Shown one piece after another: positions 1 to 53,765 of a stretch of 53,765 nt of DNA. The stretch's first letter is position 1; every line of letters begins with the position of its first letter. The stretch is from assembly GCA_902614835.1 (NCBI GenBank), contig CACMMU010000004.1, positions 1 through 53,765 of the forward strand. Direction: 5' to 3'. A program made the position numbers and the translations under genes. Origin of the DNA: an uncultured Pelagibacteraceae bacterium. Lineage in GTDB: Bacteria > Pseudomonadota > Alphaproteobacteria > Pelagibacterales > Pelagibacteraceae. The notes beneath the pieces were generated by a model. That model made no database searches and was not told the origin of the DNA. It saw only the letters and a program-made list of their open reading frames with translations.

Positions 1-494
1 ATGGAGTGAAGTATGGATATAGATCTAAAAATGGTAAAAATCTCATAGAAATGTATGAAAATACCCGAGGAGAAGGTTTCGGCGATGAAGTAAAAAGAAG
101 AGTTCTTATCGGAACTTATGTTTTGTCATCAGGATATTACGATGCTTACTATCTTAAAGCTCAAAAAGTCAGAAAATTAATTAAAAATGATTTTGATCAA
201 TGTTTTAAAAATGTTGATGCCATTTTAACCCCATCAACCCCAAGCTCTGCCTTTAAAATTGCAGAAAAAACCAATGATCCGATATCTATGTACTTAAACG
301 ATATATTTACAGTTCCAGTCAATTTGGCTGGAATACCGGCAATTTCAATACCAGCTGGTCATGATAAAAAAGGATATCCATTAGGGCTTCAATTAATATC
401 TAACACATTAGATGAACAAAAAATTTTAAATATAGCTTTAGCAATGGAAAAAAATATTTCATTTAGACAATCTTTAGATAGGTGGTGGGAATAA
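1..494 (+). CDS. gatA: Asp-tRNA(Asn)/Glu-tRNA(Gln) amidotransferase subunit A, C-terminal part
   Basis: This is the C-terminal third of the amidase subunit of GatCAB. That enzyme converts Glu-tRNA(Gln) (and often Asp-tRNA(Asn)) to the amidated form in organisms lacking the direct synthetase. The frame is open from the left edge (first full codon at base 3), so the GTG at base 6 is not a real start. Visible family motifs are DGVKYGYRS at the edge, [23 protein letters not shown] and [11 protein letters not shown] near the end. The catalytic Ser-cisSer-Lys part lies outside the window. The stop is 3 nt before gatB, which supports a gatAB operon. Confidence 0.95.
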
Positions 495-497
495 TTT

Positions 498-1964
498 ATG
501 GAAAAGGATAAATTTGATTATTATATAAAAACCGAGAAAAATAGCTGGGAGGTGGTTATAGGATTAGAGGTTCATGCTCAAGTTATTTCAAATTCAAAGT
601 TATTTTCTGGATCATCCACAAAGTTTGGATCAGAACCAAATTCACAAGTCAGTTTAGTTGACTCGGCATTCCCTGGAATGCTTCCTGTTATAAATCAATT
701 TTGTATTGAACAAGCAGTTAAAACCGGTTTAGGTTTGAATGCGAAAATTAATTTGCTGTCAGTGTTCGACAGAAAAAATTATTTTTATGCCGATTTGCCT
801 GCTGGATATCAAATATCTCAATACAAAAATCCAATTGTTGGAGAAGGGGAGGTTACTCTTGATATGCCTTATGGGAGTAAAAAAATTGGCATCGAGAGAT
901 TACATTTGGAGCAAGATGCAGGAAAAAGTATTCACGATTTAAGCCCAGATAACACTTTCGTAGATTTAAACAGATCAGGTGTAGCTTTAATGGAAATAGT
1001 TAGCAAACCTGATTTAAGATCGCCCAACGAAGTAAATTCCTATGTTAAAAAGCTTAGAACAATAATGCGCTATCTTGGTACATGCGATGGGAACATGCAA
1101 GAAGGTTCTTTAAGAGCTGATGTAAATGTTTCTGTAAGAAAAAAAGGAGAAAAAAAATTTGGAACAAGATGTGAAATAAAAAATGTAAACTCAATTAAAT
1201 TTATGGAAATGGCAATTGATTCTGAAGCAAAACGTCAAATTGATCTTCTTGAGTCTGGTAAATTGATAGAACAAGAAACTAGACTTTTTGATACAAAAAA
1301 GAATGAAACCAGATCAATGAGATCAAAAGAAGAGGCTCATGACTACAGATATTTCCCTGATCCGGACTTACTACCACTTGAAATTAAACAAAGTTTTATC
1401 GATAGTCTTAAAAAGAAATTACCTGAATTGCCCGACGAAAAGAAAGACAGGTTTATTAAAAAATTTAAACTTACACCTTACGAGGCAAATGTTTTAGTAT
1501 CAGAAGTTGATATTTCAAAATATTTTGAAGAAGTAATAAAAAACTCAGATATAAAACTTGCTAAAAACTGGATAATTGTTGAATTGTTTGCAGTTTTAAA
1601 TAAAAAAAATTTAAATATATCCAATTCTCCAGTGTCCCCAAAGAATCTTGCATCATTAATTAACACTATTAGTTCAGGTGAAATTTCAGGAAAAATAGCA
1701 AAGAAGGTTTTTGAAATAATGGTTGAGACTGGAGATGAACCTAAACAAATTATAAAAAAAAAAGGACTAAAACAACAAAGTGATCCTAAAGAACTAGAAA
1801 AAATCATTATTAAAGTTTTAGAAAATAATTCAGATAAAGTTTCAGAGTACAAATCAGGAAAAGCAAAGCTATTTGGATTCTTTGTTGGAGAAACAATGAA
1901 AGCTACATCTGGTAAAGGTAATCCAAAATTAGTGAATGATATTTTAAAAGAAAAACTAAAATAA
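498..1964 (+). CDS. gatB: Asp-tRNA(Asn)/Glu-tRNA(Gln) amidotransferase subunit B
   Basis: GatB (488 aa, normal length) is the kinase-like subunit that activates the tRNA-bound carboxylate and receives ammonia from GatA. The N-terminal domain begins with the signature [10 protein letters not shown] (about residues 19-28), followed by [24 protein letters not shown] and [12 protein letters not shown]. The C-terminal helical/YqeY-like tail ends with the glycine-rich [17 protein letters not shown]. The ATG lies 3 nt after the gatA stop, and the stop codon overlaps the start of the next gene by one base. Presence of gatAB implies an indirect Gln-tRNA route in this organism. Confidence 0.97.
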
Positions 1965-2620
1965 TGATTAAAAGCCTTAAAATTGATGAGAAATTAGAAA
2001 AATATATTTCTGATCACAGTTCTGATTTGCATCCTGTTCAAAAAGAAATAATTAATTTTAACGAAAAGTTAGGAGATATTAAAAAAATGCAGATTTCAAT
2101 AACTCAAGCTTATTTTTTTCAATTTTTTATTAAGGTAAATAATATAAAAAATATTTTAGAAGTTGGAACATTCACAGGATATAGCGCTCTATCTATGGGC
2201 CTTGCAATGCCAAAAGATGGAAATATAACCTGCTTAGATATTAATAAGGAAACATCAGATACAGCTGCAAATTTTTTTAAAAAAGCAGATTTGGATAAAA
2301 AAATTAAAATTATTTTAGGCCCAGCTACTGTCACTCTTAAAAAACTTCATGATAAAAAAAAAACTTTTGATATGATTTTTATTGATGCAGATAAGGAGAA
2401 CTATAAAAATTATTACAATTTATCTATAGACCTTGTTAAAACTAATGGATTTATTCTTATAGATAATGTTTTATGGAAAGGTGATGTTGCCAATCCATAC
2501 AAAAATGACCAATTAACTAATTTAATAAGAGAATTTAATTCTTTTATTAAAAAAGATGATAGAATAGAAAAAACTATTTTACCATTAGGTGACGGAATTA
2601 CAATTTGTAGGAAAGTTTAA
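1964..2620 (+). CDS. SAM-dependent O-methyltransferase (family 3)
   Basis: This 218-aa class I methyltransferase resembles the catechol/caffeoyl-CoA O-methyltransferase group (Methyltransf_3). The SAM-binding motif I is EVGTFTGYSALSMGLAMP, motif II is the acidic CLDIN, and the metal-site region reads IFIDADKENYKNYY followed by LIDNVLWKGDVANP. Family members are usually cytosolic, Mg2+-dependent and act on catechol-type hydroxyls. The true substrate cannot be read from sequence. It is joined by one-base overlaps (TAATG) to gatB and to trhO, so it is probably co-transcribed with them. Confidence 0.85.
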   Translation: MIKSLKIDEKLEKYISDHSSDLHPVQKEIINFNEKLGDIKKMQISITQAYFFQFFIKVNNIKNILEVGTFTGYSALSMGLAMPKDGNITCLDINKETSDTAANFFKKADLDKKIKIILGPATVTLKKLHDKKKTFDMIFIDADKENYKNYYNLSIDLVKTNGFILIDNVLWKGDVANPYKNDQLTNLIREFNSFIKKDDRIEKTILPLGDGITICRKV

Positions 2621-3525
2621 TGTTTCATGTTTTTGGTTTTTATAAATTTAAAAGACTGACAGGTTTAAAAAAAATTAAGAAGTCTTTTCAAGAGATCTTA
2701 ATAAACAATCGGGTAAGAGGAACAATAATTTTCTCAAAAGAGGGAATTAATGGAACTATTTCGGGAAAAAAAAATAATATTGAAAAGGTCAAGAATAGTT
2801 TAAAGAAAGTTTGTAAAATTAAAACATTTGACTCCGAAAATAATTCTACCAGTAACTTTCAACCTTTTCATAGAGGAAAAACAAAAATAAAAAAGGAGGT
2901 AGTTCCAATGGGCATCTATGTTAAACAGTTCCAAAAACTAAATAATTCCATTGAACCTGAAAAATGGAATTCTTTATTAAAAAACAAAGACATCAAAATT
3001 ATAGATGCAAGAAAGACTTTTGAATTTGAAGTTGGAACTTTTAAGGGTGCCGAAAACCCTAAAGTGGATAATTTTAGAGATTTCCCTAAATATTTAAAAA
3101 AATTCAATAAAAAAAATACAATTGCAATGTTCTGTACTGGGGGAATACGATGTGAAAAGGCATCTGTTTACTTAAAAAGAAAAGGTTTTAAAAATGTTTT
3201 TCAATTAAAGGGTGGAATAATAAATTATCTAAAAAAGATTAAGAAAAAAGATAGCATATGGAAAGGTGAGTGCTACGTTTTTGACAATAGAGTATCCCTT
3301 AAACATAAATTAAAGGTTGGAACTTACTCAATGTGCAGCGGATGTAGAAAACCAGTATCGACAATTGAAAAAAAATCTAAGAATTATGTTGAAGGAATCT
3401 CTTGCCCAAAATGTCACGAATATTTAACACATTCACAAAAAAAAAGATTTTCTATGAGACAAAATCAAATTCTAACTGCAAAAAAAATGGGGAAAAAACA
3501 TATTTTTGTAAAAGAATTTTATTGA
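2620..3525 (+). CDS. trhO: tRNA uridine-34 5-hydroxylase TrhO (rhodanese-domain)
   Basis: TrhO/YceA family protein that hydroxylates U34 of certain tRNAs in an O2-dependent way, the first step of ho5U/cmo5U-type wobble modification. The N-terminal half is an acylphosphatase-like fold (SKEGINGTISG). The central rhodanese domain carries the active-site loop CTGGIRCEKAS and LKGGIINYL. The C-terminal zinc-ribbon-like part has CSGC and CPKC pairs. At 301 aa it is near the lower end for the family. It overlaps the methyltransferase by one base and is followed closely by the MATE gene. Confidence 0.9.
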   Translation: MFHVFGFYKFKRLTGLKKIKKSFQEILINNRVRGTIIFSKEGINGTISGKKNNIEKVKNSLKKVCKIKTFDSENNSTSNFQPFHRGKTKIKKEVVPMGIYVKQFQKLNNSIEPEKWNSLLKNKDIKIIDARKTFEFEVGTFKGAENPKVDNFRDFPKYLKKFNKKNTIAMFCTGGIRCEKASVYLKRKGFKNVFQLKGGIINYLKKIKKKDSIWKGECYVFDNRVSLKHKLKVGTYSMCSGCRKPVSTIEKKSKNYVEGISCPKCHEYLTHSQKKRFSMRQNQILTAKKMGKKHIFVKEFY

Positions 3526-3532
3526 GGTTAAA

Positions 3533-4906
3533 TTGATACAAAAATTAAATCTTACCTCGTCGCCTATATTAAAATTACTAACTCAAATAGCTATTCCGTC
3601 TATGACAGGTAGTTTATTTCAAACATTATTTAATCTAATTGATACTTTCTATGCTGGCAAAATATCACCTGAAGCTTTGGCAGCTTTAGCAAAAGCTTTC
3701 CCACTATATTTTATTATTATTTCTGCTGGCATAGGAATAGTTGCTGGCTGTAATTCATTAATAGCTAATTCATTAGGATCAAATAATAAAGTTGCTGGAT
3801 CTATTTATTCATACCACTCTATAATTTATGCTTTTTTTCTTTCAATATTTATAATGCTAATAGGTACATTTTTTTCCTATGATATTTTAAAATTTATGGG
3901 AAGTACTCAGGAGAGTATAGCTCTATCGAAAGAATATACAGATATTATATTTTTAGGTACAATTATTTTTTTACTTTTAACATCATTCAACTCAGTTTTG
4001 TACGCTCAAGGTGATACAAAAACTTACAGAAATGTTCTAATTGTAGGGGTAATTTTTAATATAATATTAAATCCTATTTTTATTTTTGGTTTATTTTTTA
4101 TACCAGCATTTGGAGTAGCAGGATTAGCAATATCTACCATATTTATACAACTTATTGCATGTATTTACTTATATTTTAAGGTAAACCAAACTGAGCTAAA
4201 AATAATTTTTAAAATCTCAAATTTTTTAATAAGGAAAAATTTTTTAATTAATGTTTTTAATCAGTGTATGCCAATTACCATGGCACTTTTTTTAGTTGCA
4301 GCTGGTAGTTACATATTGTTATCCTTTTTAAGTATTTTTGGGGACAGAGCCATAGCTGGTTACGGTGCAGCTGTAAGATTTGAACATCTTTTTTCTTTAC
4401 CTGTTATAGGCTTAAATACAGCGGTTATTTCTATAGCTGGACAAAACTTTGGAGCAAAAAGATTCGATAGAATTAAAGAAGTTTATTTTAAAGCAGTATT
4501 TATAGGCATGATAATCATGTGTCTTGCTGGAATAATAATTTATCTTTTATCAGAGTCAATAATCAGTATTTTTTCTAATGATTTTGAGGTTATTAAATTT
4601 GGATCAACGTACTTAAAAATTGCTGCGTTTATGGGCCCTATTTATCCAGTTTTTTTTATATCACATGCCCTTTTTACCGCTCTAAAGAAAACTTTTTTAA
4701 TATTTTACTCTAATCTTTTTAGAATGATTATTTTTCCCATAACAATAGTTTGGTTTATATTAAATATAATGGATGGTTATTTTAATGATATTTTTTATGG
4801 ATTGTTATTAATGAACTGGACTTTTGGTTTTATAATGCTTGCAATTGCAAGAGGCGTAATGATTAAAACTTTTAATGAGGATAAAAAAGTTTTCTTTATA
4901 TTTTAA
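3533..4906 (+). CDS. MATE-family multidrug/toxin exporter
   Basis: An inner-membrane protein of 457 aa with about 12 predicted hydrophobic segments in two repeats, typical of MatE Na+- or H+-coupled drug exporters. The N-terminal repeat contains IPSMTGSLFQTLFNLIDTFYAG, the family's usual opening, and the second begins near FNQCMPITMALFLVAAG. The start is TTG at 3533, chosen because GAGG at 3524-3527 sits 5 nt upstream and the next good starts are inside the first helix. Substrate is unknown. It trails trhO by 7 nt, so it is likely in the same transcript. Confidence 0.85.
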   Translation: MIQKLNLTSSPILKLLTQIAIPSMTGSLFQTLFNLIDTFYAGKISPEALAALAKAFPLYFIIISAGIGIVAGCNSLIANSLGSNNKVAGSIYSYHSIIYAFFLSIFIMLIGTFFSYDILKFMGSTQESIALSKEYTDIIFLGTIIFLLLTSFNSVLYAQGDTKTYRNVLIVGVIFNIILNPIFIFGLFFIPAFGVAGLAISTIFIQLIACIYLYFKVNQTELKIIFKISNFLIRKNFLINVFNQCMPITMALFLVAAGSYILLSFLSIFGDRAIAGYGAAVRFEHLFSLPVIGLNTAVISIAGQNFGAKRFDRIKEVYFKAVFIGMIIMCLAGIIIYLLSESIISIFSNDFEVIKFGSTYLKIAAFMGPIYPVFFISHALFTALKKTFLIFYSNLFRMIIFPITIVWFILNIMDGYFNDIFYGLLLMNWTFGFIMLAIARGVMIKTFNEDKKVFFIF

Positions 4907-4930
4907 AAAATGTTATACAAACCCTGTATC

Positions 4931-5022
4931 GGTGAGGTGGGTGAGCGGTTTAAACCAGAAGTTTGCTAAATTTCCGTAGGTGTAACAATCTACCGTGGGT
5001 TCGAATCCCACCCTCACCGCCA
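4931..5022 (+). tRNA. tRNA-Ser (anticodon GCT)
   Basis: The acceptor stem GGTGAGG (4931-4937) pairs with CCTCACC (5012-5018), followed by discriminator G and encoded CCA (5020-5022). The anticodon stem GAAGT/ATTTC encloses loop TTGCTAA with anticodon GCT at 4965-4967, reading AGC/AGU. A long variable arm (GTAG...CTAC, about 4976-4993) confirms a class II tRNA, and the T-arm is GTGGG-TTCGAAT-CCCAC. The CCA ends one base before the stop codon of the convergent transglycosylase gene. The 24 nt upstream of the tRNA are too AT-rich to assign a promoter with confidence. Confidence 0.97.
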
Positions 5023-7362
5023 TTACTGTTTTAAATATTTTTCTAATTTTACTGGTTTTCCCGACAACATATATTTGTATACATTAGCGTTCTCTAAAAC
5101 TCTTTGTACGTAGTTTCTTGTCTCTTTAAATTTAATTAATTCTATCCAGTTAACGTAATCAATTTTATTTTTGCTTGGGTCACCATTGATTTTTCTCCAG
5201 TACCTTACTCTTTTTGGTCCAGCATTATAAGCCGCTATGGCAAATGGATATATCTCTCGATATTCATTTAAAAGGGAATTAAAATAATAGGTTCCTAGTC
5301 TTATGTTATATTCTGGATCAGCAGTTAGTTTGCTTTTACTATAAGGCACTTTCATTTGTTGGGAAACAAGTTTTGCGGTATATGTCATTAATTGCATCAT
5401 GCCTTTTGCACCGGCGTAACTATTTGCTTTAGGATCGAATTCACTTTCTTGTCTTGTTATTGCTAATATTATTTCCTGAGAAGGCATCGATTTACCATTA
5501 ATTATCTCAGGGGTAGCTATAATTGGATAGTTGAATTTATTAATAAATCGTTTTTCATATGAGGCTTTTTTTGATATTTGTATTGCATAATCGTATCTAC
5601 CAACTTTTGTAGCAAGTTCTGCAGCAAGAACTTCGCTTCCATTTTCTACATCTAAAGTAGCCAAATGTTTTATTATATCTTTACTTAAGCTTGATTTATT
5701 TAACTCTTTTAAAAGTAAAACATGCCTGACCAAAGGGTTTTTATTAAATTTTTTTTTGTATTCTTCTGAATACTTAGAATCATCATTAAGCTGAAATTCT
5801 TCAAAGGGATTAACCTTTTCGTATGAAAGCTGACCATAAAAAGTGGTTAAATATTTTGAACCCTCTTTAAAATATTTTCTTGATAAATTATCATTTCCAA
5901 TTTTTTCATATGCAACTCCTAACCAATAAGCACCTCTTGCTAAGCTGATTGGATAACCTACATTTTTGTAAAAATTATTAAAATGTTCAATAGCTACTTT
6001 TGGATTGTTTAAAAAAGACAGTGCTATCCAACCAGACATCCATTCAGCTTCTGCATAAGCTGGCCCTTCATTTTCGTTGTCTTTATTTAATGAATGGTTT
6101 TTTGAAACATCGTAAGCCAGTTGATATTTTTTTTTATATATTAAAGATCTTGAGATAATTTGTCTTTCTTTCCACCACAAATCAGCTCTAACTAACGCAT
6201 TGTTATCATTAGGTGCATTATTTATAATTTCTAAAGATGACTCCACTCTACCTCTTCGTCTTCTCCATTTTAATCTGTCATACCTCAGTCCAATATCAGA
6301 TTTAAATTTTTCAGGAACATCAGAAATTGCTTTATCAACACCATATGAACTACTCATTAAAATTTGTCTTGCGTTATATAAAGCCCGATGATCTTTGGGC
6401 AAGTATCTTAAAATCCTTTTTAAATCCCAATATTTATAATCCCAGGCCAAATATTCTGCTCGTTTAATATGATCGGAAGAATTAAGTATTTTTCTATATT
6501 TTTTATTTAAATATCTTAAATCTTTTGAACTTAAAGAGGCTGTTATCCATCCTTTTTTAATTAACTCAGACCCTTCATCAATTCTGCCTTTGAGCAAATA
6601 TGCTTCACCAAGTTTTATTTCTCCAAAACCACTCAAAGGTGTTTCTGTATCGAACCAACCAATAATTGTACTTGCTGAAGTACTTGATAAATTAATTTTA
6701 TGTTCGGCAAGATACTTTAATCTATTAATTCGTGGGTAGTCTTTATTTTCTTCTATAAATTTTGTATATTCACCAAAAGATGCAGCATTTCTTTTTTCTT
6801 TAAGATAAAGCCAATTAACTAAATTTTTGAATTCTTTATCCTTTATTCTATTTGTTGATTTAATTGCAGATTTCCATTTTTTTTGTTTTATTAATAAAAA
6901 AACTTCTTTTGCTATAGCATAATCTCTTTTAGATAATATCTCAGATTTAACAGCTTCTTTTTGAACAACTTTTTTATATGTAATAGGTTTTTTTTCAGGT
7001 AACAAAAAAGTTTCATTTAAACTTTTTTCTATTTTTTTATCAACTAAATCAATTTTTTTCTCTTTAGTTTTTTCTTTAACACGAACATTATTTAAAGTTT
7101 CTCCATCTTTTTTTATAACAATTTTTTTTGTTTTAGTTTTTACCGGTTTATTTTGTGGTAATATATTATCTTTTTTAATTATTTTCTTATTTGTTGAATA
7201 GGGTTTTTTAGAGGGTAAAATACGATCTTTTTTTTCACTAATGAAATTTAAGATTCTTTTGGGTTTAGGCTCAGGTAATATTCTAGGCTTGTTCTCTGTT
7301 AAAACAGGCTTACAAAAGAGAACAAGTAATAAAAAAACTAGACTAATTAAATGTTTAAGCAT
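5023..7362 (-). CDS. slt: soluble lytic murein transglycosylase (SLT domain)
   Basis: A 779-aa periplasmic peptidoglycan-cleaving enzyme. An N-terminal hydrophobic signal segment (about residues 4-22) is followed by a basic, Pro-rich linker with four copies of an L-P-x-x-K-P-like unit (about 29-34, 49-54, 68-73, 121-126). A long alpha-superhelical region typical of Slt70 comes next. The C-terminal lysozyme-like domain carries the catalytic Glu in ITRQESEFDP, then GAKGMMQLM, AAYNAGPKRVRYW and ETRNYVQRV. It cleaves MurNAc-GlcNAc bonds to 1,6-anhydro products during wall turnover. It is convergent with, and abuts, tRNA-Ser, and is divergent from dapA with a 48-nt gap. Confidence 0.93.
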   Translation of the reverse strand: MLKHLISLVFLLLVLFCKPVLTENKPRILPEPKPKRILNFISEKKDRILPSKKPYSTNKKIIKKDNILPQNKPVKTKTKKIVIKKDGETLNNVRVKEKTKEKKIDLVDKKIEKSLNETFLLPEKKPITYKKVVQKEAVKSEILSKRDYAIAKEVFLLIKQKKWKSAIKSTNRIKDKEFKNLVNWLYLKEKRNAASFGEYTKFIEENKDYPRINRLKYLAEHKINLSSTSASTIIGWFDTETPLSGFGEIKLGEAYLLKGRIDEGSELIKKGWITASLSSKDLRYLNKKYRKILNSSDHIKRAEYLAWDYKYWDLKRILRYLPKDHRALYNARQILMSSSYGVDKAISDVPEKFKSDIGLRYDRLKWRRRRGRVESSLEIINNAPNDNNALVRADLWWKERQIISRSLIYKKKYQLAYDVSKNHSLNKDNENEGPAYAEAEWMSGWIALSFLNNPKVAIEHFNNFYKNVGYPISLARGAYWLGVAYEKIGNDNLSRKYFKEGSKYLTTFYGQLSYEKVNPFEEFQLNDDSKYSEEYKKKFNKNPLVRHVLLLKELNKSSLSKDIIKHLATLDVENGSEVLAAELATKVGRYDYAIQISKKASYEKRFINKFNYPIIATPEIINGKSMPSQEIILAITRQESEFDPKANSYAGAKGMMQLMTYTAKLVSQQMKVPYSKSKLTADPEYNIRLGTYYFNSLLNEYREIYPFAIAAYNAGPKRVRYWRKINGDPSKNKIDYVNWIELIKFKETRNYVQRVLENANVYKYMLSGKPVKLEKYLKQ

Positions 7363-7410
7363 AAAATTTAATGTATAGAATAAATACTATTATAAACTTT
7401 ATAAATAACT

Positions 7411-8295
7411 ATGTTCAAAGGTTCAATCGTTGCATTAATTACACCATTCAAGAACAATATGATGGATGAGGATAAGTATGTATCACTTATACATCACCAC
7501 ATTACAAACGGTACAAAAGGAGTCGTACCCGCTGGAACCACAGGTGAATCCCCAACACTCAGCAATGATGAACATAAAAGGGTTATTGAAATAGCTGTTA
7601 AAGAATGTAAAGGAAAAATTCCTGTAATAGCAGGAACAGGTTCAAATTCGACAGATGAAGCTGTTAACTTATCCAGATATGCAGAGAAAGCAGGAGCAGA
7701 TGCCATTCTTGTAGTTACACCATATTATAACAAACCAACACAAGAGGGATTGTATCAACATTATAAATTAATAAATGACAATGTTGGGATACCGATAATA
7801 ATTTATAATATTCCACCAAGATCAGTCATAGATATGTCGGTAGACACTATGGCAAGACTTTTTGAATTAAAAAATATTGTTGGTGTTAAAGACGCAACAG
7901 CAGATTTAGATAGAGTTAACAAACAAATGAAGAAAATGGGTCCTGAGTTTATTCAATTATCTGGAGAAGATGCTACAGCATTGGATTTTAATATGAGAGG
8001 TGGTACTGGCTGTATTTCAGTTACAGCAAATGTAGCAGCAAAACTTTGTTCAGATTTTCAAGAGGCATCTTTAGCAAAAAACAATAACAATCTATTATCT
8101 AAAGCAAAAGAAATTAATAAAAAATTAATGCCGTTACACAAAGCTTTATTTATAGAAAGCAATCCAAGTCCAGTTAAATACGCAGCTAGTCTACTAAACT
8201 TATCCTCAGAAGATGTTAGATTACCGCTTGTTAAAATAACTGAAAATACAAAAAAGGAAGTACAAAAAGCTTTAAAGTTTGCAAATCTGCTTTAA
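7411..8295 (+). CDS. dapA: 4-hydroxy-tetrahydrodipicolinate synthase
   Basis: DapA (294 aa, standard length) condenses pyruvate with aspartate semialdehyde, the first committed step to diaminopimelate and lysine. The TIM-barrel motifs are visible: [10 protein letters not shown] near residue 43, [14 protein letters not shown], the catalytic Tyr region IIYNIPPRS, and the Schiff-base Lys in [11 protein letters not shown]. It is the first gene of a long tightly packed forward operon, and its stop overlaps the smpB start (TAATG). The short AT-rich gap before it (7363-7410) must hold its promoter, but no clear -35 element stands out. Confidence 0.97.
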
Positions 8296-8765
8296 TGAAA
8301 GCAAAAAAAAATACTGGCATAAAAATTGTATGTAACAACAGAAAAGCTAGATTCAATTACTTTTTTGAAGAATTAATAGAAGCGGGAATAGTTTTAAAAG
8401 GTTCTGAAGTAAAATCATTAAGGGAAGGCAAAGCAAATATTACAGATTCATATGCCACAGATAGCGGTGGTGAAATATATTTAGTTAATTCTCATATACC
8501 ATTATATAAACAATCAAGTTACAACAATCACAACCCTAGAGATATGAGAAAACTTTTGCTAAAAAAAAAAGAAGTTAATAATGTTATTGGAAGAATTAAT
8601 AGAGATGGATTAACAGTTATTCCTACTAAAATATACTTCAAAAAAGGAAAGGCAAAAGTTGAAATTGCTATATCGAAAGGTAAAAAATTATTTGACAAAA
8701 GAGAAACTAAAAAAAAAAGAGACTGGCAAAGAGACCAGGCCAGAATTCTAAGCAGAAAAAAATAA
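8295..8765 (+). CDS. smpB: SsrA-binding protein SmpB
   Basis: SmpB (156 aa) carries tmRNA to stalled ribosomes for trans-translation. Family motifs are present: [32 protein letters not shown], the loop [10 protein letters not shown], and a lysine-rich C-terminal tail ending [17 protein letters not shown], which occupies the mRNA channel. It overlaps dapA by one base and is followed after 2 nt by folK. tmRNA itself is not in this window. Confidence 0.97.
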
Positions 8766-8767
8766 TT

Positions 8768-9298
8768 ATGATTTTTATTGGAATCGGATCAAACCTACCC
8801 TCAAGTTTTGGTGATAGGTTTAAAAATATAGATTTATCAATATCTTTTTTAGAAGAAATAGGAGTTAAATTAATTCAAAAATCAAGTTTTTATGAAACAC
8901 TTTCGCAACCAAATAAGAATGACCCAAAATTTATAAATGTAGTTATTTCTGTAAGTTCAATATTATCTCCTATTGATTTAATGTTATCCCTGATCTCAAT
9001 AGAGGAAAAACTTGGACGAAAAAGAATGATAAAAAATGACCCCAGAACATGTGATTTAGATATTATAGATTTTAATGGCATAGTAAAAAACTTCAAAATG
9101 AATAATTTTGAATTAATCTTACCTCATGAAAGATTAATAAATAGAAACTTTGTCCTTCATCCTCTCAAGGAAATTTGTCCAAACTGGTCACACCCAAAAA
9201 ATAAAAAAAATATCAATATCTTCATCAATAACCTTAAAGAAGCTAATAATGAGATTACAAAATTGTCTATAAGTGATATAAGTAGGCATGTTAAATAA
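8768..9298 (+). CDS. folK: 6-hydroxymethyl-dihydropterin pyrophosphokinase
   Basis: FolK (176 aa) transfers pyrophosphate from ATP to 6-hydroxymethyl-7,8-dihydropterin in folate synthesis. It shows the opening FIGIGSNLP, the substrate/metal signature RKRMIKNDPRTCDLDII (the two Asp of DLD bind Mg2+), and LPHERLINRNFVLHPL. The ATG is 2 nt after smpB. Its 3' end overlaps rsh by 11 nt. In many alphaproteobacteria rpoZ lies between folK and rsh, and it is absent here. Confidence 0.93.
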   Translation: MIFIGIGSNLPSSFGDRFKNIDLSISFLEEIGVKLIQKSSFYETLSQPNKNDPKFINVVISVSSILSPIDLMLSLISIEEKLGRKRMIKNDPRTCDLDIIDFNGIVKNFKMNNFELILPHERLINRNFVLHPLKEICPNWSHPKNKKNINIFINNLKEANNEITKLSISDISRHVK

Positions 9299-11033
9299 TG
9301 AAGAGTTAATAAAAAAAGTTAGGTCTTACAATAGGTTCTTAGACCCCGTTTCTTTGACAAAGGCTTATAATTTTGCACTCAAAGCTCACAAAAATCAAAG
9401 AAGAGATATGGGAGAGCCCTATATAATTCATCCTGTTGCTGTTGCTGATATATTAACTGAGCTTAAACTTGATAGCGCAACTATAACAACTGGATTATTA
9501 CACGATACAATTGAGGACACAAAAGTAACTTATAACTCTGTTAAAAAAGAATTTGGAAAAGAAGTAGCAGATTTAGTAGAGGGTGTTACTAAAATATCAG
9601 CAATAGAAGAGAAAGCAATTGATAACTCCAAGGCAGAAAATTTAAGAAAGCTTATACTGGCAACATCAAAAGATATTAGGGTTTTATTAGTAAAATTAGC
9701 TGACAGATTACACAATATGAGAACCATTAACTCTGCAAAAGATGAAAATAAAAGAATAAGAAAAGCAAAAGAAACAATGGAAATTTACGCTCCTTTAGCT
9801 GACAGAATGGGAATGAATAGAATAAGGGATGAACTTGAAGATTTATCTTTTTCAATTTTAAATCGAGAAGCAAGAACATTAATATTAGATAGACTAACTT
9901 TAATTAAAAGTAAAAAAGAAGATACTTTTATAAAAATTTCCGATGAACTTCGTAATCTTTTAAAATCAAATAAGATTGAGGCAGAAATAACTGGCAGAGA
10001 AAAGACTCCATTTTCCATATGGAGAAAGATGCAATCAAAGAGAATATCTCTTGAACAACTTACAGACATAGTAGGTTTTAGAGTTATTGTTCAAAATATT
10101 GATGATTGCTATAAAACATTAGGAATTTTTCACAGTAAATACTCTGCCATACCAGGAAAATTTAAAGATTACATATCTACACCAAAAATCAATCAATATA
10201 AATCTATTCACACTTCTTTAATTGGCCCAATGAAAAAAAGAATAGAAATACAAATACGAACTAGCCCAATGCATGAATTTGCAGAAAGAGGAATAGCCTC
10301 ACATTGGAAATATAAATCTTCAGAAAAATTTTCTGAATTGTCTTGGAAAGAATATGATTGGTTAAGAGATTTAGTTGAAATAATGGAGAAGGGTGGGAGT
10401 CCAGAACATTATTTTGAGTTCACTAAATTACAAATGTTTCAGGACAATGTTTTCTGTTTTACACCAAAAGGAGCGGTAATCAAATTACCAAAAGATGCAT
10501 CACCAATTGATTTTGCCTACGCCGTACATACAAAAGTTGGTGATACAGCAATTAGCTGTGAAATTAACGGTAAACCTTCTGCTCTACAGTCTAAACTGAG
10601 CAATGGCGATATGATTAAAATAATAACATCTAAAAAGATTTCTCCATCTCTACACTGGTTATCCTCAAGCAAAACTGGAAAAGCTAGAGCGTCTATAAGA
10701 AAACACTGGCAGGGAAAATTAATGAATAACGAGGAAGAAACAAAAGAGTATACATCTACGCTATCAATAGATTTACCGCACAAACCTGGTATTTTAGGCA
10801 AAGTTAGTACTATTATAGGATTAAACAAGGCAAATATAATAAATGTTGAGCTTAAAAAAAGAGGGAAAGAATATTTAAAGTTTTTATTTGATATACAAAT
10901 AAAAGATTTAAAAAACCTTACAAACTTGATAAGTCAATTGAAACAAGAAGAACTTAAATTTGAAGTAATTCGACATAAAAAGAAAAAGTATGCTTTCATA
11001 CAAAGAGTCATTAAAAATTTTAAAAGAAACTAA
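9288..11033 (+). CDS. rsh: bifunctional (p)ppGpp synthetase/hydrolase, Rsh (RelA/SpoT family), short form
   Basis: Stringent-response enzyme of 581 aa. The N-terminal HD hydrolase domain is intact (PYIIHPVAVADIL, LLHDTIEDT), the synthetase domain has FKDYISTPKINQYKSIHTS and EIQIRTSPMHEFAERG, and a TGS domain follows (FCFTPKGAVIKLPKDASPID). Only about 50 residues separate TGS from a C-terminal ACT domain (SIDLPHKPGILGKVSTIIG). Usual Rsh proteins are about 700-750 aa with a helical and a zinc-finger/CC region there, so that regulatory segment appears to be missing. It overlaps folK by 11 nt and pyrE by 44 nt. Confidence 0.95.
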   Translation: MLNNEELIKKVRSYNRFLDPVSLTKAYNFALKAHKNQRRDMGEPYIIHPVAVADILTELKLDSATITTGLLHDTIEDTKVTYNSVKKEFGKEVADLVEGVTKISAIEEKAIDNSKAENLRKLILATSKDIRVLLVKLADRLHNMRTINSAKDENKRIRKAKETMEIYAPLADRMGMNRIRDELEDLSFSILNREARTLILDRLTLIKSKKEDTFIKISDELRNLLKSNKIEAEITGREKTPFSIWRKMQSKRISLEQLTDIVGFRVIVQNIDDCYKTLGIFHSKYSAIPGKFKDYISTPKINQYKSIHTSLIGPMKKRIEIQIRTSPMHEFAERGIASHWKYKSSEKFSELSWKEYDWLRDLVEIMEKGGSPEHYFEFTKLQMFQDNVFCFTPKGAVIKLPKDASPIDFAYAVHTKVGDTAISCEINGKPSALQSKLSNGDMIKIITSKKISPSLHWLSSSKTGKARASIRKHWQGKLMNNEEETKEYTSTLSIDLPHKPGILGKVSTIIGLNKANIINVELKKRGKEYLKFLFDIQIKDLKNLTNLISQLKQEELKFEVIRHKKKKYAFIQRVIKNFKRN

Positions 11034-11571
11034 CGCTCTTTTAGAGGGACATTTTATATTATCATCTGGTCTTCATAGTGATAAGTATGTTCAGTGTGCT
11101 CAGCTTTTAAGTAAGCCAAAAAAAGCCAAAAATATTTGTATTTCACTAGCAGAAAAAATAAAACAAAATTTTAAAAAAATTGATTTAATTTTATCCCCTG
11201 CAATGGGAGGTGTTGTTATTGGATATGAAATCGGTAGAATTCTCAATCTAGAAACAATTTTTGCCGAGAGAATTAATGGAAATTTTCAACTTAGAAGAGG
11301 TTTTGAGATTAATAAACAAAATAAAATTTTGATTATTGAAGATGTAATTACTACGGGTAAATCAAGTCTTGAGTGCTCAAATTTAGTTAGAAAAGCAGGA
11401 GCAGAAATAATTGGCTACGCTTGTATAATAGACAGATCAAATGGTCAAAGCAAAATTAAAAATAAAATTATTTCTCAAGTTGAAATTAATATTCCTACTT
11501 ACAATAAAGATGATCTTCCTGAACACCTAAAAAAAATTAAACCGAAAAAGCCCGGAAGCAGAGATTTATAA
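10990..11571 (+). CDS. pyrE: orotate phosphoribosyltransferase
   Basis: PyrE (193 aa) makes OMP from orotate and PRPP in pyrimidine synthesis. It has the start-region motif GHFILSSGLHSDKYVQCA, LSPAMGGVVIGYEIGR and the PRPP-binding loop ILIIEDVITTGKS (about residues 114-126). The ATG at 10990 lies 44 nt inside rsh. It is preferred because the N-terminal helix before GHFILSSG is part of the fold. The stop overlaps the pdxJ start. Gene order rsh-pyrE-pdxJ-acpS is typical of alphaproteobacteria. Confidence 0.95.
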   Translation: MLSYKESLKILKETNALLEGHFILSSGLHSDKYVQCAQLLSKPKKAKNICISLAEKIKQNFKKIDLILSPAMGGVVIGYEIGRILNLETIFAERINGNFQLRRGFEINKQNKILIIEDVITTGKSSLECSNLVRKAGAEIIGYACIIDRSNGQSKIKNKIISQVEINIPTYNKDDLPEHLKKIKPKKPGSRDL

Positions 11572-12296
11572 TGTCCATACCTAGATTAGGTGTCAATATC
11601 GACCACGTGGCAACAGTAAGAAATGCAAGAGGTGAAAATTACCCAAGCCCTCTAAGAGCAGCACTCCTTGTACAAAAATATGGAGGAAACTCTGTCACAA
11701 TACACTTAAGAGAAGACAGACGACATATTAGAGATAAAGATTTAGAAATTATTAAAAAAAAAATTAAAATCCCACTTAATTTAGAAATTGCACCTACAGA
11801 AGAAATGTTAAAAATTTCTCTCAAAAATAAACCAAATTTTGTTTGTATAGTTCCTGAAAAAAGAAAAGAAATCACTACTGAGGGCGGTTTAAATCTTAAA
11901 AAAAATATTAAAGTAATTAAAAATATTATTAAAAAACTTAAATCAAGAAAAATTAGAACCAGCCTTTTTATCGAACCTGACACTGAAGATATTAGAATCG
12001 CAAAATATATTGACGCCGATTGTATAGAAATACATACTGGGAAAATTTGCAAATTATTTGAACAAAAAAAAAATACAAGCAAAGAATTCGCAAGAATTAA
12101 ACAAGCAGTTTCTTTTGCAAATATGATTGGACTTGAAGTACACGCAGGTCATGGAATTACTTTTGACTCCGCTAAACTTTTATCAAAAATAAAGGGAATA
12201 TCCGAATTTAATATTGGACATTTTATAATTGGAGAATCAATTTTTATTGGTATAAAAGATTCTATTAAACAATTTAAAAAAATATTTAAAAAATGA
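11571..12296 (+). CDS. pdxJ: pyridoxine 5'-phosphate synthase
   Basis: PdxJ (241 aa) condenses 1-deoxyxylulose 5-phosphate with 3-amino-2-oxopropyl phosphate to give pyridoxine phosphate (DXP-dependent vitamin B6 route). Signature segments are RLGVNIDHVATVRNARG at the N-terminus, VTIHLREDRRHIRD, LEVHAGHGITFDSA and IGHFIIGESIFIG, matching the catalytic and phosphate-binding loops. It overlaps pyrE by one base and acpS by four (ATGA), so translation is probably coupled. Confidence 0.97.
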   Translation: MSIPRLGVNIDHVATVRNARGENYPSPLRAALLVQKYGGNSVTIHLREDRRHIRDKDLEIIKKKIKIPLNLEIAPTEEMLKISLKNKPNFVCIVPEKRKEITTEGGLNLKKNIKVIKNIIKKLKSRKIRTSLFIEPDTEDIRIAKYIDADCIEIHTGKICKLFEQKKNTSKEFARIKQAVSFANMIGLEVHAGHGITFDSAKLLSKIKGISEFNIGHFIIGESIFIGIKDSIKQFKKIFKK

Positions 12297-12682
12297 ATAT
12301 CTATGGGATAGGAACAGATATTGTTAATATTAATAGAATCAAGACATCAATTAAAAAAAACAAGAATGCTTTTAAGACTAAAGTTTTTACTAATTTTGAA
12401 ATCCAAGTTTGTGACAAGAGAGCAAACAAAGTCGAATGTTATGCCAAAAGATTCGCTGCCAAAGAGGCACTTTTTAAGGCAATAGGATTAAAAAATAAGC
12501 TTAATTTTAAAGATGTTGAAATAAGAAATAATACCTCGGGCTTACCTAATTTTTTAATCACCGGAAAATCTTTAATAAATTTAAAAAAAATTTTTAAAAA
12601 TAAAAGATTTAAAATACATTTGTCTTTATCCGATGACAAACCTTGGGCTGTAGCATCTGTTATTGTATTTTTATATAAATAA
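12293..12682 (+). CDS. acpS: holo-[acyl-carrier-protein] synthase
   Basis: AcpS (129 aa) moves phosphopantetheine from CoA to ACP. The Mg2+-binding Asp is in YGIGTDIVNINRI, and the second metal/CoA motif is YAKRFAAKEALFKAIG (about residues 47-62). A C-terminal strand reads HLSLSDDKPWAVASVI, the usual alphaproteobacterial variant. The start overlaps pdxJ by four bases. lepB follows after 6 nt. Confidence 0.95.
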   Translation: MNIYGIGTDIVNINRIKTSIKKNKNAFKTKVFTNFEIQVCDKRANKVECYAKRFAAKEALFKAIGLKNKLNFKDVEIRNNTSGLPNFLITGKSLINLKKIFKNKRFKIHLSLSDDKPWAVASVIVFLYK

Positions 12683-12688
12683 ATATTT

Positions 12689-13414
12689 ATGAAGAAAGTT
12701 ATTGAAAATTTTAAAACATTATTAATTGCATTAATTATTGCTATAATAATTAGATCTTTTCTTTTTCAACCATTCTATATTCCATCATCCTCGATGGAAC
12801 CAAATCTTTTAGTTGGTGATAGAATTTTTGTTTCAAAATATACATATGGATATAGCAAACACTCTTTTCCTTTTAGCCCAAAAATATTTAAAGGAAGAAT
12901 TTTTAATACCAGACCAAATTATGGTGACCTAGTTGTATTTAAAACACCCTCAGATAATCGAACCGATTACATTAAACGTTTAGTTGCTTTTCCTGGTGAT
13001 GAGATTCAATTTATAGATGGCGATCTTTATTTAAATAAAAATAAAATAGAAAAAACAGAATATAATAATAATCAAAAAATTAGGTGTGGAAAAAATGAAA
13101 CTGAAGTGTTTTTTTTCAAAGAAAAATTAAATGAAAAAAAAGAATATAATATTGTCTACAATAAAGTGGGGAGCATGATTAATACTGATATATATAAGGT
13201 GCCAAATAATCATTATTTTTTATTAGGTGATAATAGAGATTGTTCAAGAGATAGTAGATTTTTAACAAGCGTTGGATATGTTCATGAAGACAACCTGGTT
13301 GGTAAAGCACAAATTGTATTTTTTTCAAATGATACTTTGAAAGGAAGTTTATTTAAATTTTGGAATTGGAAAAATTCAATTAGAGGAGAAAGATTTTTTA
13401 AAAAACTTAAATGA
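12689..13414 (+). CDS. lepB: signal peptidase I
   Basis: LepB (241 aa) removes Sec/Tat signal peptides at the outer face of the inner membrane. One N-terminal membrane segment (about residues 9-25) is followed by box B with the catalytic Ser (PSSSMEPNLLVGDRIFVSK) and box D with the Lys general base (DYIKRLVAFPGDEIQ). Box E is GDNRDCSRDSR. The Lys-rich mid-region is ordinary for the AT-rich genome. It overlaps rnc by four bases (ATGA). Confidence 0.96.
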   Translation: MKKVIENFKTLLIALIIAIIIRSFLFQPFYIPSSSMEPNLLVGDRIFVSKYTYGYSKHSFPFSPKIFKGRIFNTRPNYGDLVVFKTPSDNRTDYIKRLVAFPGDEIQFIDGDLYLNKNKIEKTEYNNNQKIRCGKNETEVFFFKEKLNEKKEYNIVYNKVGSMINTDIYKVPNNHYFLLGDNRDCSRDSRFLTSVGYVHEDNLVGKAQIVFFSNDTLKGSLFKFWNWKNSIRGERFFKKLK

Positions 13415-14079
13415 AACAAAACGTTAGACAAATCGAAAAAACATTAAAAATAAATTTTAAAAATAAAAATTTATTAAGGATAAGCATGATACATAAAAGT
13501 TTTGATAAAAATAATAACAATGAAAAATTGGAATTTTTAGGAGACAGAGTTATTGCCTTAGTAATTTCAAAAAAATTATTGTCATTATATCCAAATGAAA
13601 AAGAAGGTATAATTGATAAAAGATTTGCATCATTGGTTAACAAAAAAACTTGTGCTCAAGTTGCTATTAGGCTTAATTTAAAAGCATCTATAAAAACTGG
13701 AAATTCATATAAAAACTTAAAGTCATCTGATGAAAAAATTCTTAGTGATGCATGCGAAGCTTTAATTGGAGCAATTTATTTAGATCAAGGATTTAGTGTT
13801 ACAGAAAAATGTGTTCTAAAAATCTGGAACCACTTTTTAGAAAAATCAAATGTTACAATTATTGATCCGAAAACCAAATTACAGGAACATTCACTAAAGA
13901 AATTTAAAAAATTACCAAGCTATATAATTACAAAAAAAGTAGGACCTAACCACAATCCTGTTTTTAAAGCACTTGTAAATATACCAGATTCAAAGAAATA
14001 TAGTGGATATGGAAAGTCAAAAAAAATCGCAGAACAAAATGCTGCAGTCCAATTATTAAAAGATTTAAATATTAATTAA
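13411..14079 (+). CDS. rnc: ribonuclease III
   Basis: RNase III (222 aa) cuts double-stranded RNA, including rRNA precursors. The catalytic domain has KLEFLGDRVIALVIS (about residues 39-53) and SDACEALIGAIYLDQG with the metal-binding Glu. The C-terminal dsRNA-binding domain starts at DPKTKLQEHSLKK and ends in GYGKSKKIAEQNAA. It overlaps lepB and is followed one base later by recO. The era GTPase gene, which usually sits between rnc and recO in related bacteria, is absent. Confidence 0.96.
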   Translation: MKQNVRQIEKTLKINFKNKNLLRISMIHKSFDKNNNNEKLEFLGDRVIALVISKKLLSLYPNEKEGIIDKRFASLVNKKTCAQVAIRLNLKASIKTGNSYKNLKSSDEKILSDACEALIGAIYLDQGFSVTEKCVLKIWNHFLEKSNVTIIDPKTKLQEHSLKKFKKLPSYIITKKVGPNHNPVFKALVNIPDSKKYSGYGKSKKIAEQNAAVQLLKDLNIN

Positions 14080-14080
14080 T

Positions 14081-14758
14081 ATGAATTGGGAAGATGAAGG
14101 TTATATAGTAAATAAAACGAGATTCAGAGAAAATGCTTTAATATTAGAGGTATTCACAAAAAATTTTGGTAAAGTAAGCGGAATAGTTTATGGAGGCACA
14201 TCTAGAAAAATAAAAAATCATCTACAACTTATTAATAAAATTCATGTTATTTTTAATTCAAAAACAAATAATAAAATAGGTTATTTTAAAACAGAGCTTA
14301 TAGAACCGATATCGCCTAAATATTTTAATAACCAGAAAAAAACAATTTGTCTCAATTCTATTTCCTCAATCGTTAAAATTTTATTACCTGAAAATGAAAT
14401 CCAAAAAAATATCTATAACTCTCTAGATAATTTTTTAAAAAAATTTGATGAAAAAAATTGGCCTTTAAATTATTTGAATTGGGAAATTGATTTAATTAAA
14501 TATTTAGGTTTTGGTTTTCAATTTAACAATATAAAAAATAAAGATCTTGATAATAAAAAAGCTATAGATATTAAAGTTGATAATATAAATTATAAAATAC
14601 CATCTTTTATAATCTCTAAAGATTATAGCAACACAACTATGCTTGATATTTGCAATGGGTTAAACTTTTCAAGAAATCTAATGGATAATCAATTCTTTCA
14701 ACCTAATAATTTAAGATTTCCGTATTCAAGAAAACTCTTAGAAGAAAAAATTATATAG
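14081..14758 (+). CDS. recO: DNA repair protein RecO
   Basis: RecO (225 aa) helps load RecA onto SSB-coated single-stranded DNA in the RecFOR pathway. The N-terminal OB-fold is recognisable in the opening DEGYIVNKTRFRENALILEV and in FTKNFGKVSGIVYGGTSRK. The rest is a divergent helical domain, and the usual zinc cysteines are not evident. It is the last gene of the dapA operon. Its stop codon directly abuts the stop of convergent hemB (no gap), so neither gene has room for a private intergenic terminator. Confidence 0.85.
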   Translation: MNWEDEGYIVNKTRFRENALILEVFTKNFGKVSGIVYGGTSRKIKNHLQLINKIHVIFNSKTNNKIGYFKTELIEPISPKYFNNQKKTICLNSISSIVKILLPENEIQKNIYNSLDNFLKKFDEKNWPLNYLNWEIDLIKYLGFGFQFNNIKNKDLDNKKAIDIKVDNINYKIPSFIISKDYSNTTMLDICNGLNFSRNLMDNQFFQPNNLRFPYSRKLLEEKII

Positions 14759-15751
14759 TTAATTTTTTAATTTTTGAGCAATCGATAAAGCAAAATAAGT
14801 TACAATTGCTGATGCACCTGCTCTTTTTAAACACATTAGACTTTCAAATACAGAATCTTGATGGATAATTCCTTTTTTTATCGAGTTAATTATCATCGAG
14901 TACTCCCCTGAGACTTGATATGCAAACACTGGAATCTTAAAATTTTCTTTTACAGATTTAATGATGTCTAAGTAAGGAAGTCCAGGTTTAACCATGACAA
15001 AATCAGCACCTTCTTTTATATCTAATCCTATTTCCCTTAGTGCCTCGTTTGAATTTTTATAATCCATTTGATAACTTTTTTTATTACCTCTTAATTTTTT
15101 TTTAGATCCAATAGCATCCCTAAAAGGTCCATAAAAATTAGACGAATATTTAGCTGCATAAGATAAAATCTGAACATTTTTGAAATTATTTTTATCTAAA
15201 GATTTTCTAATAACCCCGACTCTACCATCCATCATATCGGAAGGTGCTATAACATCACATCCCATTCTAGCTTGCAGTAGAGCTTGTTTAGTTAAAATTT
15301 CTATAGTTTCATCATTAAGTATTTCCTTATTTTTTAAAATTCCATCATGACCATGATCTGTGTAGGGATCTAAAGCAACATCAGCCATTACCCCAATATC
15401 TTTAAAATTATTTTTAATTTTCTTAATTGCTTTACAAACAAGATTATTTTCATTTAAAGCTTCATTCCCAGAAGAATCTTTTTTACTATTTGGTGTATGT
15501 GGAAAAATTGCAACTAAAGGAATTTTTAATTTACTAGCCTGGTTAAGAATACCACTCAATCTATCTATAGAATATCGAAATACACCCGGCATGGTTTTAA
15601 TAGCTTCGATCTTTTTTTTCCCTTCCGTTACAAAAATTGGAAGAATTAAATCACTAACTGACAAGTTGTTTTCACTAACCAATCTTCTGCTCCAATTGTA
15701 TTTGCGATTCCTTCTCAATCTAACACTGGGATAACTACCTAATATCTTCAT
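14759..15751 (-). CDS. hemB: porphobilinogen synthase (delta-aminolevulinate dehydratase)
   Basis: HemB (330 aa) joins two 5-aminolevulinate molecules to porphobilinogen for haem synthesis. Motifs: DLILPIFVTEG, VALDPYTDHGHDG, the Lys-containing ADFVMVKPGLPYLDII and VFAYQVSGEYSMI. The metal region reads ADVALDPYTDHGHDG rather than the Cys-rich zinc form, so it belongs to the Mg2+-type enzymes known in alphaproteobacteria and pseudomonads. It is convergent with recO (stops abut) and divergent from the oxygenase-like gene. Confidence 0.97.
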   Translation of the reverse strand: MKILGSYPSVRLRRNRKYNWSRRLVSENNLSVSDLILPIFVTEGKKKIEAIKTMPGVFRYSIDRLSGILNQASKLKIPLVAIFPHTPNSKKDSSGNEALNENNLVCKAIKKIKNNFKDIGVMADVALDPYTDHGHDGILKNKEILNDETIEILTKQALLQARMGCDVIAPSDMMDGRVGVIRKSLDKNNFKNVQILSYAAKYSSNFYGPFRDAIGSKKKLRGNKKSYQMDYKNSNEALREIGLDIKEGADFVMVKPGLPYLDIIKSVKENFKIPVFAYQVSGEYSMIINSIKKGIIHQDSVFESLMCLKRAGASAIVTYFALSIAQKLKN

Positions 15752-15828
15752 TTTATAATCTCATAAACTATGTATAATGCGACAAATATAATATTATTTA
15801 ATTTATTAAAAGTGTATTAATTATCTAT
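15752..15828. promoter_or_regulatory. divergent promoter region, hemB / oxygenase-like gene
   Basis: This 77-nt AT-rich gap must drive both divergent genes. A perfect TATAAT occurs on the plus strand at 15773-15778, about 50 nt before the oxygenase-like ATG, and another at 15754-15759. No matching -35 element is clear. Assignment is an inference from position and base composition. Confidence 0.35.
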
Positions 15829-16425
15829 ATGTCTAATTCAAACATCTTTAAAGATTTCTATCAAGTACCTAATGTGACCTTTGATATTTCAAAATTAAGA
15901 GATGGTCTTAAAAAAGTTTTAAAAGAATCTAAGTATCAAACTTTAGGGATTACAAATTTTCACGCTATACCTATGAACAAAATACCTGGGGATGATAGCT
16001 CAGTATCTGGACACAATGTAAGAGGAGTGTATTGGACAAAACCAGATGAAACTGGAAAAGAAGTAATGAGAGATAAACCAATCGATGAGTCTCAATATAC
16101 CGAATTAGTAAGTGAATTTAAAAATACTTATTTTGAAGAAGTCTATAATGTTTTAAGATCAAAATTTAAACTTGGAAGAGTAAGATTACTTTTAAAAGAA
16201 CCTAGATCAACACTAAGTTGGCATAAAGATCCAGAGCCAAGACTTCATATTCCAATTATAACCAATCCTGGGTGCAAGATGGTTATAGAGGATGTTGCAA
16301 AACACATGCCTGCTGATGGAAAGGTCTGGATAACAAATAATACTAGATATCATAATTTTTTTAATGGTGGTGAACAAAATAGAATCCATATTGTAGCTTG
16401 TTTATTAGAAAATAGATTTAATTGA
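15829..16425 (+). CDS. 2-oxoglutarate/Fe(II)-oxygenase-like protein (aspartyl/asparaginyl beta-hydroxylase fold)
   Basis: A 198-aa cytosolic protein whose C-terminal half matches the jelly-roll core of aspartyl/asparaginyl beta-hydroxylases. The metal-type H-x-D is in LSWHKDPEPRLHIPII (about residues 129-144), and the distal part is VWITNNTRYHNFFNGG followed by RIHIVACL, supplying a second His and the Arg that normally holds 2-oxoglutarate. The N-terminal part (FYQVPNVTFDISKLRDGL) is unassigned. Substrate is unknown. It stands between hemB (divergent) and rpiB (1-nt gap). Confidence 0.65.
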   Translation: MSNSNIFKDFYQVPNVTFDISKLRDGLKKVLKESKYQTLGITNFHAIPMNKIPGDDSSVSGHNVRGVYWTKPDETGKEVMRDKPIDESQYTELVSEFKNTYFEEVYNVLRSKFKLGRVRLLLKEPRSTLSWHKDPEPRLHIPIITNPGCKMVIEDVAKHMPADGKVWITNNTRYHNFFNGGEQNRIHIVACLLENRFN

Positions 16426-16426
16426 T

Positions 16427-16864
16427 TTGAAGTTTTTATTTAAAAAAATATCGATATCATCAGATCATGCTGGTTTTAAATTAAAAGAAAAAATAAAACA
16501 AAATCTTATAAATAAGAAAATCTCAGTATTAGATTTAGGCCCAAAAACAGATAGCTCAGTCGATTACCCTGACTTTGCAAAGAGAGTGGCTAGAAACGTA
16601 GCATCGAAAAAAAGTAATATCGGGATACTTGTTTGTGGATCAGGGACCGGAATGGCCATGTCAGCTAATAAATTCAAAAAAATAAGAGCTGCTGTTTGCT
16701 ATAATAAGGCCTCAACCAGTTTGTCTAGGAAGCATAATAATGCTAATATAATTGCGCTTGGATCTAGATTAACAAAAAAATCAGTTGCTTTAAAATTAGT
16801 TAATATTTTTCTTAGCACTAAATTCGAAGGTGGTAGACACCTTAGAAGAATTAAAAAAGTATAA
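16427..16864 (+). CDS. rpiB: ribose 5-phosphate isomerase B
   Basis: RpiB/LacB-family sugar phosphate isomerase (145 aa) interconverting ribose 5-phosphate and ribulose 5-phosphate. The family opening [16 protein letters not shown] follows a short basic leader; [11 protein letters not shown], the catalytic-Cys loop [17 protein letters not shown] and NIIALGSRL are all present. The start is TTG at 16427, one base after the preceding stop, and no ATG lies upstream of the first beta strand. glyA follows after 14 nt. Confidence 0.94.
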
Positions 16865-16878
16865 AAAATTTATTTATT

Positions 16879-18195
16879 ATGTCTAAAATTAAGAGCGATA
16901 TAAACGGAAGTTATCAGGATTATTTTGATAAAGATTTGTCATCAAGAGATCCAGATTTATACAATTCAATTAAACTTGAGCTTCAAAGGCAGCAACAGCA
17001 TATAGAACTAATTGCATCAGAAAATATTGTTTCGAAAGCAGTTTTAGATGCACAGGGATCAATTTTAACAAACAAATATGCAGAGGGATATCCTGGAAAA
17101 AGATATTACGGTGGCTGTGAGTTTGTTGATAAGACTGAAGAATTAGCCTTAGAAAGAGTAAAAAAATTATTTAATTGTAAATACGCAAATGTACAACCTC
17201 ACTCAGGTGCACAAGCAAACGGCGCAGTATATTTAGCTTTGTTAAATCCTGGAGACACAATACTTGGTATGAGTCTAAACTCAGGTGGTCATTTAACTCA
17301 TGGTGCAAAAGTTTCATTATCTGGAAAGTGGCTTAAAGCTTTTCATTACGAAGTTGATAAAGAAACAGGTCTTATAGATTATGATCAAGTCAAAAAATTA
17401 GCTTCAGAGCACAAACCAAAAATATTAATTGCTGGAGGTAGCGCATATTCCAGAATAATTGATTTTAAAAAATTTAAAGAAATTGCCGACAGTATTAATG
17501 CTTATCTAATGGTAGATATGGCTCACTTTTCTGGTTTGGTTGCCGGAAGGGGCTATCCAAACCCAATCGAGTACGCTGATGTTGTTACATCTACAACCCA
17601 CAAAGTTTTAAGAGGTGGAAGGGGTGGAATTATTTTAACAAATAGAGAGGATCTTATTAAAAAATTTAATTCAGCGGTATTTCCGGGATATCAAGGCGGA
17701 CCCTTGATGCACGTGATAGCAGCTAAGGCTGCAGCATTTCACGAGGCATTACAACCCAGTTTTAGAGAATACATTAAATCTGTTCTTGCGAATGCTAAAA
17801 TTTTGTCAGAAACACTTAAAAATAATGGTTTTAAAATCTTCTCAGGCGGAACTGATACACATTTAATGCTTGTTGACCTCAGACCATTCAAAGTCACAGG
17901 CAAGGCAGCTGAAATTAGTTTAGGAAAGGCAAATTTAACTTGTAATAAAAACGGTATTCCTTTTGATACTGAAAAAATGACTATTACTTCTGGAATAAGA
18001 CTTGGATCTCAGGCAGCTACAACAAGAGGATTTGGTCTTAATGAATTTAAAAAAGTTGGTGATTTAATAACAAAAGTAATTGAAGGCTTATCCCAAAGTC
18101 CTAATGATAACAGTAAAACTGAGTCAGAAGTCAGGAAAGAAGTAATTGAACTTTGTTCTAAATTTCCTATATATAATCATCTATTTAAAAATTAA
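16879..18195 (+). CDS. glyA: serine hydroxymethyltransferase
   Basis: GlyA (438 aa) interconverts serine and glycine with tetrahydrofolate, using PLP. Visible motifs: [50 protein letters not shown], and the PLP-Lys motif [27 protein letters not shown] lies near the C-terminus. A short extension before the usual start ([15 protein letters not shown]) is seen in other alphaproteobacteria. It sits in the usual glyA-nrdR-ribD order. Confidence 0.97.
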
Positions 18196-18198
18196 TTT

Positions 18199-18663
18199 AT
18201 GCTTTGCCCTTTTTGTAGAGAAAAAGATACATCTGTTGTTGACTCAAGACCTACAGAGGATGGAACCGCTATAAGAAGAAGAAGATTTTGTAATTGCAAT
18301 GGAGGACAAAGGTTTACAACTTTTGAAAGAGTCCAATTTAGAGAATTAACTGTAATTAAAAAAAATGGTAGAAGAACCCAATTTGATAGAGAAAAATTAG
18401 CAAAATCTATTTTGATGGCATTAAAAAAAAGACCAATCGATCCTGACACTATAGAAAAACTAGTTTCAAAAATCACAAGAGAATTAGAAGAAATAGGTCA
18501 GTCTGAAATTCAATCCAATATTATCGGAAAAAAAGTGATGGAAGCTTTAAAAGAATTAGACAAAATTGCCTATATCAGATTTGCTTCAGTATATACCAAC
18601 TTTAAAGAAATAGGTGAATTTGGAGAATATATTGAGGAATTAGATGGTAAATCTAAAAAATAA
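18199..18663 (+). CDS. nrdR: transcriptional repressor NrdR
   Basis: NrdR (154 aa) is an ATP/dATP-sensing zinc-ribbon/ATP-cone repressor of ribonucleotide reductase genes. The zinc ribbon starts [20 protein letters not shown] and the ATP-cone includes [20 protein letters not shown] and [14 protein letters not shown]. The second Cys pair is odd: [18 protein letters not shown] gives C31-x-C33 followed by a longer loop, where family members normally have C-x-x-C and then two residues before RFTTFE. It overlaps ribD by 20 nt. Confidence 0.95.
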
Positions 18664-19738
18664 GTTTAATTCATTGGAGTCACATTTTTTATCTTTAGCA
18701 TTTGAACAGGCTCAAATTAATCTTGGATCAACTAAAAAAAATCCATCTGTAGGATGTATAGTTGAAAAAAACGGTGCAGTAATTTCATCAGGGTGTACAT
18801 CAATTAACGGAAGACCCCATGCCGAATATAATGCTTTAAAAAAATTAAAAAATGCTAAAAATGCAAATCTTTATGTAACACTCGAACCATGTTCTCACTA
18901 TGGTGTTACACCACCTTGCACAAATCTTATTATAAAAAAAAAAATAAAAAAAGTTATTTATTCAACTAATGACCTTGATTTTAGATCAAAAAAAAGATCT
19001 AAAAAAATTTTACAAAAAAAAAAGATTATTGTCAAAAATTCTTTATTAAATAAAAGAGGAAAAGATTTTTATGAAAGCTATATCCTTCAACACAGTTCAA
19101 AGTTACCTTTGATTGATGCCAAAATAGCATTATCTAAAGATTATCTCACTAAGAATTTAAAAAAAAAATGGATTACTGGAATAGAGTCACAAAAGCGATC
19201 TCATTTATTAAGATCAATGTATGACTGTATTATATCAACATCAAAATCAATTAATGATGATAATTCAATGTTAGACTGCAGGATTAAAGGCTTAGAAAAA
19301 AAAACTCCAGATTTAATTATTTTAGATAGAAAACTTAAGCTTAAAAAAAATTTAAAATTATATAAAAAAATAAAAAATAGAAAAATATTATTATTTACAT
19401 GTTTTAATAATAGAAAAAAAATCTCATTTTTAAAAAGAAAAGGTATTAAAGTTTACATGTTTAATTCACTTAATGAAAAAAAGGACATGAACGCCCTTTT
19501 CTTTATTCTTAAAAAGAAAGGATATTCGAGAATTTTAATCGAATCTGGACTTACATTAATTAATTTTCTACTTATTAATAAATTTTTAAAATTTATCTAT
19601 ATTTTTAAATCCAATTCTAAACTAGGAAAATATGGATTAAACTATTCCTCTTCTAGATATATTAAAAAAATAAATTTAAAAAACCTAATAAAAGTTAATC
19701 TTTTTGGCGACAAACTTTACAGAGAAAAATTAAAATAA
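18644..19738 (+). CDS. ribD: bifunctional riboflavin deaminase/reductase RibD
   Basis: RibD (364 aa) carries out the second and third steps of riboflavin synthesis. The N-terminal cytidine-deaminase-like domain has the zinc motifs [11 protein letters not shown] and [16 protein letters not shown] (about residues 52-90). The C-terminal NADPH reductase domain is Lys/Ile-rich and divergent but keeps [11 protein letters not shown] and [14 protein letters not shown]. The ATG at 18644 is inside the nrdR end, and the stop overlaps the ribE start by one base. Confidence 0.93.
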
Positions 19739-20334
19739 TGTTCAATGGTATCGTTTATAATCAAGGAATAATTAAAAACATTAAGAAAAGCTCTCGGTAT
19801 GTAAAAGGTAGCTTGGTAATTGAAATAAGTTCAAATATAAGTTTTAAAAAAACAGATGTTGGTGAGTCTGTTAGCTGTGATGGCGTTTGCTTAACTTTAG
19901 TTAAAATCTTAAAAAAATCTTTTTTATTTTATTTGTCAAAAGAAACTTTAAAACGTTCAAATTTTAAAAATACAAAAATAGGAAAATTTATAAATATTGA
20001 AAAACCATTATTTTATGGTAAAAAAATTTCTGGACATTATGTTCAAGGACACGTTGATACCACATCAAGAGTTCAAAGAATAAAAATTATTGACCGGTCT
20101 TGGTACGTAAAATTTTCATTAGACAAAAAGTATAAAAAATTTATAGTTGAAAAAGGTTCTATTTGTATCAATGGTGTATCCTTAACTATATCAGATGTTA
20201 AAAATAAAAGTTTTGAAATTACAATTATTCCACATACATTAAAACTTACAAATCTTATTAACTTAAAAAAAGGCGACATAGTTAATATTGAATTTGATAT
20301 GATCGGAAAATATTTAAATAATATTTATAATTAA
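19738..20334 (+). CDS. ribE: riboflavin synthase (alpha subunit)
   Basis: RibE (198 aa) dismutates two 6,7-dimethyl-8-ribityllumazines to riboflavin. The start MFNGIV is the family signature (usually MFTGIV). Two lumazine-binding repeats are visible: ESVSCDGVCLTLV with GHYVQGHVDTTS, and GSICINGVSLTISDV with IIPHTLKLTNL. It lies in a contiguous ribD-ribE-ribB block with overlapping or abutting genes. Confidence 0.95.
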   Translation: MFNGIVYNQGIIKNIKKSSRYVKGSLVIEISSNISFKKTDVGESVSCDGVCLTLVKILKKSFLFYLSKETLKRSNFKNTKIGKFINIEKPLFYGKKISGHYVQGHVDTTSRVQRIKIIDRSWYVKFSLDKKYKKFIVEKGSICINGVSLTISDVKNKSFEITIIPHTLKLTNLINLKKGDIVNIEFDMIGKYLNNIYN

Positions 20335-20949
20335 ATGAAAAAAAACTCATCAACTATTAAACAAATAATAAGAGATGCTAAAAAAGGTAAAATGTTTATT
20401 TTGGTTGATAATAAAGATAGAGAAAACGAGGGTGATTTAGTTGTCCCAGCCTCCAAAATTGATCCAAAAAAAATTAACTTCATGGCCAAACATGGAAGAG
20501 GTCTTATTTGTTTAGCTTTAACTTCAAAAAAAGTTAAAAAATTGAATTTACGTTTAATGTCGTTAATTAACAAATCAAGAACGCAAACTGCATTCACTGT
20601 CTCTATTGAGTCTAAAAAAGGTATATCAACTGGAATTTCTGCATATGATAGATCTAAAACAATTAAAGTAGCGATTAAACCATCCTCTACCAAAAAAGAT
20701 ATTGTGTCACCAGGACATGTTTTTCCCTTAGTTGCTAAAAATGGTGGTGTATTAGAAAGAGCTGGTCATACAGAAGCATCAGTTGATATTTCAAAATTAG
20801 CAAAATTAAATCCTAGCGCTGTAATTTGTGAAGTGATGAACGAAGATGGAACTATGGCTCGATATAAAGATTTAATCCCTTTTGCAAAAAAACATAGATT
20901 AAAAATTGCAAAAATTGAGGATCTAATTTCCTATCGTTTAAAAAAATGA
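20335..20949 (+). CDS. ribB: 3,4-dihydroxy-2-butanone 4-phosphate synthase
   Basis: RibB (204 aa) converts ribulose 5-phosphate to the four-carbon unit of riboflavin. All main motifs are present: VDNKDRENEGDLV, KHGRGLICLAL, RTQTAFTVSIE, GISTGISAYDRSKTI, PGHVFPLVAKNGGVL and RAGHTEASVD. The reading frame ends at TGA 20947-20949 right after LISYRLKK, which is where RibBA proteins run on into the RibA domain. That domain does follow, one frame away (20942-21394). RibB activity should be intact. Confidence 0.96.
   Translation: MKKNSSTIKQIIRDAKKGKMFILVDNKDRENEGDLVVPASKIDPKKINFMAKHGRGLICLALTSKKVKKLNLRLMSLINKSRTQTAFTVSIESKKGISTGISAYDRSKTIKVAIKPSSTKKDIVSPGHVFPLVAKNGGVLERAGHTEASVDISKLAKLNPSAVICEVMNEDGTMARYKDLIPFAKKHRLKIAKIEDLISYRLKK
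20940..20946 (+). other. homopolymeric A7 run at the ribB / RibA-like frame break
   Basis: Seven consecutive A precede the ribB TGA (context TTTAAAAAAATGAAAA). Removing one A, or a +1 shift or transcript slippage here, joins ribB to the following open frame as ...YRLKNEKLIK, matching the linker expected in RibBA. A sequencing or assembly indel is the main alternative. Confidence 0.6.
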
Positions 20950-21394
20950 AAAATTAATCAAATGTATTTCAAATAAAAAAATAAAAATCAAAAACTTTGG
21001 AAATTATGACCTAAAAACATTTAAGAACAAATTAGATGGATCCGAGCATTACGCAATCACAAAAGGAAAATTTACATCAATAAAGTCTTCAAGAGTAAGA
21101 GTTATATCAACAAATGTATTAAATAGTTTCTTTAATTTCAGTAAAGATATTTTTAAAAATTCTTTAAAACACCTTAATAAATTTAATAATTTTGCACTTA
21201 TCCTTGTTAAAGGAGCCAATCCTAATCCTGCATCACCAGATAATACAAGAATTTTAAGATATTATGGTGTAGGTGCACAAATTATTAAAGAACTAAGAAT
21301 TAAAAACATGATACTAGTGTCTAGATCTAAAAAACGTATTATTGCTCTAAAAGGTTATGGTATTAGAATTATTAAACAGGAGATTATTAAATGA
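20942..21394 (+). CDS. degenerate GTP cyclohydrolase II-like (RibA/RibX) domain, out of frame with ribB
   Basis: This frame is open for 150 codons with no ATG, GTG or TTG in its first 120 codons, so it cannot be started independently in the normal way. Its C-terminal part, ILRYYGVGAQIIKELRI followed by KKRIIALKGYGIRII, is clearly the end of a RibA domain. The zinc cysteines and the catalytic loop of real GTP cyclohydrolase II are missing; one Cys remains. Such inactive RibA-like tails on RibB (RibBX type) are known in Proteobacteria. It ends 4 nt into ribH (ATGA). Whether it is expressed by slippage at the A7 run or is a broken remnant is open. Confidence 0.7.
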   Translation, partial: KNEKLIKCISNKKIKIKNFGNYDLKTFKNKLDGSEHYAITKGKFTSIKSSRVRVISTNVLNSFFNFSKDIFKNSLKHLNKFNNFALILVKGANPNPASPDNTRILRYYGVGAQIIKELRIKNMILVSRSKKRIIALKGYGIRIIKQEIIK

Positions 21395-21786
21395 GTAAAA
21401 AAATCTGTATAGTAATGTCAACTTACAATAAAAATATTACAAACAAATTGTGTAATAGAGCTAAATCAGAATTAAAAAATTCAGGATACAAAAAAATAAG
21501 TATAATAGAAGTCCCGGGATCTTTTGAAGTTCCGACTGTAATATCAAAAATTATTAATAAATATGATGGATTTATTGCAATAGGCTGTATTATCAAAGGA
21601 GAAACCGCAAATTTTGATTTAATTTCCTCAGCAATAACTAATGCAATTATGAATTTGTCTATTAATTACAAAAAACCAATTGGTAACTCCATAATAACTT
21701 TATTTAATAAGAAACAAGCTCTAAAAAGATTTGATCGAGGTAAAGAAGCTGCAAGAGCAGTTATAGAAGTTTTAAAAATAAAGTAA
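21391..21786 (+). CDS. ribH: 6,7-dimethyl-8-ribityllumazine synthase
   Basis: RibH (131 aa, short for the family) makes the lumazine precursor of riboflavin. Recognisable segments are IIEVPGSFEVPTVISKI and AIGCIIKGETANFDLISSAI. The usual T-x-H-F/Y-D/E segment here is T-A-N-F-D, so the His normally involved in catalysis is Asn (N74), and the C-terminal part is shortened. A good AGGAG-like site (CAGGAG) lies about 9 nt before the ATG. It overlaps the RibA-like frame by 4 nt and nusB by 1 nt. Confidence 0.9.
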   Translation: MSKKICIVMSTYNKNITNKLCNRAKSELKNSGYKKISIIEVPGSFEVPTVISKIINKYDGFIAIGCIIKGETANFDLISSAITNAIMNLSINYKKPIGNSIITLFNKKQALKRFDRGKEAARAVIEVLKIK

Positions 21787-22187
21787 TGTCTTCAGAAAAT
21801 TTAAACAATAACCCAAGAATAATTGTTGTTCAAAAATTATATTCACATTTTTTAAATAAAGAGTCAGAATTAATATATCCAAAACACAGATATAAGAAAT
21901 TTATTAAAGATACTGTCTTAGGCACTATTGAAAGAGAAGAGCACCTTTTAGACAATTTAAAAGTCATTTTAAAAGACGAATTCAATCCTGCTAGAACAGA
22001 CCTAATATTAAAATTAATGATTCTATCGGCCACTTTTGAACTAATGTTTAGTCACAAAACTCCAGTGAATGTGATTGTTAGCGAATATGTAAAAATATCT
22101 GATTTCTTTTTAGAAAATGCCCATAAAGGCTATCTAAATGCTATTTTGGATAAAGTTTCAAAAAATGTGAGAAAAAATGTTGAATAA
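21786..22187 (+). CDS. nusB: transcription antitermination factor NusB
   Basis: NusB (133 aa) is the small helical protein that binds boxA RNA with NusE/S10 in rRNA antitermination. The sequence is divergent, but the family pattern of a basic N-terminal helix ([14 protein letters not shown]), [35 protein letters not shown] and [12 protein letters not shown] is clear. Position after ribH is the standard alphaproteobacterial arrangement. No alternative function is suggested. Confidence 0.85.
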
Positions 22188-22255
22188 CTTCTTGCCTTTT
22201 ATCTTGTTTTTTGGCAATTTCCTGTTTTCTAATTTATCATAATTTAGGAGCATCA

Positions 22256-24346
22256 TTGGAATATTTGTCTTACATAATAATAGTTGCAATATTAGCTGTT
22301 GTTTATAGTTATTTTTTAAGCAAACAAATAATCTCATCAAATCCTGGAAATAAAAAAATGCAGGAAATTGCTGAGGCCATTCAAATAGGTGCAAAGGCAT
22401 ATCTTAACAGACAATATAAGACCATTGCGATTGTTGGAGTAATAGTTTTAATAATAATTAGTTATTTTTTTAGTTTATTAGTTGGTCTCGGTTATTTTAT
22501 AGGCGCCTTACTTTCCGGTGTTGCAGGTTATGTAGGAATGCTTATATCAGTTGAGGCTAACGTTAGAACTGCTGAAGCATCTAGAACTAGTCTTCAAAAA
22601 GGTTTAACAATGGCTTTTAAATCTGGTGCTATAACTGGTCTTTTAGTTGCTGGTTTAGCTCTATTAGCAATTTCAATTTATTATTGGGCTTTGTTATCTT
22701 TTAATGTTGATAGCAGAGAATTAATAAACGCATTGATAGCTTTAGGTTTTGGCGCTTCATTAATATCTATTTTTGCTAGACTCGGCGGCGGAATTTTTAC
22801 CAAAGGTGCTGATGTTGGAGCAGATTTAGTTGGTAAAGTTGAAGCGGGTATTCCAGAGGATGACCCAAGAAACCCAGCCGTTATAGCCGACAACGTTGGC
22901 GACAATGTTGGTGATTGCGCTGGTATGGCAGCAGATTTATTCGAAACATATGCGGTAACAATAGTTGCGACCATGGTTCTTGCCTCAATATTTTTTCCTA
23001 CCAACTCTAGTATGATGATTTATCCATTGGCTATTGGAGGTGGATGTATCATTGCATCAATTATAGGAACTTTCTTTGTTAAACTTGGAAAGAGTAAAAA
23101 TATTATGGGAGCTCTTTATAAAGGATTTATTGTAACAGCCATAATTTCTCTAATATTACTCTATCCAATTACATTAAATGTTATTGGTTTAACTAATACC
23201 TTTAATATTGGAGATAAAAATTTTACAGGTTTTGATTTATATTATTGTGGAATTATTGGTTTAGTAGTAACTGGTTTAATTATTTGGGTAACAGAATATT
23301 ATACTGGAACAAATTATAGACCAGTTAGAAGTGTTGCAAAGTCCTCAACTACTGGACATGGTACAAATGTTATTCAAGGTTTAGCAGTTTCAATGGAAGC
23401 TACAGCACTTCCTGCTTTGATTATCGTTGCTGGAATCATTACTACAAATGAATTGGCTGGATTGTTTGGAATTGCCATTGCTGTAACAGCGATGCTAGCT
23501 TTAACAGGAATGGTTGTCGCATTAGATGCTTATGGTCCTGTTACAGATAACGCTGGTGGAATAGCAGAAATGTCAAAACTACCAAAAAATGTTAGAAAAA
23601 CTACTGACGCTCTCGATGCTGTTGGTAATACAACAAAAGCTGTTACTAAAGGATATGCAATTGGTTCGGCGGGATTAGGTGCTTTAGTTCTGTTTGCTGC
23701 TTACACAGAAGATATTAAATTTTTTTCAACTGTTTCTGGTTCTTCATTAGAAGGTATCAATGTAAGTTTCGATTTGTCTAACCCATTTGTTGTAATAGGT
23801 TTATTGGTAGGTGGTATGCTTCCTTATTTATTTGGCTCAATGGGCATGCAGGCAGTCGGAAGAGCTGGGGGCGCTGTAGTTATAGAAGTTAGAAGACAAT
23901 TTAAAAAAATACCTGGAATTATGAAAGGAAAAAGAAAACCTGATTATGGAAGGTTGGTTGACTTATTAACAAAAGCTGCAATTAAAGAAATGATTATACC
24001 ATCATTATTACCAGTTTTATCTCCAATAGTTTTGTATTTAATAATTTTTTCAATTGGTGGTATGGAAGCTGCACTATCATCTGTTGGAGCAATGTTACTA
24101 GGAGTTATAGTAACCGGATTATTTGTTGCAATTTCAATGACCGCTGGTGGTGGTGCATGGGATAATGCAAAAAAATTTATTGAGGATGGAAATTATGGTG
24201 GAAAAGGATCTGAGTCCCATAAAGCTGCAGTTACTGGTGATACAGTTGGTGACCCCTACAAAGATACAGCAGGACCCGCAGTAAATCCTATGATAAAAAT
24301 AACAAATATTGTAGCGCTTTTATTATTAGCTGTAATTGCTCACTAA
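22256..24346 (+). CDS. hppA: membrane-bound proton-translocating pyrophosphatase (K+-independent type)
   Basis: HppA (about 696 aa) hydrolyses PPi to pump H+ across the inner membrane, through about 16 hydrophobic segments. The PPi/Mg2+ site motifs are present: [38 protein letters not shown] and [19 protein letters not shown]. The motif [10 protein letters not shown] carries the Lys that marks K+-independent enzymes. TTG at 22256 is chosen because AGGAG (22246-22250) lies 5 nt upstream. A start at 22211 would add 15 unlikely residues. It stands alone between nusB and convergent bamE, whose stop is 2 nt away. Confidence 0.95.
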
Positions 24347-24348
24347 AA

Positions 24349-24822
24349 TTATTTCCTATTAGCATTCATTTTTTCACGTATACTTGATAAAAAAGAGTCA
24401 ATAAAACTTCCTCTGGCAACATCGTTTGGAGTTACTTTTTTTGCAAATTCATAACTATTCATATCACTTTTGTTGTAAAGAATTTTTTCCTCAAGTATTC
24501 CATAACTGTTGAATCTAATTACAAGAACATTGTTGTTTAAAAGTATATTTCTACCCAATTTAGTCATTTTACCTCTAGTTTTTGTGCGTTCGATATATAA
24601 CCAAGTATTCTCATCTTTAATTGATTTTGTATGAGGTTGTCCCAAAATTCTAATTACATCATTAATGTTGGTTTCTTTAACTTTTAGCAGTTTGTCTCTA
24701 TTTTCTAGGTAAAAAATACCGTGACTTTTTATAACCTTATTTTTTTGACAATTTGTTAAGAATAACGATAAAAATATGATTAAAAAAAATAAAAAATAAT
24801 GTTTGCATCTTATAAAAAACAT
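24349..24822 (-). CDS. bamE: outer membrane assembly lipoprotein BamE
   Basis: A 157-aa lipoprotein of the SmpA/OmlA (BamE) family, an accessory part of the BAM complex that inserts beta-barrel proteins. A basic N-terminus and hydrophobic stretch end in a lipobox (LTNC, Cys at about residue 25). The mature part has the BamE pattern NINDVIRILGQPHTKS...WLYIERTKTRG and VLVIRFNSYGILEE. No alternative start exists downstream, so the ATG at 24822 seems fixed although it overlaps the divergent gene's first 24 bases. Confidence 0.88.
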   Translation of the reverse strand: MFFIRCKHYFLFFLIIFLSLFLTNCQKNKVIKSHGIFYLENRDKLLKVKETNINDVIRILGQPHTKSIKDENTWLYIERTKTRGKMTKLGRNILLNNNVLVIRFNSYGILEEKILYNKSDMNSYEFAKKVTPNDVARGSFIDSFLSSIREKMNANRK

Positions 24823-25296
24823 AATAATAAACTTTATAACAATTTAGTTAAATTATCACGTAATAAATTTTTTTATCAGGATCTGTGTCTTGAAGATAAA
24901 ATTGAAACAAGAATAACATTAATATTTTTTCATTTTGCTTTAATATTGCAAATTTGTAAGAACAAAGAAGAGAAAACACAGGATATATTTGATAATATAT
25001 TTCAAAATATTGAGTACAATTTAAGAGAAATTGGTCATGGTGATGTATTTGTTAACACGAAAATGAAAAAATTAACTAGAGTGTTTTATGACATACTTGT
25101 CAAATTAGATAATTTAGACACCAATTTATCCAAAGATATGGAAAAATTGATAAAAAATTATTTTTTTAATAAATCAAAAGATGAACGAATAAATATTGGC
25201 AAATTAACCAGTTATTTTGATAAATTTAAGGTTTTTTGTTTTGATTTAGATGTTAAAAACATGTTAAACGGTTCTTTTAACTTTTTATATAAATAA
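24799..25296 (+). CDS. ubiquinol-cytochrome c (bc1) assembly chaperone, CBP3/UQCC family
   Basis: A 165-aa protein of the Ubiq_cyt_C_chap family, related to mitochondrial CBP3, which helps assemble the cytochrome bc1 complex. The best-conserved stretch is [22 protein letters not shown] (about residues 73-94), the family core. The N-terminal [18 protein letters not shown] is also typical. The only plausible start is ATG 24799, and no Shine-Dalgarno-like sequence precedes it. Its order next to bamE and rpmF is alphaproteobacterial. The DUF177 (YceD) gene usually found before rpmF is missing. Confidence 0.82.
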
Positions 25297-25298
25297 AT

Positions 25299-25472
25299 AT
25301 GGCTGTACCAAAAAGAAAAACATCAGTTTCAAGAAGAAACAAAAGAAGATCACACCACAAGATTGTATCTTCAAATGTAGTTGAAGATAAAAAAACTGGT
25401 GAATATAGATTATCTCATCATATAGATTTAAAAACCGGTTTTTATAACGGAAAAAAAATCTTAGATAAGTAA
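25299..25472 (+). CDS. rpmF: 50S ribosomal protein L32
   Basis: A short gene encoding 57 aa. It starts [20 protein letters not shown], the L32 signature, and continues with [20 protein letters not shown], also typical. It begins 2 nt after the chaperone stop and precedes plsX by 23 nt, the rpmF-plsX order known across bacteria. The zinc cysteines of some L32 types are absent, as usual in Proteobacteria. Confidence 0.97.
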
Positions 25473-25495
25473 TTTTATTTAAACTAAAATTACAA

Positions 25496-26551
25496 ATGAA
25501 CATATCAGATAAAAAATTTACTATATCAATAGATTTAATGGGTGGTGATAATTCACCTGATAAAACTTTAGAAGGTGTAGATTTATTTATTAAAAGAAAT
25601 AAAGATAAAAAAGATTATTTTTTTTATCTTTTTGGTAATTCAGATCTTGTAATAGATAAAATTAAAAAACTTAAATATTTAAAGTCTAATTATAAACTAG
25701 TAGACACGAAAGTAGTTGTGTCTAATGATTTATCGCCTATGGCAGCTTTGAAAAAGGGTAAAGGATCAAGCATGTGGGAAAGCATACAATCTCAAATATC
25801 AAAAAATACAGATGTGACACTATCTGCAGGTAACACTGGAGTACTTTTTGTTATGTCAAAAATGATTTTAAAAATGTTAGAGGGAATTGATAGACCTGCT
25901 CTTGCTGGTTTGTGGCCAAGTGATAAGGGCATGAATTTAGTTTTAGATCTTGGCGCCAATGTTGAATGTAGCGAAAAAAATTTAATAGATTTCTCAGAAA
26001 TGGGATCCGCACTTTATCGTTCATTATTTCCAAATGAAGAAGTCAAAGTTTCTTTGCTAAATATTGGTTCTGAAGAATTGAAGGGTACCGAGGTTTTGAA
26101 AAATGCATATTCAAAACTTAAAACTTTAGAAAATATGGGAGACTTCAAATTTGTGGGATACGTAGAAGGAAATCAAATTACATCAAATATCTCTAATGTC
26201 ATAGTTACTGACGGCTTTACAGGAAATGTTGCATTAAAAACAGCTGAAGGAGTAGCCAATTTTTTAACAAAAAATTTAAAAAAATATTTAACAGAAAATT
26301 TATTTTCTAAACTATCTATTTTATTTTCATATTTTTCACTCAAAAAATTTAGAGATAAGCTTGATCCAAGAAAATATAATGGAGCAATATTTTTAGGTTT
26401 AAAAGGACCTGTTGTAAAAAGCCATGGCGCTACAGACTCACTTGGTTTTTCTTATTCTGTAGAGCTATGTTACAAAATTGCCAAAGGGAATCTGAATCAA
26501 AAAATTAAAAAAAACTTAGAAAATGTTAAAAATTTGAATGAAAAGGGATAA
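25496..26551 (+). CDS. plsX: phosphate acyltransferase PlsX
   Basis: PlsX (351 aa) converts acyl-ACP to acyl-phosphate for PlsY in phospholipid synthesis; it is a peripheral membrane enzyme. Motifs: ISIDLMGGDNSPDKTLEG, DVTLSAGNTGVLFVMSK, LDLGANVECSEKNLIDF, GFTGNVALKTAEG and FLGLKGPVVKSHGATD. It overlaps ihfA by 14 nt. In many alphaproteobacteria fabH comes between plsX and ihfA; here it is absent. Confidence 0.96.
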   Translation: MNISDKKFTISIDLMGGDNSPDKTLEGVDLFIKRNKDKKDYFFYLFGNSDLVIDKIKKLKYLKSNYKLVDTKVVVSNDLSPMAALKKGKGSSMWESIQSQISKNTDVTLSAGNTGVLFVMSKMILKMLEGIDRPALAGLWPSDKGMNLVLDLGANVECSEKNLIDFSEMGSALYRSLFPNEEVKVSLLNIGSEELKGTEVLKNAYSKLKTLENMGDFKFVGYVEGNQITSNISNVIVTDGFTGNVALKTAEGVANFLTKNLKKYLTENLFSKLSILFSYFSLKKFRDKLDPRKYNGAIFLGLKGPVVKSHGATDSLGFSYSVELCYKIAKGNLNQKIKKNLENVKNLNEKG

Positions 26552-26849
26552 TTTAACAAAAAAAGATCTTGAAAAAAAAATTAGATACTCAATAGGCATT
26601 CCAAGCTCTTTCTCCAAAAAAATTTTAGAGAATTTTTTTGATATTATTGTACAAGGTTTATTAAGAGATGGTGAAGTTAAAATCTCTAATTTTGGAAAAT
26701 TTAAAGTTTTATATAAAAAATCAAGAATTGGCAGAAATCCTAAAACTAAAAAGGAATTTATAATTAAAGATAGAAAAGTTGTAACATTTTATCCATCTTT
26801 AATAATAAAAAGGAAAATTAATGAAAAAAAAGAGCAAATCGGCTTATAG
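26538..26849 (+). CDS. ihfA: integration host factor alpha subunit (HU/IHF family)
   Basis: A 103-aa DNA-bending protein. It has the N-terminal helices (LTKKDLEKKIRYSIGIP), the hinge VKISNFGKFKV and the DNA-contact arm with the family motif GRNPKTKKEF (RNP). IhfA rather than HU is favoured by position between plsX and the MerR gene. It starts inside plsX and overlaps the MerR gene by 29 nt. Confidence 0.9.
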   Translation: MKRDNLTKKDLEKKIRYSIGIPSSFSKKILENFFDIIVQGLLRDGEVKISNFGKFKVLYKKSRIGRNPKTKKEFIIKDRKVVTFYPSLIIKRKINEKKEQIGL

Positions 26850-27204
26850 GACTATTAGCGAAGCTGCTATTGAAATAGGTTTAATAAATCAAAAAAACAA
26901 CAAACCTAATACTCACACACTAAGGTTTTGGGAAAAAAGCTTTAAACAGTTAAAACCGAAAATTTTATTTGGAAACAGAAGATATTATTCTAGCAATGAT
27001 ATTTATCTATTAAAATTAATTTATAATTTATTAAAAAAACAAGGAATGACTATTAATGGGGCAAAAAAAGCTCTCAATACCGGATCAATTAAACTTGACC
27101 CTTCTGTATTGTCAGATATAAAAGATGAAAATTTTAAACAAGAAATTAAAGATAAAGTAAATAAAATAAAAAAACTTTTAGAAAAAATAAAAAAAATTAA
27201 ATAA
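26821..27204 (+). CDS. MerR-family transcriptional regulator
   Basis: A 127-aa regulator with an N-terminal winged helix-turn-helix of the MerR type: YRTISEAAIEIGL, then HTLRFWEKSFKQLKPK, NRRYYSSNDIYLLKLI and KKQGMTINGAKKAL. The C-terminal half is a Lys-rich probable coiled coil (about 95-127) without metal-binding cysteines. This gene follows ihfA in most alphaproteobacteria; its target is not known to me. It overlaps ihfA and, by one base, rpmG. Confidence 0.85.
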   Translation: MKKKSKSAYRTISEAAIEIGLINQKNNKPNTHTLRFWEKSFKQLKPKILFGNRRYYSSNDIYLLKLIYNLLKKQGMTINGAKKALNTGSIKLDPSVLSDIKDENFKQEIKDKVNKIKKLLEKIKKIK

Positions 27205-27395
27205 TGGCAAAAAAGAGTTCAGTTAAAGTCAGATTAGTTCCCGAGAAAAAACCGGATAGTCCCTTTTTTTATTATGTAAAGAAACCTACAAAAGGTGAAA
27301 AAGCCAAGATAAAATTAAAAATGAAAAAATACAATCCGGATACAAAAAAACACGAGATATTTATTGAGAAGAAATTACCACCCCACAGCAAATAG
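27204..27395 (+). CDS. rpmG: 50S ribosomal protein L33
   Basis: L33 (63 aa; usual length about 55) is recognised from MAKKSSVKVRLVPE, FFYYVKKP and MKKYNPDTKKHEIFIEKKL. Zinc cysteines are absent, as in many proteobacterial L33 proteins. It overlaps the MerR gene stop by one base (TAATG) and is convergent with the chorismate mutase gene, with a 1-nt gap. Confidence 0.93.
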   Translation: MAKKSSVKVRLVPEKKPDSPFFYYVKKPTKGEKAKIKLKMKKYNPDTKKHEIFIEKKLPPHSK

Positions 27396-27396
27396 T

Positions 27397-27687
27397 TTAT
27401 TTTTTTTTAAATTTCCTATACTCAAAATCAATATAACCTTTTATCATTCCATTCCATATCATATTCGTTAATTTTGGATCAATTTTCTTTTTTAAAGATT
27501 TTCTTTTAATATTTTTTAGTATTACCTTTATTCTTTTTTTATCAATAATTTGATTTTTTGAGGTTTTATTTTCTAGAATTCTCTTTACAAGATTGGTTCT
27601 TTTTTTAATTATATTTAAAAGTACATCGTCTAAAAGATCCAATTTTTTTCTAGTTTTAAGTATTTTTATTTTATTTGATAGCGACAT
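27397..27687 (-). CDS. chorismate mutase, AroQ type
   Basis: A 96-aa all-helical protein with the CM_2 pattern: LDLLDDVLLNIIKKRTNLV (about residues 16-34), a second helix with IIDKKRIKVIL and a C-terminal helix. It would convert chorismate to prephenate for Phe/Tyr synthesis. Compared with the E. coli enzyme, R30, K41, D49 and R52 match active-site positions, but the acidic residue after the last Arg is Ile (I53). The gene is an isolated minus-strand unit between rpmG and ctaA, as a free-standing enzyme with no dehydratase fusion. Confidence 0.75.
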   Translation of the reverse strand: MSLSNKIKILKTRKKLDLLDDVLLNIIKKRTNLVKRILENKTSKNQIIDKKRIKVILKNIKRKSLKKKIDPKLTNMIWNGMIKGYIDFEYRKFKKK

Positions 27688-27729
27688 AAATGTTATTAAA
27701 ATAATATTTAATTATTATATAACAAACAA

Positions 27730-28761
27730 ATGGAAATTTTATTAAGAAAAGAATACCAAAAATTTATCAAATACTGGCTATTATCCTTATTATCTCTTAT
27801 CGCTTTAATAGTTGTAGTTGGTGGATTAACAAGATTAACAGACTCAGGTTTATCAATAACAACATGGGATGTTGTTAAAGGTATTTTGCCACCTTTAAAC
27901 AAAGAAGAATGGGATTCGATGTTTGCCTTATATAAAGAAATTCCTCAATATTATTTGTTAAATACATCTATGACTATTGGAGAGTTTAAGATTATTTATT
28001 ATTGGGAATATATTCATAGAATCTTAGGAAGAATTTTAGGGTTAATATTTTTAATACCATTTATTTATATTTATTATAAAAAAATATTTAATAAGGAATA
28101 TAACATAAACTTTTTAATATTATTCTTTTTAATTTTACTTCAAGGAACTGTTGGTTGGTATATGGTTAAAAGTGGTTTGGTAGAAAATACAACAGTCAGT
28201 CATTTTAGGTTAGCTGTACACTTAAATTTAGCTTTAATTTTATTTTCAGCAATATTTTGGTACTATTTAAATATTAATTCAAAAGTCAATAAAATATTTT
28301 TTGATTTTAAAAAACGTAACATTTTACCGAAAATTTTTATTTTATTTATTTTTCTACAAATTACGTTTGGTGCATTTACATCCGGTTTAGACGCTGGAAA
28401 AGTTTATCAAACTTGGCCTTTAATGAATAATTATTTTTTTCCAGACGATATTACTCTTAACACTTTATCAATTTCACAAATATTTAATGAACCATCATTT
28501 GTACAATTTATTCATAGAAATTTAGCATATATAATTTTTCTTTATGTTCTCACAATGTCTTTTTTAATATTTTATAAAAAAGAAAAATACATGTACAAAT
28601 CTACCTATTTTCTACTTTCGATGATTTTTATACAAGTATTCTTAGGTATATTAACTTTATTGAGCGGAGCAATGATTTGGATTGCATCTTTACACCAAGT
28701 TTCAACAATCCTTTTATTAATTTCATCAATTTATTTTTATTATAATTCATTTAAAACATAG
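27730..28761 (+). CDS. ctaA: haem A synthase (COX15/CtaA)
   Basis: CtaA (343 aa) oxidises haem O to haem A for the aa3-type cytochrome oxidase; it is an inner-membrane protein with eight hydrophobic segments. Motifs: VVVGGLTRLTDSGLSITTWD (about residues 31-50), the His-containing WEYIHRILGRILG, GWYMVKSGL, a second His in SHFRLAVHLNLAL, FGAFTSGLDAGKVYQTWPLM and FIHRNLAYI. Length and histidines are normal. It is divergent from the chorismate mutase gene across a 42-nt gap. Confidence 0.95.
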   Translation: MEILLRKEYQKFIKYWLLSLLSLIALIVVVGGLTRLTDSGLSITTWDVVKGILPPLNKEEWDSMFALYKEIPQYYLLNTSMTIGEFKIIYYWEYIHRILGRILGLIFLIPFIYIYYKKIFNKEYNINFLILFFLILLQGTVGWYMVKSGLVENTTVSHFRLAVHLNLALILFSAIFWYYLNINSKVNKIFFDFKKRNILPKIFILFIFLQITFGAFTSGLDAGKVYQTWPLMNNYFFPDDITLNTLSISQIFNEPSFVQFIHRNLAYIIFLYVLTMSFLIFYKKEKYMYKSTYFLLSMIFIQVFLGILTLLSGAMIWIASLHQVSTILLLISSIYFYYNSFKT

Positions 28762-28767
28762 TTTTTA

Positions 28768-28797
28768 TTGACATAAATATTAATAACTAGTAATTAT
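28768..28797 (+). promoter_or_regulatory. putative sigma-70 promoter of rplM-rpsI
   Basis: A perfect -35 box TTGACA at 28768-28773 is followed by an 18-nt spacer and AATTAT at 28792-28797 (4 of 6 matches to TATAAT), 12 nt before the rplM ATG. It lies in the 48-nt gap after ctaA. A leader this short leaves little room for regulatory RNA structure. Confidence 0.5.
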
Positions 28798-28809
28798 CGC
28801 CAGGTTCTT

Positions 28810-29265
28810 ATGACACCTTTTATTAAAAAAAAAGATATTAAAAATGATTGGTATATTGTTAATGCCGAAAACCTTGTTGTCGGAAGATTGGCCGCTTACA
28901 TATCTAAAGTTTTAAGAGGTAAGAATAAATCTACCTTCAATCCCAATCAAGATAACGGTGATTTTGTAATTGTGACAAATGTAGAAAAAATAAAATTAAG
29001 CGGTAAAAAATTTGAAAATAAAAAATATTATAAACATACTGGATACCCCGGGGGTATTAAAGAAATTACACCTTATGAACTAAAAAAAAGAAACAGATCA
29101 CATGATGTTTTAAAGTTTGCTGTAAAAAGAATGTTACCAGGAGGCCCGCTAGCAAAAAAACAATTAAGTAAACTTAAAATGTATTATGGGGAAAAACATC
29201 CTCACTCTTCTCAAAATCCTGTTGAAATTAATTTTTCTAAACTAAATAAAAAAAATAAAATTTAA
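28810..29265 (+). CDS. rplM: 50S ribosomal protein L13
   Basis: L13 (151 aa) is an early-assembly protein of the large subunit. Typical segments: WYIVNAENLVVGRLAAYIS, RGKNKSTFNPNQDNGDFVIV, KKYYKHTGYPGGIKEITP and VKRMLPGGPLAKKQLSKL. It is followed by rpsI after 5 nt, the universal L13-S9 pairing. Confidence 0.98.
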   Translation: MTPFIKKKDIKNDWYIVNAENLVVGRLAAYISKVLRGKNKSTFNPNQDNGDFVIVTNVEKIKLSGKKFENKKYYKHTGYPGGIKEITPYELKKRNRSHDVLKFAVKRMLPGGPLAKKQLSKLKMYYGEKHPHSSQNPVEINFSKLNKKNKI

Positions 29266-29270
29266 ATTAT

Positions 29271-29714
29271 ATGGAACAAAACAATTCAGAAATAACGAAA
29301 TCCAATAAAAAATTAAATATCAACTTTAAAGACAGTAGATCTGCTACAGGGAGAAGAAAAAGATCTATAGCAAGAGTATGGGTTAAAAAGGGTTCTGGTA
29401 AAATTTATGTAAATGGTAAAGAAATGATTAAATATTTTAAAAGACCAGCACATCAGCTGATTGTTACCAGACCGCTTGATGAAGTAAATGGCACAAACAA
29501 TTATGATGTTAAATGTAATGTCAGAGGCGGAGGTCTCACAGGACAAGCAGGTGCAATTATACATGGTATTTCCAGAGCACTTGTTGATATAGACTCTTCC
29601 TTAAAAAAAATACTCAAAAAAAGCAAATTAACTACGAGAGATCCCAGAAAAGTTGAGCGGAAAAAGTATGGCCACAGAAAAGCTCGTAGAAGTTTCCAAT
29701 TTTCTAAAAGATAA
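29271..29714 (+). CDS. rpsI: 30S ribosomal protein S9
   Basis: S9 (147 aa) has an N-terminal extension of about 25 residues. The conserved body starts ATGRRKRSIARVWVKKGSG and includes GGGLTGQAGAIIHGISRAL. It ends in the basic tail RKKYGHRKARRSFQFSKR, which reaches the P-site tRNA. It is paired with rplM and separated from argC by 42 nt. Confidence 0.98.
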   Translation: MEQNNSEITKSNKKLNINFKDSRSATGRRKRSIARVWVKKGSGKIYVNGKEMIKYFKRPAHQLIVTRPLDEVNGTNNYDVKCNVRGGGLTGQAGAIIHGISRALVDIDSSLKKILKKSKLTTRDPRKVERKKYGHRKARRSFQFSKR

Positions 29715-29756
29715 AACATTTATTTTCATTAAATTTAAAAGTGATATAAGGAAATT

Positions 29757-30791
29757 ATGTCATCATTAAAAAAAATTAATGCAGCTATTATAGGAGCTAC
29801 AGGATATGTGGGCTTAGACTTAGTAAACATATTATCAAAGCATCCAAAAGTAAAAATTAAATATTTATGTGCTCAAAAGAATATTGGCAAAAGAATTCAA
29901 TACTTCGATAAAAGGATTAGAAAAAAGTTGCCTAAAATCTCTAACATTAATGATGTTAATTGGAGCTCGATAAACATTGTGTTTACATCTTTACCTACTG
30001 GTGAGTCACAAAAATTAATAAAAAAATTAATCCAATATTCTAATCTTAAATTTATTGATTTATCTGCGGATTTCAGAATTAATGATAAAAATATTTTTAA
30101 AAAGTTTTATGGTTTTGAGCATAAAGCCAAAAATCTTTTAAAAGACTCAATTTATTCATTATCTGAATTTGTTAAGGAAAAAATTAAAAAAAGAAAAATT
30201 ATAGCCTGTCCAGGGTGCTACCCAACATCTATACAAATACCACTCATACCTCTTTTAAAACAAAAACTAATTAAAAATAATAATATTATTATTGATTCTA
30301 AGTCAGGTTATTCAGGAGCAGGTAAAAATTTAAAACTAAAATTTAAACACAAAAATCTATATTCATCTATACAATCATATGGAGTTTTAAACCACAGACA
30401 TATAAGTGAAATTGATCAGGAACTATTTATTGCGAGCGGATCTAAAGTTAAATATACATTTACACCTCATCTGATACCTACTTTTAGGGGTTTATTATCC
30501 GGAATATACGTTGAAATGAAAAAAAAAATTACTCCTAAAAAAATTTATAATGAATTAGTAAAGTTCCACAGTAAAAATCATTTTGTCAAAGTTTCTGCTT
30601 TTAATAAAAATATTGGAACTTCTAATGTTATAAATAGTAATTTTTGTGAAATCTCTGTATGTAAGATTAGATTAAAAAACAAAATACTTATTCTTTCAGC
30701 AATCGATAATTTAATAAAAGGTGCGGGTGGCCAAGCCGTACAAAATATGAATTTAATTTTTGGTTTTAGAGAAAACTTGGGGTTAAAATGA
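29757..30791 (+). CDS. argC: N-acetyl-gamma-glutamyl-phosphate reductase
   Basis: ArgC (344 aa) reduces N-acetylglutamyl phosphate to the semialdehyde in arginine synthesis. The NADP-binding start is AAIIGATGYVGLDLVNIL, and the catalytic Cys lies in IIACPGCYPTSIQIPLIPLL (about residues 143-162). SKSGYSGAGKNLK, LNHRHISEIDQEL and TPHLIPTFRGLLSGIYVE follow. A possible Shine-Dalgarno AAGGAA lies 6-11 nt before the ATG. The stop overlaps the next gene by four bases (ATGA). Confidence 0.96.
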   Translation: MSSLKKINAAIIGATGYVGLDLVNILSKHPKVKIKYLCAQKNIGKRIQYFDKRIRKKLPKISNINDVNWSSINIVFTSLPTGESQKLIKKLIQYSNLKFIDLSADFRINDKNIFKKFYGFEHKAKNLLKDSIYSLSEFVKEKIKKRKIIACPGCYPTSIQIPLIPLLKQKLIKNNNIIIDSKSGYSGAGKNLKLKFKHKNLYSSIQSYGVLNHRHISEIDQELFIASGSKVKYTFTPHLIPTFRGLLSGIYVEMKKKITPKKIYNELVKFHSKNHFVKVSAFNKNIGTSNVINSNFCEISVCKIRLKNKILILSAIDNLIKGAGGQAVQNMNLIFGFRENLGLK

Positions 30792-31300
30792 ACAAGCTTC
30801 TTATCCTAATATTCATAGTTCTCATTGGGTGTTCCGGTGGCAAGAAGGTTTACATATGTGGAGATCATCAATGTAAAAACCAAAAAGAAATCGACGATTA
30901 TTTTGCCAATAATATTTCTATAGAGGTTTATGTTATGGAATCTAAAAAAAGTGAAATAAAAAATCAGGATTTAGTTCAAGCCAATATATTAGAAAAAAAG
31001 GATATTAAAAAAAACAATGAAAATAATTTAGACTTCCTAAAAAAAAGACAACAAAAGCCAATTAAGTTAAAACTGAAAGTAAAAACAACAAACGAAGACA
31101 GTAATAAAGTCGTGCAATTAAATCAAAATACAAAGAAGGAAATTTCAAAAAAGGCTTTTTCCTATAAAAGATCAAAACAGACCAAAATCATACATTTGTG
31201 CAAAAACTTGGATAAATGCGATATTGATTTAATATCAAAAAAAATTATTGATTTAGGTAAAAAGAAATCATTTCCTGATATAAGCTTTAACAATGATTAA
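30788..31300 (+). CDS. predicted lipoprotein of unknown function
   Basis: A 170-aa protein I do not recognise. A short signal segment ends in a lipobox (VLIGC, Cys at residue 15), followed by Ser-Gly-Gly and a conserved-looking VYICGDHQCKNQKEIDDYFANN. The middle (about 50-125) is Lys/Asn-rich and probably disordered. The C-terminus has a CKNLDKCDIDLISKKI segment, giving four Cys after the lipobox that could form disulfides. It overlaps argC by 4 nt and hom by 8 nt, so it is co-transcribed with amino-acid genes, although its role there is unclear. Confidence 0.7.
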   Translation: MNKLLILIFIVLIGCSGGKKVYICGDHQCKNQKEIDDYFANNISIEVYVMESKKSEIKNQDLVQANILEKKDIKKNNENNLDFLKKRQQKPIKLKLKVKTTNEDSNKVVQLNQNTKKEISKKAFSYKRSKQTKIIHLCKNLDKCDIDLISKKIIDLGKKKSFPDISFNND

Positions 31301-32591
31301 AAAAAAGACATATAATATAGCGATAGTTGGCCTTGGTAATATTGGAATAAATTTATACCGGCATTTAAAAAATAATAAAAAAAATATAAGTAAAAAAAAT
31401 AATATAAATTTTAATATTAAATATGTCTCGGCAAAAAATAGATTTAAAAAAAGAGAGCTTGTAATACCTAAAAATAAATGGCTAAAAAACTATCTAGATG
31501 CTTCTAAAAAAAGAGATATTGATATAGTTATAGAATTAATTGGAGGTTCTGATGGTGCCGCTAAAAAACTTGTGTTTAATTCTTTAAAAAATAAAAAACA
31601 TGTAGTTACTGCTAATAAAGCACTAATATCAAAATATGGAAATGAATTATCTGTATTAGCCGAAAAGAAAAGTGTTAATTTAGAGTTTGAAGCAGCTGTA
31701 GCTGGCGGTATTCCAATTATAAGGGCAATTAAAGAAGGCTTAGTTACAAATAAAATAAATAAAATTTATGGAATTTTAAATGGTACTTCTAATTACATTC
31801 TCTCGAAAATGTCTGGATTTAATCAGAATTTTAAAGACGTTTTAGATAGTGCAAAAAAATTGGGCTATGCTGAAAAAAATCCAAAAACAGATTTAAATGG
31901 TGATGATGTAAAATCAAAAATACAAATTTTGTCATCTTTAGCTTTCCAATGTTTTACAAATAAATCTAATATAACAGTTGAAGGGATTCAGGCTATTGAT
32001 CATGTTGATATTCATAATGCAAAAGTTTTAGGATATAAAATAAAGCATTTAGCTATAGCCGAATTAAAAAAAAATAGACTTATACAACGAGTTCATCCAT
32101 GTATGATAAAAAAAGATTCTTACATTAGTAATATAAACGGTGTTTTAAATGCTGTTATAATTGAAGGAGATCCAATTGGTAAATTTACTTTGCAAGGTGA
32201 AGGAGCTGGGCCAGGTCCAACTACTTCAGCTCTAGTTTCAGATATTTGTTCAATACTAAGAGGGAATATTAAATTTCCATTTTCTATACCTCACAAAAGT
32301 CGAAAAAAAATTAAATCAAATGATATATCTAACGAATATTTTTCATCATATATAAGGCTTGATGTTATTGACAAAACTGGAGTTTTATCTTCTATAACAA
32401 AAATTTTATCTAAACATAAAATTTCTGTTAAAAGGTTAATTCAGAATCCATTTAAGAGTAAAAAATTTGCATCAATAATAATTATTTCGCACAAATCAAA
32501 AAATCTAAATTTAGTTAAATCAATAGTTGAACTTGGAAGAAAAAACTTTTTGATAAACAAACCCAAATTCTTCAGAATTGAAAATATATAA
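31293..32591 (+). CDS. hom: homoserine dehydrogenase
   Basis: Hom (432 aa) reduces aspartate semialdehyde to homoserine for Thr and Met synthesis. The NAD(P)-binding motif IAIVGLGNIGINLYRHL is at residues 9-25, the catalytic domain includes VTANKALISKYG, FEAAVAGGIPIIRAIKEGL, GILNGTSNYILSKM and the Lys-containing GYAEKNPKTDLNGDDVKSK. A C-terminal ACT domain (about 348-425; RLDVIDKTGVLSSITKIL) suggests feedback control, probably by threonine. glpX starts 2 nt later. Confidence 0.97.
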   Translation: MIKKKTYNIAIVGLGNIGINLYRHLKNNKKNISKKNNINFNIKYVSAKNRFKKRELVIPKNKWLKNYLDASKKRDIDIVIELIGGSDGAAKKLVFNSLKNKKHVVTANKALISKYGNELSVLAEKKSVNLEFEAAVAGGIPIIRAIKEGLVTNKINKIYGILNGTSNYILSKMSGFNQNFKDVLDSAKKLGYAEKNPKTDLNGDDVKSKIQILSSLAFQCFTNKSNITVEGIQAIDHVDIHNAKVLGYKIKHLAIAELKKNRLIQRVHPCMIKKDSYISNINGVLNAVIIEGDPIGKFTLQGEGAGPGPTTSALVSDICSILRGNIKFPFSIPHKSRKKIKSNDISNEYFSSYIRLDVIDKTGVLSSITKILSKHKISVKRLIQNPFKSKKFASIIIISHKSKNLNLVKSIVELGRKNFLINKPKFFRIENI

Positions 32592-32593
32592 AA

Positions 32594-33535
32594 ATGATTA
32601 GTCCAGACGTGCTTGACAAGTTTATTAGTGTCTGTGAAAGGGCTGCATATGGCGCATCAAAATTTATAGGAAAAAATGATAAAATTGCAGCTGATCAAGC
32701 TGCAGTCGATGAAATGCGGTCTGCTTTAAACAAGATGGATATTAATGGCAGAGTAGTAATAGGTGAGGGAGAAATGGATGAAGCACCAATGCTATTTATT
32801 GGAGAAAAAGTTGGTAAAGGCAAGGGAGAAGATTTGGACATCGCAGTTGACCCACTTGAAGGTACTAATTTTACTGCAAAAAATTTACCCAATGCAATAT
32901 CAGTTTTAGCAGTCACAAAAAAGGGTGGTTTGCTATCAGCACCTGACACCTATATGGAAAAAATTGCTATTGGTAAAGACTTACCAAAAAATTTAGTTGA
33001 TTTAGATAATTCAGTTAAAAAAAACATAAATTTGCTTGCAGAAGCCAAAAATACTATTCCAGAAAAAATTACAGCATGTGTCTTGAAGAGACCTAGGCAT
33101 AATAAAATAATCAAATCCTTAGAGGAATTAAAAGTAAAAATTAAATTTATTTCTGATGGAGATGTAACAGGTGTTATTTCTGTTGTAGACCCTAATTCTT
33201 CAGTAGATATATATTTAGGTATTGGCGGTGGCCCAGAAGGAGTATTAGCTGCATCAGCACTTAATTGTATAGGAGGCCAAATGCAAACTAGACTTGTATT
33301 AAGTGACAATGAAGAAATTAACAGGGCAAAGAAATTGGGAATTACTGATTTAAAAAAAAAATATAATATAGAAGATATGATAAAGGGCGACACAATTTTT
33401 TGCGCTACAGGAGTCACAAACGGTGAAATGGTCAATGGAATCATTGATAAAGGTGATTATTTCGAGGCATCTTCATTTGTTCTTCACAAAAGTCAAAATC
33501 TCTCAAAAAAAGTTACTAATAAGATAAAAAAATGA
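32594..33535 (+). CDS. glpX: fructose-1,6-bisphosphatase class II
   Basis: GlpX-type FBPase (313 aa) makes fructose 6-phosphate for gluconeogenesis. Metal/phosphate motifs: DQAAVDEMR, GRVVIGEGEMDEAPML, DIAVDPLEGTNFTAKN, DGDVTGVIS and GIGGGPEGVLAASAL. The order hom-glpX-recJ is usual in alphaproteobacteria. It overlaps recJ by four bases. Confidence 0.97.
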   Translation: MISPDVLDKFISVCERAAYGASKFIGKNDKIAADQAAVDEMRSALNKMDINGRVVIGEGEMDEAPMLFIGEKVGKGKGEDLDIAVDPLEGTNFTAKNLPNAISVLAVTKKGGLLSAPDTYMEKIAIGKDLPKNLVDLDNSVKKNINLLAEAKNTIPEKITACVLKRPRHNKIIKSLEELKVKIKFISDGDVTGVISVVDPNSSVDIYLGIGGGPEGVLAASALNCIGGQMQTRLVLSDNEEINRAKKLGITDLKKKYNIEDMIKGDTIFCATGVTNGEMVNGIIDKGDYFEASSFVLHKSQNLSKKVTNKIKK

Positions 33536-35316
33536 TTGATAATTCCGTTTCGGGGAAGGATTGGATATCAAAAAATTATAGTGAAGAAAAACTAAATTTT
33601 TTAAAAGATAATTTTAATTTAAGTGAAATTTTATCTAAATTATTAGCCATAAGAAATATAAAACTTGAAGATGTAAAGGTATTTCTAAATCCAAAAATCA
33701 AAAATTTAATTCCAAATCCATTTATATTAAAAGATATGGACAAAGCAGTTGCCAGATCTGTCAAAGCAATAAATGAAAAACAAAAAATCGGAATATTTGG
33801 TGATTATGATGTTGATGGCGCAACATCAACAGCAATTCTTGGAAACTATTTTAAAGAAATTGGTCAAAAGGTAGAGATTTATATTCCCGATAGAAAAACT
33901 GAAGGTTATGGCCCAAGTAAAAAAGGTTTTGATAAACTAATATTAAACGGATCAAATTTAATATTCACAGTTGATTGCGGAACATTATCTTTTGAAACAA
34001 TTGAACATTTTCAAAATAAGAATACAGATATATTAGTTTTAGATCATCACCAATCAGAATTAAAATTGCCAAATGCATTTTCAGTTGTTAATCCAAATAG
34101 ATACGATGATAAGTCAAAATTAAATTATCTTTGTGCAGCTGGCGTATGTTTTATGTTTTTAGTTGGTTTAAATAATCAATTAAGAAAAATAAATTGGTTT
34201 AAAAAAAATAAAAAAAACGAACCTAATCTAATAAATTATCTAGACCTCGTATCATTAGGAACTGTTTGTGATGTAGTCCCATTGGTTGGTTTAAATAGAG
34301 CAATTGTACATCAAGGACTAGAAATTATGAAAAAAAAATCTAATCTTGCCATAAAGACTCTAAAAAATATTTGTGGTGTAGAAACTAATCTTACAACATA
34401 TCATCTTGGATATATACTGGGACCACGAATAAATGCTGGTGGAAGAGTTGGGAAATGTTCACATGGAGCAAATTTATTGTTAAGTAAAGACTCCAAAGAA
34501 ATTTTCAAAATTGCTTCAGAACTTGAGAATTTTAACACTGAAAGAAAAAAATTAGAAAAAAATATGATCGAGGATATTGAAAGAAATATTAATTTAAATC
34601 CTAATGATCCAATCATCCTTTTATCGGGACATAATTGGCATGGAGGAATAATTGGAATCATTGCTGCTAGATTAAAAGAAAAATACAATAAACCAACTAT
34701 TATCATTTCATTTGAAAATGGTGTCGGAAAAGCATCTGCTAGATCTGTTCTTGGTTTTGATATCGGTACCGTAATTATATCTGCTGTTCAAAATAAAATA
34801 TTAAAAAAAGGTGGGGGTCATAAAATGGCCGCCGGTTTTCTAATTGAGGAAAATAAAATCGAAGAATTTAAAAACTATATTAATAAAAAATTTCTAAAAG
34901 TCGAAAAAAATATAAATAAAAAAAATATATTATTCTTTGACTCTAAAATTTCCCCATCTGCTTTAAATCAAAGCTTTTTTGACGAAATAAATTCACTTTC
35001 TCCTTTTGGATCTGGTAATCCCGAACCAAAATTTGTTATAGACAATTTAAAGTTGATTAAATCAACAATAGTAGGTGAAAAACATATCAAGACTTTATTT
35101 TCTGCTCCAGATGGGTCTGTTATAAAAGGGGTGACATTTAACGCAGTTAAAAGCGATTTAGAGGGACACCTAATGTCAAAAAATCCAAAAAAAATTAGCA
35201 TTGTCGGAAAATTAAGTCTTAATGAATGGAAAGGGCAAAAAAATGTAGAGTTTATTATCGATGATATTTCTGTTAATAAGACAATCAATAATTCGGTCCC
35301 ATCGTCTAACGGTTAG
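33532..35316 (+). CDS. recJ: single-stranded-DNA-specific exonuclease RecJ
   Basis: RecJ (594 aa) degrades single-stranded DNA 5' to 3' in recombination and mismatch repair. DHH-family metal motifs are intact: FGDYDVDGATSTAIL, FTVDCGT, LDHHQSE, SLGTVCDVVPLVG. The DHHA1 domain has LSGHNWHGGIIGIIAARL and GGGHKMAAGF; an OB-type domain closes the protein. The final codons (V-P-S-S-N-G-stop) are encoded by the first 22 nt of tRNA-Glu: the TAG stop is in the tRNA D-loop. Whether the natural stop is really here or was moved by a mutation cannot be told from one genome. Confidence 0.95.
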   Translation: MIDNSVSGKDWISKNYSEEKLNFLKDNFNLSEILSKLLAIRNIKLEDVKVFLNPKIKNLIPNPFILKDMDKAVARSVKAINEKQKIGIFGDYDVDGATSTAILGNYFKEIGQKVEIYIPDRKTEGYGPSKKGFDKLILNGSNLIFTVDCGTLSFETIEHFQNKNTDILVLDHHQSELKLPNAFSVVNPNRYDDKSKLNYLCAAGVCFMFLVGLNNQLRKINWFKKNKKNEPNLINYLDLVSLGTVCDVVPLVGLNRAIVHQGLEIMKKKSNLAIKTLKNICGVETNLTTYHLGYILGPRINAGGRVGKCSHGANLLLSKDSKEIFKIASELENFNTERKKLEKNMIEDIERNINLNPNDPIILLSGHNWHGGIIGIIAARLKEKYNKPTIIISFENGVGKASARSVLGFDIGTVIISAVQNKILKKGGGHKMAAGFLIEENKIEEFKNYINKKFLKVEKNINKKNILFFDSKISPSALNQSFFDEINSLSPFGSGNPEPKFVIDNLKLIKSTIVGEKHIKTLFSAPDGSVIKGVTFNAVKSDLEGHLMSKNPKKISIVGKLSLNEWKGQKNVEFIIDDISVNKTINNSVPSSNG

Positions 35317-35369
35317 GACAGATGGTTTTCAATCATCTAATCGGGGTTCGATTCCCCGTGGGACCGCCA
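35295..35369 (+). tRNA. tRNA-Glu (anticodon TTC)
   Basis: The acceptor stem GGTCCCA (35295-35301) pairs with TGGGACC (35359-35365); discriminator G and encoded CCA (35367-35369) follow. The anticodon stem GATGG/TCATC holds loop TTTTCAA with anticodon TTC at 35328-35330. The T-arm is CGGGG-TTCGATT-CCCCG. The first 22 nt overlap the recJ coding end on the same strand. No separate promoter is evident, so it may be processed from the recJ transcript. Confidence 0.97.
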
Positions 35370-35393
35370 CTAAATTTAATTTGAGGGATTTAA

Positions 35394-36239
35394 ATGAAAA
35401 TTTGTAGAGTGGGAAAAAAGAATAAAGAAAAACCTGCATTAATTGATAAAGACAACCAATACAGAGACTTATCTTCAATAGTAGAAGACTTTAATCCCTC
35501 TTCACTAAATTTTGAAACTTTACAAAAAATAAAAAAAATAGATAGCTCCAAACTTCCTTTAATAAATCAGAATGAAAGACTTGGTTCGTGTGTTACAAAA
35601 CCATCTAAATTTATTGGTATTGGATTAAATTATATTGATCATGCAAAAGAACAAAATTTACCCATACCAAAAGAACCAATTATTTTTTCAAAGTTCGTTA
35701 ATTGTATAAGTGGTCCTAATGACGATATTATTATTCCCAAAACCTCAAGTAAAACAGATTGGGAAGTAGAATTGGGTTTTGTAATTGGAAAGAAAGCTTC
35801 GTATGTAAGTGAGTCCGAAGCATTAGAATATGTTTTAGGATTTTTTTTGGTAAATGATGTGAGTGAAAGAGAATTTCAAAAAAACAAAGGTTTAACTTGG
35901 GATAAAGGCAAAGGTTTTGACACATTCGGGCCTATTGGACCATTTATTTTAACAAAGGACGAACTTCCAGATTATCAAAAATTAAATATGTACCTTGATG
36001 TAAATGGTAAAAGGATGCAAAAAGGAAGCACAGAACATATGATATTTAATGTTAAAAAACTTGTTTCGTACATGAGCCATTGCATGACTCTTGAACCTGG
36101 TGATATATGTTGTACTGGAACACCACCTGGTGTTGGAGAGAATATGAAGCCAGCACAATTTTTAAAAGAAGGAGATATTGTTAAACTAGGAATGGATAAT
36201 CTTGGAGAACAAAGTCATAAAGTTATATCTTTTAAATAA
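35394..36239 (+). CDS. fumarylacetoacetate hydrolase (FAH) family protein
   Basis: A 281-aa enzyme of the FAH family, whose members hydrolyse, hydrate or decarboxylate 2-keto or 2,4-diketo acids. The metal ligands are visible as DWEVELGFVIG (E-x-E) and FLVNDVSERE (Asp), with FSKFVNCISGPNDDI before and GDICCTGTPPGVGE after. The N-terminal domain (about 1-75) is the usual small one. Closest recognisable types are 2,4-diketo-3-deoxy-sugar-acid hydrolases and ureidoglycolate lyase-like proteins, which cannot be separated by eye. It starts 24 nt after tRNA-Glu and abuts the next gene, so the two probably form an operon. Confidence 0.85.
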   Translation: MKICRVGKKNKEKPALIDKDNQYRDLSSIVEDFNPSSLNFETLQKIKKIDSSKLPLINQNERLGSCVTKPSKFIGIGLNYIDHAKEQNLPIPKEPIIFSKFVNCISGPNDDIIIPKTSSKTDWEVELGFVIGKKASYVSESEALEYVLGFFLVNDVSEREFQKNKGLTWDKGKGFDTFGPIGPFILTKDELPDYQKLNMYLDVNGKRMQKGSTEHMIFNVKKLVSYMSHCMTLEPGDICCTGTPPGVGENMKPAQFLKEGDIVKLGMDNLGEQSHKVISFK

Positions 36240-37196
36240 ATGTTTAAAATTGCAATAGTAGAAAAAATTGATGAAGCTGGATTAAAAATTTTAGAGAAAC
36301 ATAACAATTTTGAATATGAGATAATTGAAAATGTTTCTAAAAATAATCTTATTAAAGAGTTACCCAAATATGATGCTTTAACTTTACGTGTTGCTAAACT
36401 TGATTCTGAAATCTTAAAGCATTGTAAAAAACTTAAAGTTATATCAAGACACGGTGTTGGTTATGATAATGTTGATTTAAATTTTCTTAAACAAAATAAT
36501 ATAAATTTATTAATAACAGCTACTGCAAATGCCGTTGCCGTAGCAGAGCATGCTATGTACATGATGCTTTCTTTATCTAAAGGTGTTACTTACTATGATA
36601 AAGCTGTTAGATCTGGTGACTTTAAAAAAAATGTTTCTAAAATTGAAACATATGAATTATTTAAAAAAGAGATTTTAATAGCAGGTTTCGGACGAATTGG
36701 AAAAAATTTAATAAAAAGATGCCTTGGATTTGAAATGAAGGTATTTGTCTATGATCCTTATGTTAATAAAGAAATCATAGAGTCTTATGGAGGAAAGAAA
36801 GTTGAAGATTTGAATGTTGCTGTAAAAACTATAGATTTTGTATCAATTCACATGCCTTTAAACAAAGAAACAAAAAATTTAATTGATATAAATATTTTAA
36901 AAAAAATGAAAAAAAACACAATTATTGTTAATACCGCAAGAGGTGGTGTTATAAACGAAATTGATCTAGATAAAGCTCTTAAAGATAAAATTATTTTTGG
37001 TGCAGGTCTAGATGTTTTTGAAAAAGAACCACCTGATCAAAGTAACCCTTTATTAAAGAATGATCGAGTATTATTAAGTCCTCATTCATCTAGTTTTACC
37101 AAAGAATGTAAAATTAGGATGGGTATAGAAACTGTGCAAAATATAATTAATTTTTTTGAAAATAAAATTGAAAAGTCTATGATTGTGAAATTATGA
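36240..37196 (+). CDS. D-isomer-specific 2-hydroxyacid dehydrogenase
   Basis: A 318-aa NAD(H)-dependent dehydrogenase. The Rossmann motif is ILIAGFGRIGKNLIKRC; the catalytic set is Arg in NTARGGVINEIDL, Glu in GLDVFEKEPP and His in LLSPHSSSFTKE. It resembles phosphoglycerate dehydrogenase but lacks the C-terminal ACT/ASB regulatory domain. Adjacent to the FAH-family gene (no gap), it more likely handles a sugar-derived hydroxy or keto acid; this is inference. It overlaps the next small gene by four bases. Confidence 0.88.
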   Translation: MFKIAIVEKIDEAGLKILEKHNNFEYEIIENVSKNNLIKELPKYDALTLRVAKLDSEILKHCKKLKVISRHGVGYDNVDLNFLKQNNINLLITATANAVAVAEHAMYMMLSLSKGVTYYDKAVRSGDFKKNVSKIETYELFKKEILIAGFGRIGKNLIKRCLGFEMKVFVYDPYVNKEIIESYGGKKVEDLNVAVKTIDFVSIHMPLNKETKNLIDINILKKMKKNTIIVNTARGGVINEIDLDKALKDKIIFGAGLDVFEKEPPDQSNPLLKNDRVLLSPHSSSFTKECKIRMGIETVQNIINFFENKIEKSMIVKL

Positions 37197-37705
37197 AACT
37201 TCTTTTTAATAGATTTAAAAATTTTGGTTTACTTGAGGCATTAGTAATTTTTTCAGCCGTTTATGTAGTATCCATGCTTCTTTGGACAGCTACTACCAGA
37301 TCAGCTGTTCAAGAAAAAGCTGAAACCGTTAAATTAAACCACAATAAGGTTGTAGATTTTATAAATTCTGAAATTAATAGATGTGATCAGGGGGACGAGA
37401 ATCTTAAAACAAAATGGGGAGACCCTTGTAAGGGAGAGTGGTTTTCTGAAAGAGTAATAAATTATATAAATCAAAATATAAAAATTATTAATCCATATTC
37501 ATTAAAAAAAGAAATTATTAAACAGGCACAAGATCCAAGGATTCAAGCAGAGGGAAAAGCAGGTCAGTCTACTGAAATCGGAATAATATTTTTAAGTTCA
37601 AAAAATTTTAGTTCAGAGGCTGGATCCGAGTGGGTTATAGGCACATGTGTTAAGTCTCCTTGTGTTGCTGCTGGCAATAATGAACTGACTTCTGTTTACA
37701 GATAA
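37193..37705 (+). CDS. small membrane-anchored protein with a pseudopilin-like N-terminus
   Basis: A 170-aa protein of unknown function. A short basic leader (K2, R7, K9) is followed by F11-G-L-L-E15 and about 16 hydrophobic residues, the pattern of type IV pilin/pseudopilin helices with Phe at +1 and Glu at +5. The residue before the expected cleavage site is Asn rather than Gly, so processing is doubtful. The extracytoplasmic part has two Cys pairs (NRCDQG...GDPCKG and GTCVKSPC) suited to disulfides. The ATGA overlap ties it to the dehydrogenase gene, and its relevance to sugar metabolism is unclear. Confidence 0.6.
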   Translation: MKLLFNRFKNFGLLEALVIFSAVYVVSMLLWTATTRSAVQEKAETVKLNHNKVVDFINSEINRCDQGDENLKTKWGDPCKGEWFSERVINYINQNIKIINPYSLKKEIIKQAQDPRIQAEGKAGQSTEIGIIFLSSKNFSSEAGSEWVIGTCVKSPCVAAGNNELTSVYR

Positions 37706-37707
37706 GT

Positions 37708-38604
37708 CTATTTAATTTCAAAACCTGCTTCTTTTGCTGTTCTGCTCAGGTAATTGTAACCTTTTTTTGCGTATTCAAATGGATTTGCTTTTTTGGGATC
37801 TTGCTCAGCTTCGACAACCAACCAGCTATTATAATTATTTTTTTGAAGTTGACTTAAAAAGGGTTTGTAGTCAATACAACCATCTCCTGGAACGGTAAAT
37901 GCACCTTCTAAGAACGCATGTCTGAAGCTCAGGTCCTCTGATAAGGATTTTTCAAGAACATTTTTTCTCATATCCTTGCAATGAACATGAACAATTTTTT
38001 CTTTAAAGTCTTTTATTATTTTTAAATAATCACCACCAGCAAATAACATGTGGCCCGTATCAATTGTAAGTTTAACAGAGTCATTAGTTTCTTGCATAAG
38101 TCTAATCGTATCTTCTTGAGATTGTATTACTGTGCCCATATGATGATGATATGCTAAAGGCATTTCTTCATCTTCAAGTCTTTTTCCCATTTCGTTGATT
38201 TTTTTACAAAAAGTAATCCAATCGTCATTTTTAAGCTGAGGTCTTTTTGATAAAGGTTTTTTTTCATTTCCTTGTATGGAATCTGTTATCTCTGCAAAAA
38301 CTATACAGGGAGCCTTGCAATCTTTAAACAAATCAAGTTGACCTCTTATATTTTTCATCTCTTCTTTAACGGATCGCTTCAATAAATTTGCTCCATACCA
38401 ACCAGAGCATAAATTTATATTATATTTATTTAAAATAGGGATTAACTCACTTGATGTTTTTGGGAATTTTCCCCCAGATTCAATTCCTGTAAATCCAGCT
38501 TGTCTTGCTTCTGACAAACATGTTTCAAGTGATGTATCGCCACCTAGTTCTGGCATATCATCATTACTCCAAGCTATTGGCGCAACTCCTAATTTTACTG
38601 ACAT
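37708..38604 (-). CDS. iolE: inosose dehydratase (IolE)
   Basis: A 298-aa TIM-barrel enzyme of the AP-endonuclease-2-like family that dehydrates 2-keto-myo-inositol (inosose) to a trihydroxycyclohexanedione. The start VAPIAWSNDDMPELGGDTSL is the IolE signature, followed by SEARQAGFTGIESGGKFP and CSGWYGANLL. Later come YHHHMGTVIQ, TIDTGHMLFAGGD, HVHCKDMR and VPGDGCIDY, which supply the expected metal ligands. It is divergent from the IolG-like dehydrogenase across 62 nt. The downstream iol enzyme, iolD, is about 6 kb away in the same cluster. Confidence 0.9.
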   Translation of the reverse strand: MSVKLGVAPIAWSNDDMPELGGDTSLETCLSEARQAGFTGIESGGKFPKTSSELIPILNKYNINLCSGWYGANLLKRSVKEEMKNIRGQLDLFKDCKAPCIVFAEITDSIQGNEKKPLSKRPQLKNDDWITFCKKINEMGKRLEDEEMPLAYHHHMGTVIQSQEDTIRLMQETNDSVKLTIDTGHMLFAGGDYLKIIKDFKEKIVHVHCKDMRKNVLEKSLSEDLSFRHAFLEGAFTVPGDGCIDYKPFLSQLQKNNYNSWLVVEAEQDPKKANPFEYAKKGYNYLSRTAKEAGFEIK

Positions 38605-38666
38605 ATTTTTTTTTATTTGTTAGGATAAACATTTATTTCATTATTTAAAGAATAAAAAAACAGATT

Positions 38667-39617
38667 ATGAAAATAAATGTTGCTTTGTTTGGTCTGGGCA
38701 GAATTGGCATGATGCATGCTAAAAACATTTACAGACATCCAAGATTTAAGTTAAAATATGTTTATGATATAAATAAAAGGGCATCTGTTAATGCTTCAAA
38801 AAAATTTAATGCAAAAAATATTAATAACCCATCTTTTGCCTTTAAAGACAAGAAAATACATGTAATTTTTATAGCATCCTCTACAGCAACACATGTTCCA
38901 TTTATAGAAAAATCTGTTAAATATAAAAAGGTTGTTTTTTGCGAGAAACCTCTAGATCTTAATATTAATAAAGTAGTTAGTTGTAAAAAAAAAATAAAAA
39001 ATTTACGACCAAAAATACAAATTGGTTTTAACAGGCGCTATGATCCTGGTCATTTTTCATTAAAAAAGTCATTACTAAAAGGAAAAATTGGAAAATTAGA
39101 AAAAATAATCATTACAAGTAGAGATCCAGCGCCTCCTTCATTTAATTACTTAAAAAATTCAGGCGGAATATTTAGAGATATGACAATACATGATTTTGAT
39201 TTAGTCCGTTATTATTTAGGAAAAGATAAAATAAAAGAAATATTTGCTACTGCCTCAAACGTATCAAATAAAAAATTTAGTAAAATTAACGATTATGAAT
39301 TAGCCACATGTATTTTAAAATCTAAGGCCGGGGTAATCTCGATAATTAACAACTCAAGACATTGTTCATTTGGTTATGATCAAAGGGTAGAAATTTTTGG
39401 TAATAAAGGTATGTTAATATCTGAGAACAAGAGAAAATATAATTTTTTTATAGACAGATACAAATCTGCTTATAAGTTGCAGTTAAATGATCTATTTTAT
39501 CTCGTTAAAAAAAATAAAAAATCAAGAGCATCTTTTGATGATGGAGAAAAAGCACTCTTTTTAGCTAATGCCGCATATAAATCTTTAAGAAGTAAAAAAA
39601 CTGTTAAAATTAAATAA
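38667..39617 (+). CDS. iolG: inositol 2-dehydrogenase-like protein (Gfo/Idh/MocA family)
   Basis: A 316-aa NAD(P)-dependent dehydrogenase. The N-terminal Rossmann motif is FGLGRIGMMHAKNIYRHP, the catalytic Lys is in FCEKPLDL, and GGIFRDMTIHDFDLVRYYLG contains the Asp/His pair and is very like the inositol dehydrogenase consensus. It would oxidise myo-inositol (or an isomer) to the inosose used by IolE, which is encoded divergently beside it. Specificity among inositol isomers cannot be read from sequence. Confidence 0.8.
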   Translation: MKINVALFGLGRIGMMHAKNIYRHPRFKLKYVYDINKRASVNASKKFNAKNINNPSFAFKDKKIHVIFIASSTATHVPFIEKSVKYKKVVFCEKPLDLNINKVVSCKKKIKNLRPKIQIGFNRRYDPGHFSLKKSLLKGKIGKLEKIIITSRDPAPPSFNYLKNSGGIFRDMTIHDFDLVRYYLGKDKIKEIFATASNVSNKKFSKINDYELATCILKSKAGVISIINNSRHCSFGYDQRVEIFGNKGMLISENKRKYNFFIDRYKSAYKLQLNDLFYLVKKNKKSRASFDDGEKALFLANAAYKSLRSKKTVKIK

Positions 39618-39730
39618 TTTTTTTTAAACCCAGGGTTGAAATAAAAATACTCTGCCTTTTCTTTCAATCACTTTTTTGTTTAAATAAAAAATATTAATTA
39701 ATTAATACAACAACAATAAAGAGGGAAAAT
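39618..39730 (+). promoter_or_regulatory. upstream region of the sugar ABC transporter genes
   Basis: This 113-nt gap precedes the binding-protein gene. It contains an 11-nt perfect inverted repeat AACCC-A-GGGTT (39627-39637), GC-rich for this genome and a possible operator. Downstream lies an AT-rich segment with TTGTTT (39676-39681) and TAATTA/TTAATAC elements at -10-like distance. A strong Shine-Dalgarno GAGGG lies 5 nt before the ATG. Promoter elements are only suggestive. Confidence 0.4.
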
Positions 39731-40651
39731 ATGAGAAAAATATATTTAACTTTAGTAGCTTTGTTTACTTGGATGGCGATGTCAGTTGCTTCTTTTGCAA
39801 TTGATGTAATCGTTGTTTCACATGGACAAGCTAACGATCCTTTTTGGTCTGTTGCTAAAAACGGAGTTGACTCTGCTTGCAAAGATATGAAAATAAAATG
39901 TAAGTATACTGCTCCTGGCACATTCGACATGGTTGAAATGGCAAAATTAATTGACAATGCTGTTTCACAAAAACCAAAAGGTATTGTAATCACTTTACCG
40001 GATGCTGCAGCTCTAGGAAAATCTGTTAAAGCTGCAATTGCTGCTGGAATTCCAGTAGTATCTATGAATTCTGGTTCTGACGACTTTGCAAAATTAGGAA
40101 TAAGTGCACACGTTGGTCAAACTGAATTTGAAGCTGGTGTTGGTGGAGGTCAAAAAATGAAAGCAGCTGGTGGAAAAAAAGCACTTTGCGTTAACCACGA
40201 AGTAGGTAACGTAGCTCTTGATAGAAGATGCGCTGGTTTTAAAAAAGGTTTTGGTGGTTCAGTAGAGATACTTGGTACATCAAATGACCCAACAGAAATT
40301 CAAAAAGCTGTTGCTGCTAAACTAGGTGGAGTTGATACTATACTTACCCTAGGTGCGGGACTTTCTGGTGAAGCGGCTCTTAAAGCAATTAAATCTGCTG
40401 GTAAAACAGGCAGCATTAAACTTGGTACATTTGATATGTCACCAGGAATGCTTAAAGCTGCAGCTGCTGGTGAGGTTGAGTTTTTAATAGACCAACAACA
40501 ATATCTTCAAGGATATTTGCCTATAGCTATTTTCGCGCAGTATATGAGATGGGGAACAATGCCAGCTGGTGTTGTAATGACGGGACCTGGTTTCGTTACT
40601 CCACAAAATGCTAGCAAAGTAATTAAATGGGCAGCACAAGGTTATAGATAA
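39731..40651 (+). CDS. periplasmic sugar/inositol-binding protein of an ABC importer
   Basis: A 306-aa CUT2-type (RbsB/FrcB-like) solute-binding protein. The signal peptide is clear: basic MRK, a hydrophobic core, and probable cleavage after ASFA at about residue 22. The mature part has VVSHGQANDPFWSVAKNGVD, PKGIVITLPDAAALGK, VVSMNSGSD and LDRRCAGFKKGF, the ligand-contact and lobe motifs of the family. The strong ribosome site and a terminator-like hairpin just after the gene suggest it is made in excess over the membrane parts. Genomic context favours an inositol or related polyol as ligand. Confidence 0.9.
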   Translation: MRKIYLTLVALFTWMAMSVASFAIDVIVVSHGQANDPFWSVAKNGVDSACKDMKIKCKYTAPGTFDMVEMAKLIDNAVSQKPKGIVITLPDAAALGKSVKAAIAAGIPVVSMNSGSDDFAKLGISAHVGQTEFEAGVGGGQKMKAAGGKKALCVNHEVGNVALDRRCAGFKKGFGGSVEILGTSNDPTEIQKAVAAKLGGVDTILTLGAGLSGEAALKAIKSAGKTGSIKLGTFDMSPGMLKAAAAGEVEFLIDQQQYLQGYLPIAIFAQYMRWGTMPAGVVMTGPGFVTPQNASKVIKWAAQGYR

Positions 40652-40660
40652 AAATCTTTA

Positions 40661-40694
40661 AAAAGGCCTGGTTCTAAATCCAGGCCTTTTTTTT
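40661..40694 (+). terminator. Rho-independent terminator/attenuator between binding protein and permease
   Basis: A perfect 11-bp stem AAAAGGCCTGG (40661-40671) / CCAGGCCTTTT (40680-40690) with an 8-nt loop is followed by a T tract to 40694. It begins 9 nt after the binding-protein stop and ends 16 nt before the permease ATG. It probably stops most transcripts and lets some through, or protects the upstream message from 3' decay. Confidence 0.88.
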
Positions 40695-40710
40695 AAACAA
40701 AATATTAATT

Positions 40711-41829
40711 ATGTCTGTTAAGTCTAAGAGTATTCAAAACAAAAACAAAGATGAAAGAGTTCGTAAAGTTTCAAACTTAAAGGTTTTGCTTAATAGACCT
40801 GAGCTTGGTGCTCTAGGCGGTTCAATTCTTGTATTTATTTTTTTTGGAATAGTTGCAGGTGACACAGGAATGTTTAGCGCTTACGGGACAATAAATTTTT
40901 TAGAAGTCTCAGCTAACCTTGGAATAATAGCAGTTGCTGCTGCACTTTTAATGATAGGCGGTGAATTCGATTTGTCAGTCGGTTCAATGATTGGTTTCGC
41001 TGGGATATGTATAGCAATACCAGCAATATATTGGGGGTGGCCTTTATGGAGCAGTATTTTATTTGCTTTTTCTATGGCTGTACTTGTTGGATATGCAAAC
41101 GGCATACTGGTTGTTAGAACAGGTCTCCCATCATTCATTGTTACATTAGCTATGCTATTTATTTTAAGAGGTGCAACATTAGCATTAACTCGATTAATTA
41201 CCGGAAGAACTCAAGTTCCAGGATTGAGAGTTTTAATAGAAAATGATCCTATAGCCTGGATATTCTCTGCAGATGCTTTCAAAGGTTTATTTTCTTGGTT
41301 AGGCTCACTTGGGTTAATAGCTTTAAGACAGGACGGATCACCATTGGCAACTGGTATTCCCGCATCTGTTTTGTGGTGGATAGGAATGACTATTTTTGCA
41401 ACATGGTTATTAATGAAAACAAGGTATGGAAATTGGATATTTGCATCCGGAGGAGATAAATTAGGTGCCAGAAATGTTGGTGTCCCAGTAGGTAGAGTTA
41501 AAATAAGTTTATTTATAGGTACGGCAGTAGCAGCAACAATTTATGCTTGCGTTCAGGTTTTGGATGCAGGATCAGCTGATACAATGAGAGGTTTTCTTAA
41601 AGAATTAGAAGCGATCGTAGCAGCTGTTGTAGGTGGCTGTTTGCTCACAGGAGGTTACGGCTCAGCAATTGGTGCTGCTTTTGGGGCTTTAATTTTTGGA
41701 ACGGTTTCTATGGGAATTTATTATACAGATGTGGATACAGATTGGTTTAAAGTTTTTTTAGGTGGAATGATGTTAATTGCAGTTATTTTTAACAATTTTA
41801 TTAGAAGAAGAGTTACAGAGAATAAATAA
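40711..41829 (+). CDS. sugar/inositol ABC importer permease (CUT2 type)
   Basis: A 372-aa inner-membrane permease of the BPD_transp_2 family with about 9-10 hydrophobic segments and a charged N-terminal tail of about 25 residues. [15 protein letters not shown] matches the family's G-(x)-DLSVG motif, and [20 protein letters not shown] near the C-terminus is the coupling/EAA-like region. The sequence resembles FrcC-type fructose/inositol permeases. Its stop overlaps the ATPase start by one base. Confidence 0.92.
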
Positions 41830-42623
41830 TGTCAGAAAATTTAATAGAATTTAATAATATAAGTAAATTTTTCGGATCAGTAATAGCTTTAAAAGATGTA
41901 ACCATGCACATAAAAAAAGGTCAAATAATGTGCTTACTTGGAGATAACGGTGCTGGAAAATCTACCCTTATAAAAACGTTATCTGGAGTACACAAACCCA
42001 CTCATGGTGAAATAATCGTTGAGGGAAAAAAAACTGTGTTTGATTCCCCAAGAGATGCTTTAGACCTGGGCATAGCAACTGTCTACCAAGATCTTGCTTT
42101 AGTATCCTTGATGAGTGTGACTAGAAATTTTTTCATGGGAAGAGAACCAATGAAAGGTTTTGGTCCTTTTAAAACTTTTGATGTACAAAAAGCTAATAGC
42201 ATTGCGTCAGAAAAAATGGGTCAAATTGGAATTGATGTAAGAGATCCGTCACAAGCTGTGGGAACTATGTCTGGCGGTGAAAGACAATGTCTAGCAATTT
42301 CTAGAGCTATATATTTTGGAGCCAAAGTGTTGATTCTTGATGAACCAACATCAGCTTTAGGGGTTCATCAAGCTTCTGTTGTTTTAAAATATATCGTAAA
42401 GGCCGCTGCTTCAGGATTAGGTGTAATTTTGATTACCCACAACGTACATCATGCATATCCTGTGGGTAATAGTTTTACAATTTTAAACAGAGGTAAAAGT
42501 ATGGGAACATTTGAAAAGAAAGATTTGTCTAGAGAAAAACTTTTAAGCATGATGGCTGGTGGTGAAGAATTAGATAAGCTAGAACTTGAATTAAAAGAAA
42601 TTGATAGAAAATCAAAAAATTAA
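41829..42623 (+). CDS. sugar/inositol ABC importer ATP-binding protein (single domain)
   Basis: A 264-aa ATPase with Walker [13 protein letters not shown], a Q-loop in ATVYQDLAL, signature MSGGERQ, Walker [12 protein letters not shown] and the switch His in [13 protein letters not shown]2 ATPases such as RbsA usually carry two ABC domains in about 500 aa. This one has one, as in the rhizobial FrcA protein, so it probably acts as a homodimer. The order binding protein-permease-ATPase-ROK kinase also equals the frcBCAK arrangement. Confidence 0.92.
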
Positions 42624-43528
42624 TGCAGATAGGTATAGACTTAGGTGCAACAAAAATTGAATATGTTTTACTAGACAATAAAAACAAAGAATTAGAAAGA
42701 AATAGGGAAGAGACACCAAAAAATTTTCAAGACACTGTTAGTCTAATTGTTAAGATTACTAAAAATTTGGAAAAAAAATATAATTCTAAATTTGTAATTG
42801 GTATTTGTCATCCTGGTAACCTAGATAGTGCGACAGGAGTTATAAAAAATGCACACAACTCTCAATGGTTAAATAATAAAAACTTAATAAAAGAATTAAA
42901 AAGAAAAATAAAAAATGATATTTTTTCAGAAAATGACGCAAATTGCTTTAGTTTATCCGAAGCTACTGACGGTGCAGCAAGGCATTATAATAGCGTTTTT
43001 GGAATTATATTAGGTTCAGGATGCGGGGGAGGTTTGGTTATAAACAAAAAAATTGTTTCTGGAGCTAATGGATTAGGTGGGGAATGGAGCTTAAATCAAA
43101 TGCCAATAAAAGAAATCAAGTCAAATATTCAGCACTCAGAATCATTTGATTTTACTCAAAGAATTGAGGGTTACTTATCAGGAAAATCTATTGAAAAAAA
43201 TTATGAGTTATTATTTCAAAAAAAATTAAATGCAAAAGAAATATTTTCTGATTATAGAAACAAAAAAAATAATGCTGTTAAGTTTATAAATAATTATAAG
43301 GATCATTTAGCAAGAAGTTTAATTATAATCGTTTCTACAATTGATCCAGATGCTATAGTTTTTGGTGGAGGTGTTTCAAATGAAATTGATTTTTTAGATG
43401 AAATCAAATTAATAACATCTAAATATCTTAATGAAAAAAATCTTAAAACTGTTTTTTTAAAACCAATTTACGGAGATGCAAGTGGAGTAAGAGGAGCAGC
43501 TTTACTTGGTAGACAGAATCTTATTTAA
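42623..43528 (+). CDS. ROK-family sugar kinase-like protein lacking the zinc motif
   Basis: A 301-aa protein of the ROK family. The ATP-binding start IGIDLGATKIEYVLLD, the catalytic Asp in SENDANCF (D105), the phosphate loop LGSGCGGGLVI and the adenosine loop VFGGGVSNEID are kept. The usual G-E-I/W-G-H and Cys-rich zinc motif (C-x-C-G-x2-G-C-x-E) is not. Here the segment is GGEWSLNQMP (152-161) followed by a Cys-free stretch. The fold may still bind ATP and sugar, but activity is uncertain. It overlaps the ATPase by one base and converges with the next gene (8-nt overlap). Confidence 0.82.
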   Translation: MQIGIDLGATKIEYVLLDNKNKELERNREETPKNFQDTVSLIVKITKNLEKKYNSKFVIGICHPGNLDSATGVIKNAHNSQWLNNKNLIKELKRKIKNDIFSENDANCFSLSEATDGAARHYNSVFGIILGSGCGGGLVINKKIVSGANGLGGEWSLNQMPIKEIKSNIQHSESFDFTQRIEGYLSGKSIEKNYELLFQKKLNAKEIFSDYRNKKNNAVKFINNYKDHLARSLIIIVSTIDPDAIVFGGGVSNEIDFLDEIKLITSKYLNEKNLKTVFLKPIYGDASGVRGAALLGRQNLI

Positions 43529-44678
43529 GTATCTTTTTTATTTCTGATAGAGTAAATTTTTTTGGAATTTTACAAGTAGATTTAATATTAATTCTCTCCT
43601 TTTTTTTTGCAGCTCTCATTATTGATTGAATTATGTCTAATACATGAAAAGATAATTCACCATTGCATCTATGTTTCTTTTTCTTTTTTATACAATATGC
43701 CATTTCAGCTAAACCAACTCCTCTATAATTTGCATTTATAGGTGCTTCATTTGCCCTAAGACTTTTTTCACGTATATTTATTTTACCTAGGGGCATCCGA
43801 TTTGTTTTGTGCTCTTTCCAAGTTCCACCAAGTTTTTTGCATGTATAAACAGATCCTCCAAACATATTTGGATCTGGTACTAAAATTGATCCCTTGTCCC
43901 CATATAATTCTATATGATTCCTATGATGAGCTATAACATCAAATGACAGAGTGAATCTTATTATTGTTTTATTTTTGAAAAATATTGTCCCCAAATAAGT
44001 TGTTGGACAAAGTACTCTAATTGATTTGCCTTTTCTTGCTCCTATACCTATTATTCTGTTTTTTTTATTCCACATTAAGCTTCCCCAAACTTGTTTCGCT
44101 GGGCCAAGTAAATTTACTAATGCTGTTAAATAATAAGGCCCCATATCAATGACAGGCCCACCTTCCTTCTTTGCAAACCAAGGTTCAGGATTTGGATGAT
44201 AAGATTGAACACCTGGATAAGCAAATATTATATTTCCCAAATTAATCTTCCCTATAAAGTTACTTTCTAATAATTCTTTTGATTTTTGATTGCCACCACC
44301 TAGAAAAGTATCCGGAGCATTACCTATATATAGTTTTTTCCTTTTTGCGATTTGCAATAGCTTTTTTCCGTCTTTTATATTTATCGCCATAGGTTTTTCT
44401 GTATAGACGTGTTTATTATGTAAAAGAGCTTTTTTAGAAACCTCATAGTGTGCTTTAGGCACAGTAAGATTTAAAATTATTTCTATTTCCTTGTCTCTAA
44501 GTAAATTTTTTACACTAAGTGCTTCTATTTTATAAAATGAAGCACATTTTTTTGCTGCTAAATGATTGATATCCGCACATTTTATAATTTTGAAATTATT
44601 AAAATATTTATGTGCTTTAAAATAAGTTTCAGCGATGTGTCCGCACCCAATGAGACCAACTTTAAATACTTTAGACAT
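43521..44678 (-). CDS. Gfo/Idh/MocA-family oxidoreductase
   Basis: A 385-aa NAD(P)-dependent dehydrogenase. Rossmann motif GLIGCGHIAETYFKAH, catalytic Lys in YTEKPMAI, and GGPVIDMGPYYLTALVNLLG as the substrate-site helix. It belongs to a longer subgroup than the IolG-like protein of the same cluster, and may act on another inositol isomer or a later keto intermediate. It lies 5 nt downstream of iolD on the minus strand, so they share an operon. It overlaps the ROK gene end by 8 nt. Confidence 0.85.
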   Translation of the reverse strand: MSKVFKVGLIGCGHIAETYFKAHKYFNNFKIIKCADINHLAAKKCASFYKIEALSVKNLLRDKEIEIILNLTVPKAHYEVSKKALLHNKHVYTEKPMAINIKDGKKLLQIAKRKKLYIGNAPDTFLGGGNQKSKELLESNFIGKINLGNIIFAYPGVQSYHPNPEPWFAKKEGGPVIDMGPYYLTALVNLLGPAKQVWGSLMWNKKNRIIGIGARKGKSIRVLCPTTYLGTIFFKNKTIIRFTLSFDVIAHHRNHIELYGDKGSILVPDPNMFGGSVYTCKKLGGTWKEHKTNRMPLGKINIREKSLRANEAPINANYRGVGLAEMAYCIKKKKKHRCNGELSFHVLDIIQSIMRAAKKKERINIKSTCKIPKKFTLSEIKKILK

Positions 44679-44683
44679 TTATA

Positions 44684-46528
44684 TTAAACGCCCTGTCTTT
44701 GTTTAGACTTTCCTTGAAGATGTTCTTTTAAAGCTTTTTCATTTTCTTTAGTTGATGGTTTTGTTAATGTTGGGCTTTCCCAAAAGGCCGATCCTTCTAA
44801 CCACTGATAACCATCTGTTTTGATAGATATTACATACGTTGATTTTGATTTTTTAGCTCTAACAAATGCTTGTTCAAGTTCACTTATTGAATTTACATTC
44901 TCTCCTGTTGCTCCTAGACTCTGTGCATGTTTAGCAAAATCTATCTTTTTAATATTCTCTACTTTTGAACTTTCGAACAAACAATTAAATTCTTTTCCAC
45001 CTTTATAAAGCTGCAATCTATTAATTACTGCATGACCACCATTGTCACAAACAATAATAATTAATTTATGGTTTGTTAAAATTGAACTGTAAATATCAGA
45101 ATTATAAAGTAAATAAGATCCATCCCCAACAAAAGTAATAACTTCTTTTTTTGGATTTGCCATTTTAATACCTAGTGCTCCAGAAATTTCATAACTCATG
45201 CAACTAAACCCCCATTCTGTTTCATGAGTATTTAATTCTCTCGGTCTCCAAACCTGCAAAACTTCTCCAACCAAACCCCCTGCAGCCGTTACCGCTATAT
45301 CTGATGCGTCAGATTTTCTATATATTGCTCCAGCCACATGTGCGTACGAAGGTAATTTTTGATTTGTTGGACCGCTTTCTTTATCTAAATAGTTATTCCA
45401 TGTTTGAACAGCACTTCTTGATTTCTTTTGCCAATCGTCAGGAGCTCTCCAACCTCCTAAATTTAAGGTTAAATCTTGCAAACTAACTTTTGCATCACCA
45501 ATTATAGATTGAGCTAAATGTTTGTTTGCATCAAATCTAGACACATTAATCGATACCAATTTAAAATTTGGGTTTTCAAAGTTCGTCCAAGACCCAGTTG
45601 TAAAATCTGCTAATTTAGTCCCAACAGCTATTGCTAAATCTGTTTTTTTCATAAAATCATTGGGAGCTTTACCGCCAAAACCTCCAATAGCACCTAAAAA
45701 ATATGGATCATCTTTTTTCATAGTCGAGTAACCCATTACGGTTTGTGCTGTTGGTATATTATGCTTTTTAGCAAATTGGCTTAGTTCTTTCATTGCATCT
45801 GAGTAAAAAATACCACCACCTGAAATTATTATTGGGTTTTTAGATTTTTTAATTAAATCTGCCGCTTGTTTAATTTGGTAATCATCAGGCCTCGGTCTTC
45901 GGATTGTATGAATCTTTTCCTTAAAAAATTCTTCTGGATAATCAAATGTTTCACCTTGTACATCTTGTGATAAAGAAATACATGCTGGTCCGCAATCAGC
46001 AGGATCTATCATTGTTTGTATAGCGTGAGGCAGTGTTTGAAGTATTTGTTCTGGTCTAGTTATTCTATCAAAATATCTAGTAACATATTTAAAAGCATCA
46101 TTTTGAGTAATATTTGGATTGTTGAAATGTTCAACTTGTTGCAAAACAGGATCAGGCATTCTATTTGCATATGTGTCACCAGGTAAAAACAACATGGGTA
46201 ATCTATTACTCATTGCAACAGCTGCTGCTGTTAACATGTTAGTCGACCCTGGACCTACCGAGCTTGTTGCGATAAAAATTTGTTTTCTTCTCTTTGCTCT
46301 TGAATAAGCTATTCCAGTTAGAGCCATATTTTGCTCATGATGACCCCTCCAAGTAGGCAGTTCATTTTTATTTTCTTCTAATGCCTGGCCAAGACAAGCG
46401 ACATTTCCATGTCCAAAAATTCCAAATGCACCTGCAAAAAGTGGTAATTTTTTGCCATCAACTAATATTTTTTGAGATATTAGATATTTAACTATAGCGT
46501 GTGCACAAGTTAGTTGAATTTTTTTCAT
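44684..46528 (-). CDS. iolD: 3D-(3,5/4)-trihydroxycyclohexane-1,2-dione hydrolase (IolD)
   Basis: IolD (614 aa, normal length) is a thiamine-diphosphate enzyme that opens the ring of the IolE product to 5-deoxyglucuronate. The N-terminal domain contains WRGHHEQNMALTGIAYSRA with the TPP-activating Glu and SSVGPGSTNMLTAAA; LPGDTYANRMPDPVLQQVEH is highly typical of IolD. The TPP/Mg2+ motif is GDGSYLLYNSDIYSS...CDNGGHAVINR near residues 470-505. It is transcribed with the following Gfo/Idh gene and is divergent from the aldehyde dehydrogenase gene across 59 nt. Confidence 0.95.
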   Translation of the reverse strand: MKKIQLTCAHAIVKYLISQKILVDGKKLPLFAGAFGIFGHGNVACLGQALEENKNELPTWRGHHEQNMALTGIAYSRAKRRKQIFIATSSVGPGSTNMLTAAAVAMSNRLPMLFLPGDTYANRMPDPVLQQVEHFNNPNITQNDAFKYVTRYFDRITRPEQILQTLPHAIQTMIDPADCGPACISLSQDVQGETFDYPEEFFKEKIHTIRRPRPDDYQIKQAADLIKKSKNPIIISGGGIFYSDAMKELSQFAKKHNIPTAQTVMGYSTMKKDDPYFLGAIGGFGGKAPNDFMKKTDLAIAVGTKLADFTTGSWTNFENPNFKLVSINVSRFDANKHLAQSIIGDAKVSLQDLTLNLGGWRAPDDWQKKSRSAVQTWNNYLDKESGPTNQKLPSYAHVAGAIYRKSDASDIAVTAAGGLVGEVLQVWRPRELNTHETEWGFSCMSYEISGALGIKMANPKKEVITFVGDGSYLLYNSDIYSSILTNHKLIIIVCDNGGHAVINRLQLYKGGKEFNCLFESSKVENIKKIDFAKHAQSLGATGENVNSISELEQAFVRAKKSKSTYVISIKTDGYQWLEGSAFWESPTLTKPSTKENEKALKEHLQGKSKQRQGV

Positions 46529-46587
46529 AAATTATTTAAAGTGAAACCTAGGAAATATTGTACTTATAAGCAATATAAATTTAAATA

Positions 46588-48030
46588 ATGTATTCAAAAT
46601 TTGGTCAATTCATAGACGGTAAATGGCACCCATCTGAGAAAAACGAAACCTACGAAGTAATAAATCCAGCTACCGAGGAGGTTATAGGCAAAGCTTCTAA
46701 AGCTACAAAAAACGATGTATTAAAAGCTTTAAAGTCAGCTGAAAAGGGATTTCAAATTTGGAAAAAAACTCCAGCATGGCAAAGATCTTATAAGATCAGA
46801 AAAATCGCAGATCTAATGAGAGAAAGAAAAAAAGATTTAGCAAAATGGCTTGCCTTAGAAGTTGGAAAACCCTTGGTGGAAGGAGAGGGTGAAGTAGGTG
46901 GCGCCGCCGATATATTTGAATGGAATGCTGAAGAGACAAAGAGAATATTTGGGCAAACAGTTGAGAGTAGGTTTGAAGATACACGTGTACAAGTTATTTA
47001 CCAACCTATAGGAGTTGTTGCTGCACTAATACCATGGAATTTTCCGATTATTCTTGCTGCTAGAAAAATTTCAACAGCACTTGCCGCAGGGTGCTCAGTC
47101 ATAGTTAAACCAGATGTAATTACTCCAGGAGCAGTAATGGAATTAATGAATATAATAAATGATGCAGGCATACCTCCTGGCGTTGTTAATCTTTTATCTG
47201 GCGATCCCGAAGAAGTTTCAAATGAATTAATTACATCAAATGTAATTAAAAAAGTTTCGATTACTGGTTCTACAAGAGTAGGTAAGTTAATACTCAAAAA
47301 AGCAGCAGATAAAGTTCAAAGAGTTACAATGGAATTAAGTGGCCACGCACCATTTATTGTTTTCGAAGACTCAAATATAGATAAAGTAACTGATATGGCA
47401 ATTACTTCTAAATATAGAAATAATGGTCAAGTTTGTATATCTCCAAGCAGATTTTATATACACGAAAGTAAAAAAAATGAATTTGCTAAAACTTTTATAG
47501 AAAAAACTAAAAAACTTAAATTGGGAGACGGAACAAAAGAAGGTATTAATCTTGGACCAATAACTACAAAAAAACGATTAGAGGCAATTGAAAAATTAGT
47601 TGAAAAAACTAAAAAAGAAGGCGGCAAAGTTCTTTATGGAGGGAAAAGGCCTGCTGGTTTTAACAAAGGTTATTTTTACGAACCAACAATAATTGATAAT
47701 GTTAAAGATAATTTTACGGTAATGACAGAAGAACCTTTTGGACCCATAACTGCAATTACAACTTTTAAAAATTTTGATGAGGTTATTAAAAGAGCAAATA
47801 AGCATGATTGTGGTTTAGCGGGATATGTTTGTACAAACTCTATGGAAAAAGCATTTAAAGCATCTGAACAATTGGAAACTGGAGTCGTAGCAGTTAACAC
47901 ACCAGTAGTTGCTACTGCCGAAACACCTTTTGGAGGTATCAAACAAACTGGATACGGAAGAGAAGGCGGATCTGTTGGCATAAAAGATTACCTAAATATT
48001 AAATATACTCACCTCGGTCTTTCTGGTTAA
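46588..48030 (+). CDS. NAD(P)-dependent aldehyde dehydrogenase
   Basis: A 480-aa ALDH-superfamily enzyme resembling succinate-semialdehyde or 2-oxoglutarate-semialdehyde dehydrogenases. Key segments: IPWNFPIILAARKISTALAAG, GSTRVGKLILKKA, the general-base Glu in VTMELSGHAPFIVF, the catalytic Cys in NNGQVCISPSRF, and EEPFGPITAI. It is not the CoA-acylating IolA/MmsA type as far as motifs show. With the HpcH/HpaI aldolase (one-base overlap) it forms a two-gene operon divergent from iolD. Possible substrates are the aldehyde 5-deoxyglucuronate or malonate semialdehyde; both are inferences. Confidence 0.92.
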   Translation: MYSKFGQFIDGKWHPSEKNETYEVINPATEEVIGKASKATKNDVLKALKSAEKGFQIWKKTPAWQRSYKIRKIADLMRERKKDLAKWLALEVGKPLVEGEGEVGGAADIFEWNAEETKRIFGQTVESRFEDTRVQVIYQPIGVVAALIPWNFPIILAARKISTALAAGCSVIVKPDVITPGAVMELMNIINDAGIPPGVVNLLSGDPEEVSNELITSNVIKKVSITGSTRVGKLILKKAADKVQRVTMELSGHAPFIVFEDSNIDKVTDMAITSKYRNNGQVCISPSRFYIHESKKNEFAKTFIEKTKKLKLGDGTKEGINLGPITTKKRLEAIEKLVEKTKKEGGKVLYGGKRPAGFNKGYFYEPTIIDNVKDNFTVMTEEPFGPITAITTFKNFDEVIKRANKHDCGLAGYVCTNSMEKAFKASEQLETGVVAVNTPVVATAETPFGGIKQTGYGREGGSVGIKDYLNIKYTHLGLSG

Positions 48031-48818
48031 TGAGAAAAAACAAGCTTAAAAAAATCTTTGCTGGAGGCAAAGCCGTTATTAATGGTTGGCTCCAAATACC
48101 AAATTCTTTTTCCGCTGAGGTTATGGCTCATCAAGGATGGGATTCATTAACTATTGATATGCAACATGGTGTTATAGATTATCCTAATGCCCTACAAATG
48201 CTTCAAAGTATTTCCACAACGGAGGTAGTACCATTAGCAAGAGTAAATTGGAATGAGCCAGGCCAAATTATGAAGATTCTTGATGCCGGTTCTTACGGAG
48301 TTATTTGCCCAATGGTTAGTAACAAAACACAAGCTGAAAATTTTGTTAAAGCATGTCTTTATCCACCGAAAGGTTACAGAAGCTATGGACCAATAAGAGG
48401 ACTTTTATACGGAGGTTCTGATTATGGTAAATATGCGAATGATGAAATCCTAAAGTTTGCAATGATCGAAACTAAGGAAGCAATAGAAAATTTAGATTCA
48501 ATAATGTCTACACCTGGTCTCAATGGAATTTATATAGGTCCTGCTGATTTAAGTTTAGCTATAGGAGAAGAACCAAGTTTTGATAAACCCGAAGGTGATA
48601 AAGTTTATGATACTATTATGAAAATACTAGATCATGCGAAGAAAAATAAAATTATCGCAGGTATTCACAATATGAAAGCTGAATATGCACAAAAAATGAT
48701 CAAAAAGGGTTTTCAATTTGTTACAGTTGGATCTGACCAAAGATTTATGTCTGGTGGCGCTAAAGAAGCAATCAACAAATTTAAAAATATTAAGTCAAAT
48801 GACGGTAAGGCTTATTAA
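48030..48818 (+). CDS. HpcH/HpaI-family class II pyruvate aldolase
   Basis: A 262-aa metal-dependent aldolase of the family that cleaves 4-hydroxy-2-oxo acids to pyruvate or a related oxo acid and an aldehyde. The catalytic His lies in DSLTIDMQHGVIDY (H46, with Q45 where HpaI has Glu), the Arg in PLARVNW, and the metal ligands in AMIETKEAIEN (Glu) and GIYIGPADLSLAIGE (Asp). PPKGYRSYGPIRG matches the substrate loop. Sharing an operon with the aldehyde dehydrogenase, it may replace the class II aldolase IolJ in inositol breakdown. Confidence 0.9.
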   Translation: MRKNKLKKIFAGGKAVINGWLQIPNSFSAEVMAHQGWDSLTIDMQHGVIDYPNALQMLQSISTTEVVPLARVNWNEPGQIMKILDAGSYGVICPMVSNKTQAENFVKACLYPPKGYRSYGPIRGLLYGGSDYGKYANDEILKFAMIETKEAIENLDSIMSTPGLNGIYIGPADLSLAIGEEPSFDKPEGDKVYDTIMKILDHAKKNKIIAGIHNMKAEYAQKMIKKGFQFVTVGSDQRFMSGGAKEAINKFKNIKSNDGKAY

Positions 48819-48855
48819 TAAACAAATCTTAAAATAGCCATTTAATTGCAAGAGT

Positions 48856-49107
48856 GTGAATTTTTTTTATATCTACGTTTTAAAATCACTAAAAGGAAAA
48901 AAGGTTACATATGTTGGTTATACCAAAAATTTAAAAAATAGGTTAAAACTCCATAATGAGGGCAAAGCAGCAAAGTTTACGCGTGGAAGAAAATGGAAAC
49001 TGATATACAAAGAGAAATATAGATCAAAAAAAAAAGCTATGTCGAGAGAATATCATATTAAAAAAAATAGAAAACTTAGAATTAGTATAATCAGAAAATT
49101 TTCATGA
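48856..49107 (+). CDS. GIY-YIG nuclease-domain protein (YhbQ/UPF0213-like)
   Basis: An 83-aa protein that is essentially one GIY-YIG domain. Motifs: FYIYVLKSLKGKKVTYVGYT (YIY...YVG), the Arg in LKNRLKLHN, AKFTRGRKWKLIYKE and the metal-type Glu in AMSREYHIKK. The start is GTG at 48856. Members of this small group are widespread, and their role in DNA processing is uncertain. It overlaps the glycosyltransferase gene by four bases. Confidence 0.85.
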   Translation: MNFFYIYVLKSLKGKKVTYVGYTKNLKNRLKLHNEGKAAKFTRGRKWKLIYKEKYRSKKKAMSREYHIKKNRKLRISIIRKFS

Positions 49108-51236
49108 AAATATCAATACTACTGCCTTATAAAGAAAATTTCTCACCAAAGTATCCAGGAGCGGTATCTCTTTTTGTAAATGATACTTTAAAATTAAGCA
49201 GGTATAAAAAAAATATTAAAGTATATGGTAATACAAAATATAAAAAGAAATTCTCTCGAAATTACAAAAATATAATTCTAAAAAAATTATTTATCGGAAG
49301 TCAAAGTGAAAATTATATGGATGAATTTATAAAAATTGAAAAATTAAATCCTTCACATATTATTGAAATTCATAATAGACCACACTATCTTAAATACCTG
49401 ATAAATGAAGGTGTTAATTCAAAATTTGTATTATATTTTCATAATGACCCCCTTACAATGACAGGTTCAAAAACTTTAAGTGAAAGAAAATATCTTGTTG
49501 AGATTTGTGATAAGATTGTTTTTAATAGTGATTGGTCAAAAAAAAGATTTCTAGAAAAAATACCATCTGGATCTGTAAGTAGTGAAAAACTAATAGTTAT
49601 TTTTCAGTCTGCTTCTAAAAATAAAATAAACTTTAAAAATAAAAAAAAATGGATCACTTTTGTCGGAAAACTTAATCGTTCAAAAGGATATGATATTTTT
49701 GGTTCTGCTATTATTAAAATTCTTAACAAATATAAAGATTGGCAAGCTATTGTGATAGGAGATGAACAAAGAGATAAAATCAATTTTTATCATGAAAGAT
49801 TAAAAAATCTTGGTTTTTTAGAACATAAAAAAGTATTAAATGTATTTAAGCAAACAAGTATTGCCGTTGCGTGTTCAAGATGGAACGAACCTTTTGGAAG
49901 AACAAGTTTAGAGGGCTCTGCAAATGCTTGTGCTGTTATAATTAGTAATAGAGGTGGCCTTCCAGAAACAGTTACTAATGCAATTATTCTAAAAAACCTC
50001 AATCAAAAAGAACTTAAAAAAAAGATTGAACTATTAATAAAAAATAAAAAATTACGTTCAAATTATCAAAAACTTGCTTACAAGAATTTTTATTTAACAC
50101 ATAAAAATAGTAGTAAGCAAATTGATCTTTATCGAGGACAAATTCTATTTAGAAAAAAAATTAATTTTGCACAAAAACCTGAAAAATTAAGAATTATTCA
50201 TGTAACAAATTTTAATGAAAGACATGACGGAAGATTGTATTTTAATACTGGTCGGAGAATAAACAATGGGCTAATAAGACTTGGCCACAGCATTTTAGAA
50301 TTTAGTGATAGAGATATACAAAAATATTATAAAAATTATAAAGATCTTTCTGGAAGCAACAAGCTTAATTCAAAGCTTATAAACACATGTTATAATTTTA
50401 AACCAGATTTGATTGTTCTTGGCCATGCTGATTCTATTTTTCCTCAAACATTAAGAGATTTAAAAAAAAACTATCCTAATCTAAAAATAGCTCAATGGTT
50501 TTTAGATCCATTAAGCAAAAGAGGACCAGATTTTTTAAAAAATAGACAAAGAATTTTAAACAAAGTTGATTACGTCGATAAAAATTTCTTAACGACTTCA
50601 CCAAAAGCTTTAAATTTTATTCCTGAAAAAGATAAATTTCACTTTATCCCGAATCCATCAGATAGTTCATTTGAAACTTTAAATAATTTTAAAAAACCAT
50701 GCAATATGGATGTTTTTTATGCATTAAGTCATGGAGTACATCGAGGAGTTTTAAAAAGAGGAAAATTCGATGAACGTATAAATTTTGTTTCTAAATTAAT
50801 GAATATTACACCTAATGTTAAATTTGATATTTATGGAGTAAACAATATACAACCAGTTTGGGCTGATAATTATTTTAAAGCCATTTCTAATTCTAAGATG
50901 GGGCTTAATTTAAGTAGAGGTGAACCTATAAAATATTATAGTAGTGACAGAATAACTCAAATTATTGGAAATGGTCTTGTTACATTAATAGATGAAAGAA
51001 CTCAATATAGAGATTTTTTTACAGACAATGAAATGGTTTTTTATAAAAATATTAATGATTTGTCAGAAAAGATTATAAAAATAAGTAAAGATGAAAAACT
51101 TAGAAAAAAGATAGCTAAAAAGGGTAAAGAAAAATATTTAAAATATTTTAATTCAACCGAAGTAGCAAAATACATAATAAACAAAACTTTTGAAGTACAG
51201 GATAAAAAATCAAATTTTTATTGGGAAAGCACATAG
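49104..51236 (+). CDS. two-domain glycosyltransferase (GT4-like plus CgeB-like)
   Basis: A 710-aa protein that looks like two GT-B-type units joined. The N-terminal part (about 1-365) has ITFVGKLNRSKGYDIFG and EPFGRTSLEGSANACAVI with GGLPE, the GT4 nucleotide-sugar site. The C-terminal part (about 370-705) resembles CgeB-type transferases: IIHVTNFNERHDGRLYFNTG, KPDLIVLGHADSIFP, IAQWFLDPLSKRG and NLSRGEPIKYYSSDRI. No signal or membrane segment is seen. It probably glycosylates a cell-surface glycan or protein; donor and acceptor are unknown. It sits alone between the GIY-YIG gene and tatD. Confidence 0.82.
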   Translation: MKISILLPYKENFSPKYPGAVSLFVNDTLKLSRYKKNIKVYGNTKYKKKFSRNYKNIILKKLFIGSQSENYMDEFIKIEKLNPSHIIEIHNRPHYLKYLINEGVNSKFVLYFHNDPLTMTGSKTLSERKYLVEICDKIVFNSDWSKKRFLEKIPSGSVSSEKLIVIFQSASKNKINFKNKKKWITFVGKLNRSKGYDIFGSAIIKILNKYKDWQAIVIGDEQRDKINFYHERLKNLGFLEHKKVLNVFKQTSIAVACSRWNEPFGRTSLEGSANACAVIISNRGGLPETVTNAIILKNLNQKELKKKIELLIKNKKLRSNYQKLAYKNFYLTHKNSSKQIDLYRGQILFRKKINFAQKPEKLRIIHVTNFNERHDGRLYFNTGRRINNGLIRLGHSILEFSDRDIQKYYKNYKDLSGSNKLNSKLINTCYNFKPDLIVLGHADSIFPQTLRDLKKNYPNLKIAQWFLDPLSKRGPDFLKNRQRILNKVDYVDKNFLTTSPKALNFIPEKDKFHFIPNPSDSSFETLNNFKKPCNMDVFYALSHGVHRGVLKRGKFDERINFVSKLMNITPNVKFDIYGVNNIQPVWADNYFKAISNSKMGLNLSRGEPIKYYSSDRITQIIGNGLVTLIDERTQYRDFFTDNEMVFYKNINDLSEKIIKISKDEKLRKKIAKKGKEKYLKYFNSTEVAKYIINKTFEVQDKKSNFYWEST

Positions 51237-51237
51237 T

Positions 51238-52017
51238 ATGATTATTGATTCTCATTGTCATTTAGATTATGAACCACTTAATCAAAATTTAGATAAAATT
51301 TTAGACAGAGCATCCAACTCTGGTGTCAAACTTTTATTAACAATATGCACTCAAAATGAAAGTTTTAAGAAGATTCTAAATATCATAAGAAAATATAAAA
51401 TTGTGTACGGAACTTATGGGATACATCCTCATGAGGCAAAATTATACGAAAGTCTTAAAGTGGAAAAAATAATTCAGAATCTTTCCTTAGATAAAAAACT
51501 TATAGGGATTGGTGAAACTGGGTTAGATTTTTATTACAACCATTCAGATAAAAAATCACAACAAGATAGTTTTTTAAAACATATTAAAGCTGCTCAAGAA
51601 ACATCTTCTACTTTAATAGTTCATTCGAGATCTGCAGAAAATGAAACTTTTGATATCTTAAACAAAGAAATTAAAAAAAAGCATTTTAAAATATTGATGC
51701 ATTGTTTTACCGGAAGCAAAGAATTCGCTAAAAAGCTTATGAATCTTGATTGTTACTTTTCAGCCAGCGGCATTGTTACTTTTAAAAAGTCTAAAGAATT
51801 AAACGAAGTCTTCATGTATATTCCTAAAAGTAAAATTTTGTTAGAGACCGACTCTCCCTATTTATCCCCTGAACCAAATAGAGGAAAGGTTAACGAACCC
51901 AGTCAAATAATTTATACATTAAAGCATATTTCAAAGATTAAGAAAGAGTCCGAAGAAAATATGGCTCGAATGACATCTAATAACTTTTCTAAACTGTTTA
52001 ACGTTACAATAACTTAA
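51238..52017 (+). CDS. tatD: TatD-family metal-dependent deoxyribonuclease
   Basis: TatD (259 aa) is an amidohydrolase-fold DNase. Metal ligands: HCH in MIIDSHCHLDYEPL, Glu in GIGETGLDFYYN, His in LIVHSRSAEN and LMHCFTGS, and Asp in LLETDSPYLSPEPNRGKVNEP. The start at 51238 puts the family's usual first residues at the N-terminus, with GGGAAA-like purines (GGGAAAG at 51223-51229) upstream. A start at 51190 would add a 16-residue tail inside the previous gene. metG, which often precedes tatD, is not present. Confidence 0.95.
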   Translation: MIIDSHCHLDYEPLNQNLDKILDRASNSGVKLLLTICTQNESFKKILNIIRKYKIVYGTYGIHPHEAKLYESLKVEKIIQNLSLDKKLIGIGETGLDFYYNHSDKKSQQDSFLKHIKAAQETSSTLIVHSRSAENETFDILNKEIKKKHFKILMHCFTGSKEFAKKLMNLDCYFSASGIVTFKKSKELNEVFMYIPKSKILLETDSPYLSPEPNRGKVNEPSQIIYTLKHISKIKKESEENMARMTSNNFSKLFNVTIT

Positions 52018-52781
52018 TGAAATTTACTATTTTAGGATGCGGAAGTTCTGTAGGGGTACCCTGGATCACAGGTAATTGGGGAAACTGTAATAAAAAAAAT
52101 AAATTTAATATACGAACACGTTGTTCAGCTTTTGTTAAAAAGGGTAACCTTTCAATTTTAATAGACACGTCCCCTGATATTAAAAAACAACTTCTGGATA
52201 ATAATATTAAAAATATTGATTATGTTTTATATACACATGAACATGCTGACCAGACAAGCGGCATATTTGAATTAAGGCCCTTTTTTTGGAAAAATAAGAA
52301 ACAAATTAAAATCTTTGCGAATAAAAAAACTTTAAAAACTTTAAAAGAAAAGCATGACTACTGTTTTTTTGGAGGACAAGGATACATACCCATTTTAAAA
52401 GGCAATCTTATTAAAAAGAATTTTTCACTTATTAAAAAAACAGATAAATTAAATATTAGATCATTTTATGTTAATCATGGAAAAATAAAGTCTACTGCAT
52501 ATGTAATAGATAAGCTTGCGTATATAAGTGATACCAATGGTATATTTTTTAAGGATTTCAGCAAACTAAGAGGTTTAAAATATTTAATTATAGATTGTTT
52601 AAAATTTAATCCCCATCCATCACACTTTAATTTAGAACAAGCAGTCAAAATAAGTAGAAAAGTTGACGCAAAGAAAACTATTTTGACCAATCTACATTCA
52701 GATCTCGATTATACATTACTCAAAAGTTCACTTCCAAAAAATATTATCCCTGCTTATGACGGTATGGTTTTAAATTTATAA
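52017..52781 (+). CDS. metallo-beta-lactamase-fold hydrolase (PhnP-like)
   Basis: A 254-aa MBL-fold phosphodiesterase-like enzyme, a standard neighbour of tatD in alphaproteobacteria. It starts FTILGCGSSVGVPWITGNWG, followed by the cluster NIRTRCSAFV, the metal motif YTHEHADQTSGIFELRPF, AYISDTNGI and NLHSDLDYTLL near the end. Substrate is not established for this subgroup; cyclic phosphates or oligonucleotides are plausible. It overlaps tatD by one base and is convergent with the IscU-like gene (1-nt gap). Confidence 0.88.
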   Translation: MKFTILGCGSSVGVPWITGNWGNCNKKNKFNIRTRCSAFVKKGNLSILIDTSPDIKKQLLDNNIKNIDYVLYTHEHADQTSGIFELRPFFWKNKKQIKIFANKKTLKTLKEKHDYCFFGGQGYIPILKGNLIKKNFSLIKKTDKLNIRSFYVNHGKIKSTAYVIDKLAYISDTNGIFFKDFSKLRGLKYLIIDCLKFNPHPSHFNLEQAVKISRKVDAKKTILTNLHSDLDYTLLKSSLPKNIIPAYDGMVLNL

Positions 52782-52782
52782 T

Positions 52783-53142
52783 TCACAAAGCTTTCTTTAC
52801 AGCTTGATAAGGTAGCATTACACAATCCTTCCTTGATAGGTATTTTTTACCCAAAAGAAATTTAAATCTTTGAGAAGTAATTATCTTATCAATATTTTTG
52901 ACAAAAGTATTTTGAATATTTTTTGATAATAAACTTGCAGAAGCTTGACAAAAAATGCAGCTCTCTGTTTCGTAATACATTTTTTTAACTTTATTATTTT
53001 TTATTTCTAATTCAATTTTAATTTTATCTCCACATTTTCTGTTTTTATGTGTAGCAAAAAATTTGCTTTTATTCATTAACCCAAAATTTGAAGTATCTGA
53101 TGCTAAATTTAGAATTTTTTGATCTATTATTTTTTTGCGCAT
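52783..53142 (-). CDS. IscU/NifU-like iron-sulfur scaffold protein
   Basis: A 119-aa protein of the NifU N-terminal family. Three Cys positions match the cluster-binding set: NRKCGDKIKIELEI (first), ESCIFCQASASLL (second, plus an extra Cys) and LSRKDCVMLPYQAVKKAL (third). This SufU/IscU-like form commonly occurs beside nhaA or tatD-region genes in SAR11-like genomes as far as I recall, but that is not verified. It starts inside the end of nhaA (16-nt overlap), so translation is likely coupled. Confidence 0.85.
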   Translation of the reverse strand: MRKKIIDQKILNLASDTSNFGLMNKSKFFATHKNRKCGDKIKIELEIKNNKVKKMYYETESCIFCQASASLLSKNIQNTFVKNIDKIITSQRFKFLLGKKYLSRKDCVMLPYQAVKKAL

Positions 53143-53765
53143 AATAAAATTAAAAAATATCCAAATATTGTTGATAATAATGATCCAAGTAAAACACCAA
53201 TTTTAACACCACTTATATACTGATCTGACTCTACAAATGCTAAATTACCAACGAAAAGACTCATGGTAAAACCAATACCTGTTAAAATACCCACTCCATA
53301 AAATGTGCCCCAATTAGAATTGTTCGGCATATCAGCAATCTTTAATTTAATAGATACATAAGAAAATAAAAATACACCTAATTGCTTTCCAATAAACAAA
53401 CCACAAAGTATACCTAACGGTACAGGATTCAATAATGTACCAAATGTAATCCCTTCGAGAGACACCCCGGCGTTTGCAAATGCAAAAATCGGCATTATTC
53501 CAAATAATACATAGGGTGAAATCTTATGCTCTAGTTTTACAAGAAGAGAATTTCTGTGAGATTTTTTATCATCTTTATGTGGAATTGTTAGAGCAAGCAA
53601 CACCCCAGCTATAGTTGCATGAATTCCTGATTGATGAGTAAATTCCCATAAGAGAACACCAACAAAAAGGTATGGGATAAAATTTCTAATATTGTATTTA
53701 TTAAAAATTATTAGAATTATCATACATGTTAGCATTAAAATTAAATAGTATAATTGAACATTATC
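53127..53765 (-). CDS. nhaA: Na+/H+ antiporter NhaA, C-terminal part
   Basis: The C-terminal half of NhaA, open through the right edge of the window, so the start is outside. Segments typical of the family are HQSGIHATIAGVLLALTIP, HKISPYVLFGIMPIFAFANAGV, FIGKQLGVFLFSY and GVGILTGIGFTMSLFVGNLAF. It exchanges Na+ for H+ at the inner membrane. The last helix (KIGVLLGSLLSTIFGYFLI) precedes a short tail that overlaps the IscU-like gene. Confidence 0.94.
   Translation of the reverse strand, partial: DNVQLYYLILMLTCMIILIIFNKYNIRNFIPYLFVGVLLWEFTHQSGIHATIAGVLLALTIPHKDDKKSHRNSLLVKLEHKISPYVLFGIMPIFAFANAGVSLEGITFGTLLNPVPLGILCGLFIGKQLGVFLFSYVSIKLKIADMPNNSNWGTFYGVGILTGIGFTMSLFVGNLAFVESDQYISGVKIGVLLGSLLSTIFGYFLILLCAKK

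Follow-up and report, generated by a model that had tools for sequence, protein, structure and literature searches.

A conserved head-to-head coding overlap between bamE and a CBP3-like chaperone gene in SAR11 bacteria

Two housekeeping genes of a SAR11 genome, bamE and a gene for a CBP3-like ubiquinol-cytochrome c chaperone (hereafter CBP3), form a true head-to-head overlap. They are read from opposite strands, and the first 24 coding bases of each are also the first 24 of the other, in antisense (Table 1). The overlap is conserved at every genus locus that could be scored, goes together with reduced synonymous change, and is rare among divergent gene pairs. It was found in a stretch of 53,765 nucleotides from an uncultured Pelagibacteraceae bacterium (the window; GC content 0.29). 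An earlier note on this DNA had placed the bamE start at 24822 on the minus strand and the CBP3 start at 24799 on the plus strand, with 24 coding bases in common, and the open reading frames reproduced this exactly. We favour, with a probability of roughly 0.7, a history in which genome streamlining pressed an old divergent pair together until the promoter of each gene came to lie within its partner, and in which the pair was then locked in codon register.

Table 1. Positions in the window of the two genes, of their neighbours and of candidate elements.
Feature	Position	Strand	Evidence and remarks
bamE, outer-membrane assembly lipoprotein	24349..24822 (24822 -> 24349)	-	ATG, 157 aa; PF04355, ORF and translation
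Candidate CBP3 promoter inside bamE	24745..24774	+	TTGACA, 18 nt, TAAAAA; ends 24 nt before ATG; proposed from score peak in 24-, 27- and 0-nt groups
CBP3-like ubiquinol-cytochrome c chaperone gene	24799..25296	+	ATG, 165 aa; PF03981, ORF
Shared coding start, 24 nt, codon-aligned antisense	24799..24822	.	Each ATG is the partner's His8; same overlap in 25/25 genus loci; synonymous diversity reduced
Candidate bamE promoter inside CBP3	24831..24859	-	Two readings; weak, clade-specific
CBP3 codons 18-22, with almost no synonymous change in genus	24850..24864	.	About rank 59 of 3026 five-codon windows
rpmF (ribosomal protein L32), follows CBP3 in its run	25299..25472	+	PF01783, E=4.1e-22
plsX	25496..26551	+ (CBP3 strand)	PF02504; 3' of CBP3 in 79/80 named loci

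Both genes were identified by Pfam matches above the curated cut-offs: BamE (PF04355) with E=1.5e-6 and 28.3 bits against a cut-off of 23.2, and Ubiq_cyt_C_chap (PF03981) with E=6.3e-14 and 52.7 bits against 21.5. The N-terminus of the bamE product was judged by eye to be a lipoprotein signal peptide, with a lipobox ending in LTNC. Among the control genomes, PF03981 also scored over its cut-off in E. coli, an organism without a bc1 complex. A second, weak CBP3-like match (G006:C8:30897-31127, E=6e-4) contains three in-frame TAA codons, and is either a relic or a chance similarity. Relatives found by name are single-cell genomes and metagenome-assembled genomes of Pelagibacteraceae or Pelagibacterales. 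Within the overlap, CBP3 codon i lies opposite bamE codon 9-i, each ATG is read by the partner as CAT, and both proteins begin M......H throughout the genus.

Conservation of the overlap in related genomes had been suggested as a check, and it was borne out: every one of the 25 scored same-genus loci, the window included, has an ATG-to-ATG overlap of exactly 24 nt. Of the 30 other same-genus genomes, six (completeness 64-82%) gave no CBP3 match and were left unscored. An in-frame TTG lies 5' of the bamE ATG in three of these 25 loci. On the scale of the Pelagibacterales, 151 loci were reduced to 119 distinct resolved ones, 29 being duplicates and 3 having no usable CBP3 ATG. The ATG-ATG spacing falls between -12 and +33 nt in all 119; the genes overlap in 77, abut as CATATG in 23 and stand apart in 19. 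The overlap measures 24 nt in 37 loci and 27 nt in 12, and 67 of the 73 overlaps of at least 6 nt are multiples of three, as expected since indels must suit both frames. Four overlaps reach 33 nt; in these, bamE carries another ATG 6 or 9 nt further in. The histidine that corresponds to the partner's start shifts with overlap length (MFDFKYKKH for 27 nt, MFINKRH for 21 nt and MH for 6 nt). Any codon-aligned ATG overlap has this consequence, so the shift illustrates the overlap and is no proof of it. In a CBP3 tree of 118 rows, midpoint-rooted for drawing only, one fork of 62 rows (support 84/75) consists entirely of overlaps of at least 6 nt. In its sister fork of 34 rows the two starts abut (0 nt) in 23 rows, overlap in 10 and are separated in 1. 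Among the 22 rows of the second family, the genes are 1-12 nt apart in 18 and overlap by 2-13 nt in four.

Such an arrangement is exceptional in the genome itself. A sample of 293,765 bases yielded 34 divergent pairs in which both genes reach 100 aa, and of these bamE/CBP3 alone overlaps; the two tightest of the remaining pairs have gaps of 0 and 5 nt, and the median is 68 nt. Lowering the cut-off to 70 aa gave 39 divergent pairs and four more overlaps, each involving an ORF of 72-80 aa taken as spurious. The 80 named loci hold 196 divergent pairs; with the 77 bamE/CBP3 pairs set aside, a gap below 10 nt was found in 4 of the 119 others, many of which are probably orthologous neighbours and hence not independent, and two of these 4 lie between short ORFs (79/103 and 114/134 aa). 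Genome compaction alone was considered as a sufficient cause of the overlap and rejected, because a median of 68 nt still separates the remaining divergent pairs of this genome.

At L220 (11761-13854), in the same genome, an MFS transporter gene (minus strand, PF07690) and a 3-hydroxyisobutyrate-dehydrogenase-like gene (plus strand, PF03446/PF14833) have abutting starts, with a gap of 0. At L212 (7812-9322), the starts of an N-acetylmuramoyl-L-alanine amidase gene (Amidase_2, minus strand) and of the gene for the MlaA lipoprotein (plus strand) are 5 nt apart, which makes another outer-membrane lipoprotein gene in a nearly spacer-less divergent pair.

For other Alphaproteobacteria, 212 of 289 genomes gave a match. 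From these, 60 loci were taken (the 30 best-scoring and 30 chosen mostly for small genome size), and bamE and CBP3 are divergent in 56 of them. A script resolved 28 of these 56: the genes stand 47-230 nt apart in 27, and the remaining one has a spacing of -11. Near-zero spacing was nevertheless seen outside SAR11, at L207 (1 or -41), L208 (1), L209 (0) and L193 (-2 or -20), and also at L196, so that spacer collapse may have occurred more than once. The pair is nearly spacer-less in L193 and L196 at loci of 47% and 53% GC, indicating that AT-rich streamlining is not the sole setting.

The history that we favour would start from bamE and CBP3 as divergent neighbours with a spacer, as in most of the Alphaproteobacteria examined. 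Within the SAR11 order this spacer would have dwindled to roughly zero, and in that part of the family to which the window belongs, either coding sequence would have come to start within the other. The CBP3-rpmF-plsX run would then most likely be transcribed from inside bamE, and bamE from inside CBP3, with promoters that face each other, so that each polymerase would cross the promoter of the other gene. The overlap would be kept because it is codon-aligned: each start codon doubles as a histidine codon of the partner, and indels have to come in multiples of three. Given a CBP3 promoter at the proposed place and a bamE gene that starts within CBP3, the 5' ends of the two mRNAs would be complementary, over at least 24 coding bases and the CBP3 leader. 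It seems more likely that the cell tolerates the overlap and its lock-in than that it puts the antisense RNA to use.

We consider it unlikely that the overlap was selected as an excludon-like switch, in which a gene that is being transcribed keeps its partner repressed, so that outer-membrane assembly would be coupled to bc1 assembly and to the plsX run. Near-zero start spacing in all 119 resolved Pelagibacterales loci, and also at L207, L208, L209, L193 and L196, speaks for such a switch, as does the wider spacing kept by the other divergent pairs of the genome, and promoters placed face to face would make antisense 5' ends unavoidable. Against this, the length of the overlap drifts from 0 to 33 nt and gives way to gaps of 1-12 nt in the second family, meaning that no fixed RNA duplex is kept, and a signal of RNA structure is absent. 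A 6-bp terminal inverted repeat does occur in 16 of the 24 genus overlaps (ATGTTT..AAACAT in the window), but folding of the region from -20 to +45 is no stronger than that of shuffled sequences (mean z of -0.36 for CBP3 and 0.09 for bamE). An RNA hairpin around the starts was therefore discarded, and the repeat taken as a by-product of two ATGs with Phe and Lys codons. It is likewise doubtful that streamlining in SAR11 turned the spacer-less pair into an obligate mutual antisense device, with promoters set face to face within the coding sequences and the 5' end of each mRNA acting as antisense to the start codon of the other. If true, the bamE product and the bc1-chaperone/plsX run would be balanced without any regulator protein.

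Promoter positions bear directly on these readings. A scan with a plain promoter consensus returned 8 promoter-like sites where 8.8 were expected; since this was no excess, a composition-corrected scan over many genomes was used. The sigma70 score was averaged over 24 genus loci in 45 windows of 70 nt. On the CBP3 side it is highest in windows that begin 60-90 nt 5' of the CBP3 ATG, inside bamE, and the same windows rank 1-4 in the group with 27-nt overlaps (12 loci) and in the abutting group (22 loci). In the second family (18 loci) they rank 13-38, with no promoter-like peak. The candidate -35 element, TTGACA, falls on the Cys-Gln codons of the bamE lipobox, and part of the CBP3-side score may thus be driven by the protein. 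On the bamE side, windows 5' of the ATG take ranks 1-6 in the genus, but they fall to 11-36 for the loci with 27-nt overlaps and to 20-43 for the abutting ones. A single window (-90) comes first in the second family, and the best site varies among genomes. The candidate in the window can be read in two ways: either GATAAT at 24857-24852 would be the -10 element, 29 nt from the ATG, or GTGATA (24859-24854) would be the -35 and TAAAGT (24836-24831), 17 nt on and 8 nt from the ATG, the -10. Under the second reading the bamE mRNA would be near-leaderless and the RNA overlap shorter, while the coding overlap would stay. The earlier note had argued that each promoter must lie within the other gene. 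For CBP3 this is well supported by sequence, the peak recurring in three groups of loci but not in the second family; for bamE it is weakly suggested.

The stretch of CBP3 in which part of the bamE candidate lies hardly varies at synonymous sites in the genus. Codons 18-22 are most commonly GAA TTA TCA CGN AAT. All 24 of the 24 genus loci use CGN for Arg21, whereas CGN averages 9% over 119 conserved Arg columns, with 2 of these columns at 100%. The frozen TTATCACG occurs at 24 of 25 genus loci and at 57 of the 101 loci without the SRSK motif. The nine abutting loci that keep it have TATAAN or TATAGT at spacing 17, a hexamer that preferred Leu and Tyr codons alone could yield. A search of the window for TTATCACGNAAT gave one exact match, at 24853, and two when up to one mismatch was allowed, where 1.63 would be expected. 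A role of TTATCACG as a general regulatory element was rejected: it is missing in 44 of the 101 loci, and this loss points to a clade-level constraint that is not essential to the overlap arrangement.

CBP3 might also do without a promoter of its own, if read-through from the upstream pyrophosphatase gene ran antisense through bamE, in the manner of a non-contiguous operon. The pyrophosphatase gene does precede CBP3 on the same strand at 63 of the 80 named loci, its stop (24346) is two bases from that of bamE (24349), and no terminator-like site was found within 24200-25500. The gene is however missing in 16 of the 76 loci with room for it, where read-through is not possible, and the promoter-like peak stands just 5' of the CBP3 ATG in three groups. 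We therefore hold this explanation to be improbable.

As for the starts themselves, both look real from the sequence, and the conserved ATG spacing does not give the appearance of an error in calling them. The next in-frame ATG, GTG or TTG of CBP3 in the window is a TTG at codon 50, and no further one was met for bamE within the scanned stretch. The earlier claim that neither gene has another start nearby applies to CBP3 throughout, codons 2-15 being free of alternatives in 24 of 24 genus loci. For bamE it is true of 14 of the 24; in the other 10 an alternative start precedes the lipobox Cys, at differing positions.

Synonymous change in the shared codons, as observed over expected, is 0.13 for bamE and 0.53 for CBP3 when the expectation is drawn from the two genes, and 0.00 and 0.52 (5 columns each) when it is drawn from 20 neighbouring genes. 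The same codons give 0.59 to 1.07 in the five neighbour genes with at least 5 usable columns, and 0.00 to 1.34 in those with 1-4 columns, so that the CBP3 value alone is not striking. Raw identity does not set the overlap apart either, pairwise values of 0.823 and 0.844 in the next two 24-nt blocks of CBP3 being nearly as high as the 0.864 of the shared block. Low synonymous diversity was also observed in the 3' part of CBP3 (0.27 at codons 145-152, 0.46 at codons 161-168; about 25231-25293 in the window, just 5' of rpmF), and is thus not unique to the 5' end. Codons 145-168 might contain a signal for rpmF.

The absence of a Shine-Dalgarno sequence at both starts, reported earlier, is correct, yet ordinary: a match of at least 4 nt precedes 34 of 276 genes, versus 21 of 276 with shuffled leaders, in the 293,765 bases of the same genome (the window and L212-L223). 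Scarcity of Shine-Dalgarno sequences is a genome-wide trait. In one survey, divergent overlaps made up 1% (457) of the well-characterised overlaps, and all 75 that were longer than 60 bp had been misannotated (PMC2478687). That one of the two genes begins downstream at a non-canonical codon, leaving the coding overlap unused, would agree with that survey, with the missing Shine-Dalgarno sequences and with the alternative bamE starts of 10 genus loci, but is highly improbable given that both ATGs are kept in 25 of 25 loci, that synonymous change is lowered in both frames, that CBP3 codons 2-15 offer no alternative and that Shine-Dalgarno sequences are rare all over this genome.

Few head-to-head coding overlaps have good support, and the long ones found in annotations proved to be errors. 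The bamE/CBP3 pair offers a short overlap strongly backed by comparative data, in abundant ocean bacteria. Its natural series, from gaps of up to 12 nt through abutting CATATG to overlaps of 2 to 33 nt, allows the evolution of promoters and start codons to be followed where there is almost no non-coding DNA, and bears on whether unavoidable antisense transcription is used or just tolerated. A literature search, judged by titles and the beginnings of abstracts, found no paper on this overlap. Transcription starts of SAR11 have been mapped on HTCC7211 (PMC5069720). A link to envelope genes through a CenR site was considered; the CenR motif is TGA-N8-TGA, and the main text of the paper describing it contains neither bamE nor smpA (PMC9275681).

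Several known systems resemble the pair in part. The arrangement predicted for bamE/CBP3, with promoters directed against each other and the mRNAs complementary where they begin, has a parallel in the argECBH cluster of E. coli. There, divergent promoters stand face to face within a regulatory region that carries an operator; the bamE and CBP3 candidates lie instead in the coding sequence of the partner. Divergent excludons have been described, and share with our prediction the overlapping 5' ends of divergent mRNAs; the excludon concept requires antagonistic co-regulation, and there it is transcripts that overlap, with measured changes, whereas the predicted case of bamE/CBP3 is one of overlapping coding sequences (PMC10936155). 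A further counterpart is formed by the divergent overlapping pairs of prokaryotes, opposite-strand genes with common 5' coding bases; unlike the misannotated overlaps above 60 bp, that of bamE and CBP3 is short, exact through the genus and codon-aligned (PMC2478687). As a kind, divergent overlaps are known and rare, and bamE/CBP3 is an unusually well conserved and supported member.
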